A DNA stretch of 64,000 bases, taken from positions 1 to 64,000 of the forward strand of contig JAIOYV010000033.1 in the NCBI GenBank assembly GCA_021740905.1. The letters are read 5' to 3'. Every line of letters begins with the position of its first letter. The first letter of the stretch is position 1. Shown in pieces: positions 1 to 64,000 of this stretch. The notes below the pieces were generated by a model. It was not told the origin of the DNA. It saw nothing but the letters and a program-made list of their open reading frames with translations, and did not search any database. The DNA comes from Bacteroidales bacterium. GTDB taxonomy: Bacteria; Bacteroidota; Bacteroidia; Bacteroidales; M50B96. Both the position numbers and the translations under genes were made by a program.

Positions 1-1
1 A

Positions 2-2827
2 ATACCCGCTTTTTCAGGAACGACAGGAAGCCATGTATCCGACTTGTATTATTGTACCTACGATGGAGCAGGCGATATTTATCCTGAAGTTTACTACGGA
101 CGTTTTTCTGCCACCAATACCGAACAGCTGCAATCGCAGATCAACAAAACACTGGAATACGAACAATACTTGATGCCAAACCCCGCTTTCCTTGGCGAAG
201 TGGTTATGATTGCCGGGGTTGATGCAGGTATGGCGCCAACCTACGGAAATGGACAGATAAATTATGGCACAAGCAATTATTTTAACCTGGCACATGGCCT
301 TACTTCACACACGTATTTGTATGGCAGTGGCAGTCCTATTACCTCGAACAGTGCGGGGGCATCAGCTGCAATTATTGGAAATATCAGCAATGGGGTTGGT
401 TTTGCCAATTACACAGCGCATTGCAGTTCATCAGGCTGGGGCGATCCGAGTTTTACTACATCGAATATTTCCAGCCTGAACAATAGCCACAAATATCCAT
501 TGATGATCGGGAATTGTTGTCTGTCGGTTAAATTTGAAGAGAGCGAATGTTTTGGAGAGGCCATTCTCCGTGCCGAAGACAAAGGCGCAATGGGCTATAT
601 TGGAGGTTCTAATTCAACCTATTGGAATGAGGATTATTGGTGGGGCGTTGGAACTGGCTCCATTTCGGCCAACCCGACTTACGCTGCTACAGGATTAGGT
701 GCTTACGATGGCCTTTTTCATGAGAATGGCGAAGCCCTAACCAACTGGTATGTGACCAACGGACAGATTGTGCAAGCCGGAAACCTGGCGGTTACAGCAG
801 CCAATGGCGCGGAAGATTATTACTGGGAGATTTACCACTTGATGGGCGATCCTTCGGTCTCTACATACATGGGAGTTCCTACTGCCCTTTCATGTACTCA
901 TTATGCAGCCGTTCCTGTAGGAACAACCACCCTATCGGTAACTACGGAAGAACATGCTTATGTTGCCCTCAGCCAGGATGGAGTTTTGCTCGATGCTGGA
1001 ATAGCCGATGCAACCGGTACAGTGGCATTGGATTTCGACCCGATCATGATGGTTGGCACTGTTGACATTGTGGCTACCAAACAAGATAGGCAACCCTATA
1101 TCAGCACCATTGATATTATTGTCAACAATGCACCTTTTGTTGTTTATGCCGATCATACTATTGATGATACCCAGGCCAACAACAATGGCTCCGCCGATTT
1201 TATGGAGACGGTAAGCTTGAACGTGACCTTGAATAACCTGGGAACGGTTGATGCCAGTAACGTTGCTGCGACCTTGTCGACTACCGATACATGCATTAGC
1301 ATTGTTCAGAATACAGCCCTTTACGGGACTATTGTAGCCAGTTCGAATATGGCACTGAATGCCGCATTCCAGTTATCCGTTGCCCCTTATTTTGAAGATC
1401 AACACACAGTACCCTTTACGATTGATGTAACCGATGGCACCGATACCTGGTCCTCTACACTAAGCATAACAATCAATGCTCCTAAAATGGAAGTTGAATT
1501 TGTTGGGTTCAACGACTCCATTGGTGGAAACAACAACCACCGATTCGATGCGGGCGAGGTCATATTCATGACCCATCATGTACAAAACACCGGGCATGTT
1601 GAATCCCTGGACGCTTTTTCCTACCTTTCGTCAACAAGCCCCTACCTCGAAATACTGACAGATTCATTTGCCATGGGTCAGCTTGATCCAATGATACCCG
1701 TGCCTGTTGTTTCGACTCTCGTGATTGATCCTACAACTACCCTTACCACGTTGGTTGACCTGAATTTCGATTTAGAGTCGGGCATGTTTACAGGTTCCGA
1801 TGTTCAGGAAAATAAAGTTGGTTTGATTGCAGAAGATTGGGAATCGAATACGTTCACATCATATAGCTGGGAAAATAGCTCTAATATACCTTGGACTCTT
1901 ACTTCGAGCGAATTGTACGAAGGCAGTTTTGCAGCCCGTTCGGGTGCAATTGGCAACAGTGCTTCCACTGTGTTGCAAATTTCGATTGATGTGGCCGTAG
2001 CCGATTTTGTGAAGTTTTATAAGAAAGTTAGCTGCGAAGAAGGGGGCTCATTTGGATTGTACGACTATCTCGAATTCTTTATCGATGGCAATTCCCAGGA
2101 TCAGTGGGGCGGAGAAGTCGCCTGGTCGCAGGAAAGTTACCCATTGACAGTTGGCACACACACCTTGAAGTGGGTTTATAAAAAAGACAGCTATGCCACT
2201 GGTGGCAGCGATTGCGCCTGGGTCGACCTTATCGAGTTCCCATTGTTGAATGGTTCGACAAACAATACTGCACCTGAATTTACATCGACCGATAATATTG
2301 AGGCTATTAAAGGTTCGCTATACACTTACACCTTGCTTACATACGATGCCGATGGCGACAATGTAAGTGTCAATCCTGTCACCATTCCGGGCTGGTTAAC
2401 ATTTACCGACAATGGTAACGGAACAGGCACGCTCATGGGTACGCCTACCGGGTTCGATATTTACACACATCAGGTAATTATTTCAGCCAACGATGGGATT
2501 GCATTTACCCCTCATGTTTTTGAGATCACAGTAGCTCCTTTGGTGGGCATTGATAAAGTAGCTGGTGATATTGACCTAACGATCTATCCAAATCCAAGCA
2601 AGGGCTTTACCACGATCAATTATCAATTAACTAAATTGGAAACTGTGAGCCTTCACATTTATAATTCCTTGGGCGAGCTTGTCAATAGCCCAGTCGATTC
2701 GAAAGCTCAATCATCGGGCGTGTATTCAATCGACCTGGACTTGAAGGATTACGATTCCGGGATTTATTATTGCAGGTTCGCGACGACCTCGCAGATTAGC
2801 ACACATAAAATTATCATTACAAAATAA
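2..2827 (+). CDS. C25 (gingipain-type) cysteine peptidase with T9SS sorting domain, 5' partial
   Basis: The reading frame is open to the left edge, so the signal peptide, propeptide and part of the catalytic domain lie outside the window; the first Leu/Met-type codon at 44 is internal. The visible part begins in the C25 catalytic domain (GSHVSDLYY, then VYYGRF). The probable catalytic His is in YTAHCSS (codon 419-421) and the nucleophile Cys in GNCCLSV (codon 518-520). They are 33 residues apart, the spacing of His211/Cys244 in gingipain RgpB. After it come the Ig-like domain of C25 peptidases, CARDB-like beta modules, a MAM/jelly-roll-like domain (YDYLEFFIDG ... GTHTLKWVYKKD), a putative Ig/cadherin-like domain (GWLTFTDNGNGTGTLMGTP) and a T9SS type A sorting domain (IYPNPSKG ... 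SGIYYCRF ... KIIITK). It should be a secreted, cell-surface protease. It is a close paralog of the next gene. Whether it is active is inferred; the residue after the His is Cys instead of the usual Gly. Confidence 0.9.
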   Translation: MPAFSGTTGSHVSDLYYCTYDGAGDIYPEVYYGRFSATNTEQLQSQINKTLEYEQYLMPNPAFLGEVVMIAGVDAGMAPTYGNGQINYGTSNYFNLAHGLTSHTYLYGSGSPITSNSAGASAAIIGNISNGVGFANYTAHCSSSGWGDPSFTTSNISSLNNSHKYPLMIGNCCLSVKFEESECFGEAILRAEDKGAMGYIGGSNSTYWNEDYWWGVGTGSISANPTYAATGLGAYDGLFHENGEALTNWYVTNGQIVQAGNLAVTAANGAEDYYWEIYHLMGDPSVSTYMGVPTALSCTHYAAVPVGTTTLSVTTEEHAYVALSQDGVLLDAGIADATGTVALDFDPIMMVGTVDIVATKQDRQPYISTIDIIVNNAPFVVYADHTIDDTQANNNGSADFMETVSLNVTLNNLGTVDASNVAATLSTTDTCISIVQNTALYGTIVASSNMALNAAFQLSVAPYFEDQHTVPFTIDVTDGTDTWSSTLSITINAPKMEVEFVGFNDSIGGNNNHRFDAGEVIFMTHHVQNTGHVESLDAFSYLSSTSPYLEILTDSFAMGQLDPMIPVPVVSTLVIDPTTTLTTLVDLNFDLESGMFTGSDVQENKVGLIAEDWESNTFTSYSWENSSNIPWTLTSSELYEGSFAARSGAIGNSASTVLQISIDVAVADFVKFYKKVSCEEGGSFGLYDYLEFFIDGNSQDQWGGEVAWSQESYPLTVGTHTLKWVYKKDSYATGGSDCAWVDLIEFPLLNGSTNNTAPEFTSTDNIEAIKGSLYTYTLLTYDADGDNVSVNPVTIPGWLTFTDNGNGTGTLMGTPTGFDIYTHQVIISANDGIAFTPHVFEITVAPLVGIDKVAGDIDLTIYPNPSKGFTTINYQLTKLETVSLHIYNSLGELVNSPVDSKAQSSGVYSIDLDLKDYDSGIYYCRFATTSQISTHKIIITK

Positions 2828-2832
2828 AATTT

Positions 2833-2862
2833 CATCCCCGGCCCAAAAACCGGGGATGTTTG
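2833..2862 (+). terminator. Rho-independent terminator after first C25 gene
   Basis: Perfect 9-bp stem CATCCCCGG (2833-2841) / CCGGGGATG (2850-2858) with an 8-nt loop, starting 6 nt after the stop codon. The T tract after it is short and interrupted. It separates the two peptidase genes, suggesting that they are at least partly transcribed independently. Confidence 0.7.
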
Positions 2863-2879
2863 TTATTCAATTCGATTAA

Positions 2880-5800
2880 ATGGGATTTAAAATGAAGCAA
2901 ATTATTACTTTTTTAGTAGCTGTTATTTTGATGCCGGTATTGGCATTATCGAACGGGCAATGGAATATTATTCAGAAAAACAAGCAAACCGAAAATCAGG
3001 TTAAATTGATTAGCTCGAAGGATTCTGAAATGATCCTTCATGTGGATGTAAACGCCTATCGTTTTAAGGAAGTGCGAACAGGGCAAGGTGTTGCTTCGGT
3101 TGTTATAACACCTGACGGGACACCGTTATTAGAAGCTGGCGCACCAGATCTTCCTAAATTTACCCATTCGTTAATAATCCCTGATAATGCGAATATGGGC
3201 ATTGAGATTCTTTCTTCAAACTATATTGAGTTGGAGAATATTGAGGTGGCACCTTCCAAGGGCGATTTTACTCGTGATATCGATCCTGCCACAGTTCCTT
3301 ATACGTATGGGAACGTGTATCAGCAAAATGGTTTTTACCCCGAAAACATAGCGTCCTTGCACGAACCCTATATTCTACGCGATTTCCGGGGGCAGACTGT
3401 TGTTTTTACACCATTTCAATACAATCCGGCAACAAAGGTGCTTCGCATTTATACTGATTTTACCGTTCGTGTTTTTCCTGAGGTTGGTCAGGTCGTCAAT
3501 CCACTTGTGAGAACGAATAATATGAATCGTTATGTGGAAGAATTTGAACATATTTATAAGAAGCAATTTTTGAATTTTCAATCGCTCAAATATACTCCGG
3601 TAAGTGAAGAGGGCGAAATGCTGATTATTTGCCATCCTAATTTTATCGAAACCATGGAACCATTTGTTGCCTGGAAAATCCAACGGGGCATGCAAACCAC
3701 CCTTGAAAATTCGGCGAATTATGCCAACGCCACAGCAATCAAAGCCTACATTACTTCTTTCTATAATACCCATAACCTTGCTTATGTGCTGTTGGTTGGG
3801 GATGCTGCTTTTGTCCCAACCATGAGTTCATCTTCGGGCGATTCGGACAATTCCTATGGCTATATCCTGGGTAGCGATTCGTATTCCGAAGTTTTTGTTG
3901 GAAGGTTCTCCTGTGAAACTGCCGGAGATTGTGAGACGATGGTTGAGCGTTCGGTTGAATATGAATTATCTCCTCAGGTATCCGGTTTTTATGGCCGCAC
4001 TATGGGGCTGGGGTCAGCACAAGGCCCAGGCGATGACGGCGAAATGGACTATGAGCATGTGCGAAATATGCAATTAGACCAGATGGCTTTCACCTATACC
4101 GCAAAGACCGAATTTTTTGATGGATCGCAGGGTGGCCTCGATGCTTCGGGCGACCCTTCCGCATCTTCGGTTGCCTCCGAATTGAATGGCAGCGGTGCAG
4201 GGGTAATCGTGTATACCGGTCATGGCAGCAACACTGCTTTCAGTACCTCAGGTTTCAGCAATACAAATGTAAATGCGCTGACCAACTCGAATATGTTACC
4301 CTTTATTTGGGCCGTTGCCTGTGTAAATGGAAATTTTGTCAACAATACTTGTTTTGCCGAAGCCTGGACACGTGCTACCTATAATGGGGAACCAACCGGT
4401 GCAATTGCGACTTTAATGTCCACCATCAACCAAAGCTGGAACCCACCTATGTGTGGCCAGGACGAAATGGTGGATATTCTGGTTGAAAGCTACTCCAATA
4501 ATATTCAAAGAAGTTTTGGTGGGATCAGCATGAATGGAATTAGTCAAATGCTCGACGAATACCTGACAACGGGTGGGCCTGCAATGGCCGACACCTGGAA
4601 TCTGTTTGGCGATCCTTCGGTGATGTGCCGCACGGCTGCGCCCATTACTTATACCGTTAGCCACCTCCCAACCACATTTATCGGCAGCAACCAGTTTACC
4701 GTAAATTGCAGTCTCGAAAATGCAACTGTGGCCCTAACCATGGGAAGTACTATCCTGGGAACTGCCAAAGTAATAAGTGGTGCAGCTCTGGTCAATTTTA
4801 CACCTCTTGCTTCGGTAGGAAATATTACGGTAACTGTAACCGGTTTCAATATGATGACTTATGTGGGCACTGTGGAGATCATCCCCAACAACGGGCCTTT
4901 TGTCACCTATATTTCTTCTATTGTTCAAGACCCCATAGGCAACAACAACAACATGCCCGATTTCTCAGAAGATATCCTTTTAGATATTTCCCTTACCAAC
5001 GTAGGTATCGAAATGGCCAATAACGTGACAGGAACTCTTTCAACCACCGATGCAAACGTGACCCTTACCGGAAATACTCATAATTTTGGGGATATCGATT
5101 CGAGCGCAATTGTTCAAGCCCTTGGTGCTTATGCCCTTTCAATTGCTGATTCGATAGAAGACCAGCATATCGTTCATTTCGATCTTTTATTGGGCGACAA
5201 TTTGTCCAATAGCTGGATTTCTACTTTTAGTTTGACATTGAATGCACCCGTACTTGATATTGACTTTTTGAATATCACTGATCAAGGCACAATGCAAAAT
5301 GGCCGTCTCGATGCAGGCGAAAGTGCAGCATTAAACCTTGCAGGCAACAATGTTGGACATGCTATTTCGCCCGATGCAGTTTGTACTATATCATCGACAA
5401 GCCCTTTTGTGACCATACTCGATTCAACCATTAATATGGGGGCGCTTACCATCTCTAATCTAGTTCCCTTTGCCGCGAATGTTCAGATTTCGCCCTATAC
5501 ACCAATGGGAACTATGGTTGATTTTACTTTTGAATTAAATGCCGGGTCCTATTCAGCCAGTATTACGATCAATGAAAAAGTAGGCTTGATTGTAGAAGAT
5601 TGGGAAGCCAATTCATTTGGCAGTTTCGATTGGACCAACGACAATATATTCCCGTGGATTATTACCGGCAACAGCCCTTACGAGGGATTGTACATGGCCC
5701 AATCGGCAAACATCTCCAACAGCCAAAGTTCGACCTTAACACTGACCATTGAAACTACTGCCGCTGATAGCTTATCGTTTTATAAAAAAGTATCCTGCGA

Positions 5801-6590
5801 ACCTGCCGGATGGTCCATTTACGACTACCTCGAATTCTTTATCGATGGTGCTTCGCAAGATCAATGGGCGGGCGAAATCGACTGGTCGAAAGAATCCTAT
5901 TGGCTTACTGCCGGTACACACACCTTGAAATGGGTTTATAAAAAAGACGGATATGTTTCGGAAGGCCAGGATTGTGCCTGGATCGATTATATTGTGCTGC
6001 CGCCGTTGAACATCAATTACCAACCCTTGTTTACAACCTCTATTGCAGATACCATTGGTGTTGAATATGGAACCAATATGGAATTGATCATCGAAGGATT
6101 TGATTTGAACAGTTCGGATATCTTATACATGGGTGGGGATATTTTCCCTTCATGGATTACCATCACCGATAATGGCAACTGGACCTGCACCCTGAGCGGA
6201 AACCCCGATTTTGCCCAGGTAGGTTTCCACAATGTGGAATTATGGTTGACCGATGCCCTATCGGATACCGTTTACAAGTCGTTTGTGATCAAGGTGTGCG
6301 ACCTGGTTGGAATCGATGGAGTATTAAATGAATCAATGGTAGAGGTTTCACCGAATCCGGCAAGTGACTTTATGCTTCTGTCTGCTGAGCTTGTCGAAGC
6401 ACAAAAAGCTGATGTGAGCATTTATAATATCCTGGGCGAAATGATTGCTCAACCCTATTTGAGCCATCAATTCATCCAGGGGATCAATCGTTTGACTATT
6501 CCAGTGGGCGGACTCAATTCAGGTATTTATTTTATTGAGGTATCGGGCAGCCGTGTGAAATGGCAACAAAAAATCGTGATCACGAAATAA
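2880..6590 (+). CDS. C25 (gingipain-type) cysteine peptidase with T9SS sorting domain
   Basis: Full-length secreted peptidase of 1236 aa. A second ATG at 2892 (MKQIITFLVAVILMPV) gives an equally good signal peptide and may be the true start. Order: signal peptide; C25 propeptide (about residues 50-220); catalytic domain (about 245-600) with His448 in VYTGHGSNTAF and Cys481 in AVACVNGNF, the canonical 33-residue spacing of gingipains; Ig-like C25 C-terminal domain; CARDB-like beta domains; a MAM/jelly-roll-like domain (YDYLEFFIDGASQDQW); a putative Ig domain; and a T9SS type A sorting domain (VSPNPASDF ... GIYFIEVSG ... QKIVITK). Expected function: surface-anchored or released cysteine protease, activated by propeptide removal. 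It is paralogous along its whole length to the preceding gene. The family assignment is firm; the substrate is unknown. Confidence 0.93.
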   Translation: MGFKMKQIITFLVAVILMPVLALSNGQWNIIQKNKQTENQVKLISSKDSEMILHVDVNAYRFKEVRTGQGVASVVITPDGTPLLEAGAPDLPKFTHSLIIPDNANMGIEILSSNYIELENIEVAPSKGDFTRDIDPATVPYTYGNVYQQNGFYPENIASLHEPYILRDFRGQTVVFTPFQYNPATKVLRIYTDFTVRVFPEVGQVVNPLVRTNNMNRYVEEFEHIYKKQFLNFQSLKYTPVSEEGEMLIICHPNFIETMEPFVAWKIQRGMQTTLENSANYANATAIKAYITSFYNTHNLAYVLLVGDAAFVPTMSSSSGDSDNSYGYILGSDSYSEVFVGRFSCETAGDCETMVERSVEYELSPQVSGFYGRTMGLGSAQGPGDDGEMDYEHVRNMQLDQMAFTYTAKTEFFDGSQGGLDASGDPSASSVASELNGSGAGVIVYTGHGSNTAFSTSGFSNTNVNALTNSNMLPFIWAVACVNGNFVNNTCFAEAWTRATYNGEPTGAIATLMSTINQSWNPPMCGQDEMVDILVESYSNNIQRSFGGISMNGISQMLDEYLTTGGPAMADTWNLFGDPSVMCRTAAPITYTVSHLPTTFIGSNQFTVNCSLENATVALTMGSTILGTAKVISGAALVNFTPLASVGNITVTVTGFNMMTYVGTVEIIPNNGPFVTYISSIVQDPIGNNNNMPDFSEDILLDISLTNVGIEMANNVTGTLSTTDANVTLTGNTHNFGDIDSSAIVQALGAYALSIADSIEDQHIVHFDLLLGDNLSNSWISTFSLTLNAPVLDIDFLNITDQGTMQNGRLDAGESAALNLAGNNVGHAISPDAVCTISSTSPFVTILDSTINMGALTISNLVPFAANVQISPYTPMGTMVDFTFELNAGSYSASITINEKVGLIVEDWEANSFGSFDWTNDNIFPWIITGNSPYEGLYMAQSANISNSQSSTLTLTIETTAADSLSFYKKVSCEPAGWSIYDYLEFFIDGASQDQWAGEIDWSKESYWLTAGTHTLKWVYKKDGYVSEGQDCAWIDYIVLPPLNINYQPLFTTSIADTIGVEYGTNMELIIEGFDLNSSDILYMGGDIFPSWITITDNGNWTCTLSGNPDFAQVGFHNVELWLTDALSDTVYKSFVIKVCDLVGIDGVLNESMVEVSPNPASDFMLLSAELVEAQKADVSIYNILGEMIAQPYLSHQFIQGINRLTIPVGGLNSGIYFIEVSGSRVKWQQKIVITK

Positions 6591-6611
6591 AATTTAGAAG
6601 AAATACTTTTG

Positions 6612-6642
6612 AAGAGAGGGGCTGATGTCCCTCTTTTTTTTG
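6612..6642 (+). terminator. Rho-independent terminator after second C25 gene
   Basis: Stem AGAGGG (6615-6620) / CCCTCT (6629-6634), 8-nt loop, followed by an uninterrupted run of T. The remaining 350 bases up to 6992 are AT-rich and show no gene; they should hold the promoter of the hydrolase operon, but I cannot place it securely. Confidence 0.8.
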
Positions 6643-6992
6643 TCCTGCTTACTGGTTTTCAATTGATTTGTGGCTTGATAACCTTTCTGTTTTTTAACCC
6701 ATTATTTGCATGACAAGCAATAGATTAGAGATATTAATTTTGGGTTGCCTTCTTTGGTTTTAACCACTTAACATAAAATTAATATATGACAATAATTTAG
6801 AATGACAGCTTTATAGCTCTCATGAAATCTCTCAAAATATCAGTAATTATTAAACTTTAAAAAGTTGGCAGGTCGAAATTATTATTTAGAATAAGCCTTA
6901 TTCAAAAAAAATCATTTAAACAATTATATTTCCAAATGGGTTATTAATACAGAATTGAAAGGCCGCTTGTAACTATAAAATAAGCAGAACAA

Positions 6993-7808
6993 ATGACTGA
7001 AAAATTAGTGGAGGTTAATGGATTGAAAATTCATAACTATACACAGGGCAATGGAAATAAGACCATTCATTTCCTGCATGGGAATTCCTTATCGTCCGAA
7101 ACTTTCCTGAATCAATTTGAAGATAAACAATTCGAGGACTTCAATTTAATCTCAATTGATTTTCCCGGTCATGGTAAATCGGAATGGTCGGTAAACCGCA
7201 GTGCGGATTATAGCTTATGGGGGCTACGCGATATTATCTCAAGTTTTGTGGAGCAACAACAAATTGGCGATTTTATTTTTGCCGGCCATTCGCTGGGCGG
7301 CCATGTGGCCATCGAATGTTTACCTTATGTGAAAAATTGTAAAGGTCTTATGGTCTGGGGCACACCTCCCATCTCATTACCTTTAAATATAAATGAGCTA
7401 TTTTACCCGCACCCCGACCTGCCCTTGTTTTACAAAGAGAACCTATTGGAGGATGAAGTTCAGAAACTGGGCAAACTGGTTTCGGGTGAAATACAACAAG
7501 AAATGATCCATTCGCTTTTAGCGTCGACCGATCCAACATTCCGGGTTCATCTTTCCCAATCGCTTTCCGAAGGAAAATTTTCTGACGAGGTGAAGATTTT
7601 AGAATCATCGGGTATTCCAATTGCCATAAGTCATGGTAGCATGGACCCATTCGTAAGAAGAGAATACCTCGAAAACCTCAAACTTGAAAATATTTATAAA
7701 CACAAAATTTTCACAATAGAAGGAGCTGGGCATAGCAGTCAAATAGAGTGCCCCACAGAATTTAATCCCATTTTGGTCGAATTTGCTAATTCCATATTTA
7801 ACCCATAA
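6993..7808 (+). CDS. alpha/beta hydrolase
   Basis: Cytoplasmic 271-aa alpha/beta-hydrolase fold enzyme with no signal peptide. Visible motifs are the oxyanion-hole HGN (FLHGNSLSSETF, about residue 28), the nucleophile elbow GHSLGGH with Ser100, the acid Asp218 in SHGSMDPFV, and the catalytic His247 in GAGHSSQIE. Order and spacing match the Ser-Asp-His triad of the family (esterases, lactonases, haloperoxidase-like enzymes). Length is usual. Only 1 nt separates its stop from the ATG of the PAS-LuxR gene, so the two are very probably co-transcribed. The substrate cannot be read from the sequence. Pairing with a LuxR-type regulator allows a signal-degrading role, but that is speculation. Confidence 0.9.
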   Translation: MTEKLVEVNGLKIHNYTQGNGNKTIHFLHGNSLSSETFLNQFEDKQFEDFNLISIDFPGHGKSEWSVNRSADYSLWGLRDIISSFVEQQQIGDFIFAGHSLGGHVAIECLPYVKNCKGLMVWGTPPISLPLNINELFYPHPDLPLFYKENLLEDEVQKLGKLVSGEIQQEMIHSLLASTDPTFRVHLSQSLSEGKFSDEVKILESSGIPIAISHGSMDPFVRREYLENLKLENIYKHKIFTIEGAGHSSQIECPTEFNPILVEFANSIFNP

Positions 7809-7809
7809 A

Positions 7810-8559
7810 ATGTCTGAAATGACTGAACATGCCAGGTCCTTTAAAACTTTTTTTGAAAATTATTCTGATCAATTCAAGGATTGTGATTGTACTAATAAGT
7901 CCTTCACCGCTCTGGATCAGTACCCACTACTTCCCAGTCAGGCAATTTACGTGGTTAACTGGAAAGACATGGAAATTTCCTACCAAAGAGGAATATCTGA
8001 ACTATTAGGGTATTCGGAACAGGAATTTAACCATGACCTCTTATCCAGATTTTATCATCCCGATGATTTTAAAAGATACTTTTATCTTCTAAAATTATCG
8101 AATAAGTGGGCCAGAAAACTAAGTCCTGACCCTTTCAGCGTTGAAACTTCCATTGATTATAGAATACGAAAAAAAGACGGGTCTTACGTAAAAGTATTAA
8201 GGCAAAGCACTGTATTTCAAAACTGTGTAAACAATAAAATAATGAGTGCTTTTTCAATTCTTACAGATATTTCCAGGATCAAAACCAATACCAGTATAAA
8301 CCTGTCAGTAATCCACCGTGAATCGGGTAGGGTAATTTTAGAAGAAATAGAAAATAGCCCTGATACAATTGAATTCTCCAAACGCGAAAAAGAGATACTC
8401 CTAAAACTTAAATCGGGGCTTGGCAGCAAAGCTATTGCCGACGAACTATTCATTAGCCGTCACACTGTTGATACACACCGCCGTAAAATGCTGGCCAAAG
8501 CCAAATGCAAAAATGTAATGGAACTGATTAGCTGTGCCACTATGATTGGGGTAATTTGA
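7810..8559 (+). CDS. PAS domain-containing LuxR-family transcriptional regulator
   Basis: Cytoplasmic regulator, 249 aa from the ATG at 7810 (MSEMTEHARSF); an in-frame TTG at 7783 would overlap the hydrolase and is less likely. Residues about 35-165 form a PAS_3-like sensor fold (YVVNWKDMEISYQRGISELLGY, FYHPDDF, YRIRKKDGSYVKVLRQ). Residues about 185-249 form a GerE/LuxR helix-turn-helix (FSKREKEILLKLKSGLGSKA, then IADELFISRHTVDTHRRKML). There is no receiver domain and no histidine kinase next to it, so signal input is presumably through the PAS domain. It is transcribed with the upstream alpha/beta hydrolase. Such PAS-LuxR proteins are common orphan regulators in Bacteroidetes; the target genes are unknown. 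Confidence 0.9.
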   Translation: MSEMTEHARSFKTFFENYSDQFKDCDCTNKSFTALDQYPLLPSQAIYVVNWKDMEISYQRGISELLGYSEQEFNHDLLSRFYHPDDFKRYFYLLKLSNKWARKLSPDPFSVETSIDYRIRKKDGSYVKVLRQSTVFQNCVNNKIMSAFSILTDISRIKTNTSINLSVIHRESGRVILEEIENSPDTIEFSKREKEILLKLKSGLGSKAIADELFISRHTVDTHRRKMLAKAKCKNVMELISCATMIGVI

Positions 8560-8564
8560 AAATA

Positions 8565-8596
8565 GAAAAGCCCACCCCATAATGGGCAGGCTTTTC
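8565..8596. terminator. Bidirectional terminator between convergent genes
   Basis: Stem GAAAAGCC (8565-8572) / GGCTTTTC (8589-8596) between the stop codons of the convergent PAS-LuxR gene (8559) and the SprB/PKD gene (8617). The AAAA/TTTT edges let it work in both directions. Confidence 0.7.
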
Positions 8597-8616
8597 ACTT
8601 GCATTTTCTCACTAAT

Positions 8617-11600
8617 CTACTTCATAATCACCATTTTTTTGGTGTGTATCGCTTTAGGGGTTTCAAGCCTATAATAATACGTACCTGACTGAAGGCTATT
8701 TATCGCATACTTCAAGGTATGATCTCCTTGTTCCAATTCCTTATCGATTAAGATATCTACTCTTTCGCCCAACAAGTTGAAAATGGAAAACCTTACCAAT
8801 GTTTTTTCCGGAAGATAAAAACTGAATTCGGTTTCAACTGAAAAAGGATTCGGAATATTTTGATTAAGAAGTATCCTTGTTGAATTGTAATCCTCAGAAA
8901 GCTGTGCAATAGCAATTTTATCTTTCGAATAGCTGATGTTCCCTTCAATCCAGGATTTTAATTCCACGATTCTCACATCTTTATTCCAAAGCTTTAGTAT
9001 AAATTCTTCCCCTTCAATTAGTCCATCAATTTCGGGTGTGGTTTCATCATCGCCCCAAAGGGTTATGGCAGTGAAATCACTATTAACTACAGCAGAACCT
9101 ACCAGTAAACCAGCAGGGCTGAAAACCCCAATTTCTGCCTCTGCCTCAAAGTTCGATGCAATAATGCCCAGGCTCATATTGTTGCCTGTGTTTTTTGCCT
9201 TTGCAAAATGAACCGGTTGCAGATGAATCGGCGCTGATTTTGAAAATGCACTCGTATTGGCCGGATAAGTAAGGGTTTGGCTTGAGGTCATTTTTATCTG
9301 GTAGCCTTCGCCAGGGTTCATGTTGCCAATTACATTAATTCCGTACTGAGGCCAATAAGTTAGTCCAATTCCATTTTTTGCGATAATGACTTCACTTACA
9401 ATTGGACTTAATAATACATTAATTGGGGCAGGTGTTTGCCGTAAATAACCAAGGTAACTCCATCCTTGAGGAATTGTGATAGGTGTATTTTCTGGTACAA
9501 CCGATATTCCTGCCACTGTCATAGTCTGGGCCGAGGAAAGATTTATCTGATAACCTTCACCAATAAGGATATTGCCAATCACATTAATTCCATATTGCGG
9601 CCAGTAAGTCAAGCCTAAGCCATCCTTAGCAATAATTACCTCTGTAACAAAAGATGCGCAAAGACTGTCAAGATTTGGCTCAAAAGGATCAATGTAACTT
9701 GAGAAATAACTCCATCCCTGTGGCAAACTAATATATTGATATTCAACAGTGATAGCTTCAATGGAAGATAGACTACTCATCCCATTGGTAATATATGTAT
9801 TTGTATTTGGCATGGAAGGAGGTTGGATATAGGTAGCTTCTGCCTCAAACACGGTTTCATCGCTTGACCTCCATATTTTCCATTTAAAGGTTTCCCCTGA
9901 ACTAAAGCCATCAAATTCGGGAGTTTGAGAATCGTTTCCCCAAGCAATAAATGTAAGGGGTTGCCCTGACCATTCTGCATAACCGGCACAAGCTAATATT
10001 CCTAATGAATCATAAAATACACCAAGGTAATCGCCATTTGATATTTGGACACCATCAATAGTAACAGGAGTTGTATTTTGAATTAAAATGGTGTGGAAAT
10101 TACCTGTATTTAGATAGCCCCATGCTGGCGCAAATCCATTTAACTGGCCATTTACGGTAAAAACACCAGATTGTTGGCATTGGTTCGCATCACTTACTGT
10201 AACAGCGTAAACACCAGTAATAAGATTGTAAATGGTTAAAGATGTTGCAGCGTTTGACCATAAATATGTATATGGAGATATACCACCGGAAATAGAAAGT
10301 TGGATAGAACCATCCGAACCTCCAATGTTTGAAACATCAGTAACAGTTGCATTTATTGCTATCTCATTCGGCTGGGTAACTTGTGCACTATCATGAAGAA
10401 CACTCCCAGCATCATCAGTAATTGTAATGAAGTACCATCCCGAAGAAAGGCTACTTATGGTTTCTACTGTATCACCAGTCGACCACAAATAATTGTATGG
10501 AGTCGTACCACCAGTTGCAATTGCGGATAAGCTCCCGTCATTTGATCCAAAACAGGACACGGATTGTGAGTAATAATCTACACTAAGGTTAGATTCTGTA
10601 ATATCGATGATAGCAAATCCTTGTGTCACAGTTAAGGTTGAAAAATCTCCAACATAGTTAAAACTGCCTGATGCAGTATCAATCTGAATTAATCCACTGG
10701 AAGCTGTACTATAATCATAATAAGTAGAATAAAGTGTGCCACTGTATTTATCAAATTCTAACCCAGTATAGTTTGCCTCACCATAGAAATATCCTAAAAT
10801 ATTGGAAGTGTCTGTTTGTATATTAAAGGTATAGTATCTATTTAATGAAATATTCACAGTATAGAGTAACCCATCCGGGCTACAAGCAAGACCGCGAAAC
10901 CCATAGGAAACACTCATGTTTCCAATGATTGAATCATTTCCTGATTCTACATCAATCAAATAAATATCTCCGAATTGTGTAATTCCATAAAGCATACTAT
11001 CAACTTCATTATAAGCAATTCCATCGAGACCATCCACAATTTGAGCAACGGTGTCAACAGTACCATCAAAAATACCAATGGTAACTAAGTAATCGGATAA
11101 ATAAGAGTCGAGAACAGCATACCACTTGTTATTAGCCCATGTACCTGTGCTGAAAGATACACCTGAAGCAAACGGATATTCAATAGCAGGATTATCTAGG
11201 TCAAACAACCTATACTCTCCATAAACATTGACTACGGCAGGTCTGTCTATATCCAATACTTCAATTGTAAAACTGGCAGTATCATTAATAAAATTTGCAT
11301 CATTTTGCAAAGAAAGGTTAACTGTAAGTTGAGAACTTCCTACAGAACCTAACTGCAATGGATGATTTAATTGATGGAAATATTCTTCAAATGTTGGTAA
11401 GCTAACCAATATGGTATCAATATATGTTATTCCACCACTAAAACTGTAGGAGACAAACACCTGTTGATTTGTAAAATCTAAGCCAAAGTTTTTAATACCG
11501 ATGCTTGCATTTTGACCCAACTCACCAATAGCAGGTACCGTAATTTCACTTGTGTGTATGGTCGTAACTCCTATATCATTATCTGGTATGGCAATGCAAT

Positions 11601-14600
11601 CTTTTTCTGTCCATCCACTCAAAGAATCTGAAAAGTTGAAATTAATCAGTTCTCCATTTTGATAATTAGTGGAATAATCATGTAAAGTTGTACTACTACT
11701 GTTTTCATCAAAAGGCCAATAACCCACAAGATTGGTTTGGCTATTTATTCCACAAAATTGCTCCTGTATTTCAGATTGAGATAATACTGTATTCCAAATC
11801 TTGACCTCATCAATTTCACCATGATAGGGTCTTTGTAGATCTGAACGATTTCCAAGAAGCAATGAATCACCAACATTATTATTAACATTGCCTATAGGAA
11901 TATCCACAAAAGGATAATTAATCTGAGCTTCTGAACCATTAATATATATATGAGGATCTCCAGTAGAATATGTGAATGCCACATGTTGCCAACTATTAAG
12001 TGAGACAGAATTCTCCGGGGTATTCATGTAGATACTTTGTCCATTTTCCATTTGCATCATAATGAGAAGGCTATGAGTATTATATGCACTATATCCATTA
12101 TTATGTAAGAAAACTATGATTTTTTCTTTTGTGAATAGGTATCCATAACCAGCACCTGAGACTGAACCCCAATTCCTAGGGTTTATCCATGAAGCAATTG
12201 TAAATGAATCCTGAAGGTTTAAGCTTGGTGAAGCAGGTATTTCAACATAATCATTTGCACCATCAAAGGATAAATCCATTGATATTCCATAGGGGATGAG
12301 ATATGAGCCTATTTTTTCACAATTACTTGCATCAATTATAGTAATTGTATAGTTTCCCGATGATACATTAATTAAGTCTTCGGTGACGTTTCCATTGCTC
12401 CATGAATAGGTGTAGGGAGCAGTGCCCCCGGATATTGTAATATCAATGCTACCATCAGAATTTCCATTATCAGGACTTATTATTTCTGATATACTTATTT
12501 CAGGAACAAAACTTACCGTATAGTTTTCTGTTTGGGTACACCCATTAGCATCAGTAACAATAACAGAATAATTACCTATAGACACATTGTACAAATCTTC
12601 TGTGGCGGCTCCATTGCTCCAATCAAATGAATAATTCCCTGCTCCTCCATTAATACTTATGTTGATGCTCCCATCGACTGCACCTGCACAACTTACATTG
12701 CTTACTGAAGTAGATATTGTAATAGCTAAATTTGAATTAATGTTATAACTAGCAGTCTTGGAGCAGGCATTATCATCGGTTACTGTAACTGAATAAAGAC
12801 CACCGGAAAGATTTGAAATATCCTCTGAAGCAGATCCGCTATTCCAAAGAAAACTATATGGAGATATTCCTCCACTTACATTCAGATCAATAGCACCATC
12901 CTGCGAATTGAAACAATTTTCGTCTGTCAAAGTCCCTCCAATCTCAATATCAGTGGGAGCAGTTACAGTAAATTCGGCTGTCCCAACACATACATTGCTG
13001 CCTGATACAGTTATCGAATAATTTCCTGCCTGTAAACTTGATATATTCTGAGAGACAGCCCCATTACTCCAAACTATAGAATAGGGTAAAGTTCCCCCAA
13101 CAATGGATGTCGTAATACTTCCATCGTTTCCTGAATAACAACTTACATTGGTCTCTAACCCTGAAATCCCAATATTACCTCCTGTGCCCACAAAGAAGCT
13201 TTCTATTACACCACAACCCGCAATATCGTTTACAGTTACTGAATAGTTCCCTGTACCTAAACTTGAAATAGCAGCACTTGTCGATCCTGTATCCCATATA
13301 TAAGAATACGGAGCATATCCACCGCTTACAGAAAGTGTAATACTACCTGTTTGTCCATTATTACACGAAGCATCGACAAGGTTCTCGTTAAGCAAAATGG
13401 GCGTTGCAGTGGCAATCTGTGTAGTTTCAGTTTGGAGACAATTATTCGCATCGCTTACAGTAACCGAATAAATTCCAACTGACAAAGTGCTTAGATCCTC
13501 TATCATTGATCCATTGCTCCATACGTATGAATATGGCAAAGTCCCACCAGAAACGGTAAGGTCAATTGATCCATTAGAAAATCCAAAACACGCTATATCG
13601 TAATTGATGGACGATAATGTTAAGGGCCCCGGTTCCGAAATATTGAAAGATAGATTGGATTCTATAAATCCTGAATCGGTAATAGTAACCTGGTAGCTTC
13701 CAGGTCCCAGGTTAGAAATTGAAGAAACTGACACCCCTGTTGACCACGAATAAGTATAGGGTGAAATCCCATCGGAAACGTTTAGCTCAATTGCTCCATT
13801 ATTTAATCCAAAACAGGAGACATTCGCAACTATTGGATCAATATTCATCACTTGTGTACTGACAACTATTAAATCCTGTGCAATTAGGGAATCACTGTTT
13901 CCTCCATCTGATATTATAAGGCTTACAGAATAAATACCAGGATTTGTATAGAAATGCAAAGGATTTTGATCCATTGATGTTACTCCATCTCCAAAATCCC
14001 AAAACAAAGAATCTACGCAACCAGAACTTAAATCTGTAAATTGAATTGATCCGCCAGGCTCAATTAAAGTATCTGAAAAAGTAAAATTAGCAGCGAGATC
14101 ACTTACATGAATTATTTTGGTATAGGATACTGTGTCTGAAGTAATAGAATCAGAGACGATTAAAGAAACACTATAAATGCCTGTATCAAGGTAAGTATGA
14201 AGTGGGTTTTGAATGGTATCGTTAAATCCATCCCCATAATCCCAGTACCAAGTCAATATGTTTCCAGTGCTTGAATCAGCAAACTGAACTTGTGTACCTG
14301 GCGAGACACATGTATCGCTTATTGCAAAATCGGCAACTAATCCCACTATAATATAATTTGGTTTAACAATTGTGTCGGAAACAACCCCGTCCGATACAAT
14401 TAATGAAACTGTATATGCCCCGGGATTCTGATAAGTATGTACTGGGTTTTGAACATTACTTGTTAAACTATCTCCAAAATCCCAATGCCATGCATTTGGA
14501 TATCCTTCTGATAGATCATTAAAATGAACATCAAAAGGATTAGAACCGATAGTTGTGTCAGCTTCAAAATCAGCTAACAATGTATCCGGGTTATACGGGA

Positions 14601-15543
14601 TTGCAAATCCAAGGTATTGTGCATCTAGTAAAAAGCTATCAATATAGGTTGATTGGCCAGTATTTATATTCACTGAACGAAGCTGTCCTCCAGATAGTGA
14701 TCCATTTGCTAATGCGACCCAATTATATGCAGCCATATATAAATTACCCGTATAATGATCAAATTGCATACTCTGACCCGAGATATAATTAGGCCAAAAA
14801 CCAAGATTACCAATTAGATTTTTCGAACCAGTAACTTGATTTACTGAGTATAATTGATTATCCCACAAAAGCGTATCCCACTTTGCACCGTAAAAATTTC
14901 CAGATAAGTCACAAGCTATTGCATAAAATCCATTATCACTATCTTGACTAATTAAATTGCCAACTCCTGTAAGCCAATTTATGTTATATAGTGATCCATC
15001 CCATTGAATTCCCAATAATATATCGTTGAGATAATCAAAAGTAATGCCTACAAGTCCAGGCACTGTTGATCCAACTGTATCAATAGAACCGTCGTATATG
15101 TTGATTTTAACTAATAAATCAGTATTTGTATTACAATACCATTGATTGTATATCCATGTACCAGCTATAGGCCATCCCGAGCTTAGTTGAGGACTTATTG
15201 GATAATCAACACTAGGATTATCTAGGTCGAAGATTACTAAATCACTAAAATAAGAATTAAACGCATATGCAGGTCGATTTATCGTTGTAGTTACGTTTGA
15301 CAAACTTTTAGTATTGTTCCTATTATGTGAACTATTTCCAGAATATGGTGAAGTATTAAATGGCATTTTGTTTATATCTGGATTATTATATTGAGCCTGC
15401 ATATTAATGATTGAACCAACATTTACAGAAGAGGGACTGTTTTTTTTTGACTTCTCTTTTACAAGAATTTGTGAATTAGCTATTCCTGCTATCATAAGAA
15501 ATACGGCTTGCACTAAAGCTAATCTAATTAGGATTGTTTTCAT
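8617..15543 (-). CDS. Giant T9SS surface protein with beta-propeller-like, PKD, SprB and LamG domains
   Basis: Exported 2308-aa multidomain adhesin-like protein. Order: signal peptide (MKTILIRLALVQAVFLMIAG); a propeller-like region (about 90-320); three PKD domains with WDFGD/WDYGD motifs (about 320-560); seven SprB repeats (about 568-1081; pattern VSCFGxxNGxIxLxVSGGxxPY); a LamG/concanavalin-like lectin domain (about 1085-1305; FDGANDYVEIPASPSLN ... GEIDEVKIWN); a CARDB-like stretch; a second propeller-like copy sharing 'LFDLDNPxxxYP'; and two more SprB repeats. The shared C-terminal cassette follows: LGVFYD/AWGND module (plus-strand about 9740-10140), two GWSY/YWPQYGINVIGN/GYQI modules (about 9250-9735), AEIGVF/LWGDDE module (about 8920-9235) and a T9SS type A domain (IPNPFSVET ... 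SGTYYYRLE ... KKMVIMK). SprB is the gliding adhesin of Flavobacterium johnsoniae; here the repeats only show surface location. It starts 10 nt after the 571-aa gene, so the two form an operon. Confidence 0.92.
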   Translation of the reverse strand: MKTILIRLALVQAVFLMIAGIANSQILVKEKSKKNSPSSVNVGSIINMQAQYNNPDINKMPFNTSPYSGNSSHNRNNTKSLSNVTTTINRPAYAFNSYFSDLVIFDLDNPSVDYPISPQLSSGWPIAGTWIYNQWYCNTNTDLLVKINIYDGSIDTVGSTVPGLVGITFDYLNDILLGIQWDGSLYNINWLTGVGNLISQDSDNGFYAIACDLSGNFYGAKWDTLLWDNQLYSVNQVTGSKNLIGNLGFWPNYISGQSMQFDHYTGNLYMAAYNWVALANGSLSGGQLRSVNINTGQSTYIDSFLLDAQYLGFAIPYNPDTLLADFEADTTIGSNPFDVHFNDLSEGYPNAWHWDFGDSLTSNVQNPVHTYQNPGAYTVSLIVSDGVVSDTIVKPNYIIVGLVADFAISDTCVSPGTQVQFADSSTGNILTWYWDYGDGFNDTIQNPLHTYLDTGIYSVSLIVSDSITSDTVSYTKIIHVSDLAANFTFSDTLIEPGGSIQFTDLSSGCVDSLFWDFGDGVTSMDQNPLHFYTNPGIYSVSLIISDGGNSDSLIAQDLIVVSTQVMNIDPIVANVSCFGLNNGAIELNVSDGISPYTYSWSTGVSVSSISNLGPGSYQVTITDSGFIESNLSFNISEPGPLTLSSINYDIACFGFSNGSIDLTVSGGTLPYSYVWSNGSMIEDLSTLSVGIYSVTVSDANNCLQTETTQIATATPILLNENLVDASCNNGQTGSITLSVSGGYAPYSYIWDTGSTSAAISSLGTGNYSVTVNDIAGCGVIESFFVGTGGNIGISGLETNVSCYSGNDGSITTSIVGGTLPYSIVWSNGAVSQNISSLQAGNYSITVSGSNVCVGTAEFTVTAPTDIEIGGTLTDENCFNSQDGAIDLNVSGGISPYSFLWNSGSASEDISNLSGGLYSVTVTDDNACSKTASYNINSNLAITISTSVSNVSCAGAVDGSINISINGGAGNYSFDWSNGAATEDLYNVSIGNYSVIVTDANGCTQTENYTVSFVPEISISEIISPDNGNSDGSIDITISGGTAPYTYSWSNGNVTEDLINVSSGNYTITIIDASNCEKIGSYLIPYGISMDLSFDGANDYVEIPASPSLNLQDSFTIASWINPRNWGSVSGAGYGYLFTKEKIIVFLHNNGYSAYNTHSLLIMMQMENGQSIYMNTPENSVSLNSWQHVAFTYSTGDPHIYINGSEAQINYPFVDIPIGNVNNNVGDSLLLGNRSDLQRPYHGEIDEVKIWNTVLSQSEIQEQFCGINSQTNLVGYWPFDENSSSTTLHDYSTNYQNGELINFNFSDSLSGWTEKDCIAIPDNDIGVTTIHTSEITVPAIGELGQNASIGIKNFGLDFTNQQVFVSYSFSGGITYIDTILVSLPTFEEYFHQLNHPLQLGSVGSSQLTVNLSLQNDANFINDTASFTIEVLDIDRPAVVNVYGEYRLFDLDNPAIEYPFASGVSFSTGTWANNKWYAVLDSYLSDYLVTIGIFDGTVDTVAQIVDGLDGIAYNEVDSMLYGITQFGDIYLIDVESGNDSIIGNMSVSYGFRGLACSPDGLLYTVNISLNRYYTFNIQTDTSNILGYFYGEANYTGLEFDKYSGTLYSTYYDYSTASSGLIQIDTASGSFNYVGDFSTLTVTQGFAIIDITESNLSVDYYSQSVSCFGSNDGSLSAIATGGTTPYNYLWSTGDTVETISSLSSGWYFITITDDAGSVLHDSAQVTQPNEIAINATVTDVSNIGGSDGSIQLSISGGISPYTYLWSNAATSLTIYNLITGVYAVTVSDANQCQQSGVFTVNGQLNGFAPAWGYLNTGNFHTILIQNTTPVTIDGVQISNGDYLGVFYDSLGILACAGYAEWSGQPLTFIAWGNDSQTPEFDGFSSGETFKWKIWRSSDETVFEAEATYIQPPSMPNTNTYITNGMSSLSSIEAITVEYQYISLPQGWSYFSSYIDPFEPNLDSLCASFVTEVIIAKDGLGLTYWPQYGINVIGNILIGEGYQINLSSAQTMTVAGISVVPENTPITIPQGWSYLGYLRQTPAPINVLLSPIVSEVIIAKNGIGLTYWPQYGINVIGNMNPGEGYQIKMTSSQTLTYPANTSAFSKSAPIHLQPVHFAKAKNTGNNMSLGIIASNFEAEAEIGVFSPAGLLVGSAVVNSDFTAITLWGDDETTPEIDGLIEGEEFILKLWNKDVRIVELKSWIEGNISYSKDKIAIAQLSEDYNSTRILLNQNIPNPFSVETEFSFYLPEKTLVRFSIFNLLGERVDILIDKELEQGDHTLKYAINSLQSGTYYYRLETPKAIHTKKMVIMK

Positions 15544-15553
15544 CGTTTATTTA

Positions 15554-17269
15554 TTATTTGTTGTTATTGATATAGAATAGAATACCTGTTTGGAATTGAT
15601 GGTAATTATTATAAATGTTATGTACCTGATTGTGGAATCGCCATCTTACAAAAATCTTGTTCGAGGAATCTTTTGTTTGCCAGAAACCCATTATTTCAAA
15701 TGTGTTGCTTTTATTTTCATAATCCCGATATGGTTTCCCATTTTTCCATTCACTAATTAGTTCAGGGTTGTTGAATGCGGAAATTAGGAAGTTCAACCGG
15801 TACGATAGCACCATCCCAAACCTCTCATCAGGGTAGAACTGGATTTTTGCTTCTGGAGACAGGGTAAAATAGTTAATCCCAAAATCGTTCACAATTCCTG
15901 AATTCACAATGTTCGTGTCGATACTTAAATGATGAATTGAATCGCGTATTAGAGTGCTTCCGAATCGTGCACCTGCATTTATCTGTGCATGAAATTTTCC
16001 TTCGGGACTATCAAAGAATAAAACATTTAAGTCAATGCCTAGCGATAACCTCTGGTATCTGTGAATATCTAATGGGTTCGTTCTTAAAGATGTCCTTAAT
16101 TTTGGTCCGGATACCGGATTAATATATAAGTCCTCCTCTCTTAATGGTATTAAATATCGGTTATTGTCCTCTAGCTTAGACAGAGTGAATGAAGGTTCGA
16201 TAAATTGCAGCCAACCATATCCCTGGAACAGTTTATTCAACCAAAACTTATTTGTTGTCTGGTGTCTTCTTGTATTTATTTGGATATCTTTCGAAAACTC
16301 AGTTTGGACTAGGCCGTTTGGATTATCACCGTTAACACCCATAAGGTCAGTAAACACAATAAAATCAAATAGTCGGTTTGAATCCATTTTTCTTAACTCA
16401 ACCTTTTCGCCACCGTAAGTGTAAATCGTATTATTCTGTGGACTATAATCTTTGGTTCTTTGCCGAATTTTGTAGTCGTATTTAAGGACATCACCTAATA
16501 CAACATATATGTTTGTATCAATTCTATTAGAATAGAGTTTTGTTTCGTAAAGTGCTTTATAGTTGATTCTACTTGAAAAACCAATTCCATATTTATTTTC
16601 AAAGACTAGGCCATTGAATAATGGTGTATTATCTCCGGAAGCATTAATTTTTATAGTCTCAATAAATCCATCGAAAAATTCAATCTCAACATCTTTTACT
16701 ATCAATGTATCAATAGTTACCAGTCGATTATACAGAACCGCATTCTTTTCATTGTTTGGCACTATAGTCGAATCAATCTCAATATTTTTATTCTTTTTCT
16801 TATCACTTTTACAACTTAGGCATTTTTTAAGTTTTGCCAATCTTGTCTCATCCGGATAATAATATTTAAGTTCAACTAAAGTATCAATTGTAAGCTCCCC
16901 AATAATTGGTACATTCTCTTCCTTTTCTAATAGTACTTCGAGGGCTAGCAAAGTAAATAATTCTCTTGCCTGACTACTTAAATCCTCTTTATCAAATTTA
17001 GTTTCAGAATCAAATAAAGATTTTAATTTCTCACTAAATATTAATTCAAAATTTTTCATTTTGAGCTTGTTTATAATGAATGAAACGGTTTGTGCATCAT
17101 CATTATAATTGGTTATGGTTATTGATAAATCACCATTGTCATGCTGCTTTGTTATAAATGTAAAGAGCTTATCATTCAAAGTAAATACCTCTTCAATATT
17201 CTGTGCTATTATGCTACTGTTTAGAAGCAAGAGGAATAACACCAATAAATTATAAATAATTTTTTTCAT
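15554..17269 (-). CDS. Exported protein of unknown function, probable outer-membrane beta-barrel
   Basis: 571 aa, with signal peptide MKKIIYNLLVLFLLLLNSSI followed by AQ. I do not recognise a named family. The N-terminal third is charged and possibly alpha/beta. A Lys-rich patch with CLSC-type cysteines (KKCLSCKSDKKKNKN) lies near residue 145. From about residue 340 to the end the sequence alternates in the manner of amphipathic strands with aromatic ends (RYQRLSLGIDLNVLFF, FGMVLSYRLNFLISAF, TFEIMGFWQTKD, FQTGILFYINN), which suggests an outer-membrane barrel. The last segment ends in NNNK and lacks a T9SS sorting domain. Its stop lies 10 nt before the start of the 2308-aa surface protein, so the two are co-transcribed and may be partners, much as SprF is encoded with SprB; it is not recognisably SprF (usually about 300 aa). 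The role is inferred from context only. Confidence 0.7.
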   Translation of the reverse strand: MKKIIYNLLVLFLLLLNSSIIAQNIEEVFTLNDKLFTFITKQHDNGDLSITITNYNDDAQTVSFIINKLKMKNFELIFSEKLKSLFDSETKFDKEDLSSQARELFTLLALEVLLEKEENVPIIGELTIDTLVELKYYYPDETRLAKLKKCLSCKSDKKKNKNIEIDSTIVPNNEKNAVLYNRLVTIDTLIVKDVEIEFFDGFIETIKINASGDNTPLFNGLVFENKYGIGFSSRINYKALYETKLYSNRIDTNIYVVLGDVLKYDYKIRQRTKDYSPQNNTIYTYGGEKVELRKMDSNRLFDFIVFTDLMGVNGDNPNGLVQTEFSKDIQINTRRHQTTNKFWLNKLFQGYGWLQFIEPSFTLSKLEDNNRYLIPLREEDLYINPVSGPKLRTSLRTNPLDIHRYQRLSLGIDLNVLFFDSPEGKFHAQINAGARFGSTLIRDSIHHLSIDTNIVNSGIVNDFGINYFTLSPEAKIQFYPDERFGMVLSYRLNFLISAFNNPELISEWKNGKPYRDYENKSNTFEIMGFWQTKDSSNKIFVRWRFHNQVHNIYNNYHQFQTGILFYINNNK

Positions 17270-17511
17270 AGTTCAATTTCCTTTTTATGGTTAATACTTA
17301 AAAACATTTCGGTAATCACATGCTTAATTATCGATTGTAAAAATATATGTGACAGGGCTTCTGAACATCACCGGAAACAACCAAAAGAAAAATTAGTGGT
17401 TTTCAGCTACTGGGAATTTTATTTTTGGCATTATTAAAGATCTTTTCATAGTCGCTTTCTTATTTAGAATAATTACAGATAGCAAATAAAAGGAATCTAA
17501 TTAGGTAAGTC

Positions 17512-17531
17512 AATACTCAATATTGAGTATT
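17512..17531. promoter_or_regulatory. Perfect 20-bp palindrome, candidate operator
   Basis: AATACTCAATATTGAGTATT is a perfect palindrome followed by T on the plus strand. It lies in the 662-bp divergent intergenic region, 243 bp upstream of the 571-aa gene and 400 bp upstream of the aconitase-family gene. It could bind a dimeric regulator; a terminator is less likely because no gene ends here. Confidence 0.4.
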
Positions 17532-17684
17532 TTTTACAAAAAGTAAAAGAAGGTTAAAATAATGATTCTGCTTGTTATGTTATTGAATTTTAATGATATA
17601 AACAAAATTAGCTAAAATTTTGGTCAATTTTAAGTTCCTGAAGTCGTAAAATGAGAAAGGTAGTTTTTGTTTCGCTTCTTTTAT

Positions 17685-17704
17685 AGAAACACAAGGTTGT
17701 TTCT
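17685..17704. promoter_or_regulatory. Candidate operator, copy 1 of a repeated dyad
   Basis: AGAAACA-N6-TGTTTCT, 7-bp arms. Same consensus as the larger dyad at 17716-17739; the two centres are 33 bp apart, about three DNA turns, so bound dimers would lie on one face. Located about 230 bp upstream of the aconitase-family gene. Confidence 0.5.
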
Positions 17705-17715
17705 GCATTTTATCA

Positions 17716-17739
17716 TTAGAAACACCTGGGTGTTTCTAA
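17716..17739. promoter_or_regulatory. Candidate operator, copy 2: perfect 11-bp-arm dyad
   Basis: Arms TTAGAAACACC (17716-17726) and GGTGTTTCTAA (17729-17739) are perfect reverse complements around a 2-nt centre. The core AGAAACA-N6-TGTTTCT repeats copy 1. There is no T tract and no upstream gene ending here, so it reads as a protein-binding site and not a terminator. Confidence 0.55.
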
Positions 17740-17891
17740 AATAGATTCCCAAATTGGATTTTAGCTTATGAGAATTCTACCTTTTAGGGAATTTGAAATT
17801 CTTCCACTCCCTGTTAAATTTATACCTCATAAACCTGTTTTTCCAACATAAAATAATACAAGTTCAATCATTTCTATCATTCAGATTTAAC

Positions 17892-17899
17892 TATTTTTG
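17892..17899 (+). promoter_or_regulatory. Putative Bacteroidetes -7 box upstream of the aconitase-family gene
   Basis: TATTTTTG matches the TAnnTTTG -7 consensus, 32 nt before the ATG at 17932. The -33 TTTG element is not clear, so this is tentative. Confidence 0.35.
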
Positions 17900-17931
17900 C
17901 CATTCAAATTTTAAAAATTAAACCTACGAAA

Positions 17932-19743
17932 ATGGGAATGACACTGATTGAAAAGATCCTCGCAAATCACTCGAAACACGATACAGTTAAGCCGGGCGAA
18001 ATTATCGACATTATTATTGATATTCGGGCAGCTCGCGATTTTGGCGGCGCTAATGTGGTGAAAAACATGCGCGACAATAATTTGAATGTGGAAAATCCTT
18101 CAAAAACATTCTTTACTTTCGATTGCAACCCTACGGGTTCCGATCAGAAATATGCCGTCAACCAACATATCTGTCGTTTGTATGCCCGTGAAAATAATAT
18201 TAAGGTGTATGATATTGACAAGGGCATCGGCACCCATATTTTAATACACGAAGGATTGGCCCACTCGGGATCAACCGCTGTCACCACCGATTCCCATGCG
18301 AATATTCTTGGTGCAGTTGGGGCTTTTGGACAGGGTATGGGCGACCAGGATATAGCTGCTGCCTGGGCCAATGGCCGGACATGGTTTAAAGTGCCCGAAT
18401 CGGTAAAAATAACTTTGGAAGGCAAACGCCCCGAAGGATTATTTGCCAAGGACATTGTGCTGAACCTATTGCGTGAATTTGGTGCGAATTCGCTGCTTGG
18501 TTATTCTATTGAAATTTATGGTGAAGAAGTGGATAAACTCAGCCTCGATGAGCGCATTACCATTTCGTCGATGGCTACAGAAATGGGAGCAATCATTTTG
18601 ATGTTCGCCCCCAACGATGAAATATTGAAATACAGCGAGGAAAAGCTGGGCCGAAAAATAGCCCTTGTCAAAGCCGATGCTGATGCCAAATACACAAAAG
18701 TATTCACCCTCGACCTGAGCAAATTTGTTCCGCTCGTTTCACGTCCGGGGAAGCCACACGACACAGTGCCCATTACCGATGTTAAAAAGACAAAAATCGA
18801 TTCGGGTTTTATTGGATCGTGCACCAATGGCCGGATCGAAGATATGCGCGAAGCTGCCTCTGTTTTAGAAGGCCGTAAATTGGCACCGGGCGTTGTGCTA
18901 AAAATAGTCCCCTCCACAAACGAAGTCTGGGAACAATGCCTCGACGAGGGGTTGATCGATATTTTTAAAGATGCCGGGGCTTTGGTATCGAATGCCGGTT
19001 GTGCCGGTTGTGCCGCAGGACAGGTGGGACAAAACGGGCCTGGCGAAATTACCATCAGTACCGGAAACCGCAATTTCCCGGGCAAACAGGGCAAGGGCGA
19101 AGTTTATCTTGCATCGCCAGCTTCGGTAGCAGCATCGGCGGTGGCTGGTTATATTACTACGTATGATGATATTCCAGACGAAGCTGTTGACTTTAATTTT
19201 GGAAACCATATTGAAAAGTTGGAAACTGCGCATAAAACAAAACCATCTGCCGTTGACAAGCCTACTGTCATTGAAGGAAAAGTGTGGTACATAAAAGAAG
19301 ACAATATCGACACCGACATGATTTTCCACAACCGATACCTGGCCATTACCAATATCGAGGAAATGGGCCAATACACCTTCGACAACCTTGCTGGTTACGA
19401 AGATTTTGCCAAGAAAGCCAAGGCAGGCGACATAGTGGCTGTGCAGAAAAATTTTGGGAGCGGAAGTTCACGCCAGCAAGCCGTAGATTGTTTCAAGGCA
19501 TTGGGTATCCAGGCTATATTGGCCGAATCGTTTGGGGCAATTTACGAGCGCAACGCAATCAATGCAGCCTTCCCTATCGTGACCTATAATTCGCTTGACG
19601 CTATTGATTTGGAAGATGGTAATACTATCCGCGTTGATTTTGAAACAGGGAAAATCACAAACCTGAAAAACAACAAGGAAATGATGGCCGACAAATTCTC
19701 CGAAGTGCAAATGGAGATTTATCAGAACGGGGGGTTGTTTTAA
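17932..19743 (+). CDS. Single-chain aconitase / isopropylmalate dehydratase family hydro-lyase
   Basis: 603-aa cytoplasmic [4Fe-4S] hydro-lyase with large and small subunits in one chain. The large (LeuC-like) part spans about 1-420. It has the substrate/cluster motifs TTDSHANILGAVGAFGQGMG, NGRTWFKVPES and GSCTNGRIEDMR, with cluster ligands Cys297, Cys357 and Cys360 (NAGCAGCAAGQ). The small swivel (LeuD-like) part spans about 430-603 (GKVWYIKEDNIDTDMIFHNR, NFGSGSSRQQAVDCFKALG, RNAINAAFPIV). Usual aconitase A is about 900 aa and LeuCD is two chains, so this compact fused form belongs with the 'putative aconitase/homoaconitase' group of anaerobes and Bacteroidetes. It could act on citrate/isocitrate, isopropylmalate or another 2-hydroxyacid; there are no leu or TCA genes beside it to decide. 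A homolog of the same layout lies at 49676-51457. Start ATG 17932; an ATG two codons later is possible. Palindromic sites upstream suggest regulation. Confidence 0.9.
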   Translation: MGMTLIEKILANHSKHDTVKPGEIIDIIIDIRAARDFGGANVVKNMRDNNLNVENPSKTFFTFDCNPTGSDQKYAVNQHICRLYARENNIKVYDIDKGIGTHILIHEGLAHSGSTAVTTDSHANILGAVGAFGQGMGDQDIAAAWANGRTWFKVPESVKITLEGKRPEGLFAKDIVLNLLREFGANSLLGYSIEIYGEEVDKLSLDERITISSMATEMGAIILMFAPNDEILKYSEEKLGRKIALVKADADAKYTKVFTLDLSKFVPLVSRPGKPHDTVPITDVKKTKIDSGFIGSCTNGRIEDMREAASVLEGRKLAPGVVLKIVPSTNEVWEQCLDEGLIDIFKDAGALVSNAGCAGCAAGQVGQNGPGEITISTGNRNFPGKQGKGEVYLASPASVAASAVAGYITTYDDIPDEAVDFNFGNHIEKLETAHKTKPSAVDKPTVIEGKVWYIKEDNIDTDMIFHNRYLAITNIEEMGQYTFDNLAGYEDFAKKAKAGDIVAVQKNFGSGSSRQQAVDCFKALGIQAILAESFGAIYERNAINAAFPIVTYNSLDAIDLEDGNTIRVDFETGKITNLKNNKEMMADKFSEVQMEIYQNGGLF

Positions 19744-19808
19744 AAGTTTTCATACAGTCATAGTGCGACTCAAAGTCGCGCTCCGACTTGAATCAATGTT
19801 GGACCAAT

Positions 19809-19839
19809 CCGTGCCACCGCAAAAAAAGGGGTGGCACGG
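19809..19839. repeat. Dispersed inverted repeat, copy A
   Basis: CCGTGCCACC (19809-19818) / GGTGGCACGG (19830-19839), a perfect 10-bp stem with an A-rich 11-nt loop. The same arms recur at 33222-33252. A type of intergenic palindrome; it could also stop transcription from the aconitase-family gene, although no T tract follows directly. Confidence 0.65.
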
Positions 19840-20070
19840 TTTCCCCACTCAATCTGCCTATTTTTTTACATGAGCCAAAATATTTTTCATTTTTAAAGGA
19901 GGATCAATTGCGTATAATATTGGCAGGAAATAGTTTGCCTCTAATAACTATATGCTGCACAACATACAACCTTTGGAGTAAAGTATAAAACCTAATCTTA
20001 AATTTACCAAAAAATATTTATGCCCAAATCAACCTACATACTACTATGCAAAGCCCACAACCCAGAGTTT

Positions 20071-20104
<34 letters not shown>

Positions 20105-20288
20105 AAAACTACCCACTCTTTTTCCATCCCGATAATTTCATCTTTGTAATTGGTAAGAATAAGTTTGACTATTAGCGGGCATTCAGTGGTTTTGCTGCCG
20201 GATGTCCTTAGCCCATGTCGTTCAACTGAAAATCGAGTTATAACTTGGAATACTTCAAACCTAAAAAGCTTACCTAAAAGAAAGAAAT

Positions 20289-23200
20289 ATGAAAATAAAC
20301 AAAGTACTTAAGACAATAGGTGTAATACTGCTTTCGGCCATAATATCAAGTGCTGCCTGTGGGCAAACTTATTATATTGATTTCCAAAATTCAAATCCAG
20401 GGAGTGGACTTACCAAACAATCACCACTCGATGCCTTCCCTGCAACATTTGCTTCAAATGCAACATATTTGTTAAAACGGAATTCAAACTACGTAATATC
20501 ATCATCTTTATTAATAGATGCTTCCGGGGTAACAATAGGAGCTTATGACGACCCTGAACCTATTCAGACAGGGGTACAAGAAAAACCAATAATTACCTCT
20601 TCATCTACAACATCAATAATCTCAACAAGCAATGGCATATCCCTAACAATTAAGGAACTTCACTTGATCGGTACATCAAGTACAACTTCGTGTCTGGAAA
20701 TCGGTGCAGGGACATTCTACATTTACAATAATTGGATAGAAGGAATCCAAACTGGAATACTTGGAGGCACGTCATTGGCAACTAATGCCGAAATACACCA
20801 CAACATTATTAGCGGCTGCTCTGCATGTGGGATTAATGTTTCATCAACTGGCACGGTAGATATTTACCATAATACAGTTTACAATCAGAGCAATAGTTCG
20901 AGCTACACCGCATTAGCTTTAAACGGGACTGGATGTACAGCAATAGTTAAAAACAATATTTTCTATTTGGGCTATGAAACTGGAAAGGTTTTTAATTTTG
21001 GGCCAAATTTAAGTTCTGTTTCTGCTAGTTATAATGCAATGCGAGTTTTCACCGACTTTATTACATGTGGAGGAAATTCCTATAGCACAATTAGTTCTTA
21101 TGAAAGTACAGATTTTGGAGATCCTCCAACCATTTTGCATGATGGCTTTAGCCTAACAGATGAAACCAATCCATTTGTATCTGTTCTTCCTGTTACCGTA
21201 GAGGATTACAACTTATATCCCACATCAAATTGTATTGATGCAGGTACAAGTTTAACTGGTTACGAAAGTGATTATTTTGGCAACATTATACCGTCCGCTA
21301 TACCTCACAATGGTAATTATGGGATAGACCTTGGTGCAATTGAATATACATTGCCAGTTGGACAAACACAAACAAACATCTTTATTAATATAGATGCACC
21401 AATAAATGGATATGGACTTAAAGAAAGTGAACCCAGAAATGAATTTCCTTCACCCTTATTTGGTAATATTGCATACCTATTCAAAAAAGGAACAATTATC
21501 GACTTTACGGAAACTTTAAATATTGATAATTCCAATATGACTATTGGTGCTTATGGAAGTGGCGTTGTTATCCCAGTTTTCAGGTCTTCTGTTACTCCTC
21601 CTACAGATCCTCCAGGTCCAGCAATATTACTTAAAATAGAGAACATGGAGGACGTTACTATTAAGGATATAGAATTTAAAAGACATAGTTCAATTAATTT
21701 TATTGACTATGGAATTCAAATAACTGGTGGTAGTACAAATGGGATTATTATAGACGGCTGCACTTTGTGGACTATAAGAACTTCAATCAAGGTTGACGGT
21801 GGTGTTAACTCTACGGGACATAATCTCAAAATTCTTAATTGTGTTTGTAACGCCAATCAAAATGCTCATGGTATTGATTTACTAAACTTTATGGACATTG
21901 AAATTGATAACACAACTGTTTGGAATGGGACTCCGGCAATCTATGCAAACAATATTACAGCACAGTCAACTGGACAGAATTCATTACTTATCTCTAACTG
22001 TAAACTGAGAAGTGATTATGATCTATTTTATGGTATAGAACTGCAAGAATGTATAGATGCTAAAATAGAAAGTTGTAAAGTTTGGGGTTGTGCTGGATCG
22101 ATAGTTCCCGGGTACCCGGCATTAAATGGTATTATTGTGGACGCAAGTAACAATATGACAATTTTTGATTGTGATATCTATGACGTAAAGGATACCAGGG
22201 TTTTGATTACATCATCAGACGGAGCAAGAATTACTCAATGCAGGTTTTATGACGAAATAATGACGGGAATAACAACTTCTGAAGGCTATATTAAAATAGA
22301 CGATTGTGCTAATTTTTTGATCGACAATAATACTTTTGAATCCGAAGCAACCAATTCATTTTATCAATATTTATATATCGATAACTACGATGCTATTACA
22401 TCTAATTATAAAAGTGGCAAAATTTATTGCAATAAAATGTTTGATGGGTCGGTTCAAGTTGCTAGTATAAGGGTGGCTAGGGGTAACATTGAAATATATA
22501 ACAATTTGATAGAAAACGCGGTTAAAGGAATTTCTACCGATTTTGATTTCTCTTGGACTGTTGCCCCTTATGTTAATATTCATCATAATATTATTAAGAA
22601 TAGCAGTCAACGCGGAATTGTAATAAGTTTTAGTTCAAGAGCAGATATTTATCATAATGATATTTATAATGGAAACACTACATCAAGTTATTGTGCTTTA
22701 TGGATTGATTTATCTCTTTCAAATGACACTACATACGTAGAAAACAACATCTTTTACGTTTCAAATAATGAGGGAAGGATTTTTGATATTCCTAATGACA
22801 TATATGTGCGCACAAAATACAATGCGTTTTCACGTGAATATGATGGTTTTATCAAGTGCGGAACAACAGTCTACAGGACATTATTCACCCCGACTACCAA
22901 TCCTGAGGATTTAAACTATACAAAAACTCAAAATGGGACAAACTCTCTTATTGTTGCAGATCCCCTTTTTGAAGATATAGCCTCTGGAGATTTTAGGCTA
23001 AGCTCAGGATCACTTTGTATTGATGCAGGGGAAACAATTGCAGCCTATACAAAAGACTTTTACGGGAATACCATACCTTCGTCTAATACAGTAGCCGATA
23101 TTGGTGCCTACGAATATCTTGAGCCAACAGAAATTGATTGGTCTATCAGTTCACCAACAGGTTGGTATTATGCTACCGGGGAAATTGCAAGCAATTATCC

Positions 23201-26003
23201 AAGTCACAAGGAAGGAAATGTATACCACAATGGGGAGCTTGTAAATATTCGAGGTGTAAATTGGTGGAAATTAGGCTATGGAGAGGATTGTGATATGGGA
23301 TTGTCTTCAGTTGATTGTGATGTTCTGTTACAAAAAATTGTTGACCTGGGATTTAATACAATACGAATAGTAATGGATGGGAATATAATTTCTGCACCGC
23401 GTACTAATCCAACCACTTATGCACAAGTTGAAGAGGATCGTATGGATTGTGTAAATTCTTGGTTTCCGGGCAATGACGATTTTTTCTTCGATCTTACAAA
23501 CGAAATAACTATTAATGAATATGATGCCCTTAAACTAATAATCCAAAAGTGTTCGATCGCAGGATTAAATGTCTTGCCCCTTATCGAAGGAATGGGATTT
23601 CCACAAGGACTTTGGTACACACCTTACGATATTGACTCGAAGGAAGAATACATCTTGAACCTGGCATTTTTGGCAAGCGACTTAAGTTCGTACGACAATG
23701 TTATTGGCATTGATATTAAAAACGAACCCTATGGGGCCAGGTGGAACAATTCAAATGCAACGAACAATTTTAAATCCTTTGTTGAAGAGGCCAGTGTGGC
23801 AATCCTAAATGCAAACCCAAGTCTATTGATTTTTGCAGAAGGAATTCGAGATCATGAAATAGCATCACTTATCGATGATGAGCTTGATATTCCTTGCAGT
23901 GATCCTACAGCTTATGGAGCAGCTGAGAGTCTTAGTGCGATAAGCCTTTACCCTTTACAGGCCAATAGAGCACCAAAGCACAAAATAATTTACAGCCCAC
24001 ATTGCTATCAATGGAAGTATGAATATATAAAGATTATTACCGACTCTTTAATAGATAAGGATATTACCCGACATGATTATAAAGCTTACCTTGAAGCTTT
24101 CAACGATTTCAGGTGGGGCATAGGCTATGCCGAACATGCACTTATTCTTACTGATTATGGTGCTATATTTTACGATGCCGGATCCCAATTCATACATAGT
24201 GAATATTGGCTTGGTCCTTTTATCGAATACATGGCCGAAAGCAAACTTCCCGGCTCTTTTTATTTTAGTATAAATGGCAATGACTATAGGGATTGGGACA
24301 TGGATGGAATTCCCATTCCCTCGAAAGCTCATTTAGGTTTATTAGAATTAGACTGGAGTACAGTAATTCAGGATAAAATGGATACTGTGTCTATTTTATT
24401 TGGAAAAGTAAAAACAATAGTAAATCCTACTGCATCTGTAGGGCTATACTCACCGCGTGATGGTACCACATATACTTTCCCACAAAATTGCTTCACATCT
24501 TATACTTATATTGAACACAATTCCCATTGGACTGGCAAGGTAGATATTCCTAAAATGGGAATGGAAACTATCTTGCACGAATTTGAAGTACTAGCTAATT
24601 TTGGTAATCTTACAACAGCAAACAGCAGTTTTAATATTGAAGTACATTATACAGAAAATGAATTAGGCACTGTGGATGAAAATGATTTAGAATTCTTCAT
24701 ATTTGATAATACTCTTAATAGATGGAAAATTGCTGGAATTAGTACAAAATATCCGAATGATAATAAAATAGAAATAAATACCACTGAATTTGGTATTTAT
24801 GCTGTAGCAGGCACTAGAAGTCAGACTATACAACTTAATGAAAGCTGGAATTTAATGTCAACATATATAATCCCCAATAATCCAGATGTTGCAGTTGTAT
24901 TTTCAGAGGTAGCAAGTAATGTAGATATTGTCAAAGATGAAGTGGGGAGTGTATATTGGCCAGAATTTCTATTAAATGGTATAGGTGATATTACACTTGG
25001 AGCAGGATACCAAGTTAAAATGAAAACTACTAGCGATTTAAATGTCAAAGGAATACAATGCCAACCAGAGTACTCTCCAATATCACTACATTCTGAAATA
25101 GACAACTACTGGAATATGATTGGCTATTTAAGGAATAATCCACTAAGTGTAGTTACTGCTTTAAGCAGTATTGAATATTGTTTTGATATGATAAAAGATG
25201 AAACCGGCTCTAAAATATATTGGCCAATTTTTAACTATAATACATTAGGGAACATGCTACCTGGTGAAGGCTATCAAATTTATATGACAAGTGCCCAAAC
25301 ATTAACCTATCCAAGTAATTTAACAGGCACAAAAAGTGGATCAGAAAATCCAAAGATACAAGACTTAGTATTTAAAAATTACACACAAGAATTGTATATC
25401 AATACAGACAACTTCATGATCGTTGGGATACCCTTTGAAAGCTGGGTAACAAACCCACAAATTGGAGATGAAATAGCTGCTTTAGGTGAGAATGGCCAGA
25501 TAGTTGGGAAAACCGTCTTTTCTGGTAGTTTCACAGCCTTAACCATTTATGGTGATGATTACTATACAACAAATGTTGTAGAAAACCTTAGTGAAGGAGA
25601 AACTTTTACTATTGAAGTTTGGAGTGCAAAAAAAAATATAAAAACACAATACAAGTTTAAAAATTGGGCACGCGGGGATAAATACTACTCTAACAAAAAG
25701 ATTGCTATAGTTGGATTAGACAATCCCGAAGAAGATGAAAAAATATCCGATCTTTTATGCGATGTTTATCCAAATCCAGGACAGGGTCATTTTTATATGG
25801 AACTGACATCGGTTAAGGATGCCTTAGCTAAAATAAAGGTTCTTGATATTAATGGAAAATCGGTTTTCAATTCTGAGATCAATATTTATAAAGGGAAACA
25901 GGTACATAGCTTAAATCTTTCTCATCTTTCCAATGGTAGTTACTCTCTTGTCCTATCGTCAGGAATTTTAAAAAGGGAAACAAATTTAATAATTAGTAAG
26001 TAA
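20289..26003 (+). CDS. T9SS-secreted parallel beta-helix / GH5-like glycosidase fusion
   Basis: 1904-aa exported protein. Signal peptide MKINKVLKTIGVILLSAIIS with cleavage near AACGQ. Two right-handed beta-helix regions (about 27-355 and 356-960) have rungs such as IYHNTVYN and IYHNDIYNG, and each ends in an 'IDAG...Y..DFYGN..P....DIGAYEY' capping motif. A GH5 (cellulase-family) TIM barrel spans about 977-1370 (NIRGVNWWKLGYG, GFNTIRIVMDG, acid/base Glu1146 in IDIKNEPYG, YSPHCYQWKYEY). The strand that normally carries the Glu nucleophile reads LILTDYGAIF, with Asp1289. The shared cassette follows: two GW/YWP/GYQ modules (about 1511-1675), an EIAALG/IYGDDYYT module (about 1695-1815) and a T9SS type A domain (VYPNPGQGHFY ... 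NGSYSLVLS ... TNLIISK). A role in polysaccharide binding or breakdown is likely. It starts a run of three plus-strand secreted-protein genes but ends in its own terminator. Confidence 0.88.
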   Translation: MKINKVLKTIGVILLSAIISSAACGQTYYIDFQNSNPGSGLTKQSPLDAFPATFASNATYLLKRNSNYVISSSLLIDASGVTIGAYDDPEPIQTGVQEKPIITSSSTTSIISTSNGISLTIKELHLIGTSSTTSCLEIGAGTFYIYNNWIEGIQTGILGGTSLATNAEIHHNIISGCSACGINVSSTGTVDIYHNTVYNQSNSSSYTALALNGTGCTAIVKNNIFYLGYETGKVFNFGPNLSSVSASYNAMRVFTDFITCGGNSYSTISSYESTDFGDPPTILHDGFSLTDETNPFVSVLPVTVEDYNLYPTSNCIDAGTSLTGYESDYFGNIIPSAIPHNGNYGIDLGAIEYTLPVGQTQTNIFINIDAPINGYGLKESEPRNEFPSPLFGNIAYLFKKGTIIDFTETLNIDNSNMTIGAYGSGVVIPVFRSSVTPPTDPPGPAILLKIENMEDVTIKDIEFKRHSSINFIDYGIQITGGSTNGIIIDGCTLWTIRTSIKVDGGVNSTGHNLKILNCVCNANQNAHGIDLLNFMDIEIDNTTVWNGTPAIYANNITAQSTGQNSLLISNCKLRSDYDLFYGIELQECIDAKIESCKVWGCAGSIVPGYPALNGIIVDASNNMTIFDCDIYDVKDTRVLITSSDGARITQCRFYDEIMTGITTSEGYIKIDDCANFLIDNNTFESEATNSFYQYLYIDNYDAITSNYKSGKIYCNKMFDGSVQVASIRVARGNIEIYNNLIENAVKGISTDFDFSWTVAPYVNIHHNIIKNSSQRGIVISFSSRADIYHNDIYNGNTTSSYCALWIDLSLSNDTTYVENNIFYVSNNEGRIFDIPNDIYVRTKYNAFSREYDGFIKCGTTVYRTLFTPTTNPEDLNYTKTQNGTNSLIVADPLFEDIASGDFRLSSGSLCIDAGETIAAYTKDFYGNTIPSSNTVADIGAYEYLEPTEIDWSISSPTGWYYATGEIASNYPSHKEGNVYHNGELVNIRGVNWWKLGYGEDCDMGLSSVDCDVLLQKIVDLGFNTIRIVMDGNIISAPRTNPTTYAQVEEDRMDCVNSWFPGNDDFFFDLTNEITINEYDALKLIIQKCSIAGLNVLPLIEGMGFPQGLWYTPYDIDSKEEYILNLAFLASDLSSYDNVIGIDIKNEPYGARWNNSNATNNFKSFVEEASVAILNANPSLLIFAEGIRDHEIASLIDDELDIPCSDPTAYGAAESLSAISLYPLQANRAPKHKIIYSPHCYQWKYEYIKIITDSLIDKDITRHDYKAYLEAFNDFRWGIGYAEHALILTDYGAIFYDAGSQFIHSEYWLGPFIEYMAESKLPGSFYFSINGNDYRDWDMDGIPIPSKAHLGLLELDWSTVIQDKMDTVSILFGKVKTIVNPTASVGLYSPRDGTTYTFPQNCFTSYTYIEHNSHWTGKVDIPKMGMETILHEFEVLANFGNLTTANSSFNIEVHYTENELGTVDENDLEFFIFDNTLNRWKIAGISTKYPNDNKIEINTTEFGIYAVAGTRSQTIQLNESWNLMSTYIIPNNPDVAVVFSEVASNVDIVKDEVGSVYWPEFLLNGIGDITLGAGYQVKMKTTSDLNVKGIQCQPEYSPISLHSEIDNYWNMIGYLRNNPLSVVTALSSIEYCFDMIKDETGSKIYWPIFNYNTLGNMLPGEGYQIYMTSAQTLTYPSNLTGTKSGSENPKIQDLVFKNYTQELYINTDNFMIVGIPFESWVTNPQIGDEIAALGENGQIVGKTVFSGSFTALTIYGDDYYTTNVVENLSEGETFTIEVWSAKKNIKTQYKFKNWARGDKYYSNKKIAIVGLDNPEEDEKISDLLCDVYPNPGQGHFYMELTSVKDALAKIKVLDINGKSVFNSEINIYKGKQVHSLNLSHLSNGSYSLVLSSGILKRETNLIISK

Positions 26004-26015
26004 AAGCTTTCATAT

Positions 26016-26047
26016 TCCATCCGGGACTTAAAGCCCGGATGGATTTT
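26016..26047 (+). terminator. Rho-independent terminator after the beta-helix/GH5 gene
   Basis: Perfect 10-bp stem TCCATCCGGG (26016-26025) / CCCGGATGGA (26034-26043), 8-nt loop, then TTTT. It lies just 20 nt before the ATG of the next gene. Confidence 0.85.
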
Positions 26048-26066
26048 GATAATTATTTTTGTACAT

Positions 26067-28847
26067 ATGAAAAAATTGAAACTTATTGTTCATCTCCTTT
26101 TATTGATGCCAGCTATGGGATATACACAGCTCCACTTCGAGCAACACACTATCTACGAACCGGTATTAGAAAATCCATCAAAGGTATTTGTTATTGACCT
26201 TGATGGGGACAACGATTTGGATATTATTTCTACTTCGACCCAGGGAAATACAATAGTATGGTTCCAGAATAGAAGCGATGGTAGTTTCGATAAGCATTTT
26301 ATTATCACCACTGAAGTGGATGGCTCATGGTCAGTTTTTGCAATTGACCTCGATGGAGATGGCGACAATGATGTGTTATCTGCTTCCACCAACGATAATA
26401 AAATTGCCTGGTACGAAAATGACGGCCTTGGTAATTTTGGGCCACAACAATTAATTTCTACCAACGCAAATCATGCAACTGCCGTTTATTCTGTAGATTT
26501 AGATAATGATGGCGATAATGATGTTTTGTCTGCTTCGATGTCGGACAACAAAATTGCCTGGTACGAGAATGACAGTACAGGAAATTTTAGTACCGAACAA
26601 ATTATTGATACCCTGTCATTCTGGGCAACTGATGTGCTTGCGTCCGATTTGGATGGCGATGGGGATTTTGATGTAATTTCGGCTTCCTACAATGATAATA
26701 CAATTGCCTGGTATGAAAATTTTGGAAACGGTAATTTTGGGATAAAACAAGAAATATCTATTTATGCAATGGGAGTATCGTCTGTTTGTGCAAGTGATGT
26801 AGATGGCGATGGCGATATGGACATCATTGCTTCAACTGCTTTAGACAATAGGGTTACCTGTTTTAAAAACAACGGACAAGGCACATTCGCTTATCCATTA
26901 TTTATATCAACAACTTTTATTTACCCAAGTAGTGTTATTGCTGTTGACATTGATAATGACAACGATATTGATGTGCTGACAATTTCCTATTTGAATGGAG
27001 GGATTGTATGGTTTGCCAATAATGGTTCAGGGAATTTTGGTCCGATGCAAACTATAGCTACGTTAATAAATGGAGGCAAATCAATTTTTACAGGAGATCT
27101 GGATGCAGATGGAGATAAGGACTTAGTTTCCGCCTCATGGGAAGATGAAAAAATTGCTGTCTATTTTAATAATGGCTTGGGTGTTTTTGGGCCTCAACAA
27201 GTTATTTCCACTTCATTGACAAATTTCATGGATATTTTTGCGATTGATTTGGATGGAGATGGCGACAATGATGTACTTTCTGCCTCTTACGATGATAAAA
27301 TTGCCTGGTATAAAAATCATGGATCTGGTTTTATAAATATAGAGCAGGTTATCACCACAGAAGTTGAAAATCCAGAATGTGTTTTTTCTATTGATCTGGA
27401 CGGGGACGGGGACAATGATGTGACTTCAGGCTCAAATGATAAAATAGCCTGGTATGCAAACAACGGAGCTGGTATTTTTGGCCCTCAACAAATTATTAGT
27501 ATTCAGTCTGCCCATATATCATCCGTTTATTCCTGTGACCTGGATGGGGATGGAGATAATGATGTTGTTTCTACAGACCCTGTTTCGAATAAAATTGCCT
27601 GGTATAAAAACAATGGGGTTGGCAATATCTGGAGCCAATATACTATAAGCAACTCAGCAACTTATGCCAAAGATGTTTTTGCTGTAGATTTAGATGGAGA
27701 TGGGGACATGGATGTGTTAAGCACTTCAAATACTCAGGTTATTTGGTTTAAAAACAATGGATCTGGCAGTTTTGGGCCAATGCAATTGATCTCAAATTCG
27801 GTAAATGATCTTCACTATATTGCAGCTGACGACCTGGATGGAGATGGGGACAAAGATGTGATTTCAGTTTCGATTGGTGATAGCAAAATTGCCTGGTACG
27901 AAAATGACGGAAGTGGTATTTTTGGAGCACAACAAATAATTGCCACAATCAATAATCCAAATGAAGTATTTACTGCCGATATGGATGGTGATAATGATAA
28001 GGATATTATAATGGTAAAAAATTATTTTGGTAAAATTCTGTGGTTTGAAAACAATGGGATGGGAGTTTTCAGTAGTGCTTTTATCATTTGTGACTCATTA
28101 GACAATCCTGGCGCACTATACGCGATTGATCTTGACAACGATATGGATATAGATGTAGTGTACAATACTACTAATATAGACAAGATATTATGGAGTGAGA
28201 ATAAAGGCTATTTAACTCAAGAAACTATAAGTGTTTGTGAAAACGAAACTTTCCAATTCGGCAATCAATTGCTTACTGTCCCTGGCACTTACACTGATAA
28301 CCTGCTGACAGTTTTTGGCTTGGACAGTATTGTTGAATTAGATTTCACTCATATTCCTCTTCCATCAGTTTCTATCTCACCCTTTCCACAGGATACCTTT
28401 TGCATCCAAACCGGAATAATCGATTTCCCATTGGCATCTCCGGCAGGGGGATACTTTGCGGGACCAGGTATTACAGCATCTAATATTAACCTCTATCAGG
28501 CCGATACTGGCCTACATGAAATTAGCTACCATTTTACCGATACTACAACCGGTTGTTTTAACAGCGATACAACCTTGCTATTAATCATTAGTTGTTTAAA
28601 TGTAGAAGAAAAGGAAAGAATAGATGTTTCGGTATATCCAAACCCTGCTGAAAATATAATCATTATCAATTGTCCCACCATACCGAAGGCAATCGAACTT
28701 TTTGATATTTCGGGTAAGGAAATTATCATAGAAACAACCGGGGATTATCCATTCCAACTAAACCTAAGTACAATAAAACCCGGGATGTATTTCTTGCGTA
28801 TTGTGGTTAATGAAAAAACAATATTTTGGAAAATCATAAAAAAATAG
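26067..28847 (+). CDS. FG-GAP/VCBS repeat protein with T9SS sorting domain
   Basis: 926 aa from the ATG at 26067 (signal peptide MKKLKLIVHLLLLMPAMGYT). An in-frame TTG at 26046 would fall in the terminator and is rejected. About 14 tandem FG-GAP/VCBS units (about 30-715) follow the pattern DLDGDGDNDVLSAS...KIAWYENxGxGxFG. The acidic DxDxDGDxD loops are the known Ca2+-binding motif of such blades, so the region should fold as one or two seven-bladed beta-propellers. Then come a VCENETFQFGNQ segment found in Bacteroidetes surface proteins, a PGITASN-containing Ig-like piece, and a T9SS type A domain from about 28600 (VYPNPAENIII ... PGMYFLRIV ... WKIIKK). It lacks the GW/YWP cassette of its neighbours. 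Probable role: surface binding or scaffold protein. It ends 31 nt before the ATG of the FISUMP gene, which suggests co-transcription. Confidence 0.9.
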   Translation: MKKLKLIVHLLLLMPAMGYTQLHFEQHTIYEPVLENPSKVFVIDLDGDNDLDIISTSTQGNTIVWFQNRSDGSFDKHFIITTEVDGSWSVFAIDLDGDGDNDVLSASTNDNKIAWYENDGLGNFGPQQLISTNANHATAVYSVDLDNDGDNDVLSASMSDNKIAWYENDSTGNFSTEQIIDTLSFWATDVLASDLDGDGDFDVISASYNDNTIAWYENFGNGNFGIKQEISIYAMGVSSVCASDVDGDGDMDIIASTALDNRVTCFKNNGQGTFAYPLFISTTFIYPSSVIAVDIDNDNDIDVLTISYLNGGIVWFANNGSGNFGPMQTIATLINGGKSIFTGDLDADGDKDLVSASWEDEKIAVYFNNGLGVFGPQQVISTSLTNFMDIFAIDLDGDGDNDVLSASYDDKIAWYKNHGSGFINIEQVITTEVENPECVFSIDLDGDGDNDVTSGSNDKIAWYANNGAGIFGPQQIISIQSAHISSVYSCDLDGDGDNDVVSTDPVSNKIAWYKNNGVGNIWSQYTISNSATYAKDVFAVDLDGDGDMDVLSTSNTQVIWFKNNGSGSFGPMQLISNSVNDLHYIAADDLDGDGDKDVISVSIGDSKIAWYENDGSGIFGAQQIIATINNPNEVFTADMDGDNDKDIIMVKNYFGKILWFENNGMGVFSSAFIICDSLDNPGALYAIDLDNDMDIDVVYNTTNIDKILWSENKGYLTQETISVCENETFQFGNQLLTVPGTYTDNLLTVFGLDSIVELDFTHIPLPSVSISPFPQDTFCIQTGIIDFPLASPAGGYFAGPGITASNINLYQADTGLHEISYHFTDTTTGCFNSDTTLLLIISCLNVEEKERIDVSVYPNPAENIIIINCPTIPKAIELFDISGKEIIIETTGDYPFQLNLSTIKPGMYFLRIVVNEKTIFWKIIKK

Positions 28848-28878
28848 CCATTTAATATTGACGAAATTAAATTTCACT

Positions 28879-31800
28879 ATGAAAATTTTTTATACAAAAA
28901 CATTCGCATTCCTATTTTTCTTTTTTTCTCTATGCTTGTGTGCTTATAGCCAACCAGACTCATGGAGTTATAATAATACTGGAATAAATCATACAATATT
29001 GCTTCCTGGTAACATACAGTTTACTATTAATGGACAACCTGTTTTAAACAACGACTTTTGGATAGGAGTGTTTTATACCGAAAGTGATGGAGGGTTGACA
29101 TGTGGAGGTTATAGATATTGGCTTGGAAACTCAACCACAATTGCGGCGTTTGGTGAAAATTATCTCGCACAAACCTTTAGAACTGAAGAGGAATTCATTT
29201 TTAAAATTTTTATTCTCAACGGTCAGGATAGTTTGTTTTATGATGTTATGGCTACTTTTATTACTACAATGCCACAATATAACACCTATTTACCCAATGG
29301 CATGTCAGGCTTAGAATTATTATCTGCAACTTCTCCGGCTTCATATAAAACGCAGAGGATTTCCCTTCCAATAAATTGGAGCATTTTTTCAACTTATTTG
29401 ATCCCAACCGAAAGTGATATTTCTGTTCTACTAAATCCCATAATCAACAACCTTATTATTGTTAAAGATGGGGATGGTCAAACCTTTTGGCCAGCATTTG
29501 GATTGAATATGATTGGAGACATCGAGCCTGGCAGAGGCTACCAAATCAAAATATTGAATGCCGATTCTTTGTTTATCAAGGGAGCAATGATAAACCTAAA
29601 CACTTTTGAGCTTGAATTGCCTGCGGGATGGAGCATTATGGGGTATATACTTACCCAGCCAAAATCAGCAGAAGATGTTCTCCAGCCTATTGTCGAAAAT
29701 ATAATTATTGCAAAGGATTACAATGGCAATGTGTATTGGCCAGCCTTTGGTTTGAATATGATGGGAAACATGAACCCGGGTCAGGGATACTTAATAAAAA
29801 CTACTTTGTCCGATACATTGATATTCAGCCCGGGTCAAAATCCTGCCGCACTTTGCCCGACTTCAATCAGCGACTTTGACGGAAACCAATACAGTACTGT
29901 ATTGATTGGACATCAATGTTGGATGGCAGAAAACCTGATAACAAGCCATTATTCCAATGGAACTATAATACCCTATATTACCAGTAATTCTGATTGGAAT
30001 AACTTGTCTGAGACAGACAAAGCTTATTGTTATTATAACAATTCGTTGTCAAATGGGGAAAGCTATGGCGCTTTATACTCTTGGCCAGCAGCTATGAACG
30101 GGGAACCAGCTTCAATTAGCAATCTAAACAGGGTACAAGGTGTTTGTCCTGCCGGATGGTATCTTCCGGCAGAATCGGACTGGGAGGAACTGGCCGATTT
30201 TATCAACCTTCAAAATGGATATTACGAGCGCAATATGTGGTTTTGGAAAGGGGTAGGTGGCCACTTAAAATCTACGACCAACTGGTATTATTACGGAATA
30301 GGATCAGATGATTATGGATTTTCCGGACATGCCGGTGGAAAAAGAGACTACGATGGGCAATTCTCACTTTTATCAGAAAGTGGTTATTGGTGGACAGCAA
30401 GCGAAACAAATTCCGATCTGGCACGGGTAAGAAAACTATTTTACCGGAACAATAATTTGTTCAATTTTGATCACAAAAAAGAAAATGGCTTTAGTGTCCG
30501 ATGCCTGTTGGATACCTGTACTGTTTATCCATTTCCGGCAGCCGATGCTGGCTCCGATACTCTCAGCCTTCTCGACACTTTTGTAGTATTACAAGGCAAT
30601 ACTCCAATTATTGGCACCGGCCAATGGTCTATTATCAGTGGGGCGGGAGGAATATTATCCGATGGTTCTAATCCAGGCTCTATATTTAATGGTTTGGAAA
30701 ATCATCATTATTCACTTGTTTGGTCAATCAATAATGCGTGTGGGTACACGGGCGATACACTTCATGTCTATTTCCAATGCCAAACTTTGCCAACACAAGC
30801 CGATGCAGGCACCGATCAAATAAACCTGTTCGATACAATTACATACCTTCAGGCAAATATCCCTGTTATCGGAAATGGCAACTGGTCGATTGTTAGTGGT
30901 ACAGGAGGCTTTTTATTAAGTCCTGCAAACCCTTACACGCAATTTAGTGGAATGCCCGCACAAACTTATGTCCTTGTTTGGACAATTGCTAATTACTGCA
31001 GCGAATCAAGCGATACTGTCGTTATCAGTTTTATTTGTGAACCAACACCAACACAAGCCCTCGCAGGTCCCGACCAAATGAACCTTAGCGATACTTTCAC
31101 CAACCTACAAGCCAATACGCCATTATCAGGAACAGGTACATGGTACATCATAAGTGGAATAGGAGGGGTGATAGCCGAAACAACAAATCCGTATTCATTG
31201 TTCACCGGACTTGTAAACCAAGTCTATACCCTCGTTTGGTCGATATGTACCCCCTGTGCTACTGCGTCCGATACGGTTTCAATAAGTTTTCAATGCCTTA
31301 CACCTCCAAGCCAGGCTTATGCAGGGCCGGACCAAATTAATTTACCCGATACTTTTACTACACTTCAGGCTGATACACCAAATATAGGTCAAGGTCATTG
31401 GGAAATTATTAGTGGGATTGGAGGGCAAATTTCAAATGATTTGAACCCGTCCGCATCCTTTTCAGGTCTACAGGGCCATGAATACATTCTTACATGGTCG
31501 GTAGAAAACAATAGTCTTTGTGAAATTTCCGTCGATACGGCAGTTATCAGCTTTTTATGTTTTGCACCACCAAACCAGGCCAATGCAGGAACCAATCAAC
31601 TTAACCTGATAGATACATTTACAATTCTTCAGGCAAACCTTCCGGTTAGCGGACTTGGAACCTGGTCACTGATTAGTGGGACAGGCGGAGAGATTATGGA
31701 TGTAAATAATCCCTTAACACAGTTTAACGGATTGGCATTGCACGAATATCACTTGGTATGGAAAATTGAAAATGTATGTTGGTCAACTTTTGATACGGTT

Positions 31801-32694
31801 ACTATAAATTTTTCATGTGGGCCTCCTCCAACTCCTGCAAATGCAGGCCAGGATCAAATAAACCTTGTTGATACCTTTACAAGCTTATCGGCAAATTCAC
31901 CAATTTTTGGTACAGAAACATGGTCGATTTTATTGGGGATAGGAGGATATTTTCAAAATGCAGGAAATCCTACATCACAATTTTATGGTTTTGCGGGGAA
32001 TCAGTACCACCTGGTTTGGACTATTGCTAATTTTTGCGGTCAAACAAGCGATACAGTAATTGTAAGTTTTGCCCCTGACACTACAAGTTTTTATTGTGGA
32101 TTGTCGTCAGTAAGCGACATTGATGGAAACTATTATACAACCACACAGATAGGCAACCAGTGCTGGATGGCCAAAAACCTAAATACCGGTAACTTTGTTA
32201 CAACATCGACAAGTCAGAGCAATAATTCGGTTTCCGAAAAATATTGTTACGGCAATATTCCGGCAAAATGCGGTACTCTTGGTGGTCTTTATCAATGGGA
32301 GGAGCTGATGGATTATAGCAACATTGAAGGCACACAGGGAATCTGCCCCCCATCCTGGCATGTGCCCTCCGACCTCGAATGGTACATACTTGAAAACTTT
32401 GTCGATTCCACAGTAAACAATCCAAATGCCACTGGATACCGTGGAACTACTGTGGACGCAATATTGTTAGAGGGTGGTTACAGTGGCTTGGATATTATTT
32501 TTAGTGGTTTATATTATCAACCAAACGGAGCATTTTATGGGGCTGGTTCTGCAAATAAGTTTGGAAACTATGCAACATCTTCTGAAAATGGGATAAATAG
32601 CTGGATTCGTCATTTCAATGAAAATAATGTGGGAGTAAACCGTGATAGTTATTCCAAATTACTTGGAAATTCTGTAAGGTGCATAAAGGATTGA
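28879..32694 (+). CDS. Exported FISUMP protein with six 86-aa repeats, T9SS signal lost
   Basis: 1271 aa from ATG 28879 (MKIFYTKTFAFLFFFFSLCL signal peptide); a TTG at 28858 is less likely. Order: IGVFYTESDGG module (28950-29330); two GW/FWP-YWP/GYQIK modules (29345-29840); a FISUMP (Fibrobacter succinogenes major paralogous) domain (29855-30510; GHQCWMAENL ... GVCPAGWYLPAESDWEEL ... GFSVRC); six tandem 86-aa Ig/PKD-like repeats (30530-32070; AGxDQxNLxDTFTxLQAN ... GTGxWSIISGxGG ... YxLVWxI); and a second FISUMP domain (32090-32691; GNQCWMAKNL ... GICPPSWHVPSDLEW ... NSVRCIKD). The protein stops there with no sorting domain. Directly downstream, in frame after the TGA, are degenerate remains of a T9SS domain (32695-32932), so the gene appears to have lost its signal by mutation. 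It may now stay in the periplasm. Confidence 0.88.
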   Translation: MKIFYTKTFAFLFFFFSLCLCAYSQPDSWSYNNTGINHTILLPGNIQFTINGQPVLNNDFWIGVFYTESDGGLTCGGYRYWLGNSTTIAAFGENYLAQTFRTEEEFIFKIFILNGQDSLFYDVMATFITTMPQYNTYLPNGMSGLELLSATSPASYKTQRISLPINWSIFSTYLIPTESDISVLLNPIINNLIIVKDGDGQTFWPAFGLNMIGDIEPGRGYQIKILNADSLFIKGAMINLNTFELELPAGWSIMGYILTQPKSAEDVLQPIVENIIIAKDYNGNVYWPAFGLNMMGNMNPGQGYLIKTTLSDTLIFSPGQNPAALCPTSISDFDGNQYSTVLIGHQCWMAENLITSHYSNGTIIPYITSNSDWNNLSETDKAYCYYNNSLSNGESYGALYSWPAAMNGEPASISNLNRVQGVCPAGWYLPAESDWEELADFINLQNGYYERNMWFWKGVGGHLKSTTNWYYYGIGSDDYGFSGHAGGKRDYDGQFSLLSESGYWWTASETNSDLARVRKLFYRNNNLFNFDHKKENGFSVRCLLDTCTVYPFPAADAGSDTLSLLDTFVVLQGNTPIIGTGQWSIISGAGGILSDGSNPGSIFNGLENHHYSLVWSINNACGYTGDTLHVYFQCQTLPTQADAGTDQINLFDTITYLQANIPVIGNGNWSIVSGTGGFLLSPANPYTQFSGMPAQTYVLVWTIANYCSESSDTVVISFICEPTPTQALAGPDQMNLSDTFTNLQANTPLSGTGTWYIISGIGGVIAETTNPYSLFTGLVNQVYTLVWSICTPCATASDTVSISFQCLTPPSQAYAGPDQINLPDTFTTLQADTPNIGQGHWEIISGIGGQISNDLNPSASFSGLQGHEYILTWSVENNSLCEISVDTAVISFLCFAPPNQANAGTNQLNLIDTFTILQANLPVSGLGTWSLISGTGGEIMDVNNPLTQFNGLALHEYHLVWKIENVCWSTFDTVTINFSCGPPPTPANAGQDQINLVDTFTSLSANSPIFGTETWSILLGIGGYFQNAGNPTSQFYGFAGNQYHLVWTIANFCGQTSDTVIVSFAPDTTSFYCGLSSVSDIDGNYYTTTQIGNQCWMAKNLNTGNFVTTSTSQSNNSVSEKYCYGNIPAKCGTLGGLYQWEELMDYSNIEGTQGICPPSWHVPSDLEWYILENFVDSTVNNPNATGYRGTTVDAILLEGGYSGLDIIFSGLYYQPNGAFYGAGSANKFGNYATSSENGINSWIRHFNENNVGVNRDSYSKLLGNSVRCIKD

Positions 32695-32932
32695 CTGCAA
32701 ATTTCGATGTTCCCTAATCCTAAAAGTAGCATTATAAAATAGTTTTTAAAATTTACTGCCATCAGGCTTGGTCACTTGCACACTTTTCTACAGCACAGGA
32801 AAAGAAATCCTAGTTGACAAACCAATAGAGTTTCCTTATCAAATTGGCATAAGCCAACTGAAAGCGGGTTTGTATTACCTGAAAGTTGTGGTGGGAGAAT
32901 AGGTTGTAAGGTATAAAATTTTGAAGCAATAA
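32695..32932 (+). pseudogene. Decayed T9SS C-terminal sorting domain of the FISUMP gene
   Basis: Immediately after the TGA at 32692-32694, the same frame reads LQISMFPNPKSSIIK and then TAG (32740-32742). FPNP is the usual start of a type A sorting domain. After a +1 frame change the reading continues TLFYSTGKEILVDKP (from about 32780), then QLKAGLYYLKVVVGE, a TAG (32900-32902), and VVRYKILKQ with a final TAA (32930-32932). Together these pieces match a full sorting domain (xPNP ... LFxxxGKEI ... L.aGlYYlkv ... .KilK). Three lesions interrupt it: the TGA, a TAG with frameshift, and a TAG. Confidence 0.8.
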
Positions 32933-32987
32933 TGCTGATCACGAATTTGGTATAAAATGAATGGCATGAGGTACGGGTCGTCGAAAA

Positions 32988-33018
32988 GTGTCGGCGTGGC
33001 TTGAAGCCACACCGACAC
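32988..33018. repeat. Inverted repeat (15-bp arms, one mismatch)
   Basis: GTGTCGGCGTGGCTT (32988-33002) / AAGCCACACCGACAC (33004-33018) around a single G. Only one C/A mismatch. It may end transcription of the decayed FISUMP locus or be a REP-like element. Confidence 0.7.
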
Positions 33019-33035
33019 TCGTCGCGCACCAGTAG

Positions 33036-33055
33036 AGACGCGATTTATCGCGTCT
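33036..33055. repeat. Palindrome AGACGCGAT-TT-ATCGCGTCT
   Basis: Perfect 9-bp arms around TT, followed by AAAAA. Preceded by GTAG; the partial copy AGTAGAGACGC recurs near 33131, so this is a repeated intergenic element. Confidence 0.7.
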
Positions 33056-33084
33056 AAAAAGGATTTATCCATACCCAGGGTATC

Positions 33085-33117
33085 AGCGAGGGCTTCGCTT
33101 TGAGCGAAACTCTCGCT
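33085..33117. repeat. Two-part hairpin repeat
   Basis: AGCGAG (33085-33090) and TTCGCT (33094-33099) pair with AGCGAA (33103-33108) and CTCGCT (33112-33117), with a symmetric 3-nt internal loop and a 3-nt apical loop. Confidence 0.55.
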
Positions 33118-33221
33118 TTCCTCTTTGCCCCAGTAGAGACGCAAGGTTTATCTACCGAAGTTTTAGCGAAGGCAGGCTTGAGTCTCAATCGCGTCCACTA
33201 ATCCGGTCTGGTTCGGAATAG

Positions 33222-33252
33222 CCGTGCCACAGAAAAAGAATCGGTGGCACGG
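33222..33252. repeat. Dispersed inverted repeat, copy B
   Basis: CCGTGCCAC (33222-33230) / GTGGCACGG (33244-33252) with an A-rich 13-nt loop; the same arms as copy A at 19809-19839. A further half-copy GGGTGGCACG follows at about 33258. Confidence 0.65.
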
Positions 33253-33316
33253 AAAAGGGTGGCACGAAACCAAACAAAAATATCGACTCTTATTATATTC
33301 GTTGCTCAGAAATCCA

Positions 33317-33324
33317 TACATTTG
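33317..33324 (+). promoter_or_regulatory. Putative -7 box of the ferritin-like gene
   Basis: TACATTTG is an exact TAnnTTTG match 35 nt before the ATG at 33360. No clear -33 element is visible. Confidence 0.4.
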
Positions 33325-33359
33325 TGCAAAAGAAATAAACCATCAAAAAAAATATTGAA

Positions 33360-33860
33360 ATGGAAGAATCTAAAACAATGGAAATCCTCAAAACAGCCAT
33401 ATTGTTGGAGAGGAAAGGAAAAGCATTTTATTCGAGCGTGGCCGACAAAGCCGACGACCCCGATGTAAAAGAATTTTTTCAGCACATGGCCGACGAAGAA
33501 GACGATCATATCCGATTTCTGACCGAGCAGTTTGCACACTATACACAAAACCAGAAATTCAAGGAAACCCACCCGCCAAAAGACGACAACTCGACCGATG
33601 AGGCCATCTTGAGCGAACAGGTAAAAAAGAAAATAAATGCGGCAAGCTTTGAGGCCGCAGCAATTTCGGCTGCCATCGACTTCGAAACCCGCGCCGTTAA
33701 AGTTTATTCCGACAGGGCCGAAATTGCAACCGATCCCGAAGAAAAAAAATTCTACCAATTCCTGGCCGATTGGGAAAAAGGACACCACAAATTGCTCAAC
33801 GAGATTGACAAAGAATTAAAAGAAAAAGTGTGGTTCGACAATAATTTCTGGCCATTTTAA
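33360..33860 (+). CDS. Ferritin-like / rubrerythrin-type diiron protein
   Basis: 166-aa cytoplasmic four-helix-bundle protein of the ferritin-like superfamily. Each half carries the pair of metal-ligand motifs expected for a diiron site: ILLERKGKAFY and MADEEDDHIRF in the first, AIDFETRAVKVY and LADWEKGHHKLL in the second (E ... ExxH twice). It lacks the C-terminal rubredoxin domain (no CxxC pairs) of classical rubrerythrin, so it is an 'erythrin-like' protein. Family members handle peroxide or store or oxidise iron in anaerobes. It stands alone with its own probable promoter and is followed by an 11-bp repeat array and a strong terminator. The exact reaction is not determined. Confidence 0.9.
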   Translation: MEESKTMEILKTAILLERKGKAFYSSVADKADDPDVKEFFQHMADEEDDHIRFLTEQFAHYTQNQKFKETHPPKDDNSTDEAILSEQVKKKINAASFEAAAISAAIDFETRAVKVYSDRAEIATDPEEKKFYQFLADWEKGHHKLLNEIDKELKEKVWFDNNFWPF

Positions 33861-33864
33861 TTTC

Positions 33865-34010
33865 ATTGTCATTTGCTTCGCGTCAGTTGGCTTCGCCGTC
33901 ATTTGCTTCACGTCATTCGATAGTCATTCGCTTTGCGTCATTCATTGTCAAAGACAATCGAATGACAATTGAATGACAATTGAATGACAATTGAATGACA
34001 ACCAAATGAC
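33865..34010. repeat. 11-bp-period repeat array with inverted design, locus 1
   Basis: The left half (33865-33949) carries GTCATT-type units and the 18-mer GTCATTTGCTTCGCGTCA (33868-33885). Around a small hairpin (ATTGTC-AAA-GACAAT, 33944-33958) it switches to the opposite orientation: five exact 11-bp units GACAAYYRAAT starting at 33953, 33964, 33975, 33986 and 33997. It is related to the longer array at 47404-47698. Eleven is not a multiple of three, so it is not coding. Confidence 0.85.
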
Positions 34011-34011
34011 C

Positions 34012-34051
34012 AAAAAAAGAGGTTTCCAAAATGGAAGCCTCTTTTTTTTTT
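34012..34051 (+). terminator. Strong terminator after the ferritin-like gene
   Basis: Stem AGAGGTTTCC (34018-34027) / GGAAGCCTCT (34033-34042), one G-T pair, 5-nt loop, then ten T. An A run before it could make it bidirectional. The rest of the spacer up to 34530 is AT-rich with no convincing gene. Confidence 0.9.
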
Positions 34052-34530
34052 GCCCTTTGGTTACCTTTTTTGGCAACCGGACACCTATCTCCCGAAGTTA
34101 AATGATTATGAACAAGTTTTTAGATAAAGTCAATTGATTGTGAGTCTGGAAAGGCTTTATCCTAAAAACATAATAAATAGAGATATGTTAAACCTCTGGA
34201 GTTTTATATGCTTTTTGCCCCGGTCCAATTCGTGTAAAGGTGGGTTTTCTTTCCTAATAATGAATTTTATAAAATTTGTCTCTCCCCCCAAACCAAAACT
34301 GCAAAATGAAATGAAAGTCGAAATTGATATGATAAACTATTTATTCCACAGGGTAACAAGTTCTGCAAATCATCCCTTTATTCAATCCCAAAGGCCTATT
34401 CCAAAAAAACAAAATTATCTATCACTTTACTTGACTTTCAATAATAGTTCCCGTAAATTTGCTCAAAAAGCTCATTATAAGGAATATTTATATGGATAAT
34501 AAAAAGATTTCCTAACCTAAATTATATATT

Positions 34531-37500
34531 ATGAAAAAAATTATTCTATTCCTATTTGCATGTATAGCCTCATTGGGGCTATTTGCACAGTCGGCCAACC
34601 CAACAGTAATTACGTTGGATGGTCTTTCTAATTTGGGTCCTTGTGGAACACCTTTCTACGAGTCCGGAATTGAGATGAAAATCATACCTCAATCTGGGCA
34701 GGATCCTTGTGTGTCTGTGCCTCCAGGTTGTGATTATACAACTGGTCCCTTTGCCCTCAGTCTTTATCCTGGAAAACTCGAAGTTAACCTAAGTGGTTTT
34801 CTGCCTCCTCAACTTATTACCTCCATCGAGGTAGATATTGTGAACTGGGCTTCACCCGGATATGCGGTTGCATATATGTTAGATGCCGCGGGAGGGCAGG
34901 TAGCTTATGCTTCGAGTACTTTACCTGGCCTACCGGAAACTCTAACACTAATCAATCCTGTTCCGTCTCCCTTATCCTATCTTTATGTAGCAATGTGCGA
35001 AGGTCAGATATTGGAGATTCGAATTTACACAGGAGGTTCAACCCTGCCTCTTAGCATTACGGGTGTTGTGACCAATAGCACCCAAACCTCACCCTGTAAT
35101 GGGGGTATCGATATTACCGTTTCAGATGGAGTTACTCCCTATACCTATCTATGGTCGAATGGCCAAACTACCGAGGATTTAACTAATTTATGTGCGGGTC
35201 AATACTCTGTAACAACAACTGATGCAACTGGCTTTTGGATTGATTCTTTCTTCGATGTATTTCTTGAACTGCCTATGAGCGTTTCAGGAACGGTTACCCA
35301 TTCCACAACCCAAATTTCCTGCAATGGTGCAATTGACATCACAGTTGCAGGAGGAAATCCACCCTACACATATTCGTGGTCGAATGGTATGTCAAGTGAG
35401 GACATTTCAAACTTATGTCCGGGCACTTATTATGTAACCGCTTATGGAAGTCAGGGCGGATGGGTTGAATCTTTCTTTGATGTCTATGTGAATACAGGTC
35501 CGGTTACAAATGGCTTCAATATCACATTAAATGAAAATGGTTTCCCTGTTGCCGGTGGAGGTACCAACAATTATACGAGTGCTATCTATACCGATAACTA
35601 CAATGGTTGGTACAACTACACTATCACCAATTGGTGGAATATATGGTTTTATAATGGCTATGATCCCTATAAGTATAAAACCATCACAATCGAATTCGAT
35701 TTAGCAGTGTACAATAGTCTCTTACCTTCCTATCTAAATTTTGCAGTAAACTGGTCAACAGATGTGTGGTATAACCAGGGTATTGCCGGGACACCTCCAC
35801 TTCCGTCCTTAGTAGGAGCCAACGAGGCTGCCTATATTATGAGGCCAACCTTACAATTGTGGGATCAGGGAGTTTCTTCTGGTCATTACGAATATTGTTA
35901 TGTAATCCCAGATTATTGCCCCGGATGGGTATCCATCGATGTACAGGGGTATAATTTTGAAATTACAAATGGTGTAATCACCCATGAATGTATAAGTGGG
36001 AACCCTCCTCCAACAGGAAGATGTTGTTACACCGATCCAAATGGAAATATGGCTTGTGCCGATAATTACGAGTGCGAATGTGATCTCCTAAACGGTAGTT
36101 GGGATGCTACAAAAGATTGTACCAACGATCCTTGCTTACCAACTGGTGTAGGTACTTTCTGGATAGGTATGACAGGAAATCAGTATGCCGACCCGACCCT
36201 AACCGGCGGTACAAATAATTTCCCCGGTGGAATAAATGGATGGTACGATTATCCAAGTGGTTGGTGGAATATCTGGTTCAACAACTTACCCTATACTGTA
36301 AATGCCTATAAAGAGATTTATGTTAGTTTCGAAATCGAAAAATTAGCTCCAGGACTTCCTTTTTATGTAGAATTTGCAGTTAATTATTCGACTCCTACCT
36401 GGGATGCAAACCAATTGTTAGTTGCACCACCTATTCCTTCGAATATGGGGAATTATTCCGAGGCCGATGTAATTGTCAGGGATATGGTTTTAATGACCGA
36501 CAATGCTAGTGATCTGGGCACAATAAATTATTGTTTGGTAATACCCGATCATTGCCCTGGATGGGTCTCAATTGATGTTCAAGGATTTAATTTTAAGGTT
36601 ACAAATGGGGTCATTGACCATCAATGTTATTCTGGCATACCTGATTTAGGCCGATGCTGTTATACCGATGTAACCGGGGCAACAGCTTGCGCGGATAATT
36701 ATGAGTGCGAATGTGACTTATTAGGTGGTACCTGGGATGGCACAAAAGATTGCACAAACGATCCTTGTATCACAACCAACCTGGGTGCATGTTGTATTCC
36801 TGCAAGTGCCTTAGCCGGTTATACCTGTACCAATACAACAGAATCAAATTGTCTGGCTAATGGTGGAACCTTTATGGGCATAGGTACCTCTTGCAGTACA
36901 AATCCATGTCCGGTCGAAAATAATTTCCAGATCAAAATGCCTCCGACAGGAATCCCGAGCACTGACCCAACAGAAACCGGTGGTACGGATCCTTTCCCGG
37001 GTGGAATTAACGGATGGTTCGATTACCCAAGCGGCTGGTGGAATATCTGGTTCTACGATCATCCCTTCGATACGGCTAGGTACAAAGAAATCCATGTTAC
37101 CTTTACTGTATCACCTACTGTTCCTAACCTACCAACCTCACTTGATTTTGCTGTAAATTGGTCAACACCTGATTGGAGCCTGTCGCCCTTGGCATTATTT
37201 GGGCCTCCCGTACCACAAACTATGCCTGTTGGGACAAGTGAAGATTTATTTATTGAACGACCAATTATTTATGAAATCAACAACACAATACTATCTAGTA
37301 CATATCAAACAATTAGTTTATGTTTGTTTGTGACCCAATACAATCCCGAATGGGTATCGATAGATGTAATGGGATCGAACTTTACTATAACCAATGGCTA
37401 CATCTGGCACGCCTGCTTGCCCGGGCCACCTCCCAACGAAGTAAATGCTGGCCCCGATGTTGAAATCTGCGCTGGCGATTGTACTACACTTACAGCTACA

Positions 37501-40500
37501 GGTGGAGCTACCTATCAATGGAGCAATGGCTCTACCGGCTCTACCATATCAGTTTGTCCTTCGACAACTTCAACCTACAGGGTCACTGCTACCGATAATA
37601 ATGGTTGTTTTATGTTCGACCGGGTCACTGTGATAGTCAACCCAAGCCCATCTGTCAACTTAACATGTACAAATATTACTTGTTATGGAGATAACGACGG
37701 AAGTATTGTAGCATACGCTTATGGTGGAACTCCTCCTTATACATATTCCTGGTCGAATGGTATTAATGCAACCAGTCTGACAGGATTAGGCCCCGGAACG
37801 TATTCTGTAACCGTGACCGATTCGAATGGATGTACAGGAACAGCATCGTGTACCATAAGCGAGCCTCCCGAATTGAATGTTTACTATGTTAGCTTAGTCG
37901 GCTTGCTCTGTCATGGCGATCAGAATGGGGCCATCTCACTTGGTGTTACCGGAGGTGTTCCCCCCTATTCGTATGCCTGGTCGAATGGACAAACCGGACA
38001 AACTGCAACAGGTTTGGGCGCCGGCACATATTACTACACAGTAACCGATGCCAATGGTTGCCCTGCCACAGGATCTGCAACCATTCTTGATCCTCCAGCT
38101 ATTTCAATTTCAATTTCCAGTACCAATGTAAGTTGTTACGGTGGGAGCAATGGAAGTGCATCGGCCACTGTTTCGGGTGGAACCCCAGGCTATACCTATC
38201 AATGGTCGATGGGAGCCATGTCCCCTAACGTATCGGGGTTGCCAGCCGGCACCTATACGTTGACGGTTTATGATGCCAACCAGTGTATGGCCACGGCAAC
38301 GGTAACCATTACTCAGCCTCCTGCATTGACCATTGCAATGAATTGTGTGAACATTACCTGCCATGGTTATAATAATGGTTACATTTCAGTTTCAGTATCA
38401 GGTGGGACACCTGGGTACTCTTATGCCTGGTACCCCAATGTATCCACCGGGACAAATGCAATTAATTTAGGCCCTGGTTTGTATAAAGTGACAGTAACTG
38501 ATACGAAAGGATGCACTGCTACTGCACAATGTACAATTACAGAACCCCCTTTGCTTACAGTAGCTATGACAAAAACCAACGTTATCTGTAATGGTGATGC
38601 GAATGGTACAGCAACTGCAACACCTGGAGGTGGGACACCCCCATATTCATATAACTGGTCGACTGTACCTCCTTCAACAACACAAACTATATCGAATCTT
38701 GCTCCAGGGATATACACAGTTACAGTTACCGATGCAAAAGGATGCACCACTACTGGAAGTGTTACGATTACCCAACCACCTGCTCTGGGAGGAACAGTTA
38801 CGGTAATAAATGTTACCTGTCCAGGAGGAAACGATGGACAGGCAACTGCCAATATCGTTGGAGGAACTCCTCCATATACATACACCTGGGATGGTGTTGC
38901 CGGTGGGATGGTTAAAATGGGATTAAGTGCAGGATTGCATACCCTTGTGGTGAAAGATGCCAACAATTGCACCCATACTATTAATTTTGTTGTTACTGCT
39001 CCACCAGCAATATTTATTAATTCGACTATTGTTGATGTTGATTGCTTTGGAAATTCAACAGGATCGGCAACTGTCGTTGCTGGAGGTGGTACTGGCCCTT
39101 ATGTGTATGCCTGGGTAGGTATCGGGCCTGGAAACACAATTACCAACATGCCTGCTGGGATATACACGGTTGTGGTAACTGATTCGAAAGGTTGCACCGC
39201 CACCTTCAACATAACTATTATCGAGCCACCCGCCCTTGTATTAACTGAAACTCATGTTAACCCAAGTGCACCAGGTGCTTCCGATGGTTCAATCAATTTA
39301 ACAGTGAATGGAGGTACGGCACCTTCTGCTTATTCGTGGAGCAATGGAGCACTTACTCAAGACCTCAACAGTCTTTTGGCAGGAACATACTGTGTTACAG
39401 TTACTGATTCGAAAAATTGTGCGGCTACCTTATGTGTGACTCTTGTGGATCCGGCTTGTCCATCCACTAATCAGTTCTGGGTTGCCATGAGCTCTAACTG
39501 GGCTCCGATTCCATCGCTGACAGGTGGTACAAACTACTACCCAGGCGGCACAAACGGATGGTTCGAATATGCAAGCGAGTGGTGGAACATTTGGTTCTGC
39601 AATTTGCCATTCGATACCACAGCATATAAAACTATTCATGTTGAATTTAATGTTTCTGTGTATCAACCCGGATTACCATTCTATTTAAAATTTGCTTTGA
39701 ATTATACGAAGCCGGCCTGGGACATGGTGAATACTATCATGCCTCCATTGCCTTCGAATCCTACTGTGGTGGTGAACGAAAATCAATATATTTATAGAGA
39801 GGTCTTGGTAAATTCCAATTCCGCCTCTGCTCTCGGATTCCATAGTTATGATATCGTAATTCCGAACTATTGCCCGGGATGGGTATCGATTGATGTACAG
39901 GGATTCAATTACAAAATTGAAAATGGAATAATCAACCATGTATGCCTACAGGAACAATTAGGCCAATGCTGTTATTTCGAAAACTGTACAGTTGCCTGCG
40001 ATTATATCTCAGAAAGTGCTTGTCAGCAACTAAACGGACAATGGAATCCAAACCTGACCTGCAACGATTCTTGTGCATTACAAGAACTAAGTATTGTTGC
40101 AGTGGGTACTAATCCAATATGTAATGGTTCGTGCAATGGAACAATTTTGGCCAATGTAACTGGTGGGATTGCACCATATACAGTTACATGGCCAAGTAAC
40201 TCGGCTGTATTACTGGATGCACTTACTCCTCTTTCAATAGGAAACCTCTGCGCCGGAACATACATTCTTACAGTTACCGATGCCATTGGATGTACTTCCA
40301 CTGTAACCGTTGTTCTTGTTGATCCACCCCTTCTGTTGGCTAACATTACGGGGATCAACCCATCGAACCCAGGAGCAACAAATGGATCAGCTGACCTTAC
40401 TGTTAGCGGTGGTACGCTACCGTATAATTATCTGTGGAACAATGGTATGACAAACGAAGATTTAACCGGGCTTTCAGCCGGCACCTATTGTGTTACAGTT

Positions 40501-43500
40501 ACCGATGCCAATGGATGCATTGCTACAGCCTGTGTTACCTTGGTAGATCCGGTTTGTCCGTCAACCAACCAATTCTGGATAGCTATGAATTCAAATTATG
40601 GAATCGTCCCATCATTAAGCGGAGGAACCGACTATTATCCGGGGGGCATAAATGGATGGTTCGATTACCCGAGTGAATGGTGGAATATTTGGTTCTGCAA
40701 CCTACCATTCGATTCTACCGGCTATAAGACTATACATGTTGAGTTCAACGTTTCAGTTTACGAACCAGGTTTGCCGTTCTACTTGAAATTTGCTGTGAAC
40801 TATTCGACTCCGGCTTGGGATCTGGTCAATACAACGATGCCACCATTGCCCTTCAATCCTACTGTTGTGGCTAACGAAAATCAGTTTATCTATCGCGAAG
40901 TTCTTGTAAATAGCACAACTATTGGAGCTTCAGGATTCCACTCTTACGACTTCGTTATTCCCAATTATTGCCCAGGATGGGTATCTATCGATGTACAAGG
41001 TTTCAACTTCAAAATTACGAATGGAGTAATCAACCATGTATGCCTGCAAGAGCAATTAGGCCAATGCTGCCATTTCGAAAATTGCGACGTTACCTGTGAT
41101 TACATCACCGAAAGTGCTTGTTTACAGCTGGGAGGACAATGGAATCCGAACCTGACATGCAACGATAGCTGTGCATTAGAGGTATTAGACCTTGGATTGA
41201 CAGGAGTAAACCCAACATGCTCAGGCGCCTGCAATGGCTCAATCACTGCTTCGATAAATGGAGGCGTTGCCCCTTATCTCCTTTCATGGGTAAGTTCCTC
41301 GGTAAATCTGCCTTCCACATCGACAGCTTATACCATTACAAATTTATGCGCCGGTACCTATACCATTACGGTTACCGATGCCATTGGATGTACTTCTACG
41401 GCAACCATTACTTTGGTTGATCCACCACCTACAATGACCGTGTACCTATCTATGTTCAATCCTAATTGCTACGGGACAAGCACCGGAAAAGTAATTGTTA
41501 CCGTGTTTGGGGGTACTGCACCATTTACCTATTTATGGAACACAGGTTCTACTCTCCCCTTGCTGTTGAATATTCCTGCGGGTATCTATTCGGTTACCAT
41601 TACCGATGCAAATGGTTGTACAGCAACTGCAACTGCAACCCTTGTCGATCCGCCAATGCTTGTGGCTACCATAATAGGTACTAATCCTTCGGTAACTGGA
41701 GCAACCGATGGCTCGGCCGATCTTACCGTATCCGGCGGAACACCTGGATATACTTATATATGGAGCAACGGTGCCACAACTGAAGACCTTAGCGGTCTTG
41801 GTGCCGGCACCTATTGCGTAACTGTAACCGATAGCAAAGGCTGTGTGGCTACTGTATGCGTCACTCTTGTTGCCACGATATGTCCCACTACCAATCAATT
41901 CTGGATTGCGATGTACCCCAATTTGTATCCAAACCCCTTGCTCACAGGAGGTACCGATTATTACCCGGGTGGAACAAATGGTTGGTTCGAATACCCGAGT
42001 GAATGGTGGAATATCTGGTTCTGTAACCTGCCATTCGATCCAACATCCTACAAGCAAATTCATGTTGAATTTAACGTGTCACAGTATGAGCCTGGAGCAG
42101 CATTCTATCTCAAGTTTGCTGTAAATTATTCAACACCTACCTGGGATTTGAACAATTTGACCATGCCTCCTTTACCATCGAATTCAGCTGTTGTAGCGAA
42201 CGAAAGCCTATATATTTTCAGGGAAGTATTGCTCGAATCTTCTTCTTCTGTAAGTGCTTCAGGATTTCATTCTTATGATTTCGTAATCCCATTTTATTGC
42301 CCGGGATGGGTATCGATTGATGTACAGGGGTATAATTTCAAAATTGAAAATGGAGTCCTAAACCATGTTTGTTTGAATGAACAACTGGGTCAATGCTGTT
42401 ACTGGGATAGCTGCACGGTGGCATGCGATTATGTGTCCGAAGCCGACTGTAACCTTCTTGGTGGACAATGGAACCCCAACCTGACCTGTGCCGACAATTG
42501 CCCAATGCAGGTGCTCGGTGTCGATTTGGTGGGTAATAATCCACTTTGTAATGGAGATTGTAATGGAAGTATTTCAGCCTATATTTCGGGCGGTGTGCCT
42601 CCATACTCAATATCGATGGTAAGCCCATTGCCTGTTATCTATCCGGTAAGCTCTTTGCCATATGTATTCCAGAACCTCTGTGCCGGGAATTATACAATCG
42701 TTGTTACTGATTCTCTTGGTTGCAGTGTTACACAAACCGTTACTCTGGTCGACCCACCTGCTCTTGTCTTAGCCTTGGCAGGAACTGACCCATCAGCTCC
42801 CGGAGCACCGAATGGGTCTGTCGATCTTACCGTTTCCGGAGGCACACCACCTTACACATATCTATGGAATAATGGTGCTATTACTCAGAACTTATTTGGA
42901 GTAACTGCCGGAACATACTGTGTCACTGTTACCGATGCCAACGGATGTACCGATGATGATTGTATTACCCTGGTCGATCCGGTATGTGTCAATACCAACC
43001 AATTCTGGGTTGCCATGACTCCTAACCTGAATCTTGATCCATTGCTTACTGGTGGTACCGATTACTTCCCGGGTGGAATAAACGGATGGTTTGAGTACCC
43101 TCTGAATGACTGGTATAATATCTGGTTCTGTAATCTGCCATTCGATACTACTAAATACAAGCAAATCCATGTAGAATTCGACGTAACAAAACTAAATCCA
43201 ACTACTCCATTCTACTTCAAGTTTGCTGTAAATTACACTACGCCATTATGGGATATGAACAATCTGTACAGCCCACCATTACCCTCAAATCCAACAGTTC
43301 AGGCCAACGAAAATCTGTACCTGACACGGGAGGTTTTGGTTCAAACCGACAACTTCGTACAATTAGGTTTCCATTCCTACGACTTTATCATACCTGATTA
43401 TTGCCCAGGATGGGTATCGATTGATGTCCAAGGTTACAACTTTAAGGTTACCAATGGGGTCCTCAACCATGTATGTATGCAGGAACAATTAGGTCAGTGC

Positions 43501-46446
43501 TGTTATTTCGATAGTTGTGATGTGGCTTGCGCTTATGTAAGCGAAACTGAATGTCAGGCCTTAGGTGGTGCCTGGGATCCATATCTCACTTGTACAACTA
43601 CTTGCCAGTTGACACCCATGTCGATTTATACCTGGAAAACAGATGTAGATTGCTTCGGGAACAACACCGGTTTCGCCAATGTAACCGTATCGGGTGGTAT
43701 GTCGCCATATTCTTTCTTGTGGTCGAACGGTGCTACAACTGCTGCCATCAGCAACTTGTATGCAGGAATCTATACCGTATCGGTAACCGATGCCGCAGGT
43801 TGCTTGAAAACCGCAACGGCTATTATCACGCAGCCATTGCCAATATCAGTTGCCATTGCTACCACCGATGTAAGTTGCTATGGCTATGCCGATGGTTCTG
43901 CAATAGCCACTGTAACAGGAGGTATCCCGCCTTATATTTACGAATGGGATGGAATTCCGGGTGGTTCGTCCATTACCGGATTGCCAGCTGGAGTCCATAC
44001 ATTTAAAGTGACCGATGCCAATGGTTGTCCATATACCACTACATTCGATATACTCGAACCCGCTCAACTGGTTCTCAATTTAGTTGGAACGAATCCTTCG
44101 GTGGCTGGGGCTTCCGATGGTTCGGTCAACCTGAGTATAACAGGAGGAACATACCCGTACGCCTTCTTATGGAGCAATGGGGCCACCACAGCGGACATTT
44201 CAGGATTACCGGCAGGCACCTACTGCGTAACGGTTACTGATGCCAATGGATGTATAGAAACCGGCTGTGTTACCCTTACAGCTATTGCTTGCCCATCAAC
44301 CAATCAATTCTGGATTGGAATGACCGGCAACAACTATCCCGATCCTGCCATTACCGGTGGTACCGACTACTATCCGGGTGGTGTAAACGGATGGTTCGAC
44401 TATCCGAGTGGTTGGTGGAATATCTGGTTCTGTAACCTGCCTTATGATACCACCGCGTACAAGGAAATCCATGTTGAGTTCTATGTTTCGATGCTGACCC
44501 CTGGTCAACCATTCAGTTTAGAATTTGCCGTGAATTACACAACCCCGGCCTGGGACGAAAACAACCTTACCATGCCGCCATTGCCATCGAACAGCACTGT
44601 GGTTGCTAACGAAAGCCAGTATATCTTCCGCGAAGTCCTGCTCAACAGCACTACCGTTTCACCTACTGGATTCTACAGCTTTAATTTTGTAATCCCAGAC
44701 TATTGTCCCGGATGGGTTTCCATAGATGTACAAGGTTTCAATTTCAAGATTGAAGATGGGGTAATCAACCATGTTTGCTTGCAAGAGTCTCTTGGACAGT
44801 GCTGTTATGTTGAACAAGGGCAAGTAATGTGTGCGTATGTTACCGAAGCGGAATGTGACTCAATAAATGGTTACTGGGATGTCACTCAAAACTGCAATGA
44901 TATATGTCTGATCCCGGCACCTTGGGGCGATCCAATCAACACCGGCGATAACCACACTATTTTAGTGGCCGATACCGTACCGATCACAATTGACGGGATC
45001 CCGATCGGCATAGGCGATGAAATCTCTGTATTCTATGATGTCAATGGAACCCTTGTTGTGGGTGGCACACGTACCTGGAATGGAAGCTCGACCATTGTGG
45101 TTGCCTGGGGCGATGATCCCCAAACCACCACCATTAAGGATGGTTTTGCTACAGGTGAAGTATTTGCATGGAAGATTTGGGATGCCTCGGAAGCCAAGGA
45201 ATACGATGCCGTTGCAACCTACGATCCGCTCTTACCAAGTACCGATCAGTTTATGGTAAATGGTATCAGTTCGCTTGTCAAACTCGAAGCACGTCCATGC
45301 CAGACTATAATCTTTGGTGCTGGTTGGGACATGGTATCTACTTACATCAACCCGGACGACCCAGATTTGGATGTTGTATTGGCCGATATTGTTGCCAACA
45401 TCAGCATTATGAAAGATGAACTGGGTATGGCTTTCTGGCCCGCATGGGGTATTAACCTGATTGGCGATTGGACAGTTGGCGAAGGATACGCAATTAAAAT
45501 GGTCAACCCTGACACACTTGTAATTTGTGGGGACATGCTCAATCCAGCTACTACTGCGGTAGATATGAAAAATGGATGGGGCCTATTTGCATACCTGTGT
45601 CAAACTCCGCAAAATGTGGTTACGATGCTTAGTCCCATCGTGAACAACATCGTCATTGTGAAGGCTCCTGATGGAACAGTTTATTGGCCGATTTTTATGC
45701 TAAACACCATTGGCGACTTTATTCCCGGAAAAGGATATCAGGCCAAGATGAGCGCGCAAGCAAACTTGTACTATCAATGTGGTTCCGGTTCTACTAAATC
45801 AATAATAGATGAACCTTCTATCAAACATTTTGGTACAAGCAGGAGCACGGGCAACAATATGACCTTGGGCATCCCTCTATCCGCATGGGAAGAAAGTCCT
45901 GAAATTGGAGATGAAGTAGCTGTATTTACGCCTCAAGGAGAACTTGCCGGAAGTTCAGTATTTACCGGAAAGCACTTGGCAATTACGATTTGGGGCGATG
46001 ATGAGTACACCAAAACTTCTGAATCTCTCGAATTAGGTGGAACTTTCTCAATTCGATTGTGGCACCACAAAAGTGGCAAAGAAGAAGTAATAGACGTAGA
46101 AAGCTGGTCGGAAGGCAACAATCAATATACTGTTGATGGTATCAGCATTGCCGCAAAGGTAATGCTTACGGGAGTGGATGGATCGAGCTATGTACTGTAC
46201 CAGAACATTCCGAACCCATTTAAGGAAACCACCGAAATCAGGTTCTACCTGCCCAAAGCCTGCGAGCTTGAAATCGAAGTGTACAACTTATTGGGCGAAA
46301 AAGTAGCTGTGATTTGCCAGGGTGAATATGAAGCCGGCGAACACAGCGTGATCTTCAATTCCACCAAACTTAAATCGGGAAGCTACTTTTACAAATTGCG
46401 CACCCCCGATTTCACAGGCACTCATGCGATGAGCATAATTAGATAG
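34531..46446 (+). CDS. 3971-aa giant T9SS surface protein of SprB repeats and WWNIWF modules
   Basis: Signal peptide MKKIILFLFACIASLGLFAQ, then an N-terminal module (LDGLSNLGPCGTPFYE, about 30-165) shared with the paralog at 52553. The body has about 20 SprB repeats (NVSCYGGSNGSASATVSGG pattern ending YSVTVTDxxGC) and eight ~160-aa modules (35509-44778; NGWFDYPSxWWNIWF ... CPGWVSIDVQGFNF). Eight small Cys-rich motifs (GQCCYFENC ... C ... C) follow seven of the eight modules. One Ig-like piece (NAGPDVEICAGDCTTL) sits after module three. The C-terminus carries the complete shared cassette: EISVFYD/AWGDD (44925-45290), two GW/FWP-YWP/GYxxKM modules (45295-45780), EIGDEVAVF/IWGDDEYT (45830-46160) and a T9SS type A domain (IPNPFKETTEI ... 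SGSYFYKLR). Long SprB-rich chains are surface filaments or adhesins. Binding partner unknown. High repetitiveness makes misassembly possible. Confidence 0.93.
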   Translation: MKKIILFLFACIASLGLFAQSANPTVITLDGLSNLGPCGTPFYESGIEMKIIPQSGQDPCVSVPPGCDYTTGPFALSLYPGKLEVNLSGFLPPQLITSIEVDIVNWASPGYAVAYMLDAAGGQVAYASSTLPGLPETLTLINPVPSPLSYLYVAMCEGQILEIRIYTGGSTLPLSITGVVTNSTQTSPCNGGIDITVSDGVTPYTYLWSNGQTTEDLTNLCAGQYSVTTTDATGFWIDSFFDVFLELPMSVSGTVTHSTTQISCNGAIDITVAGGNPPYTYSWSNGMSSEDISNLCPGTYYVTAYGSQGGWVESFFDVYVNTGPVTNGFNITLNENGFPVAGGGTNNYTSAIYTDNYNGWYNYTITNWWNIWFYNGYDPYKYKTITIEFDLAVYNSLLPSYLNFAVNWSTDVWYNQGIAGTPPLPSLVGANEAAYIMRPTLQLWDQGVSSGHYEYCYVIPDYCPGWVSIDVQGYNFEITNGVITHECISGNPPPTGRCCYTDPNGNMACADNYECECDLLNGSWDATKDCTNDPCLPTGVGTFWIGMTGNQYADPTLTGGTNNFPGGINGWYDYPSGWWNIWFNNLPYTVNAYKEIYVSFEIEKLAPGLPFYVEFAVNYSTPTWDANQLLVAPPIPSNMGNYSEADVIVRDMVLMTDNASDLGTINYCLVIPDHCPGWVSIDVQGFNFKVTNGVIDHQCYSGIPDLGRCCYTDVTGATACADNYECECDLLGGTWDGTKDCTNDPCITTNLGACCIPASALAGYTCTNTTESNCLANGGTFMGIGTSCSTNPCPVENNFQIKMPPTGIPSTDPTETGGTDPFPGGINGWFDYPSGWWNIWFYDHPFDTARYKEIHVTFTVSPTVPNLPTSLDFAVNWSTPDWSLSPLALFGPPVPQTMPVGTSEDLFIERPIIYEINNTILSSTYQTISLCLFVTQYNPEWVSIDVMGSNFTITNGYIWHACLPGPPPNEVNAGPDVEICAGDCTTLTATGGATYQWSNGSTGSTISVCPSTTSTYRVTATDNNGCFMFDRVTVIVNPSPSVNLTCTNITCYGDNDGSIVAYAYGGTPPYTYSWSNGINATSLTGLGPGTYSVTVTDSNGCTGTASCTISEPPELNVYYVSLVGLLCHGDQNGAISLGVTGGVPPYSYAWSNGQTGQTATGLGAGTYYYTVTDANGCPATGSATILDPPAISISISSTNVSCYGGSNGSASATVSGGTPGYTYQWSMGAMSPNVSGLPAGTYTLTVYDANQCMATATVTITQPPALTIAMNCVNITCHGYNNGYISVSVSGGTPGYSYAWYPNVSTGTNAINLGPGLYKVTVTDTKGCTATAQCTITEPPLLTVAMTKTNVICNGDANGTATATPGGGTPPYSYNWSTVPPSTTQTISNLAPGIYTVTVTDAKGCTTTGSVTITQPPALGGTVTVINVTCPGGNDGQATANIVGGTPPYTYTWDGVAGGMVKMGLSAGLHTLVVKDANNCTHTINFVVTAPPAIFINSTIVDVDCFGNSTGSATVVAGGGTGPYVYAWVGIGPGNTITNMPAGIYTVVVTDSKGCTATFNITIIEPPALVLTETHVNPSAPGASDGSINLTVNGGTAPSAYSWSNGALTQDLNSLLAGTYCVTVTDSKNCAATLCVTLVDPACPSTNQFWVAMSSNWAPIPSLTGGTNYYPGGTNGWFEYASEWWNIWFCNLPFDTTAYKTIHVEFNVSVYQPGLPFYLKFALNYTKPAWDMVNTIMPPLPSNPTVVVNENQYIYREVLVNSNSASALGFHSYDIVIPNYCPGWVSIDVQGFNYKIENGIINHVCLQEQLGQCCYFENCTVACDYISESACQQLNGQWNPNLTCNDSCALQELSIVAVGTNPICNGSCNGTILANVTGGIAPYTVTWPSNSAVLLDALTPLSIGNLCAGTYILTVTDAIGCTSTVTVVLVDPPLLLANITGINPSNPGATNGSADLTVSGGTLPYNYLWNNGMTNEDLTGLSAGTYCVTVTDANGCIATACVTLVDPVCPSTNQFWIAMNSNYGIVPSLSGGTDYYPGGINGWFDYPSEWWNIWFCNLPFDSTGYKTIHVEFNVSVYEPGLPFYLKFAVNYSTPAWDLVNTTMPPLPFNPTVVANENQFIYREVLVNSTTIGASGFHSYDFVIPNYCPGWVSIDVQGFNFKITNGVINHVCLQEQLGQCCHFENCDVTCDYITESACLQLGGQWNPNLTCNDSCALEVLDLGLTGVNPTCSGACNGSITASINGGVAPYLLSWVSSSVNLPSTSTAYTITNLCAGTYTITVTDAIGCTSTATITLVDPPPTMTVYLSMFNPNCYGTSTGKVIVTVFGGTAPFTYLWNTGSTLPLLLNIPAGIYSVTITDANGCTATATATLVDPPMLVATIIGTNPSVTGATDGSADLTVSGGTPGYTYIWSNGATTEDLSGLGAGTYCVTVTDSKGCVATVCVTLVATICPTTNQFWIAMYPNLYPNPLLTGGTDYYPGGTNGWFEYPSEWWNIWFCNLPFDPTSYKQIHVEFNVSQYEPGAAFYLKFAVNYSTPTWDLNNLTMPPLPSNSAVVANESLYIFREVLLESSSSVSASGFHSYDFVIPFYCPGWVSIDVQGYNFKIENGVLNHVCLNEQLGQCCYWDSCTVACDYVSEADCNLLGGQWNPNLTCADNCPMQVLGVDLVGNNPLCNGDCNGSISAYISGGVPPYSISMVSPLPVIYPVSSLPYVFQNLCAGNYTIVVTDSLGCSVTQTVTLVDPPALVLALAGTDPSAPGAPNGSVDLTVSGGTPPYTYLWNNGAITQNLFGVTAGTYCVTVTDANGCTDDDCITLVDPVCVNTNQFWVAMTPNLNLDPLLTGGTDYFPGGINGWFEYPLNDWYNIWFCNLPFDTTKYKQIHVEFDVTKLNPTTPFYFKFAVNYTTPLWDMNNLYSPPLPSNPTVQANENLYLTREVLVQTDNFVQLGFHSYDFIIPDYCPGWVSIDVQGYNFKVTNGVLNHVCMQEQLGQCCYFDSCDVACAYVSETECQALGGAWDPYLTCTTTCQLTPMSIYTWKTDVDCFGNNTGFANVTVSGGMSPYSFLWSNGATTAAISNLYAGIYTVSVTDAAGCLKTATAIITQPLPISVAIATTDVSCYGYADGSAIATVTGGIPPYIYEWDGIPGGSSITGLPAGVHTFKVTDANGCPYTTTFDILEPAQLVLNLVGTNPSVAGASDGSVNLSITGGTYPYAFLWSNGATTADISGLPAGTYCVTVTDANGCIETGCVTLTAIACPSTNQFWIGMTGNNYPDPAITGGTDYYPGGVNGWFDYPSGWWNIWFCNLPYDTTAYKEIHVEFYVSMLTPGQPFSLEFAVNYTTPAWDENNLTMPPLPSNSTVVANESQYIFREVLLNSTTVSPTGFYSFNFVIPDYCPGWVSIDVQGFNFKIEDGVINHVCLQESLGQCCYVEQGQVMCAYVTEAECDSINGYWDVTQNCNDICLIPAPWGDPINTGDNHTILVADTVPITIDGIPIGIGDEISVFYDVNGTLVVGGTRTWNGSSTIVVAWGDDPQTTTIKDGFATGEVFAWKIWDASEAKEYDAVATYDPLLPSTDQFMVNGISSLVKLEARPCQTIIFGAGWDMVSTYINPDDPDLDVVLADIVANISIMKDELGMAFWPAWGINLIGDWTVGEGYAIKMVNPDTLVICGDMLNPATTAVDMKNGWGLFAYLCQTPQNVVTMLSPIVNNIVIVKAPDGTVYWPIFMLNTIGDFIPGKGYQAKMSAQANLYYQCGSGSTKSIIDEPSIKHFGTSRSTGNNMTLGIPLSAWEESPEIGDEVAVFTPQGELAGSSVFTGKHLAITIWGDDEYTKTSESLELGGTFSIRLWHHKSGKEEVIDVESWSEGNNQYTVDGISIAAKVMLTGVDGSSYVLYQNIPNPFKETTEIRFYLPKACELEIEVYNLLGEKVAVICQGEYEAGEHSVIFNSTKLKSGSYFYKLRTPDFTGTHAMSIIR
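35509..44778 (+). repeat. Eight copies of a ~160-aa protein module (WWNIWF / CPGWVSIDVQG)
   Basis: Copies by position: 35509-35991, 36157-36627, 36925-37416, 39475-39945, 40573-41043, 41899-42372, 43003-43476 and 44308-44778. All are in the frame of the giant gene. Landmarks per copy: NQFWIAM at the start, GGTDYYPGGINGWF, WWNIWFCNLPFD, YKxIHVEFxVS, LPFYLKFAVNYSTPxWD, PPLPSN, REVLVNS, CPGWVSIDVQGFNF and INHVC at the end. Copies 4-8 are the most alike. A ninth, diverged copy is in the minus-strand paralog (53714-54187). I know no named family for it. Confidence 0.9.
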
Positions 46447-46458
46447 ATTCTTTATAGC

Positions 46459-46495
46459 GTTGAAATAATCTGATTTTCCTTGCAGTTATTTCAAC
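46459..46495 (+). other. Hairpin after the giant gene
   Basis: Perfect 10-bp stem GTTGAAATAA (46459-46468) / TTATTTCAAC (46486-46495) with a 17-nt loop, 12 nt after the stop and just before the terminator. It may protect the 3' end of the long mRNA. Confidence 0.5.
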
Positions 46496-46510
46496 AGATT
46501 TTCTTGGTTC

Positions 46511-46542
46511 AGGAGCCGGTCAAGTACCGGCTCCTTTCTTTA
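46511..46542 (+). terminator. Rho-independent terminator of the giant gene
   Basis: Stem AGGAGCCGGT (46511-46520) / ACCGGCTCCT (46526-46535), 5-nt loop, followed by TTCTTTAT. The following 300 bases hold no gene and end in the probable promoter at 46795. Confidence 0.85.
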
Positions 46543-46794
46543 TATGTCAAGAGTAAATGCACCTATCGAACTATGAACTGCTCTGAAAAAGATAATTTCA
46601 ACTGACACGAAATGACCAAATATCAATAGCTGTGGGCTTGGGAGTAGTTGAAGCGAATAATCAATGTTAAGGCTAGGACGGGACTGTTTTTTATTTGCAT
46701 CGTTAAACTTAACTCCCACCGAAGCAGGTTTCGTTAATCATGTATCAATCATAAATAATCATTTACAGAGCCTTGTTTGTGTTTGAAATAGTAT

Positions 46795-46802
46795 TAATTT
46801 TG
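46795..46802 (+). promoter_or_regulatory. Putative Bacteroidetes promoter (-7 box)
   Basis: TAATTTTG fits TAnnTTTG; a CTTG at 46772-46775 lies 19 nt upstream, the expected -33 distance. It is 44 nt before the ATG at 46847. Confidence 0.45.
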
Positions 46803-46846
46803 ACCATCTATTTAGAAACATTTACGAAAATTTAAAACCAGAATTT

Positions 46847-47407
46847 ATGAATACATTTTTTAGGATATTGTTTATTGGGGTATTGGCCCTTGTTTTAGTT
46901 CCGAATATTTCCAATGCACAGAATAAAAGGGAAAAAGAAAAAGAATCCAGGACAGCAGTTACAACTGATGATAGGAAAATAGATCAAGATGGCGCGGTTG
47001 TCGAGGGTTACGTTTTTATCAAAGCAGTTGAGCAGGATTTTGGAAAGTTTGACATTCGGATAAATGCCGGGATCGATAAAGAGGGAGGCGAACGAAGAAT
47101 AGTCTCCAATGGCAAAGAAGAAGAGCGGTTTAATCGTGTCCTTGAAACGAGGTCGCTTGTAAATCTATTGAGTTTCATGCAGAGGATGGGATATCACATC
47201 GAAACGAGCTATGCGCTTGCAAACAAGGACGAAATAGTACATTATTACCTGATGAACAACAACAGTAAGTCGGGAATGAATGCCGACGAAATGCAAACAA
47301 GCGACCAAATGATGGAGCAAAGACGAGCCAATCAAAACCGGCCTAAACTCAGCCCCGAAGAAATTGAAAAGCGGAAACGTGCACGTCAAGAAGCACAAGA
47401 TAGATAG
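46847..47407 (+). CDS. Small exported protein of unknown function
   Basis: 186 aa. Signal peptide MNTFFRILFIGVLALVLVPN with cleavage after ISNAQ. The mature part begins with a Lys/Glu-rich stretch (NKREKEKESRTA). It is followed by a compact mixed domain (DGAVVEGYVFIKAVEQDFGK ... RSLVNLLSFMQRMGYHIETS) and ends in a highly charged tail (LSPEEIEKRKRARQEAQDR) that should be helical. No lipobox, membrane segment or T9SS domain, so a periplasmic location is likely. I do not recognise a family. It is a single-gene unit with its own probable promoter and is followed directly by the large 11-bp repeat array. Any link with the giant protein upstream is only by position. Confidence 0.8.
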   Translation: MNTFFRILFIGVLALVLVPNISNAQNKREKEKESRTAVTTDDRKIDQDGAVVEGYVFIKAVEQDFGKFDIRINAGIDKEGGERRIVSNGKEEERFNRVLETRSLVNLLSFMQRMGYHIETSYALANKDEIVHYYLMNNNSKSGMNADEMQTSDQMMEQRRANQNRPKLSPEEIEKRKRARQEAQDR

Positions 47408-47698
47408 TCATTTAGCTTCGCGTCATTCTTTGTCATTCGCTTTGCGTCATTCAATAGTCATTTGCTTCGCGTCATTCACTACTAGTGACTACCTAATGAC
47501 TATTGAATGACTACCTAATGACTATTGAATGACTACCTAATGACTATCGAATGACTATCGAATGACTACCTAATGACTATCGAATGACTATCGAATGACT
47601 ACCTAATGATTATCGAATGACTATCGAATGACTATTGAATGACTACCTAATGACTATCGAATGACTATCGAATGACGCGAAGCAAATGACTATTGAAA
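47404..47698. repeat. 11-bp-period repeat array bounded by 26-bp inverted repeats, locus 2
   Basis: From 47487 to 47673 there are 17 consecutive 11-bp units GACTAYYKAAT in perfect register (two variants, GACTACCTAAT and GACTATYGAAT; one unit has GATTATCGAAT). The array is bounded by a perfect 26-bp inverted repeat: left arm 47452-47477, right arm 47670-47695, both containing TTTGCTTCGCGTCATTC or its complement. The part left of 47477 carries reverse-oriented units. The centre has a small hairpin (CACT-ACT-AGTG, 47477-47487). It begins at the stop of the 186-aa gene and ends 50 nt before the stop of recJ (convergent). Confidence 0.95.
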
Positions 47699-47748
47699 GA
47701 CCATTGAACCACAGCCAATTGATAAACATATTCATCAATAGTCTACGA

Positions 47749-49467
47749 TCAATACTCCATCTTAATATCCCTAACCATTAATTGAAGATTTACTTTTCCC
47801 CTGAACTCATTTTCTATCAAAGTATAGCAAACATGAAAAGGAATGCGTTGATGGATGATCTCGTAATGCTCTGATTGATTGAAAGCGATGGCCGGGATTA
47901 CCAAGTTGGAATTATCGCCCTGCATCAAATCGAGCTTCAAGTGCTCCTCGTTTTTTCCTACCATTTTTCCGGTGCCCCAATCAATTACATTTTGGGTAAC
48001 AAAAACCGGTGACATATTATCCGGCCCAAATGGTGCAAATTGTTTCAGGATGCGGTAGAATTTTGGGGTTATGTCAGATAACTTGATCACACTATCGACT
48101 TCGATCTGAGGGATCATTTGTTCAGCAGAAATTGTCCTTGCCACATGTTCCTCAAACCGACGTGTAAATTCTGGCACGTTTTCAATTTTCATGGTCAACC
48201 CGGCAGCATACGTATGGCCTCCAAAATTTTCGAGCAAGTCGGAACAAGCTTCTACCGCCTGGTATAGATCGTATCCTTCAACCGTTCGCGCCGAACCGGT
48301 CGCAAAACCGTTCGATTCGGTCATGATAACGGTGGGGCGATAATAGGTCTCTATAAGCCGGGATGCCACAATGCCGATGACTCCTTTATGCCAGTCGGCA
48401 CGATAAAGAACTGTGCTTTTTTTGTTCTTCCCTGCCTCGTCACGTTCTATCATTTCAAGGGCTTCCTGGGTAATTCCCCTGTCGAGGTCTTTTCGGGCAT
48501 CGTTGAAATTATTCACTTCGATAATGACCTCCGCGGCAATTTCTTTCGACCCCGAAATGAGCAGGTCGACTGATTTTCGACCCGACTCCATTCGCCCGGC
48601 AGCATTGATCCTGGGGCCAATTTTGAAAACGATGTCACTAATGGTAATTTCCTTGCCTTCGAGATTGGAAACCTGAATGGTGGCTTTTAACCCATCGCTC
48701 GGGTTGCCATTTAATTGCTGAAGACCAAAATGAGCCAATACCCTGTTTTCCCCTGTAATGGGTACAATGTCGGAAGCTATGCTCACACAAACTAAATCGA
48801 GGTGACGTTCCAATTCATAAAAAGGGATATTATATTCTTGGGCATACGCTTGTATCAACTTAAACCCAACCCCACAGCCCGAAAGGTGCTTAAACGGGTA
48901 ATCACAATCCAGTCGCTTTGGGTCCAATACAGCCACTGCATCGGGAATTGTATCGCCTGGCGTATGGTGATCGCACACAATAAAGTCGACTCCCTTTCGC
49001 TTGGCATAAGCAATTTTCTCTACGGCCTTTATCCCACAATCGAGGGAAATAATCAACCCAATATTATTCGAAATAGCATATTCAATTCCTTGAAAAGAAA
49101 TACCATAGCCCTGTGAATATCGGTCGGGGATATAGTAATCGAGATGCTGGTACCTGTCTTTTAAAAAGGCATAAACCAATGCTACAGATGTAGTACCGTC
49201 AACATCGTAATCGCCATAGATCAATATTTTTTCATTTCTATCGAGGGCCTTTTTTATCCGCTTCACTGCCTTGTCCATATCTTTCATCAGAAAGGGGTCG
49301 TGCAGATCGGTTAACTCAGGTCGAAAAAACGACTTGGCTTCAGCATAAGTCCTTATCCCACGCTGAACAAGCAAGTTGGCAAGGATATGGTCGATATTGA
49401 GTGAACGTGCAAGATGGTCGACATGATGTTCGTCGCCTTCGGGCTTTATTTTCCAAACTTTTTCCAT
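47749..49467 (-). CDS. recJ: Single-stranded-DNA-specific 5'-3' exonuclease RecJ
   Basis: 572 aa, the usual RecJ length. DHH phosphoesterase core with metal ligands in YGDYDVDG (Asp86, Asp88), ISLDCGI and VCDHHTPGD (Asp166-His167-His168), then LSGCGVGFKL. The DHHA1 nucleic-acid-binding domain follows, including GPRINAAGRMESG and the GGHTYAAGLT signature, then a C-terminal OB-fold (about 440-572). RecJ is the Mn2+/Mg2+-dependent cytoplasmic nuclease that degrades 5'-ended single strands in RecF-pathway recombination, mismatch repair and base-excision repair. It is convergent with the 186-aa gene, with the 11-bp repeat array between them. It is separated by 208 bp from the upstream aconitase-family gene, so it is probably its own unit. 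Nothing is missing from the catalytic motifs. Confidence 0.96.
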   Translation of the reverse strand: MEKVWKIKPEGDEHHVDHLARSLNIDHILANLLVQRGIRTYAEAKSFFRPELTDLHDPFLMKDMDKAVKRIKKALDRNEKILIYGDYDVDGTTSVALVYAFLKDRYQHLDYYIPDRYSQGYGISFQGIEYAISNNIGLIISLDCGIKAVEKIAYAKRKGVDFIVCDHHTPGDTIPDAVAVLDPKRLDCDYPFKHLSGCGVGFKLIQAYAQEYNIPFYELERHLDLVCVSIASDIVPITGENRVLAHFGLQQLNGNPSDGLKATIQVSNLEGKEITISDIVFKIGPRINAAGRMESGRKSVDLLISGSKEIAAEVIIEVNNFNDARKDLDRGITQEALEMIERDEAGKNKKSTVLYRADWHKGVIGIVASRLIETYYRPTVIMTESNGFATGSARTVEGYDLYQAVEACSDLLENFGGHTYAAGLTMKIENVPEFTRRFEEHVARTISAEQMIPQIEVDSVIKLSDITPKFYRILKQFAPFGPDNMSPVFVTQNVIDWGTGKMVGKNEEHLKLDLMQGDNSNLVIPAIAFNQSEHYEIIHQRIPFHVCYTLIENEFRGKVNLQLMVRDIKMEY

Positions 49468-49675
49468 TTTTGGTAAACTTTAAATTAATGAGATTAAGAT
49501 AAAAAGGTGATAAAATGAATAATTCAAGGCCTCGTCCCGGCAGGGAGGCTAGCAGTATTAATTACAGTATTGTAAATAATAAATGCAAGCAAAGGTCGAA
49601 AAGCCAAAAAACTGTCTAAATGATTAAATCACCTATGAAGACAATTTTCATAAGCCTTTGAACCTGCCGGGATAA

Positions 49676-51457
49676 TTAAGCCTCTGCTTTTATCCAGTTT
49701 ACCAAACCTTTCTTCTCGATAATCTGCATAAGTTTACCGGGAAGTGGAGCAAAGTTGAACTCCTTGTCGTTCAGGAAAATCTTCCCATTATCGAATTCAA
49801 CTTCAACTTTATCTCCATGCCTGTAACTATCAACAATATCTCGGTTTACAATAAGTAAAAGACCTTGATTGATAGCCGAGCGGTAGAATATTCTATTTAT
49901 GGATTTAACAATAACTGCTTTGATTCCTGCATAAGCAAGCCCTACGGCAGGATGCTCACGTGAGCTGCCACAGCCAAAATTATCGCCGGCAATGATGATG
50001 TCGTCTTCCTGTACATTGTCCGAGAAGCTATCATCAAAACCTTTAAAAAGGTGCGGCATTATGGCCGCTGCATCCGAGCTTAGCACATTGTAGGTGAGGT
50101 TGCCAGCAAACATTTGATCGGTGTTCAGGTTATCCACATCGGCATAATCCCACACATCATTCACACGGCGGTTGTCCCCCTCCTTTATTTCAAGGGTCCC
50201 GCTTTGCTCTATCCCGAAAGGGAAAACATCGTTTGTTTTTTCGCTGCGCGGGTCGGTAATTACTCCAGTGAGTGCCGAATGGGCAACACAAGCCGGGGAA
50301 GCCAGATAGATTTGGGAATTTTTATTTCCCATGCGTCCGAGGAAATTCCGGTTGGCAGTTGAAATTACCGTGAAACCATCGGCAGGGATTCCCTGACCGG
50401 TTCCGAGGCATGGTCCACAAGATGAGCCAAGAATAACTGCACCGGCTTTGATGAATTTGGATATGATACCCTCTTCAATAGCATCCAGATAAATTTGCTG
50501 CGAAGCAGGGGCAACCAATAATTGGAATCCTCTTGCTACGGTTTTTCTGTCTAATATTTCGGCGGCGATCCGAAGGTCTTCCAAACGGCCATTTGTGCAG
50601 GTGCCAATCAATCCCTGATGGACTTTGGTGCCTGCTACTTCAGCCACAGCTTTTACATTATCCACATGGTGCGGTGCTGCAACTAAGGGGAATATTTCGT
50701 TCAGATCGATATCCATCACCTTGAAATATTCGGCATCCACATCGGCCCAAACGCCGGTGAATTGTTCATCCCCCAGAAACTCTGCCAGCACTTCATCGGC
50801 GGGGAACACGGCATTTTTTGCTCCCATCTCCGAGGCCAGGTTGGCCAGGGTCATGCGGTCCGAAATACTCAGGGTTTTCACACCCTCGCCGTGGTATTCA
50901 ATCGACATGTAATTAGCTCCATCGGAACCAATCATGCCAATTATCCAGAGCGAAACATCTTTCGCATACACTCCCTCACGGAGCTTTCCGTGAAGATTTA
51001 TTTTTATCGACTCAGGAACCCTGAACCAGGTTTCGCCCCGTTTCCAGATGCCTGCCGATTCGGTCCGGTCGATACCGGCGGCCATGGCATTGAAAGCCCC
51101 TGCCGTGCAAGTATGGCTGTCGCTGCCAACCACTATCATTCCCGGTCGGGCATGATAGGACATGATCTGGTGGCAGATGCCTTTTCCTGCATCGTAAAAT
51201 TTTTCGATTTCATGCTCGAAAACAAATTCCCGCACTTCCTGGTAATCAGTAGCCAGCTTTGCACTGGTGGGCGGGGCGTTGTGATCGAGCACAATCAACA
51301 TTTGATCGGGGTAGGCCAGCTTATGGCCCCCCATTTTCTCAAAAGTCTTCCGAATGCTCGCCGTATTATCATGCGTCAACACAATATCGGGCTTCCGAAA
51401 GACAATGCTCCCGGTTTTAGCGTCGAAAATCTTCTCAACAAAAGTTTGTTTTGACAT
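49676..51457 (-). CDS. Single-chain aconitase / (homo)aconitase-isopropylmalate dehydratase family protein
   Basis: 593 aa from the ATG at 51457 (MSKQTFVEKIFDAKTG); a TTG 84 bases upstream extends into non-coding-like sequence and is rejected. The LeuC-like large part spans about 1-415: VVGSDSHTCTAGAFNAMAAG, KRGETWFRVPES, IGTCTNGRLEDLR. Cluster ligands are Cys287, Cys347 and Cys350 in SSCGPCLGTGQG, the same 60 + 3 spacing as in the homolog at 17932. The LeuD-like swivel part spans about 425-593 (DYADVDNLNTDQMF, NFGCGSSREHPAVGLAYAG, YRSAINQGLLLIV). It catalyses dehydration/rehydration of a 2- or 3-hydroxy tri- or dicarboxylate on a [4Fe-4S] cluster. The CGPCLG motif is closer to classical LeuC/homoaconitase than the GCAGC of the other copy. 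An aconitase role in the citric-acid cycle is plausible but not provable here. Confidence 0.9.
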   Translation of the reverse strand: MSKQTFVEKIFDAKTGSIVFRKPDIVLTHDNTASIRKTFEKMGGHKLAYPDQMLIVLDHNAPPTSAKLATDYQEVREFVFEHEIEKFYDAGKGICHQIMSYHARPGMIVVGSDSHTCTAGAFNAMAAGIDRTESAGIWKRGETWFRVPESIKINLHGKLREGVYAKDVSLWIIGMIGSDGANYMSIEYHGEGVKTLSISDRMTLANLASEMGAKNAVFPADEVLAEFLGDEQFTGVWADVDAEYFKVMDIDLNEIFPLVAAPHHVDNVKAVAEVAGTKVHQGLIGTCTNGRLEDLRIAAEILDRKTVARGFQLLVAPASQQIYLDAIEEGIISKFIKAGAVILGSSCGPCLGTGQGIPADGFTVISTANRNFLGRMGNKNSQIYLASPACVAHSALTGVITDPRSEKTNDVFPFGIEQSGTLEIKEGDNRRVNDVWDYADVDNLNTDQMFAGNLTYNVLSSDAAAIMPHLFKGFDDSFSDNVQEDDIIIAGDNFGCGSSREHPAVGLAYAGIKAVIVKSINRIFYRSAINQGLLLIVNRDIVDSYRHGDKVEVEFDNGKIFLNDKEFNFAPLPGKLMQIIEKKGLVNWIKAEA

Positions 51458-51589
51458 ATCTATATATTTTTTTGATATTTTTTCAAATCTAAGTGCCGGC
51501 ACATTTTCAGGCTTATTGGCCTTACACGCTAATTCCGGCAATGTAATGTATGGCCACTAAAATTGACCATTTACTACACAATGGCTGCT

Positions 51590-51623
51590 ATAAATAAAAA
51601 ATCTCCACATAAAATGGAGATTT
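51590..51623 (-). terminator. Rho-independent terminator of the 181-aa gene
   Basis: Stem AAATCTCCA (51599-51607) / TGGAGATTT (51615-51623), 7-nt loop; on the minus strand it is followed by a T-rich run. It lies 4 nt after the stop codon at 51628. Confidence 0.8.
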
Positions 51624-51627
51624 GCAA

Positions 51628-52173
51628 TTAAGATAAAGCCTTAGCGATCAACTCATCGATCAGTATACTAGATAGGATTTCAGGGGCTGTATTTACCCCA
51701 AACTCTTTGAGTTTTCCTATCAAACGGCTTTTCTTGTCTTCGGCATTGTCAGCCGATTTCAAAATGGATTTCAGTTCATTAAGCTGCGATATTTTCAGCT
51801 CATCTTCGAAATAGCCAATAATTTTTTCTATTTCGATGCTTCCACTTCGACCAACTTCCTTTTCGGAAGTGTTCCTGTTTCCAGGAAACCCAAAATTTTC
51901 GAGTTCCTGAATTGAGGCTGTTAATATTTCCAAACCCAGCTTTTTACATATATCAATATTGGAAGAAGTACCTGATGCATCCCTCAGCGACCAGGAACTA
52001 TAATCGTAATTGATATTCTGGATTTGTTTTATTTTCTGCGACCCGCTCCCGAAAATTCTTTCGAGCAGGATAATAGTGTAGGTTTTCCAGGCCTCCAATT
52101 CAAAATCGGCAGCATTTAACTTGCTAATTTGTTGACGCAAAAGGTCTATCTCCTTTTTAATTAGGGCCTCCAT
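51628..52173 (-). CDS. Conserved-looking cytoplasmic protein of unknown function
   Basis: 181 aa from the ATG at 52173 (MEALIKKEIDLLRQQISKLN); an upstream TTG-started extension is rejected as AT-rich leader. It has no signal peptide or membrane segment and is predicted mostly helical. The N-terminus looks like a coiled coil (IKKEIDLLRQQISKL). A central Ser/Arg-rich segment (YDYSSWSLRDASGTSSN) precedes a helix (ICKKLGLEILTASIQELENF) and an acidic-basic C-terminal helical part (DELKISQLNELKSILKSADN). I do not recognise a family. A clear terminator follows, and the gene stands alone between the T9SS paralog upstream and the aconitase-family gene downstream. The coding look (codon use, bounded terminator) is good; the function is unknown. 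Confidence 0.75.
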   Translation of the reverse strand: MEALIKKEIDLLRQQISKLNAADFELEAWKTYTIILLERIFGSGSQKIKQIQNINYDYSSWSLRDASGTSSNIDICKKLGLEILTASIQELENFGFPGNRNTSEKEVGRSGSIEIEKIIGYFEDELKISQLNELKSILKSADNAEDKKSRLIGKLKEFGVNTAPEILSSILIDELIAKALS

Positions 52174-52552
52174 GAATTGTTGTTTAATAAAAATAAAACC
52201 TAACAAATTTAATATTATTGGTGGAAAATCAGGTGTATTTGGCAAGAATATTTTTTGTTGATTTCAGAATTGGGTGTATAAAATCAAATCAGCAGTACTC
52301 AGTCTTTAAGCCCTAGTCGGCTTGTCGGCTTACGGCAGTTCTCATTTCAAATAAAATCGGAAGCTGAATTTACCATCGGGGGTTTGCGTTTACAAGATTG
52401 TTGGCGGGGAAAATCCCGTTTAGGGAGAAGATGGTGAAGGTTTAAATATTAGGTAAGAGCGCGAAGTTCAGCTTCTACAAGTGAGTATGAGAAAAGGTGC
52501 TCCAAATTTTTGAAACACCTTCTCACTATCTAATAATTCTGGTGAATTGGTT
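52174..52552. other. Intergenic region with one hairpin
   Basis: No gene seen in 379 bases. The only structure is the weak terminator-like hairpin at 52489-52524 that belongs to the T9SS gene upstream on the minus strand. Confidence 0.5.
52489..52524 (-). terminator. Probable terminator of the SprB/WWNIWF paralog
   Basis: On the minus strand GAGAAGGTG pairs with CACCTTTTCTC (two bulged bases), loop of 16 nt, about 30 nt after the stop at 52553. The loop is long and no T tract is obvious, so confidence is moderate. Confidence 0.45.
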
Positions 52553-55500
52553 TTATTCCGACACAGTCATCATTTTTACAATTGATGAATCCTGACTCTT
52601 AAGTTTGTAAAAATAATTTCCGGGTGACAAACTTGAGTTGCTGTATGAAATTGTAGTTTCGCCCTGCGGGTACCAGATTGGGGAAATCATGTCTATCCTT
52701 TCGCCCAATAGGTTGAAAATTTCAAATTCTACATCTCCAGCATCTGGCAAAAAGAAAGTGAATTGAGTATTTTGAGAAAATGGATTCGGATAATTCTGAG
52801 CAAGATCAAGCTTCAATTCGGGTGCTTTGATCGAAACTTTTTCGGCTATGCTAATGGCATTGGTTGCGTATTTGTCGTTTCCATCAAACCAGCTTTCAAT
52901 TTCCAATAGCTTTACTTGTCGAATTGCAGGATCGAAAACTTGTACTGTAAATGGCTCTCCAGCATCAAGTCCATCTTTATTCTCGGAGTATTCATCGTTC
53001 CCCCAAATCGCAACAGCAAGGTGGTGGTTTGTGAAAACTCCACTTCCGACTAATTGGTTGGATGAGGTAAATACAGCTACCTCACTTCCATATTCAGGCA
53101 AATCGTCCCATGCCCAAAGCGGAATCCCAAGGGTCATATTGCTACCCGTTTTGTTTGCCCTTCCGAAGTAACTATTGCCGGGTATTTTAGTTTGTTGCTC
53201 ATTTTTTGCACCTGAACATGGATAGTACAGCTGATTCGCAACACTCATATTAGCCTGATAACCCAAACCTGGAACAAGGTTGCCAATCAAGTTAACTGTA
53301 AATGCCGGCCAGTAAACTTGCCCGTTTGCGTCTTTAATAATGATAATATCGCTGTCAATCGAACTAAGCATGGTTGATATGGGCAACTCTTCCTGGCAAA
53401 GGTATCCGAAGAGACTCCATCCTGCCGGCATTGAAACCGGAGTGGTGGCAGGGTCGAGATCATCGCCTTGCAAAATAAGACTGTCATGAACTGCCATTTT
53501 AATTTGATACCCTTCACCATTTGTCCAATCGCCAATTAGATTTACGTTGAATACAGGCCAGTAAACACTACCTGCTTCATTTTTTACAATGCTCACATGG
53601 TTGCTGATGTCGGCAAATACTTGTGTCATTAGGGCAGAATCGGGTTCAACATAGCTTGAAATAATGCTCCATCCCATTGGCAGGTCAAGAAGTTGACCCT
53701 GGCTTTCTTGCATACATACGTGTTGGATTATGCCATTGGTAATTTCAAAATTGTAACCCCTGACATCTACCGAAACCCACCCCGGGCAATAATCAGGAAT
53801 CAGATAAGTAAGGGTATAATGTTGGTTAGTTTGACTTGAATCGCTTTGCAATAAAATTTGACGAACAATATAGAGGTTTTCGTTTTGAGTGATCAACGTA
53901 TCATTGGGCAAGGGTGGACGGAAATAGGGCAAGGTGTCCCAGGCAGGACTTGTCCAATTTAGGGCAAAGTCGATGCTACCATTGTTTCCAATGCTCAGGT
54001 CGAATTCAATAGAAACCTCCTTGTACCCTAAAGAATCAAAAGGCATATTGTCGAACCAGATGTTGTTCCAGTTTTCATAAGGATAGTAGTACCATCCGTT
54101 TATATCGTAGCTTGAAATGGGTTCTTTGTAATTATCTATTCCTCCGGCTTTGGCAATGACACCCCATCCATCTAATTCAATATAGAAACCATTGCTGTTT
54201 TCAATTTTTTCAGCAACTGGAAACTGTCCACTGATGGTACAAAGGTTCAGATCGGTAACAGTAAGTATATAGTTCCCAAGGCAAAGCCCATTGATGTCCT
54301 TCATATTCATCCCATTGTCCCAGGCAAAGCTGTATGGCCCAATTCCACCCATTACGTCTACATCAACTGCACCATCGCAGACACCATTGAAGCTTATACT
54401 GGTTATACTTGCTCCTTGTATTTCAAGGGCAGCAGGCTCAAAAACCGAATGAAGGGAAACATCGGTGCAACCGAACGCATCGGTAACCGAAACAGCATAG
54501 TTACCTCCAGTAAGGCTGGAGATAACGGAAGTAGTTGCTCCATTTTCCCAAACAAAAGTGAATGGTCCAGTGGTGCCGTTTTGTGTAATGGCAATGCTTC
54601 CGTTCGATCCTCCGTGGCAGCTTACATTGGTTATGGCTGGCTGAATAAAGAAACTGCATGGTAATGGACTCGTACTTGTAAATACCCTGATCTCGTGAAC
54701 CTGGGTATTGCAGCCCGAAATAAATAGATTCGAAAGGGCAATCTGACCCGGGTTATGTAAGGTAATCGTTTCGAAGGCCATGGTGGTATTATAGCTTTCA
54801 TCAATTAGGCTAATAGGCGAAAACATAGATTCTATCGAAGCTCTGGTATGTCCAATTCCCGAGTAATCTACCACATCAATTTCGATATATGAAATATATT
54901 GACCCGGTGCAATTTGGGACAGGTCAACTGTCATGCGCGAACCCGAAAGCCACACCGAACTTGCATCTACCGAACTGATACATTCAAAAGGACAGGCATC
55001 GTCGGGTGTGGTTTCGCCAACAAAAACATTGAACCCATTGTCGATAAAAAAACTTCCACACATAAGAGGGCCTACAATATTATCGAGGGGAATTATTGCA
55101 AGACTATAGGACGCATTTACAGGGTAAGTATTGCCCATTGCCCAACAGCCATGACTATCCATAACATTAACAGTGTAAACGCCCGAGCAAAGGTTTACGA
55201 GGTCTTCGGTAGTTTCTCCCGAACCCCAACTAAATATATAAGGAATGGGGTTTCCGGGCGATCCTCCCGAAACGGAAATATCAATGGCCCCATTGCAATT
55301 TCCAAAAATGGTTTCGTCGGTAACAACAGCTGAAACATTTATGGCGGGCGGTTCATTTACGGTTCCACTTAAAACGATTTGACAGTTTTGGGAATCGCTT
55401 ACGGTAATAGAATAAAATCCCCCTTGTAACATCGTATTGAATGACCCTGTAAAACCAGTGTTCCAAAGAAATGAGTAAGGCGGGGTTCCACCTGTCACTG

Positions 55501-56095
55501 CTGTCAGTATCTGCCCCATGCCTTGTATTTGTCCTGGGTTGGCACTGTTGCATGAAGCATCCGTAATGCTTAGGCTTCCTGTTAAAGTACAAGGCAACTG
55601 GCCAATTATTCTTATCTCGTAAATAAATGCAGCACACGAGGAGACAAATAAGTTGGTGAGGCTAATATTGCCGGGGTTGTTTAAAACAATGGTTGTAGGG
55701 CTTGGTCCGTTTCCGTAGTAGGTGCTGACGAAAGTAGGAGATATTCCATCCCACAAAAAAGCCCAGGTGGTGAAGGGATTTGTCCCAGAAGGAACTCCGG
55801 TTGTCAAAACATCAATTTGCACCTGTTGAACAGAAAGGAAACCTGTTAGGTCAACATCAAGTCTTCCTTGTGCCAAGACAATAGCATCAGTCATTAGGGC
55901 AAAATTACACATGTTGGGTACGCAATCCGCTGGGGTAGTTTGGACAAGGGTCATCATAACGTTGTTTTCATAAAATGGAACACCGCAAGACAAGTTGCTG
56001 AGTCCATCTAAAGAGAGAGTGGTGGTGGTAATGGCTTGGGAGAAAAGTACTGTTGATAAAACAAGGGCAAAAAAGGTCGAGATAAAAGTTTTCAT
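52553..56095 (-). CDS. T9SS surface protein with SprB repeats and one WWNIWF-type module
   Basis: 1180-aa smaller paralog of the giant at 34531. Signal peptide MKTFISTFFALVLSTVLFSQ. Two copies of the module starting LSLDGLSNLSCGVPFYENN and IPLDNIVGPLMCGSFFIDNG (about 22-160 and 330-480), each with a 'TTPxDxC' segment and ending LFxSxCxxxIxEIRxxxxxxP. Four SprB repeats in pairs (for example ITNVSCHGGSNGSIAI), then one ~160-aa module (plus-strand 53714-54187; YENWNNIWFDNMPFD ... CPGWVSVDVRGYNFEITNG). The C-terminal cassette has two GWS/YWP/GYQIKM modules (53210-53700), an EYGSEVAVF/IWGNDEYS module (52870-53190) and a T9SS type A domain (YPNPFSQNTQF ... PGNYFYKLK). Expected on the cell surface. 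It lacks the IGVFYD module that precedes the GW pair in the giant. Confidence 0.92.
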   Translation of the reverse strand: MKTFISTFFALVLSTVLFSQAITTTTLSLDGLSNLSCGVPFYENNVMMTLVQTTPADCVPNMCNFALMTDAIVLAQGRLDVDLTGFLSVQQVQIDVLTTGVPSGTNPFTTWAFLWDGISPTFVSTYYGNGPSPTTIVLNNPGNISLTNLFVSSCAAFIYEIRIIGQLPCTLTGSLSITDASCNSANPGQIQGMGQILTAVTGGTPPYSFLWNTGFTGSFNTMLQGGFYSITVSDSQNCQIVLSGTVNEPPAINVSAVVTDETIFGNCNGAIDISVSGGSPGNPIPYIFSWGSGETTEDLVNLCSGVYTVNVMDSHGCWAMGNTYPVNASYSLAIIPLDNIVGPLMCGSFFIDNGFNVFVGETTPDDACPFECISSVDASSVWLSGSRMTVDLSQIAPGQYISYIEIDVVDYSGIGHTRASIESMFSPISLIDESYNTTMAFETITLHNPGQIALSNLFISGCNTQVHEIRVFTSTSPLPCSFFIQPAITNVSCHGGSNGSIAITQNGTTGPFTFVWENGATTSVISSLTGGNYAVSVTDAFGCTDVSLHSVFEPAALEIQGASITSISFNGVCDGAVDVDVMGGIGPYSFAWDNGMNMKDINGLCLGNYILTVTDLNLCTISGQFPVAEKIENSNGFYIELDGWGVIAKAGGIDNYKEPISSYDINGWYYYPYENWNNIWFDNMPFDSLGYKEVSIEFDLSIGNNGSIDFALNWTSPAWDTLPYFRPPLPNDTLITQNENLYIVRQILLQSDSSQTNQHYTLTYLIPDYCPGWVSVDVRGYNFEITNGIIQHVCMQESQGQLLDLPMGWSIISSYVEPDSALMTQVFADISNHVSIVKNEAGSVYWPVFNVNLIGDWTNGEGYQIKMAVHDSLILQGDDLDPATTPVSMPAGWSLFGYLCQEELPISTMLSSIDSDIIIIKDANGQVYWPAFTVNLIGNLVPGLGYQANMSVANQLYYPCSGAKNEQQTKIPGNSYFGRANKTGSNMTLGIPLWAWDDLPEYGSEVAVFTSSNQLVGSGVFTNHHLAVAIWGNDEYSENKDGLDAGEPFTVQVFDPAIRQVKLLEIESWFDGNDKYATNAISIAEKVSIKAPELKLDLAQNYPNPFSQNTQFTFFLPDAGDVEFEIFNLLGERIDMISPIWYPQGETTISYSNSSLSPGNYFYKLKSQDSSIVKMMTVSE

Positions 56096-56341
56096 AGTTC
56101 AGCTTTTTAGTTTGAATTTATACTTGGTTCCCTTTTATGTAGCGTTGACAGACCAAAGGTAATCAATCTAATTCAATTTTAAATAAGAAAACTACGCAAC
56201 TTGCATAATATCTGCACAATTAGGAGCAATTTTAAGGATAATTCTAAATAGGATTCAGATAGAATACACGGAAATATCCGGGAGCTATCTATTATTGATG
56301 AATTAAATTTTGAAAAATATCAAGAAAACAGGCTCCTTGGA

Positions 56342-58051
56342 TTAACTACACTTTTCCAATTCCGATTGAACAAAAGCCATCAACTCCTTCACATACGAAA
56401 TCGAGAAATTGAAATGTATCCCCGCTGCTTCATAGATTTCAGGGATTGTTTTGGTGTAGCCTAGTTTCAGTGCGTTCTCGTATTGTTCTATGGCTTTGGT
56501 TGGATTTTCCTTGTAATTCTTCCACACAGCAATAGCCCCCAGTTGCGACATGGCGTATTCGATATAATAAAAAGGCACTTCGTAAATGTGCAACTGTTTT
56601 TGCCAGCTTTTCGAAAAGGCCTCCTCATAACCCGACCAATCGACCACAGAGCTTCCAAATTCCTGGGCAATGTCAACCCAGGCTTTGGCCCTTTCTTCAT
56701 GTGAATGACCGGGGTTCAGATAAAGCCACTGTTGAAATTTATCGATGGTGGCCACCCAGGGCAATACCTCTATCACACTTTCTAATTGGCTACGTCGGGC
56801 ACGTTTCAATTCATCTTCCGAAGAAAAAAACACATCCCAATGTTCCATCGAAATCAATTCCATCGACATGGAAGCAAGCTCGGCCACTTCCGAAGGGGTC
56901 GATTTGAAATAGAGCATGGGCAAGTCGTTTGTGAGAAAGGTATGGATGGCATGGCCTCCTTCGTGCATCATGGTTTCCATATCGCGAAGGTTGCCGGTTG
57001 CGTTCATGTAGATAAAGGGCATGTTGCTCTCGTGCAAAGGATAGTTAAACCCTCCCGGGGCTTTCCCTTTTCTTGAATCAAGATCGAGGAATTTCATTTT
57101 TTTCATAGTGTCGAGAAAACCTGCAAATTCGGGCTTCACCCGATCGAAACAAGCAATTGATTTTTTGATGAGTTCGCTGGAATTTTCAAAAGGCTTCAAG
57201 GCAGGTTTCAGGTTCACGTCGACGCTTAAATCCCAGGGGAGCAAACGGGTGTAACCCAGGGTTAGTTTTCTTGATTGGTGGATGTTCTCCAACAAGGGCT
57301 TTACCTCACAGGCAATGGCCTCGTGAAAATCCAACACATCCTGCTGGGTATAGTCGAAGCGGTCGAGGGCATCGAATTTATAATCCCTGAAATTTTCGTA
57401 GCCCGCATTTTTTGCTAACTCCTGACGCTTGGCAATCAGTCTGTCTAACAATTCATCCAACTTTTCGGCATCCTGCATGCGCCTTTCTGTCATCAATTGA
57501 AAAACTTCTTGCCGGATTTGCCTGTCGGTGTTGCGAAGGAAATTCGCTGCCTTTTGGAGGGTCATTTCTTCGCCCTTGTAGGTCACCGTCATTTGTGAGG
57601 AGATTAATCCATATTCCTGCTCCTCTTTTTGCAGCTGGGCAAACAAGGGTATGTTTTCCTTTCTGAAAAGCTTTATTTGGTTATGGATAGAGCGCATCAT
57701 AATGGCATAGCCTGGCTCTCCTACCCTATCGGCCAATTTCGATGCCGCAAGCTTTTTGTCCAACTTGTTTGCCTTTTTCGATATATGGGGTTCTATTTCA
57801 GTCACAAAAAAATTAAAGCTTTCGGCCAAAACGGAATTACCAGTATCCAAATTCATGTTGATATAGCGCCAGGCCAGGTCTTCGTCGAGCACAGCATCCA
57901 GCTCGCTACGGTCGGCCAACCATTGTTTAAGCTCATCAATTGATGCGATTTTCCTTTTTTCGAGTTCTTCAAAAAAACCTTTAATGTCGTTCCACGAATT
58001 GATCAGCAATCGTTCGGGCAGATATTTTCTTTTGAGTTTTAAATTATTCAT
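56342..58051 (-). CDS. pepF: M3-family oligoendopeptidase (PepF type)
   Basis: 569-aa cytoplasmic zinc metallopeptidase; length fits oligoendopeptidase F. The zinc-binding motif is MMHEGGHAIHTF with His363-Glu364-x-x-His367. The third ligand Glu is expected in the downstream helix STPSEVAELASMSMEL. The N-terminal helical part (LPERLLINSWNDIKGFFEEL ...) and the C-terminal signature YYIEYAMSQLGAIAVWKNY are typical of the M3B subfamily. It cleaves short peptides inside the cell. It lies at the downstream end of the housekeeping block, 183 bp after the DUF5606 gene. The gene symbol reflects family and not demonstrated orthology. It is followed by 246 bp without a feature I can name before the divergent-side end of the T9SS gene's promoter region. 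Confidence 0.93.
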   Translation of the reverse strand: MNNLKLKRKYLPERLLINSWNDIKGFFEELEKRKIASIDELKQWLADRSELDAVLDEDLAWRYINMNLDTGNSVLAESFNFFVTEIEPHISKKANKLDKKLAASKLADRVGEPGYAIMMRSIHNQIKLFRKENIPLFAQLQKEEQEYGLISSQMTVTYKGEEMTLQKAANFLRNTDRQIRQEVFQLMTERRMQDAEKLDELLDRLIAKRQELAKNAGYENFRDYKFDALDRFDYTQQDVLDFHEAIACEVKPLLENIHQSRKLTLGYTRLLPWDLSVDVNLKPALKPFENSSELIKKSIACFDRVKPEFAGFLDTMKKMKFLDLDSRKGKAPGGFNYPLHESNMPFIYMNATGNLRDMETMMHEGGHAIHTFLTNDLPMLYFKSTPSEVAELASMSMELISMEHWDVFFSSEDELKRARRSQLESVIEVLPWVATIDKFQQWLYLNPGHSHEERAKAWVDIAQEFGSSVVDWSGYEEAFSKSWQKQLHIYEVPFYYIEYAMSQLGAIAVWKNYKENPTKAIEQYENALKLGYTKTIPEIYEAAGIHFNFSISYVKELMAFVQSELEKCS

Positions 58052-58234
58052 AATTTCTTTTAACAGGTATTGTAAGAATGTTGAATTAACTTACCCATAT
58101 TGGCTATAGACCTCGCCTCGTTAACTTACTTAGCAACTCTGAGATGCTTAGTAAGTCGGTTGGAAATAAACAGGGGAAACAAAGATACAATCTCCACTTC
58201 CCCTATTCTCACTATGAATTATCTACTAAAATAA

Positions 58235-58762
58235 TTATTCCTTTGGGCCTTCTTCTTCCTTCGCGTCAGGTGTTTCCATCTTTGTTTCGGAGTCCTTTTC
58301 ATCTGGCTGGGTTGTTTCTTCAGTATTAGCTTCGGGAGTCTCATCATTTCCTTCTTCGCCCTCTTCTTCTTTTGCCTCTTCCAGGTCGATCAATCCTTCG
58401 GCCAACAATAAATTGTACCACTGCACCACTTTTTTTATGTCGGAAACATATACCCTATCCTGATCATAATCAGGTAGCACAGCAAGGAAAAACTTCTTCA
58501 ATTCATCACTCGATGATTTGTGGCTCAGGGCTTCTTTCCCATCAAGATGGGTAAATACCTTCTGTAAAACCTTTAAAAGGGGCACATCTTCTTCCATCGT
58601 GAAAATGGCAATGTCCTCCAGCGAACTAATCTTTGATGTGGTGTAAGCCGGCATCCTTTTTTTGTCGATCAGCGATTCCACGATAATACCGTTTTTGGCT
58701 TGCGAAATCATCTTGAATAATCCTGTATGACCTGAAATTGCTAATATTCCTTTTAAATCCAT
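58235..58762 (-). CDS. DUF5606 domain protein
   Basis: 175-aa cytoplasmic protein typical of Bacteroidetes. The N-terminal part (MDLKGILAISGHTGLFKMIS, then AKNGIIVESL, SSLEDIAIFTMEEDVPLLKV) matches the conserved DUF5606 start, with an SH3-like beta core followed by a helical domain (KSSSDELKKFFLAVLPDYDQ ... DIKKVVQWYNLLLAEGLIDL). The last 45 residues are a low-complexity acidic tail (Glu/Asp/Thr/Pro-rich), probably disordered. Function is not known. It is encoded between a DjlA-like co-chaperone and pepF on the same strand, with gaps of 84 and 183 bp. The acidic tail is common in this family. Confidence 0.88.
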   Translation of the reverse strand: MDLKGILAISGHTGLFKMISQAKNGIIVESLIDKKRMPAYTTSKISSLEDIAIFTMEEDVPLLKVLQKVFTHLDGKEALSHKSSSDELKKFFLAVLPDYDQDRVYVSDIKKVVQWYNLLLAEGLIDLEEAKEEEGEEGNDETPEANTEETTQPDEKDSETKMETPDAKEEEGPKE

Positions 58763-58846
58763 GAACTATTTATTTTTGTTTTACAATTATCTTTTAACCA
58801 ATAAAATCTTGCACAAAAGTAGAATTTATATTTCTGATACAAGCTT

Positions 58847-59569
58847 TTAAGATATATTTCTTTCCTTCTTTATCTGCTCGTAGGCAAGGCTAAGTTGCTG
58901 AAATTTTTCTTTGGCTCCTTGCTGCACTTCCTCTCCCAGATAACTTACTTTGTCTGGGTGATATTTGACAGCCATTTTCCGGTATGCTTTTTTTACTTCT
59001 TCGTCGCTAGCCGATGGGTCGATTTCGAGAATTTTATAAGCCGAAGAACTATCGGCCACAAACATTGACTTGATGGATTGAAAATCGGCCTGGGAAATAG
59101 ATAAATAGCCCGCAATCTGGTCGATCAATCGTATCTCAGATTCACTTATTATTCCATCTGCTTTCGAAATGCCAAACAGAAAGTGCATGAACTGGAGGCG
59201 CGAAGCATAGTCCATGTGCCTGGTTATCTGCATGCACACATCTCGGACAGGGATTTCCTGCTTCAACAGGTCGCCCAACATCCTTATAGCTTGGGCTCCC
59301 TGTGGTTCGCCAAACATCCTTTTAAAATTTCCTTTTACGAAATCCAACTCCGAACGAACCACTTTTCCATCCGCTTTCATTACTGCCGACACCAAAACCA
59401 ACAAACTCATCACGAAATCACCTTGAGTAGTATGAAGTTGATGTTCTCCGGTAAGCCTGTCCGATTGTGTATCAAATAAAGCACCGGCGGCAAATCCAAG
59501 CAAGCCACCAATGGGCCCACCAAAAGCCCAGCCTAAAGTTCCCCCGATCCATTTTGCATATTTTCCCAT
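58847..59569 (-). CDS. TerB / DnaJ-domain protein, DjlA-like co-chaperone
   Basis: 240 aa. An N-terminal Gly-rich hydrophobic segment ([20 protein letters not shown]) may insert in or touch the membrane, as in DjlA. A TerB-like helical domain follows (about 45-160: [20 protein letters not shown] ... [20 protein letters not shown], with paired acidic ADGK/ADGI motifs that bind metal in TerB). The C-terminal J domain (about 175-240; [20 protein letters not shown], then [16 protein letters not shown]) has the HPD motif needed to stimulate DnaK. The order TerB-J is the DjlA architecture. It lies 28 bp after coaE on the same strand, probably in the same operon. The client is unknown. Confidence 0.9.
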
Positions 59570-59597
59570 ATTTATTTTTTAGTCATTTGGTTGTCAA

Positions 59598-60188
59598 TCA
59601 ATAATCATTAATAAGTTTCTTGTGAATTTCTAAAACCTGGGGTATGAGTAATTTATTGCCTGAATTTTGAATTACGAAATCGGCCATCGAATTAATTTTC
59701 TCATCGGGCCATTGTTTGTCAATCCTTTTCCTTATTTCAATTTCTGAAGAATTATCCCTTTTCTTAATTCGTTCTATCCTGATAGCCTCGTGAGCCAATA
59801 TTGCAATTACCAAATCCAGTTGTTTGTAGGCTCCCGATTCGAAAAGGATGGCCGCTTCTTTCAACACGTATTTTGATCGTTCCTGTTCTTCGCACCAGTC
59901 GTGAAACCGCGACGCCACTGCCGGATGGATAATCGAGTTGGCAAGCCTCAGATTATCTTCATCAGAAAAAATAATGGAAGCAAATACGGCTTTGTCAATT
60001 TCTCCATTGCTTGAATATATTTGCGCCCCAAAGGAATGTATAAGCCCCTTCTTGACACCCTCATTCGTACTGAGCAAGTTTTTTGATTCCATGTCGGAAT
60101 TAAAAACCGGCACACCAAGACACTTAAAGATTTCGCAAACCAGCGATTTCCCCGATCCAATCCCCCCTGTTATGCCAACTTTTATCAT
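59598..60188 (-). CDS. coaE: Dephospho-CoA kinase
   Basis: 196 aa, normal CoaE length. It phosphorylates the 3'-OH of the ribose of dephospho-CoA, the last step of coenzyme A synthesis, in the cytoplasm. The P-loop is GITGGIGSGKSLVC at residues 5-18. The substrate motif FNSDMESKNLL stands where CoaE has its conserved Asp (D in 'DAD'). The DxxI and lid regions are visible as LDLVIAILAHEAIRIERIKK and RDNSSEIEIRKRIDKQW. Its ATG overlaps the stop of ybbR by 4 nt (ATGA-type), showing translational coupling. It belongs to the DUF1573-yajC-ybbR-coaE block conserved in Bacteroidetes. Confidence 0.95.
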   Translation of the reverse strand: MIKVGITGGIGSGKSLVCEIFKCLGVPVFNSDMESKNLLSTNEGVKKGLIHSFGAQIYSSNGEIDKAVFASIIFSDEDNLRLANSIIHPAVASRFHDWCEEQERSKYVLKEAAILFESGAYKQLDLVIAILAHEAIRIERIKKRDNSSEIEIRKRIDKQWPDEKINSMADFVIQNSGNKLLIPQVLEIHKKLINDY

Positions 60189-61189
60189 TTCTTTTCGAAT
60201 AAATAATCGACCTGTTTGGGGTTGTAGCTGATAGACCTTACGAAAGAAGGGAACTTTTTAAGTTCTACCCTCATTTTGTGAAAATCGGAATTTGATCCAG
60301 ATGGGAAGCCTTTGTAGTTGATAACCGCTTTAAACTGATATGGTTTTACCTTGTCGAAATCGCTTAGTGCAACTTTATAGGATATGTTTATTCCATCTGG
60401 GAAAACTTTAAGCTGAAGGCTATCAGGTAGATTTATTATCTCGATAGGTACACGCATTGTAGCTTCGGTGAATTTCTCCACATCAATAAAAACATTGACA
60501 CGTTTCTCCGATAACTTAATGCCATCAATAGCTTTCACGCCTATGCTGCGTTGGATACTGTTGCTCAAATTCTCAATATCGAGATGTTTTGTCATACAAA
60601 AATCAACCTTGTCTAAAATCGATTTTGGACCAGAAAGGATGAGGCTGTCCGGTTCGCACCAGGGTTTTCTTTTAACCAGAAACTGACGGTCAGTTGTGTA
60701 ACTTATGTCAGGTTTTAAGGCAACCGTTTTGCTGACCATTTGTGTGAAATCAAAAATAATGGAGTCGGGTTGTATTTCGAGCACCTTTAAATCGTCGCTA
60801 ATTCGCGACGAAACTTGTTTGATCAAATAGCGTGATGGGATAAAATATTTATTCGCCTTGTCCGGTACTTCAAATAAGTTGTTTTTACCCATGTCGATCG
60901 AAACAGGCACTATCGAGCGTTTTACTTTATATCGCAAAAGGGTAAAGCCATATCCATCCACATTAAGGTTTAAAAATTCGGGCAGCTCGTTGATAAGCAC
61001 CTTGTCTTTAGGCAAGTTGACGAATCGCACGGGGTATTTGATCTGGGTTTCGTAATTTTTGCTTAGTGCACTCAATAACCAAAAAATACTCGCAATGGCT
61101 ACAAAAATGAAATATACCAGAAGCTTACGATGCTTTATCAGGTTTTCGACACTTAGAAAGTCCTGAATATTTTCGAGAATCTTTTTCAT
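60185..61189 (-). CDS. YbbR-like domain protein
   Basis: 334 aa. One N-terminal membrane segment (LLVYFIFVAIASIFWLLSAL, about 22-42) anchors a periplasmic region with repeated YbbR-type beta domains (for example YPVRFVNLPKDKVLINELPE, IIFDFTQMVSKTVALKP, MRVPIEIINLPDSLQLKVFP). In other phyla YbbR (CdaR) regulates the diadenylate cyclase CdaA. In Bacteroidetes the gene typically stands, as here, between yajC and coaE, away from cdaA. Its stop overlaps the coaE start. A 173-bp gap separates it from yajC; I see no clear terminator there. Confidence 0.9.
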   Translation of the reverse strand: MKKILENIQDFLSVENLIKHRKLLVYFIFVAIASIFWLLSALSKNYETQIKYPVRFVNLPKDKVLINELPEFLNLNVDGYGFTLLRYKVKRSIVPVSIDMGKNNLFEVPDKANKYFIPSRYLIKQVSSRISDDLKVLEIQPDSIIFDFTQMVSKTVALKPDISYTTDRQFLVKRKPWCEPDSLILSGPKSILDKVDFCMTKHLDIENLSNSIQRSIGVKAIDGIKLSEKRVNVFIDVEKFTEATMRVPIEIINLPDSLQLKVFPDGINISYKVALSDFDKVKPYQFKAVINYKGFPSGSNSDFHKMRVELKKFPSFVRSISYNPKQVDYLFEKK

Positions 61190-61362
61190 CTGGTTTATGG
61201 GACAAAATTCGGTAGCGAATATAATTTAATTAGACGAACAAATGGTCTTTTACAGTCTTCTGATAACTACAATACAAAAAAACCTTTTTAATTCATTGAC
61301 AAATCCTGCCAATAAATTAAAAAGGTAGCGATGTAATGCAAATTTGGTAATAAGATAATTCC

Positions 61363-61689
61363 CTATTTCTCAGCGCCGACATCGGTCATGTCCTTCACAA
61401 CGCCATTTTTGTCAACTTTCAACTTAACATTATCGCCTACATCTATTAGGATATATGTTTCCTTTACTTCTACAACTTTCCCGTAAATTCCACCGGTAGT
61501 GACAATCTTGTCGCCTTTCGCCAGATTCTTACGATAGTTGGTCAACTCTTTTTGCTTTTTAGCTTGCGGCCTGATCATGAAAAAGTAGAAAACTACTATA
61601 ATCAAACCAAGCAAAATAAACGAAGAATAAGGATTTTGCCCTTCTTCTGTGGGCATCATTAATAAGATATTCAAAATACTTGTCATCAT
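61363..61689 (-). CDS. yajC: Preprotein translocase subunit YajC
   Basis: 108 aa, standard YajC. A single membrane helix (SSFILLGLIIVVFYFFMIRP) is followed by the signature RPQAKKQKELTNYRKNLAKG, then DKIVTTGGIYGKVVEVKE and a short C-terminal beta domain. YajC binds SecDF in the inner membrane and helps protein export. It starts 18 bp after the DUF1573 lipoprotein gene, so the two are probably co-transcribed, a conserved arrangement in Bacteroidetes. Confidence 0.96.
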   Translation of the reverse strand: MMTSILNILLMMPTEEGQNPYSSFILLGLIIVVFYFFMIRPQAKKQKELTNYRKNLAKGDKIVTTGGIYGKVVEVKETYILIDVGDNVKLKVDKNGVVKDMTDVGAEK

Positions 61690-61707
61690 GTTTAATTTAT
61701 GTCAGAA

Positions 61708-62175
61708 TTAATAAAGAATATTTGCTGTAATTTTCAATTCGGTGAGATTGGGCTGGGTATTAGCAAGCACTTTGATGGTTTTGCTTTGGCTTCCTTTTCG
61801 GTTTTCGCTGTTGAAGGAAACTACAATTTTTCCGTGTTCGCCGGGTGCTACCGGGCTGGTATCATACTTTGGGATAGTACATCCACAGGATGCTGACACT
61901 TTAGTAAGGACTAAATCTGACCCACCAGTATTCGTGAAATTAAAGGTGTGTTCCACAATTTCGCCTTCGATGATGGCTCCAAAATCGTGCTCGGTATTCT
62001 CGAAGCGAATTGCAGGTAGCCCTTCCGTTTTTATGTCACCATAAGCAGTTACTGGATTTTGAATGATGTCTGTGGTGACTTGCTCTTGTCCCTGCTGGCT
62101 ATTGTCCGTTTTGCAGGAGACTAAAACAGAAAGGCTTAGAATAAGCAATAATACTACTTTGAAAGCTTTGTTCAT
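61708..62175 (-). CDS. DUF1573 lipoprotein
   Basis: 155 aa from the ATG at 62175 (MNKAFKVVLLLILSLSVLVS, then C). The longer open frame upstream overlaps dapF and is not coding. A lipobox (VLVSC) predicts a lipid-anchored protein; the mature N-terminus is a short linker. A DUF1573 Ig-like domain follows (IRFENTEHDFGAIIEGEIVE ... FNFTNTGGSDLVLTKVSASC ... VAPGEHGKIVVSFNSENRKG), with the family's GCT/SCGC cysteines (SASCGCTIP). The family is abundant in Bacteroidetes; function unknown. Position just before yajC is conserved. Confidence 0.92.
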   Translation of the reverse strand: MNKAFKVVLLLILSLSVLVSCKTDNSQQGQEQVTTDIIQNPVTAYGDIKTEGLPAIRFENTEHDFGAIIEGEIVEHTFNFTNTGGSDLVLTKVSASCGCTIPKYDTSPVAPGEHGKIVVSFNSENRKGSQSKTIKVLANTQPNLTELKITANILY

Positions 62176-62246
62176 ATCAATTTGAAATTTAGCGCAAAAT
62201 AAAGCTAATTCTTTGAATACACCAAGATGAATATGAAAGTAGTTTG

Positions 62247-62300
62247 TGAGTTGAGAAGTTGAAATAGTTATGAGTTGAAAAGTTCTGAGTTGAGAAGTTG
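62247..62300. repeat. Three imperfect 15-bp direct repeats
   Basis: TGAGTTGAGAAGTTG at 62247-62261 and 62286-62300, with TGAGTTGAAAAGTTC at 62271-62285 between them, in the non-coding spacer upstream of the DUF1573 gene. Confidence 0.6.
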
Positions 62301-62440
62301 GAGGATATTGGAGTGATGGAGCTACTCCGATTGGATGTCGTTGATAATAAAATCTATTGAAATTTAGTGGGCTTAGTGTATCGGTGGTATTATTTGATTT
62401 CAAATTTACTGATACACAGAAATCTATCATCAACCTTGCC

Positions 62441-63238
62441 TTACTCTTGTATTTTGATTGTACCTGAAAACACAAATTCGGCTGGGCCACAGAGCCAGAT
62501 ATTTTTGAACGCATAGAAGTTGCCTGTCAGGATGGGCATGAATCGTACTGTTAGATTTCCCCCGCTGGTAATAATGGCATATTCATCAATGTCCAGTTTG
62601 TTTTTTGTGAAAGTGGCCAGTGCAGAAGCGACCACCCCGGTGCCACACGAAAGGGTTTCGTTTTCGACGCCTCGCTCGTAGGTCCTAACCTGTATAGTTG
62701 AAGGGTTGATCTCTTCGACAAAATTGGCATTGCAACCATCCGGGGCAAAGTGCTTATGATAGCGAATTTCTTTCCCTTTGCTGAAAACATCGTAATTTTC
62801 GATTCCATCGACAAAGTTTACAAAATGGGGCGAACCTGTATCGGTAAAATATCCATTCCAGATTTGGGCCACATCCTGTACATCAAGCATCTTCAACTCA
62901 ACAATCCCATCCTTTTTGACGATTGCTTCATGTATTCCATCTACCGCCATAAACTTTGCAATTTCAGCACATGCTCCTAATTGGTGGGCAAAAGAAACCA
63001 TACAACGTCCACCATTGCCACACATACTGGCCTCGCCACCATCGGCATTGAAATAACGCATTTCGAAATCCAATTGAGGATGTTTTTCGAGCAACATCAA
63101 ACCATCGGCTCCTATGCCAAAACGTCGGTCGCATAGCTTGGCTATTTGATTTTTTAAAAGCTGCCATTTATTTTCCCGGTTATCAAGAATAATAAAATCG
63201 TTTCCGGTACCCTGGTATTTGTAGAATTCAATTTTCAT
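62441..63238 (-). CDS. dapF: Diaminopimelate epimerase
   Basis: 265 aa. It interconverts LL- and meso-diaminopimelate, for lysine and peptidoglycan synthesis in the cytoplasm. Both catalytic cysteines of this cofactor-free racemase are present: Cys73 in ASMCGNGGRC and Cys198 in TLSCGTGVVASAL. The start IEFYKYQGTGNDFIILDNRE and the NADGGEASMCGNGGR signature are typical. It lies 17 bp after the partial membrane-protein gene on the same strand, so they may be co-transcribed. The 265-bp spacer to the DUF1573 start suggests a separate promoter for the yajC block. Confidence 0.96.
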   Translation of the reverse strand: MKIEFYKYQGTGNDFIILDNRENKWQLLKNQIAKLCDRRFGIGADGLMLLEKHPQLDFEMRYFNADGGEASMCGNGGRCMVSFAHQLGACAEIAKFMAVDGIHEAIVKKDGIVELKMLDVQDVAQIWNGYFTDTGSPHFVNFVDGIENYDVFSKGKEIRYHKHFAPDGCNANFVEEINPSTIQVRTYERGVENETLSCGTGVVASALATFTKNKLDIDEYAIITSGGNLTVRFMPILTGNFYAFKNIWLCGPAEFVFSGTIKIQE

Positions 63239-63254
63239 TGTTCAGTCTTAATAA

Positions 63255-64000
63255 TCAACTTAATAAAATGCGAATAAGGACAAGGCAAAGAAGGGCAACA
63301 GCAAGCCATTTCCAATGAAAGACTGGTTTCTCAACTTCCTCCACGATCATTACTTCGGTCATCAACTTCGAAGTGTGGAAAAAAGGGATAATGATGATAA
63401 TCATTGAAAAGTAAATAATCAGTTCGTAATATCTGATTTCAGGCAAAAAAAGGAGGCCCACAATAAGAAAACCAGCAAACCATGTTTTTAGCCCGGCATT
63501 TAAAAGCCAATACTGCCTGTTTACCGGGTTGTTTGCAAAAGGATAGTTGCAACATTCGAGAAAATATACACTTGAAGTAGAACCTATAAAGTACAGTAGT
63601 ATAGCGAAAACAACTGCAAAAATTATCTGAACAAAGGTTGGGACACCCATCCAGGCCAGCGCGAACCATATTCCCTGTTCGGTTGCAACGCCACCAATAA
63701 AAGAAGCAAAACAGAAATTCATGGAGTGGATAAAACCCCACATCAAAAACAGCTTAAAATAACCGGGGTCGGGGCGGAACAGGTTTTTCAGACGCGAAAA
63801 AAGACCTGCCAGCAATAAGGAAACAAAAGGGCTCATATAAAAAATCAGGATCAGAGAATCGACGGTCCATTTGTCCGACTCATTGTTAATTTTGAAATCG
63901 ACTTTGAAATATTTTATCACAGCATCAACACCAAAACTCTCGGCAGTAATATATGTTGCCAGCAAATTGACCATATAAACTACAACAAAAGCCAACAAAA
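63255..64000 (-). CDS. Multi-pass membrane protein of unknown function, 5' partial
   Basis: The frame is open to the right edge, so the start lies outside the window. About 247 residues are visible. At least six hydrophobic segments (LAFVVVYMVNLLATYIT, LILIFYMSPFVSLLLAGLFS, YFKLFLMWGFIHSMNFCFAS, FVQIIFAVVFAILLYFIG, KTWFAGFLIVGLLFL, LIIYFSMIIIIIPFF) and a final WLAVALLCLVLIRILLS make it an integral inner-membrane protein. No transporter or enzyme signature that I recognise. It ends 17 bp before dapF. Confidence 0.8.
   Translation of the reverse strand, partial: LLAFVVVYMVNLLATYITAESFGVDAVIKYFKVDFKINNESDKWTVDSLILIFYMSPFVSLLLAGLFSRLKNLFRPDPGYFKLFLMWGFIHSMNFCFASFIGGVATEQGIWFALAWMGVPTFVQIIFAVVFAILLYFIGSTSSVYFLECCNYPFANNPVNRQYWLLNAGLKTWFAGFLIVGLLFLPEIRYYELIIYFSMIIIIIPFFHTSKLMTEVMIVEEVEKPVFHWKWLAVALLCLVLIRILLS

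Follow-up and report, generated by a model that had tools for sequence, protein, structure and literature searches.

The window, by which we mean the whole 64,000-nucleotide stretch of Bacteroidales DNA that was analysed, carries an element made of short repeated words at 47404-47698, in a 341-bp intergenic region between two convergent genes: a plus-strand gene for a 186-aa protein with no Pfam match at E 0.01 (46847-47407) and a minus-strand recJ gene with RecJ_OB, DHH and DHHA1 domains (47749-49467). The element, delimited from TRF, inverted-repeat, BLAST and box counts and assigned to neither strand, is built on the word GTCATT. Six GTCATT boxes on the plus strand, at 47407, 47422, 47432, 47446, 47457 and 47471, form its left half (47407-47476) together with hairpin and short spacers; these are the reverse-oriented units that had been noted to the left of the array. 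Seventeen boxes of the opposite orientation, AATGAC, form its right half (47495-47690, minus strand; first box at 47495, last at 47685), and the opposing halves enclose an unstranded centre at 47477-47494. The right half advances mainly in 11-bp steps, with a last step of 14 bp and an additional box near 47605 that has decayed to AATGAT beside the seventeen exact ones. TRF reports an 11-bp unit in 17.4 copies with 83% matches (47486-47676), and a triple AATGAC pattern at 11-bp steps matches the window 15 times as against 0 matches in 100 dinucleotide shuffles, which bears out the array of seventeen 11-bp units of the original prediction.

Inverted arms of 32 nt, 97% complementary, lie at 47446-47477 (plus strand) and 47670-47701 (minus strand). 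Perfect arms had been predicted and are real, but the length given for them, 26 bp, was too short, as their perfect part spans 28 nt (47450-47477 with 47670-47697). Mini-hairpin spacers read GC-TTC-GC at 47415-47421 and 47464-47470 and GC-TTT-GC at 47439-47445, all on the plus strand, and another lies on the minus strand at 47677-47683, where the plus strand is GCGAAGC, a sequence described as a very stable DNA mini-hairpin (PMC4686876). The 14-bp hairpin modules belong to the element as much as the 11-bp units do. At its left end the element lies directly at a stop codon, as had been claimed: the G of the TAG stop of the 186-aa gene (47405-47407) is the first base of the first box. A predicted TAG stop overlaps a box in this manner (TAG-TCATT) at four loci, namely window positions 47405-47407 and loci L184, L204 and L212, which suggests that the element supplies or abuts the stop of its flanking gene.

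A second member of the family, at 33868-34010 and likewise without an assigned strand, consists of five GTCATT boxes followed by five AATGAC boxes and starts 7 nt past the stop codon of a gene for a rubrerythrin-like protein. Beyond it, at about 34021-34047, a custom script detected a distinct hairpin with a T tail where another terminator scan listed none, and this gene end is one of three element-bearing ends with a terminator of their own. Between both elements, at 34531-46446, the window encodes a predicted 3971-aa protein with many repeated domains and, by eye, a signal peptide and a C-terminal sorting-like domain. A further short tandem repeat, with 15- and 24-bp periods (AGTTGAAAAGTTATG), occurs at 62234-62299.

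The original prediction had staked itself on the existence of other copies, and these were found by BLAST and by pattern matches both in the genome to which the window belongs (6.54 Mb, 160 contigs; hereafter the source genome) and in others. In the source genome, BLAST returned 91 matches to the element; the 14-bp module pattern GTCATTNGCTTYGCGTCATT, with up to 2 mismatches, matched 54 times forward and 70 times in reverse (124 matches), the 11-bp array pattern at the same tolerance matched 89 and 143 times (232 matches), and the reversed-pattern controls gave 0 matches for the module and 0 for the array. Arrays of four or more boxes occur in at least 48 intergenic regions of the source genome and in 0 predicted genes, the regional statistics being drawn from the window and 47 stretches among the matches listed.

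These arrays follow a simple grammar, in which GTCATT boxes stand on the left and AATGAC boxes on the right, and some arrays are single-sided. Neighbouring boxes in the source genome are both GTCATT in 279 steps and both AATGAC in 256, whereas GTCATT is followed by AATGAC in 34 and AATGAC by GTCATT in 3, all of which involve lone outlying boxes. Among 102 loci of other genomes, which are not independent in that about ten are copies of one Tobar18m element, 63 clusters face inwards, 0 face outwards, 9 include a stray box and 38 are one-sided; no array of reversed polarity was seen in the source-genome regions or at these 102 loci. Step lengths in the source genome are mainly 11 bp (274), 14 bp (90), 10 bp (41), 15 bp (25), 16 bp (19) and 18 bp (18), and a period of 7 accounts for 166 of 1256 steps in other genomes, with some loci counted twice. 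The 276 short (5-nt) spacers mostly fit M-R-R-T-D, with GTCATT preceded by C in 1 of these units and by T, A or G in the other 275; CGTC occurs where a hairpin module precedes a GTCATT box. Elements of the source genome end in varying modules and have neither common ends nor a fixed length.

The box itself is far more constrained than its surroundings. In 157 triples whose outer boxes are exact and 22 bp apart, the middle box, which is free to vary, is exact in 145 and differs at 1.5% of sites, compared with 35% of sites in the neighbouring spacers, a constraint biased somewhat by the choice of loci with exact boxes. Longer spacers are predominantly hairpins: with scoring confined to 3-nt loops, 143 of 155 spacers of 7-12 nt have a stem of at least 2 bp round such a loop, against a mean of 22.6 and a maximum of 35 after shuffling. 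The stems are 2-5 bp long, mostly 2-4 bp, and they co-vary, the outer pair of the 8-nt spacer class (n = 90) being G-C in 69 spacers and A-T in 13, with one side changed in 4 and G-G in 4. In other genomes, hairpins make up 443 of 503 spacers of 7-16 nt and use 29 stem sequences. Read on the AATGAC strand, 113 of 154 hairpins in the source genome and 363 of 443 elsewhere are of the form C(GNA)G, the loop type of very stable DNA mini-hairpins; according to PMC4686876, the DNA mini-hairpin GCGAAGC melts at 78 C, and hairpins of this kind arise from GNA loops.

The spacers also bear on how the arrays grow. Two spacers from the same half-array are identical in 21% of comparisons; the figure falls to 5.8% for spacers from different loci and to 4.5% (n = 289) for spacers from opposite halves of a locus. 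Higher-order tandem duplications of 24-36 bp are visible. Because sharing within a half-array lies far above that between loci, arrays grow by local duplication, in agreement with the expansion by slippage that had been proposed, and because the halves of one locus share spacers at about the level of unrelated loci, the two halves grow independently. The same figures led us to reject a mirror duplication of one half into the other. Selection for matched long arms at each locus was rejected as well, in that own halves pair no better than swapped ones: at 18 loci whose halves each reach 60 nt or more, inner duplex energies were -37.9 for own and -40.6 for swapped halves, and outer energies -40.1 and -45.3. 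The halves pair via their words, not via matched spacers.

A period close to one helical turn had raised the prospect of a phased protein-binding array, which did not survive examination of other copies. Among the 64 half-arrays that have five boxes or more, 18 consist solely of 10/11-bp steps or their doubles and 46 contain other steps, and phase coherence at 10.5 bp in these 46 was 0.295, compared with 0.331 expected at random; helical phasing of bound sites was thus rejected as a general property. Chained ATG...TGA minigenes, which are visible in the sequence (11 and 14 are both 2 modulo 3), were also discarded, as the chains are broken by 10-, 15-, 16- and 18-bp steps. The predicted hairpin fared better, with folds computed for 47404-47698 of -87.4 kcal/mol as RNA (z -11.3) and of z -8.8 and -9.0 as DNA, one for each strand. 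Two-sided elements of the source genome have predicted z < -3 in 26 of 33 cases (mean -5.2), as opposed to 2 (L188 and L185) of the one-sided or nearly one-sided clusters (14 of 47; mean -0.45). A hairpin alone leaves the lack of reverse polarity unexplained.

Turnover of the elements can be followed between Calditrichaceae MAG_33 and Deltaproteobacteria PRO9 records, compared over 15 stretch pairs with aligned blocks 85-97% identical. An element lies at the same PRO9 place for 16 of 17 MAG_33 clusters (at least three boxes), with direction kept in 16 of 16, an occupancy that is overestimated because the stretches were chosen for carrying elements; at the seventeenth site (L261:4838-4979), one genome has eight boxes and the other none. 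The contents of these sites have changed almost throughout. Box strings are identical at 1 of the 16 orthologous sites, 20 spacers are common in order from 91 and 116, and mean element identity is 0.56 at the 16 sites as against 0.54 in 78 non-orthologous pairs of the same class, yet spacers are shared at 24% in orthologous sites and 5% in non-orthologous pairs. With identity near background and spacer sharing well above it, most old sites have been refilled in place almost to saturation. One orthologous element (L261:3879-4179 and L282:5571-5884) has been held at 0.91 identity while 15 others turned over, which speaks against fast turnover there. The PRO9 contigs, labelled 'Deltaproteobacteria', share about 90-93% identity with Calditrichaceae MAG_33 over long blocks (L087/L105 and L054/L145), one of them 92.7% identical to a Calditrichaceae contig over 4 kb, and the label is therefore probably wrong.

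BIMEs occur in operons, and one of the present elements sits between sucC and sucD (L087; genes named by NCBIfam). Elements lie a median of 32 nt from flanking stops (n = 53) and 86 nt from flanking starts (n = 43). Flanking genes at the 48 source-genome regions are convergent in 13, tandem in 27 and divergent in 8, with 20, 68 and 20 in the background, and gene-end enrichment by orientation is not significant among these regions (p 0.29 and 1.0); the position between convergent genes to which the original prediction had drawn attention is correct for 47404-47698 but does not extend to a rule. Intrinsic terminators were called after 3 of the 50 gene ends that bear an element and after 19 of the 104 that do not (p 0.0495), the split being 1 of 24 against 10 of 40 at convergent ends (p 0.042) and 2 of 26 against 9 of 64 at tandem ends (p 0.50), statistics that are marginal and rest on home-made gene and terminator calls. 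Since these statistics are marginal and orientation is not enriched, a role at 3' ends is a reading of the data rather than a result.

At the recJ site, one of three same-family genomes (G001) retains the gene pair, its recJ converging with a homologue of the 186-aa gene (38% over 126 aa). Between the two genes lie about 75 bp, judged by eye, in which there are no boxes but a long terminator hairpin flanked by A- and T-runs; in the other two relatives the sequence there is different. Terminator scans found no T-run hairpin within or right after 47404-47698. A terminator-like hairpin on the recJ (minus) strand at 47343-47326 lies inside the 186-aa gene, beyond the left end of the element.

The elements are also distributed far beyond the source genome. 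The exact module occurs in at least 102 stretches, from records titled Mucilaginibacter, Spirosoma, Chitinophaga, Prolixibacteraceae, Calditrichaceae, Deltaproteobacteria, Nitrospinia, Candidatus Amesbacteria, Melioribacter, Gemmatimonadota and others, though not every such label need be right. A lone module match proves little, as about 4 chance matches are expected in the collection at equal base frequencies; most of the exact-module stretches inspected carry further boxes nearby. With one mismatch allowed, the module is present in 18 of 393 genomes of the order (the source genome included; 6 with a single match) and in 9 of 395 genomes of the phylum (6 with a single match), where a reversed control gave one match in one genome. 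It was not found in the three other genomes of the same family, one of them 60% complete, so that the search of relatives proposed at the outset returned patchy carriers in distant phyla and none in these three genomes. Searches of a viral collection with exact patterns gave 2 and 4 contigs, and BLAST with the low-complexity filter on, a weak test, gave no match among plasmids; carriage by phages or plasmids was rejected on these figures.

Some carriers have arrangements of their own. The Bacteroidales genome Tobar18m-G2 (G053) contains a homogeneous dispersed element of about 300-450 bp, found in L057, L061, L078, L083, L096, L124, L134, L143, L149, L151 and L167, with GTCATT words, hairpin modules, a variable 10-bp AATGAC array and the left end TTCATATG. 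Its copies share their ends, unlike elements of the source genome, and because TTCATATG resembles an opposite-strand start codon at several sites (by eye), the words may here ride on a mobile upstream-region element. In Mucilaginibacter, L307:3048-13070 has five elements in the gaps of a run of genes all about 2.4 kb in size; two of the elements have a common centre and differing outer words.

Mucilaginibacter also offers a site at which other words are found. When 100 genomes were searched, 28 returned the region past the stop of one orthologous gene. Two of these contain several GTCATT words there and a third a single box, others contain different words with their reverse complements (for example, GATTTCGG, GATGTGCGG and AGTCCGAA), and the remainder show a simple hairpin or no recognisable feature. 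A word score, defined as two direct copies plus a reverse complement, exceeded shuffles in 15 of 28 downstream regions, compared with 3 of 28 control regions in coding sequence and 3 of 27 far downstream, and a folding z < -3 was predicted for 11 downstream, 0 coding and 0 far-downstream regions. The GTCATT sites themselves perform poorly here: the word score is 0 at L313 and L314, and the folding z values of L313, L314 and L315 are -0.7, 0.3 and -0.2. Doublets of GATGTGC are present in 62 of the 100 genomes and sometimes, among the matches listed, form a plus-strand and then a minus-strand run (for example, G797:C8). Loci outside the source genome yielded 40 different inverted arrays built on other words, although some are simply long hairpins; a strand-composition rule for these arrays, with the left arm rich in G and T, was rejected (23 for, 14 against and 3 ties of 40). 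In the source-genome stretches, 92 intergenic regions lack GTCATT arrays; 7 of these pass a word test, and about three of the 7 look by eye like true arrays of other words (L211:1879-2196, L214:1361-1574 and L218:4376-4798, with TGGAGTATTGG, AGTATTTAGTATCAAG and ATATCCAATATC). Perhaps, then, GTCATT arrays are one example of a general undescribed class of 'inverted word arrays', in which runs of a short word are followed by runs of its reverse complement. Different species would use different words at one gene end with the architecture unchanged, and such 3'-end hairpins would evolve through exchange of their words instead of ordinary substitution. As the evidence comes from one gene and from loci chosen for other reasons, we offer this as a bold and rather doubtful reading only.

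For the GTCATT elements themselves, the reading towards which we lean, giving it slightly less than an even chance of being right, is that of a dispersed, modular intergenic hairpin element, tolerant of slippage and REP-like in role, which is kept as an RNA hairpin at 3' ends or between cistrons. Its grammar, the constraint on the box, the co-varying hairpin stems and the turnover are results, whereas what the element does and how it spreads are inferred. Each half lengthens and shortens separately via tandem duplication of one to a few modules. As any box could pair with any opposite box, a transcript or single-stranded DNA would form a hairpin in almost any register, and the structure would thereby survive slippage. 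Such a 'slip-tolerant zipper' may be what is retained at 3'-end and intercistronic positions; at some sites it would replace an ordinary intrinsic terminator, perhaps also between recJ and its convergent neighbour. New sites are assumed to be seeded by copying from existing elements. Several observations weigh against this reading: flanking genes are not enriched for gene ends by orientation, most one-sided clusters and the GTCATT stretches at the Mucilaginibacter site fold poorly, the polarity needs more than a hairpin to explain it, one orthologous element is conserved, the terminator statistics are marginal, the second window element has a terminator of its own, and a terminator-like site lies just beyond the first.

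We think it rather unlikely, but worth serious consideration, that the elements are instead selfish REP-like repeats without a host role, moved in trans by a Y1 (HUH) transposase or some other enzyme with single-stranded hairpins as its substrate, for which GTCATT would be the recognition word and the C(GNA)G hairpins the structure that is read. Hairpins of a DNA-stable type with co-varying stems would suit such a repeat, as would the patchy distribution across phyla. The source genome has five Y1 matches. Within the order, Y1 occurs in 17 of the 18 genomes that carry the element and in 252 of the 375 that do not (p 0.017), a difference for which genome size is a likely confounder and which does not demonstrate mobilisation, and GTAG-tagged REPs are thought to be mobilised by Y1-type enzymes (PMC3733652). 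However, none of the five Y1 genes has a GTCATT array beside it, with at most one GTCATT and two AATGAC per locus, and Y1/RAYT flanking was rejected for this reason; each Y1 gene adjoins other palindromic repeats (by eye; one record ends at the contig end), one element-positive genome (G147, positive by a single match) has no Y1 match, and the elements lack common ends and a fixed length. The palindromes beside the Y1 genes (L172-L176, on C52, C11, C65, C141 and C4; for example, ACCACAATTTATTGTGGT at L172) are candidate RAYT-REP pairs in their own right.

The contrast between a conserved box and free spacers, and the recurrence of the same box in distant phyla, could also reflect sites for a DNA- or RNA-binding protein that is indifferent to helical face, with the hairpins incidental. 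This we consider improbable, given the unphased spacing, the co-varying hairpin stems, which box binding does not require, and the presence of other words at the same place in one orthologous site. Another possibility is that words were added from a template, as at telomeres, to the two 3' ends of a break that was then joined. This would yield inward-facing, independent halves and one-sided arrays with no selection on folding, and it accords with the strict polarity, with halves that lack mirror symmetry, with the one-sided arrays and with a fixed site that holds different words in different species. We nevertheless regard it as very unlikely, as no enzyme or template is known, the expected strand-composition bias is weak (23 more and 14 less G/T-rich of 40), and the 24% of spacers common to orthologous elements point to piecemeal change. 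That the array is an assembly artefact, which the original prediction had itself named as a danger, or an isolated minisatellite might be feared in a draft genome of 160 contigs, but it is scarcely credible when the same grammar recurs at 48 regions of that genome and in independent assemblies, including those of named Mucilaginibacter and Spirosoma strains.

If the reading of a slippage-tolerant hairpin element is true, bacterial gene ends could be built of register-free repeats in which structure is inherited and sequence is not, and homology searches and Rfam-type models would miss such elements. The same box and DNA-stable mini-hairpin in distant phyla also raise the question of what recognises or spreads them, which carriers among named strains (Mucilaginibacter and Spirosoma) make testable.

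A literature search limited to leading results among open-licence papers found no description of GTCATT/AATGAC arrays in titles or abstracts, and Rfam returned 0 gathering-score matches in the window and in the source-genome stretches L177, L184, L205, L216 and L220. The CGTC REPs are described as intergenic palindromes, mostly head-to-head dimers, in five phyla including Bacteroidetes and Chlorobi, with no transposase gene alongside and with one 8-9-bp stem, a 4-5-nt loop and a CCA-like tail (PMC3733652; Di Nocera, De Gregorio and Rocco, 2013). As far as that excerpted description extends, the present elements are similar in being intergenic and found in Bacteroidetes, in two-sided arrays that face inwards apart from stray boxes, and in the absence of a GTCATT array beside any of the five Y1 transposase genes, the one class considered; the CGTC-AT at the start of the CGTC REP stem also resembles the CGTCATT that follows hairpin modules here (PMC3733652). 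They differ in having many boxes, 3-nt loops, stemless 10/11-bp arrays and no fixed ends. The tag of a CGTC REP (CGTC, or TGTC/CCTC, unpaired and at one end) has no constant counterpart, as TGTC occurs but C precedes the box in 1 of 276 units, and instead of an 8-9-bp stem with a 4-5-nt loop there are stems of 2-5 bp, with 3-nt loops alone scored. With GTAG REPs, as outlined in the same source, the elements share a dispersed, intergenic arrangement in inverted pairs, one of them intercistronic (sucC/sucD) (PMC3733652), but they have no GTAG tag, and the Y1 genes of the source genome are flanked by other repeats, unlike in the GTAG REP/RAYT system.

Heptanucleotide arrays such as TAACTGA are reported to be patchy in Bacteroidetes, Cyanobacteria and Beggiatoaceae, with 169 sets of direct repeats and a single indirect one in the genome chiefly studied, mostly just upstream of start codons (PMC4679880; MacGregor, 2015). 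They resemble the present arrays as short tandem words, head to tail, intergenic and patchy, mixed with other heptamers and changing in length by whole units; they differ as direct repeats of another word, for which the excerpted text describes neither inward-facing halves nor hairpin spacers (PMC4679880). BrickBuilt of Porphyromonas gingivalis, a MITE with a 23-nt minisatellite and predicted long stem-loops, likewise places tandem units with predicted hairpins within a dispersed intergenic element of Bacteroidota (PMC4596501). In the excerpted account, it has a leader, a tail, IS5-family-like terminal inverted repeats and tetranucleotide duplications at filled sites (PMC4596501), whereas GTCATT elements of the source genome have no fixed ends or terminal inverted repeats. 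At the one empty site of the window element, the sequence has diverged too far for a target to be recognised. Intrinsic terminators share with the elements a hairpin past stop codons, and one stands at the equivalent site in the relative G001, but 47404-47698 is long, modular and symmetric, without a T-run hairpin within or right after it. The elements thus lack features by which the REP, MITE and terminator families considered here are defined, although they resemble REP-type repeats and arrays of short words.
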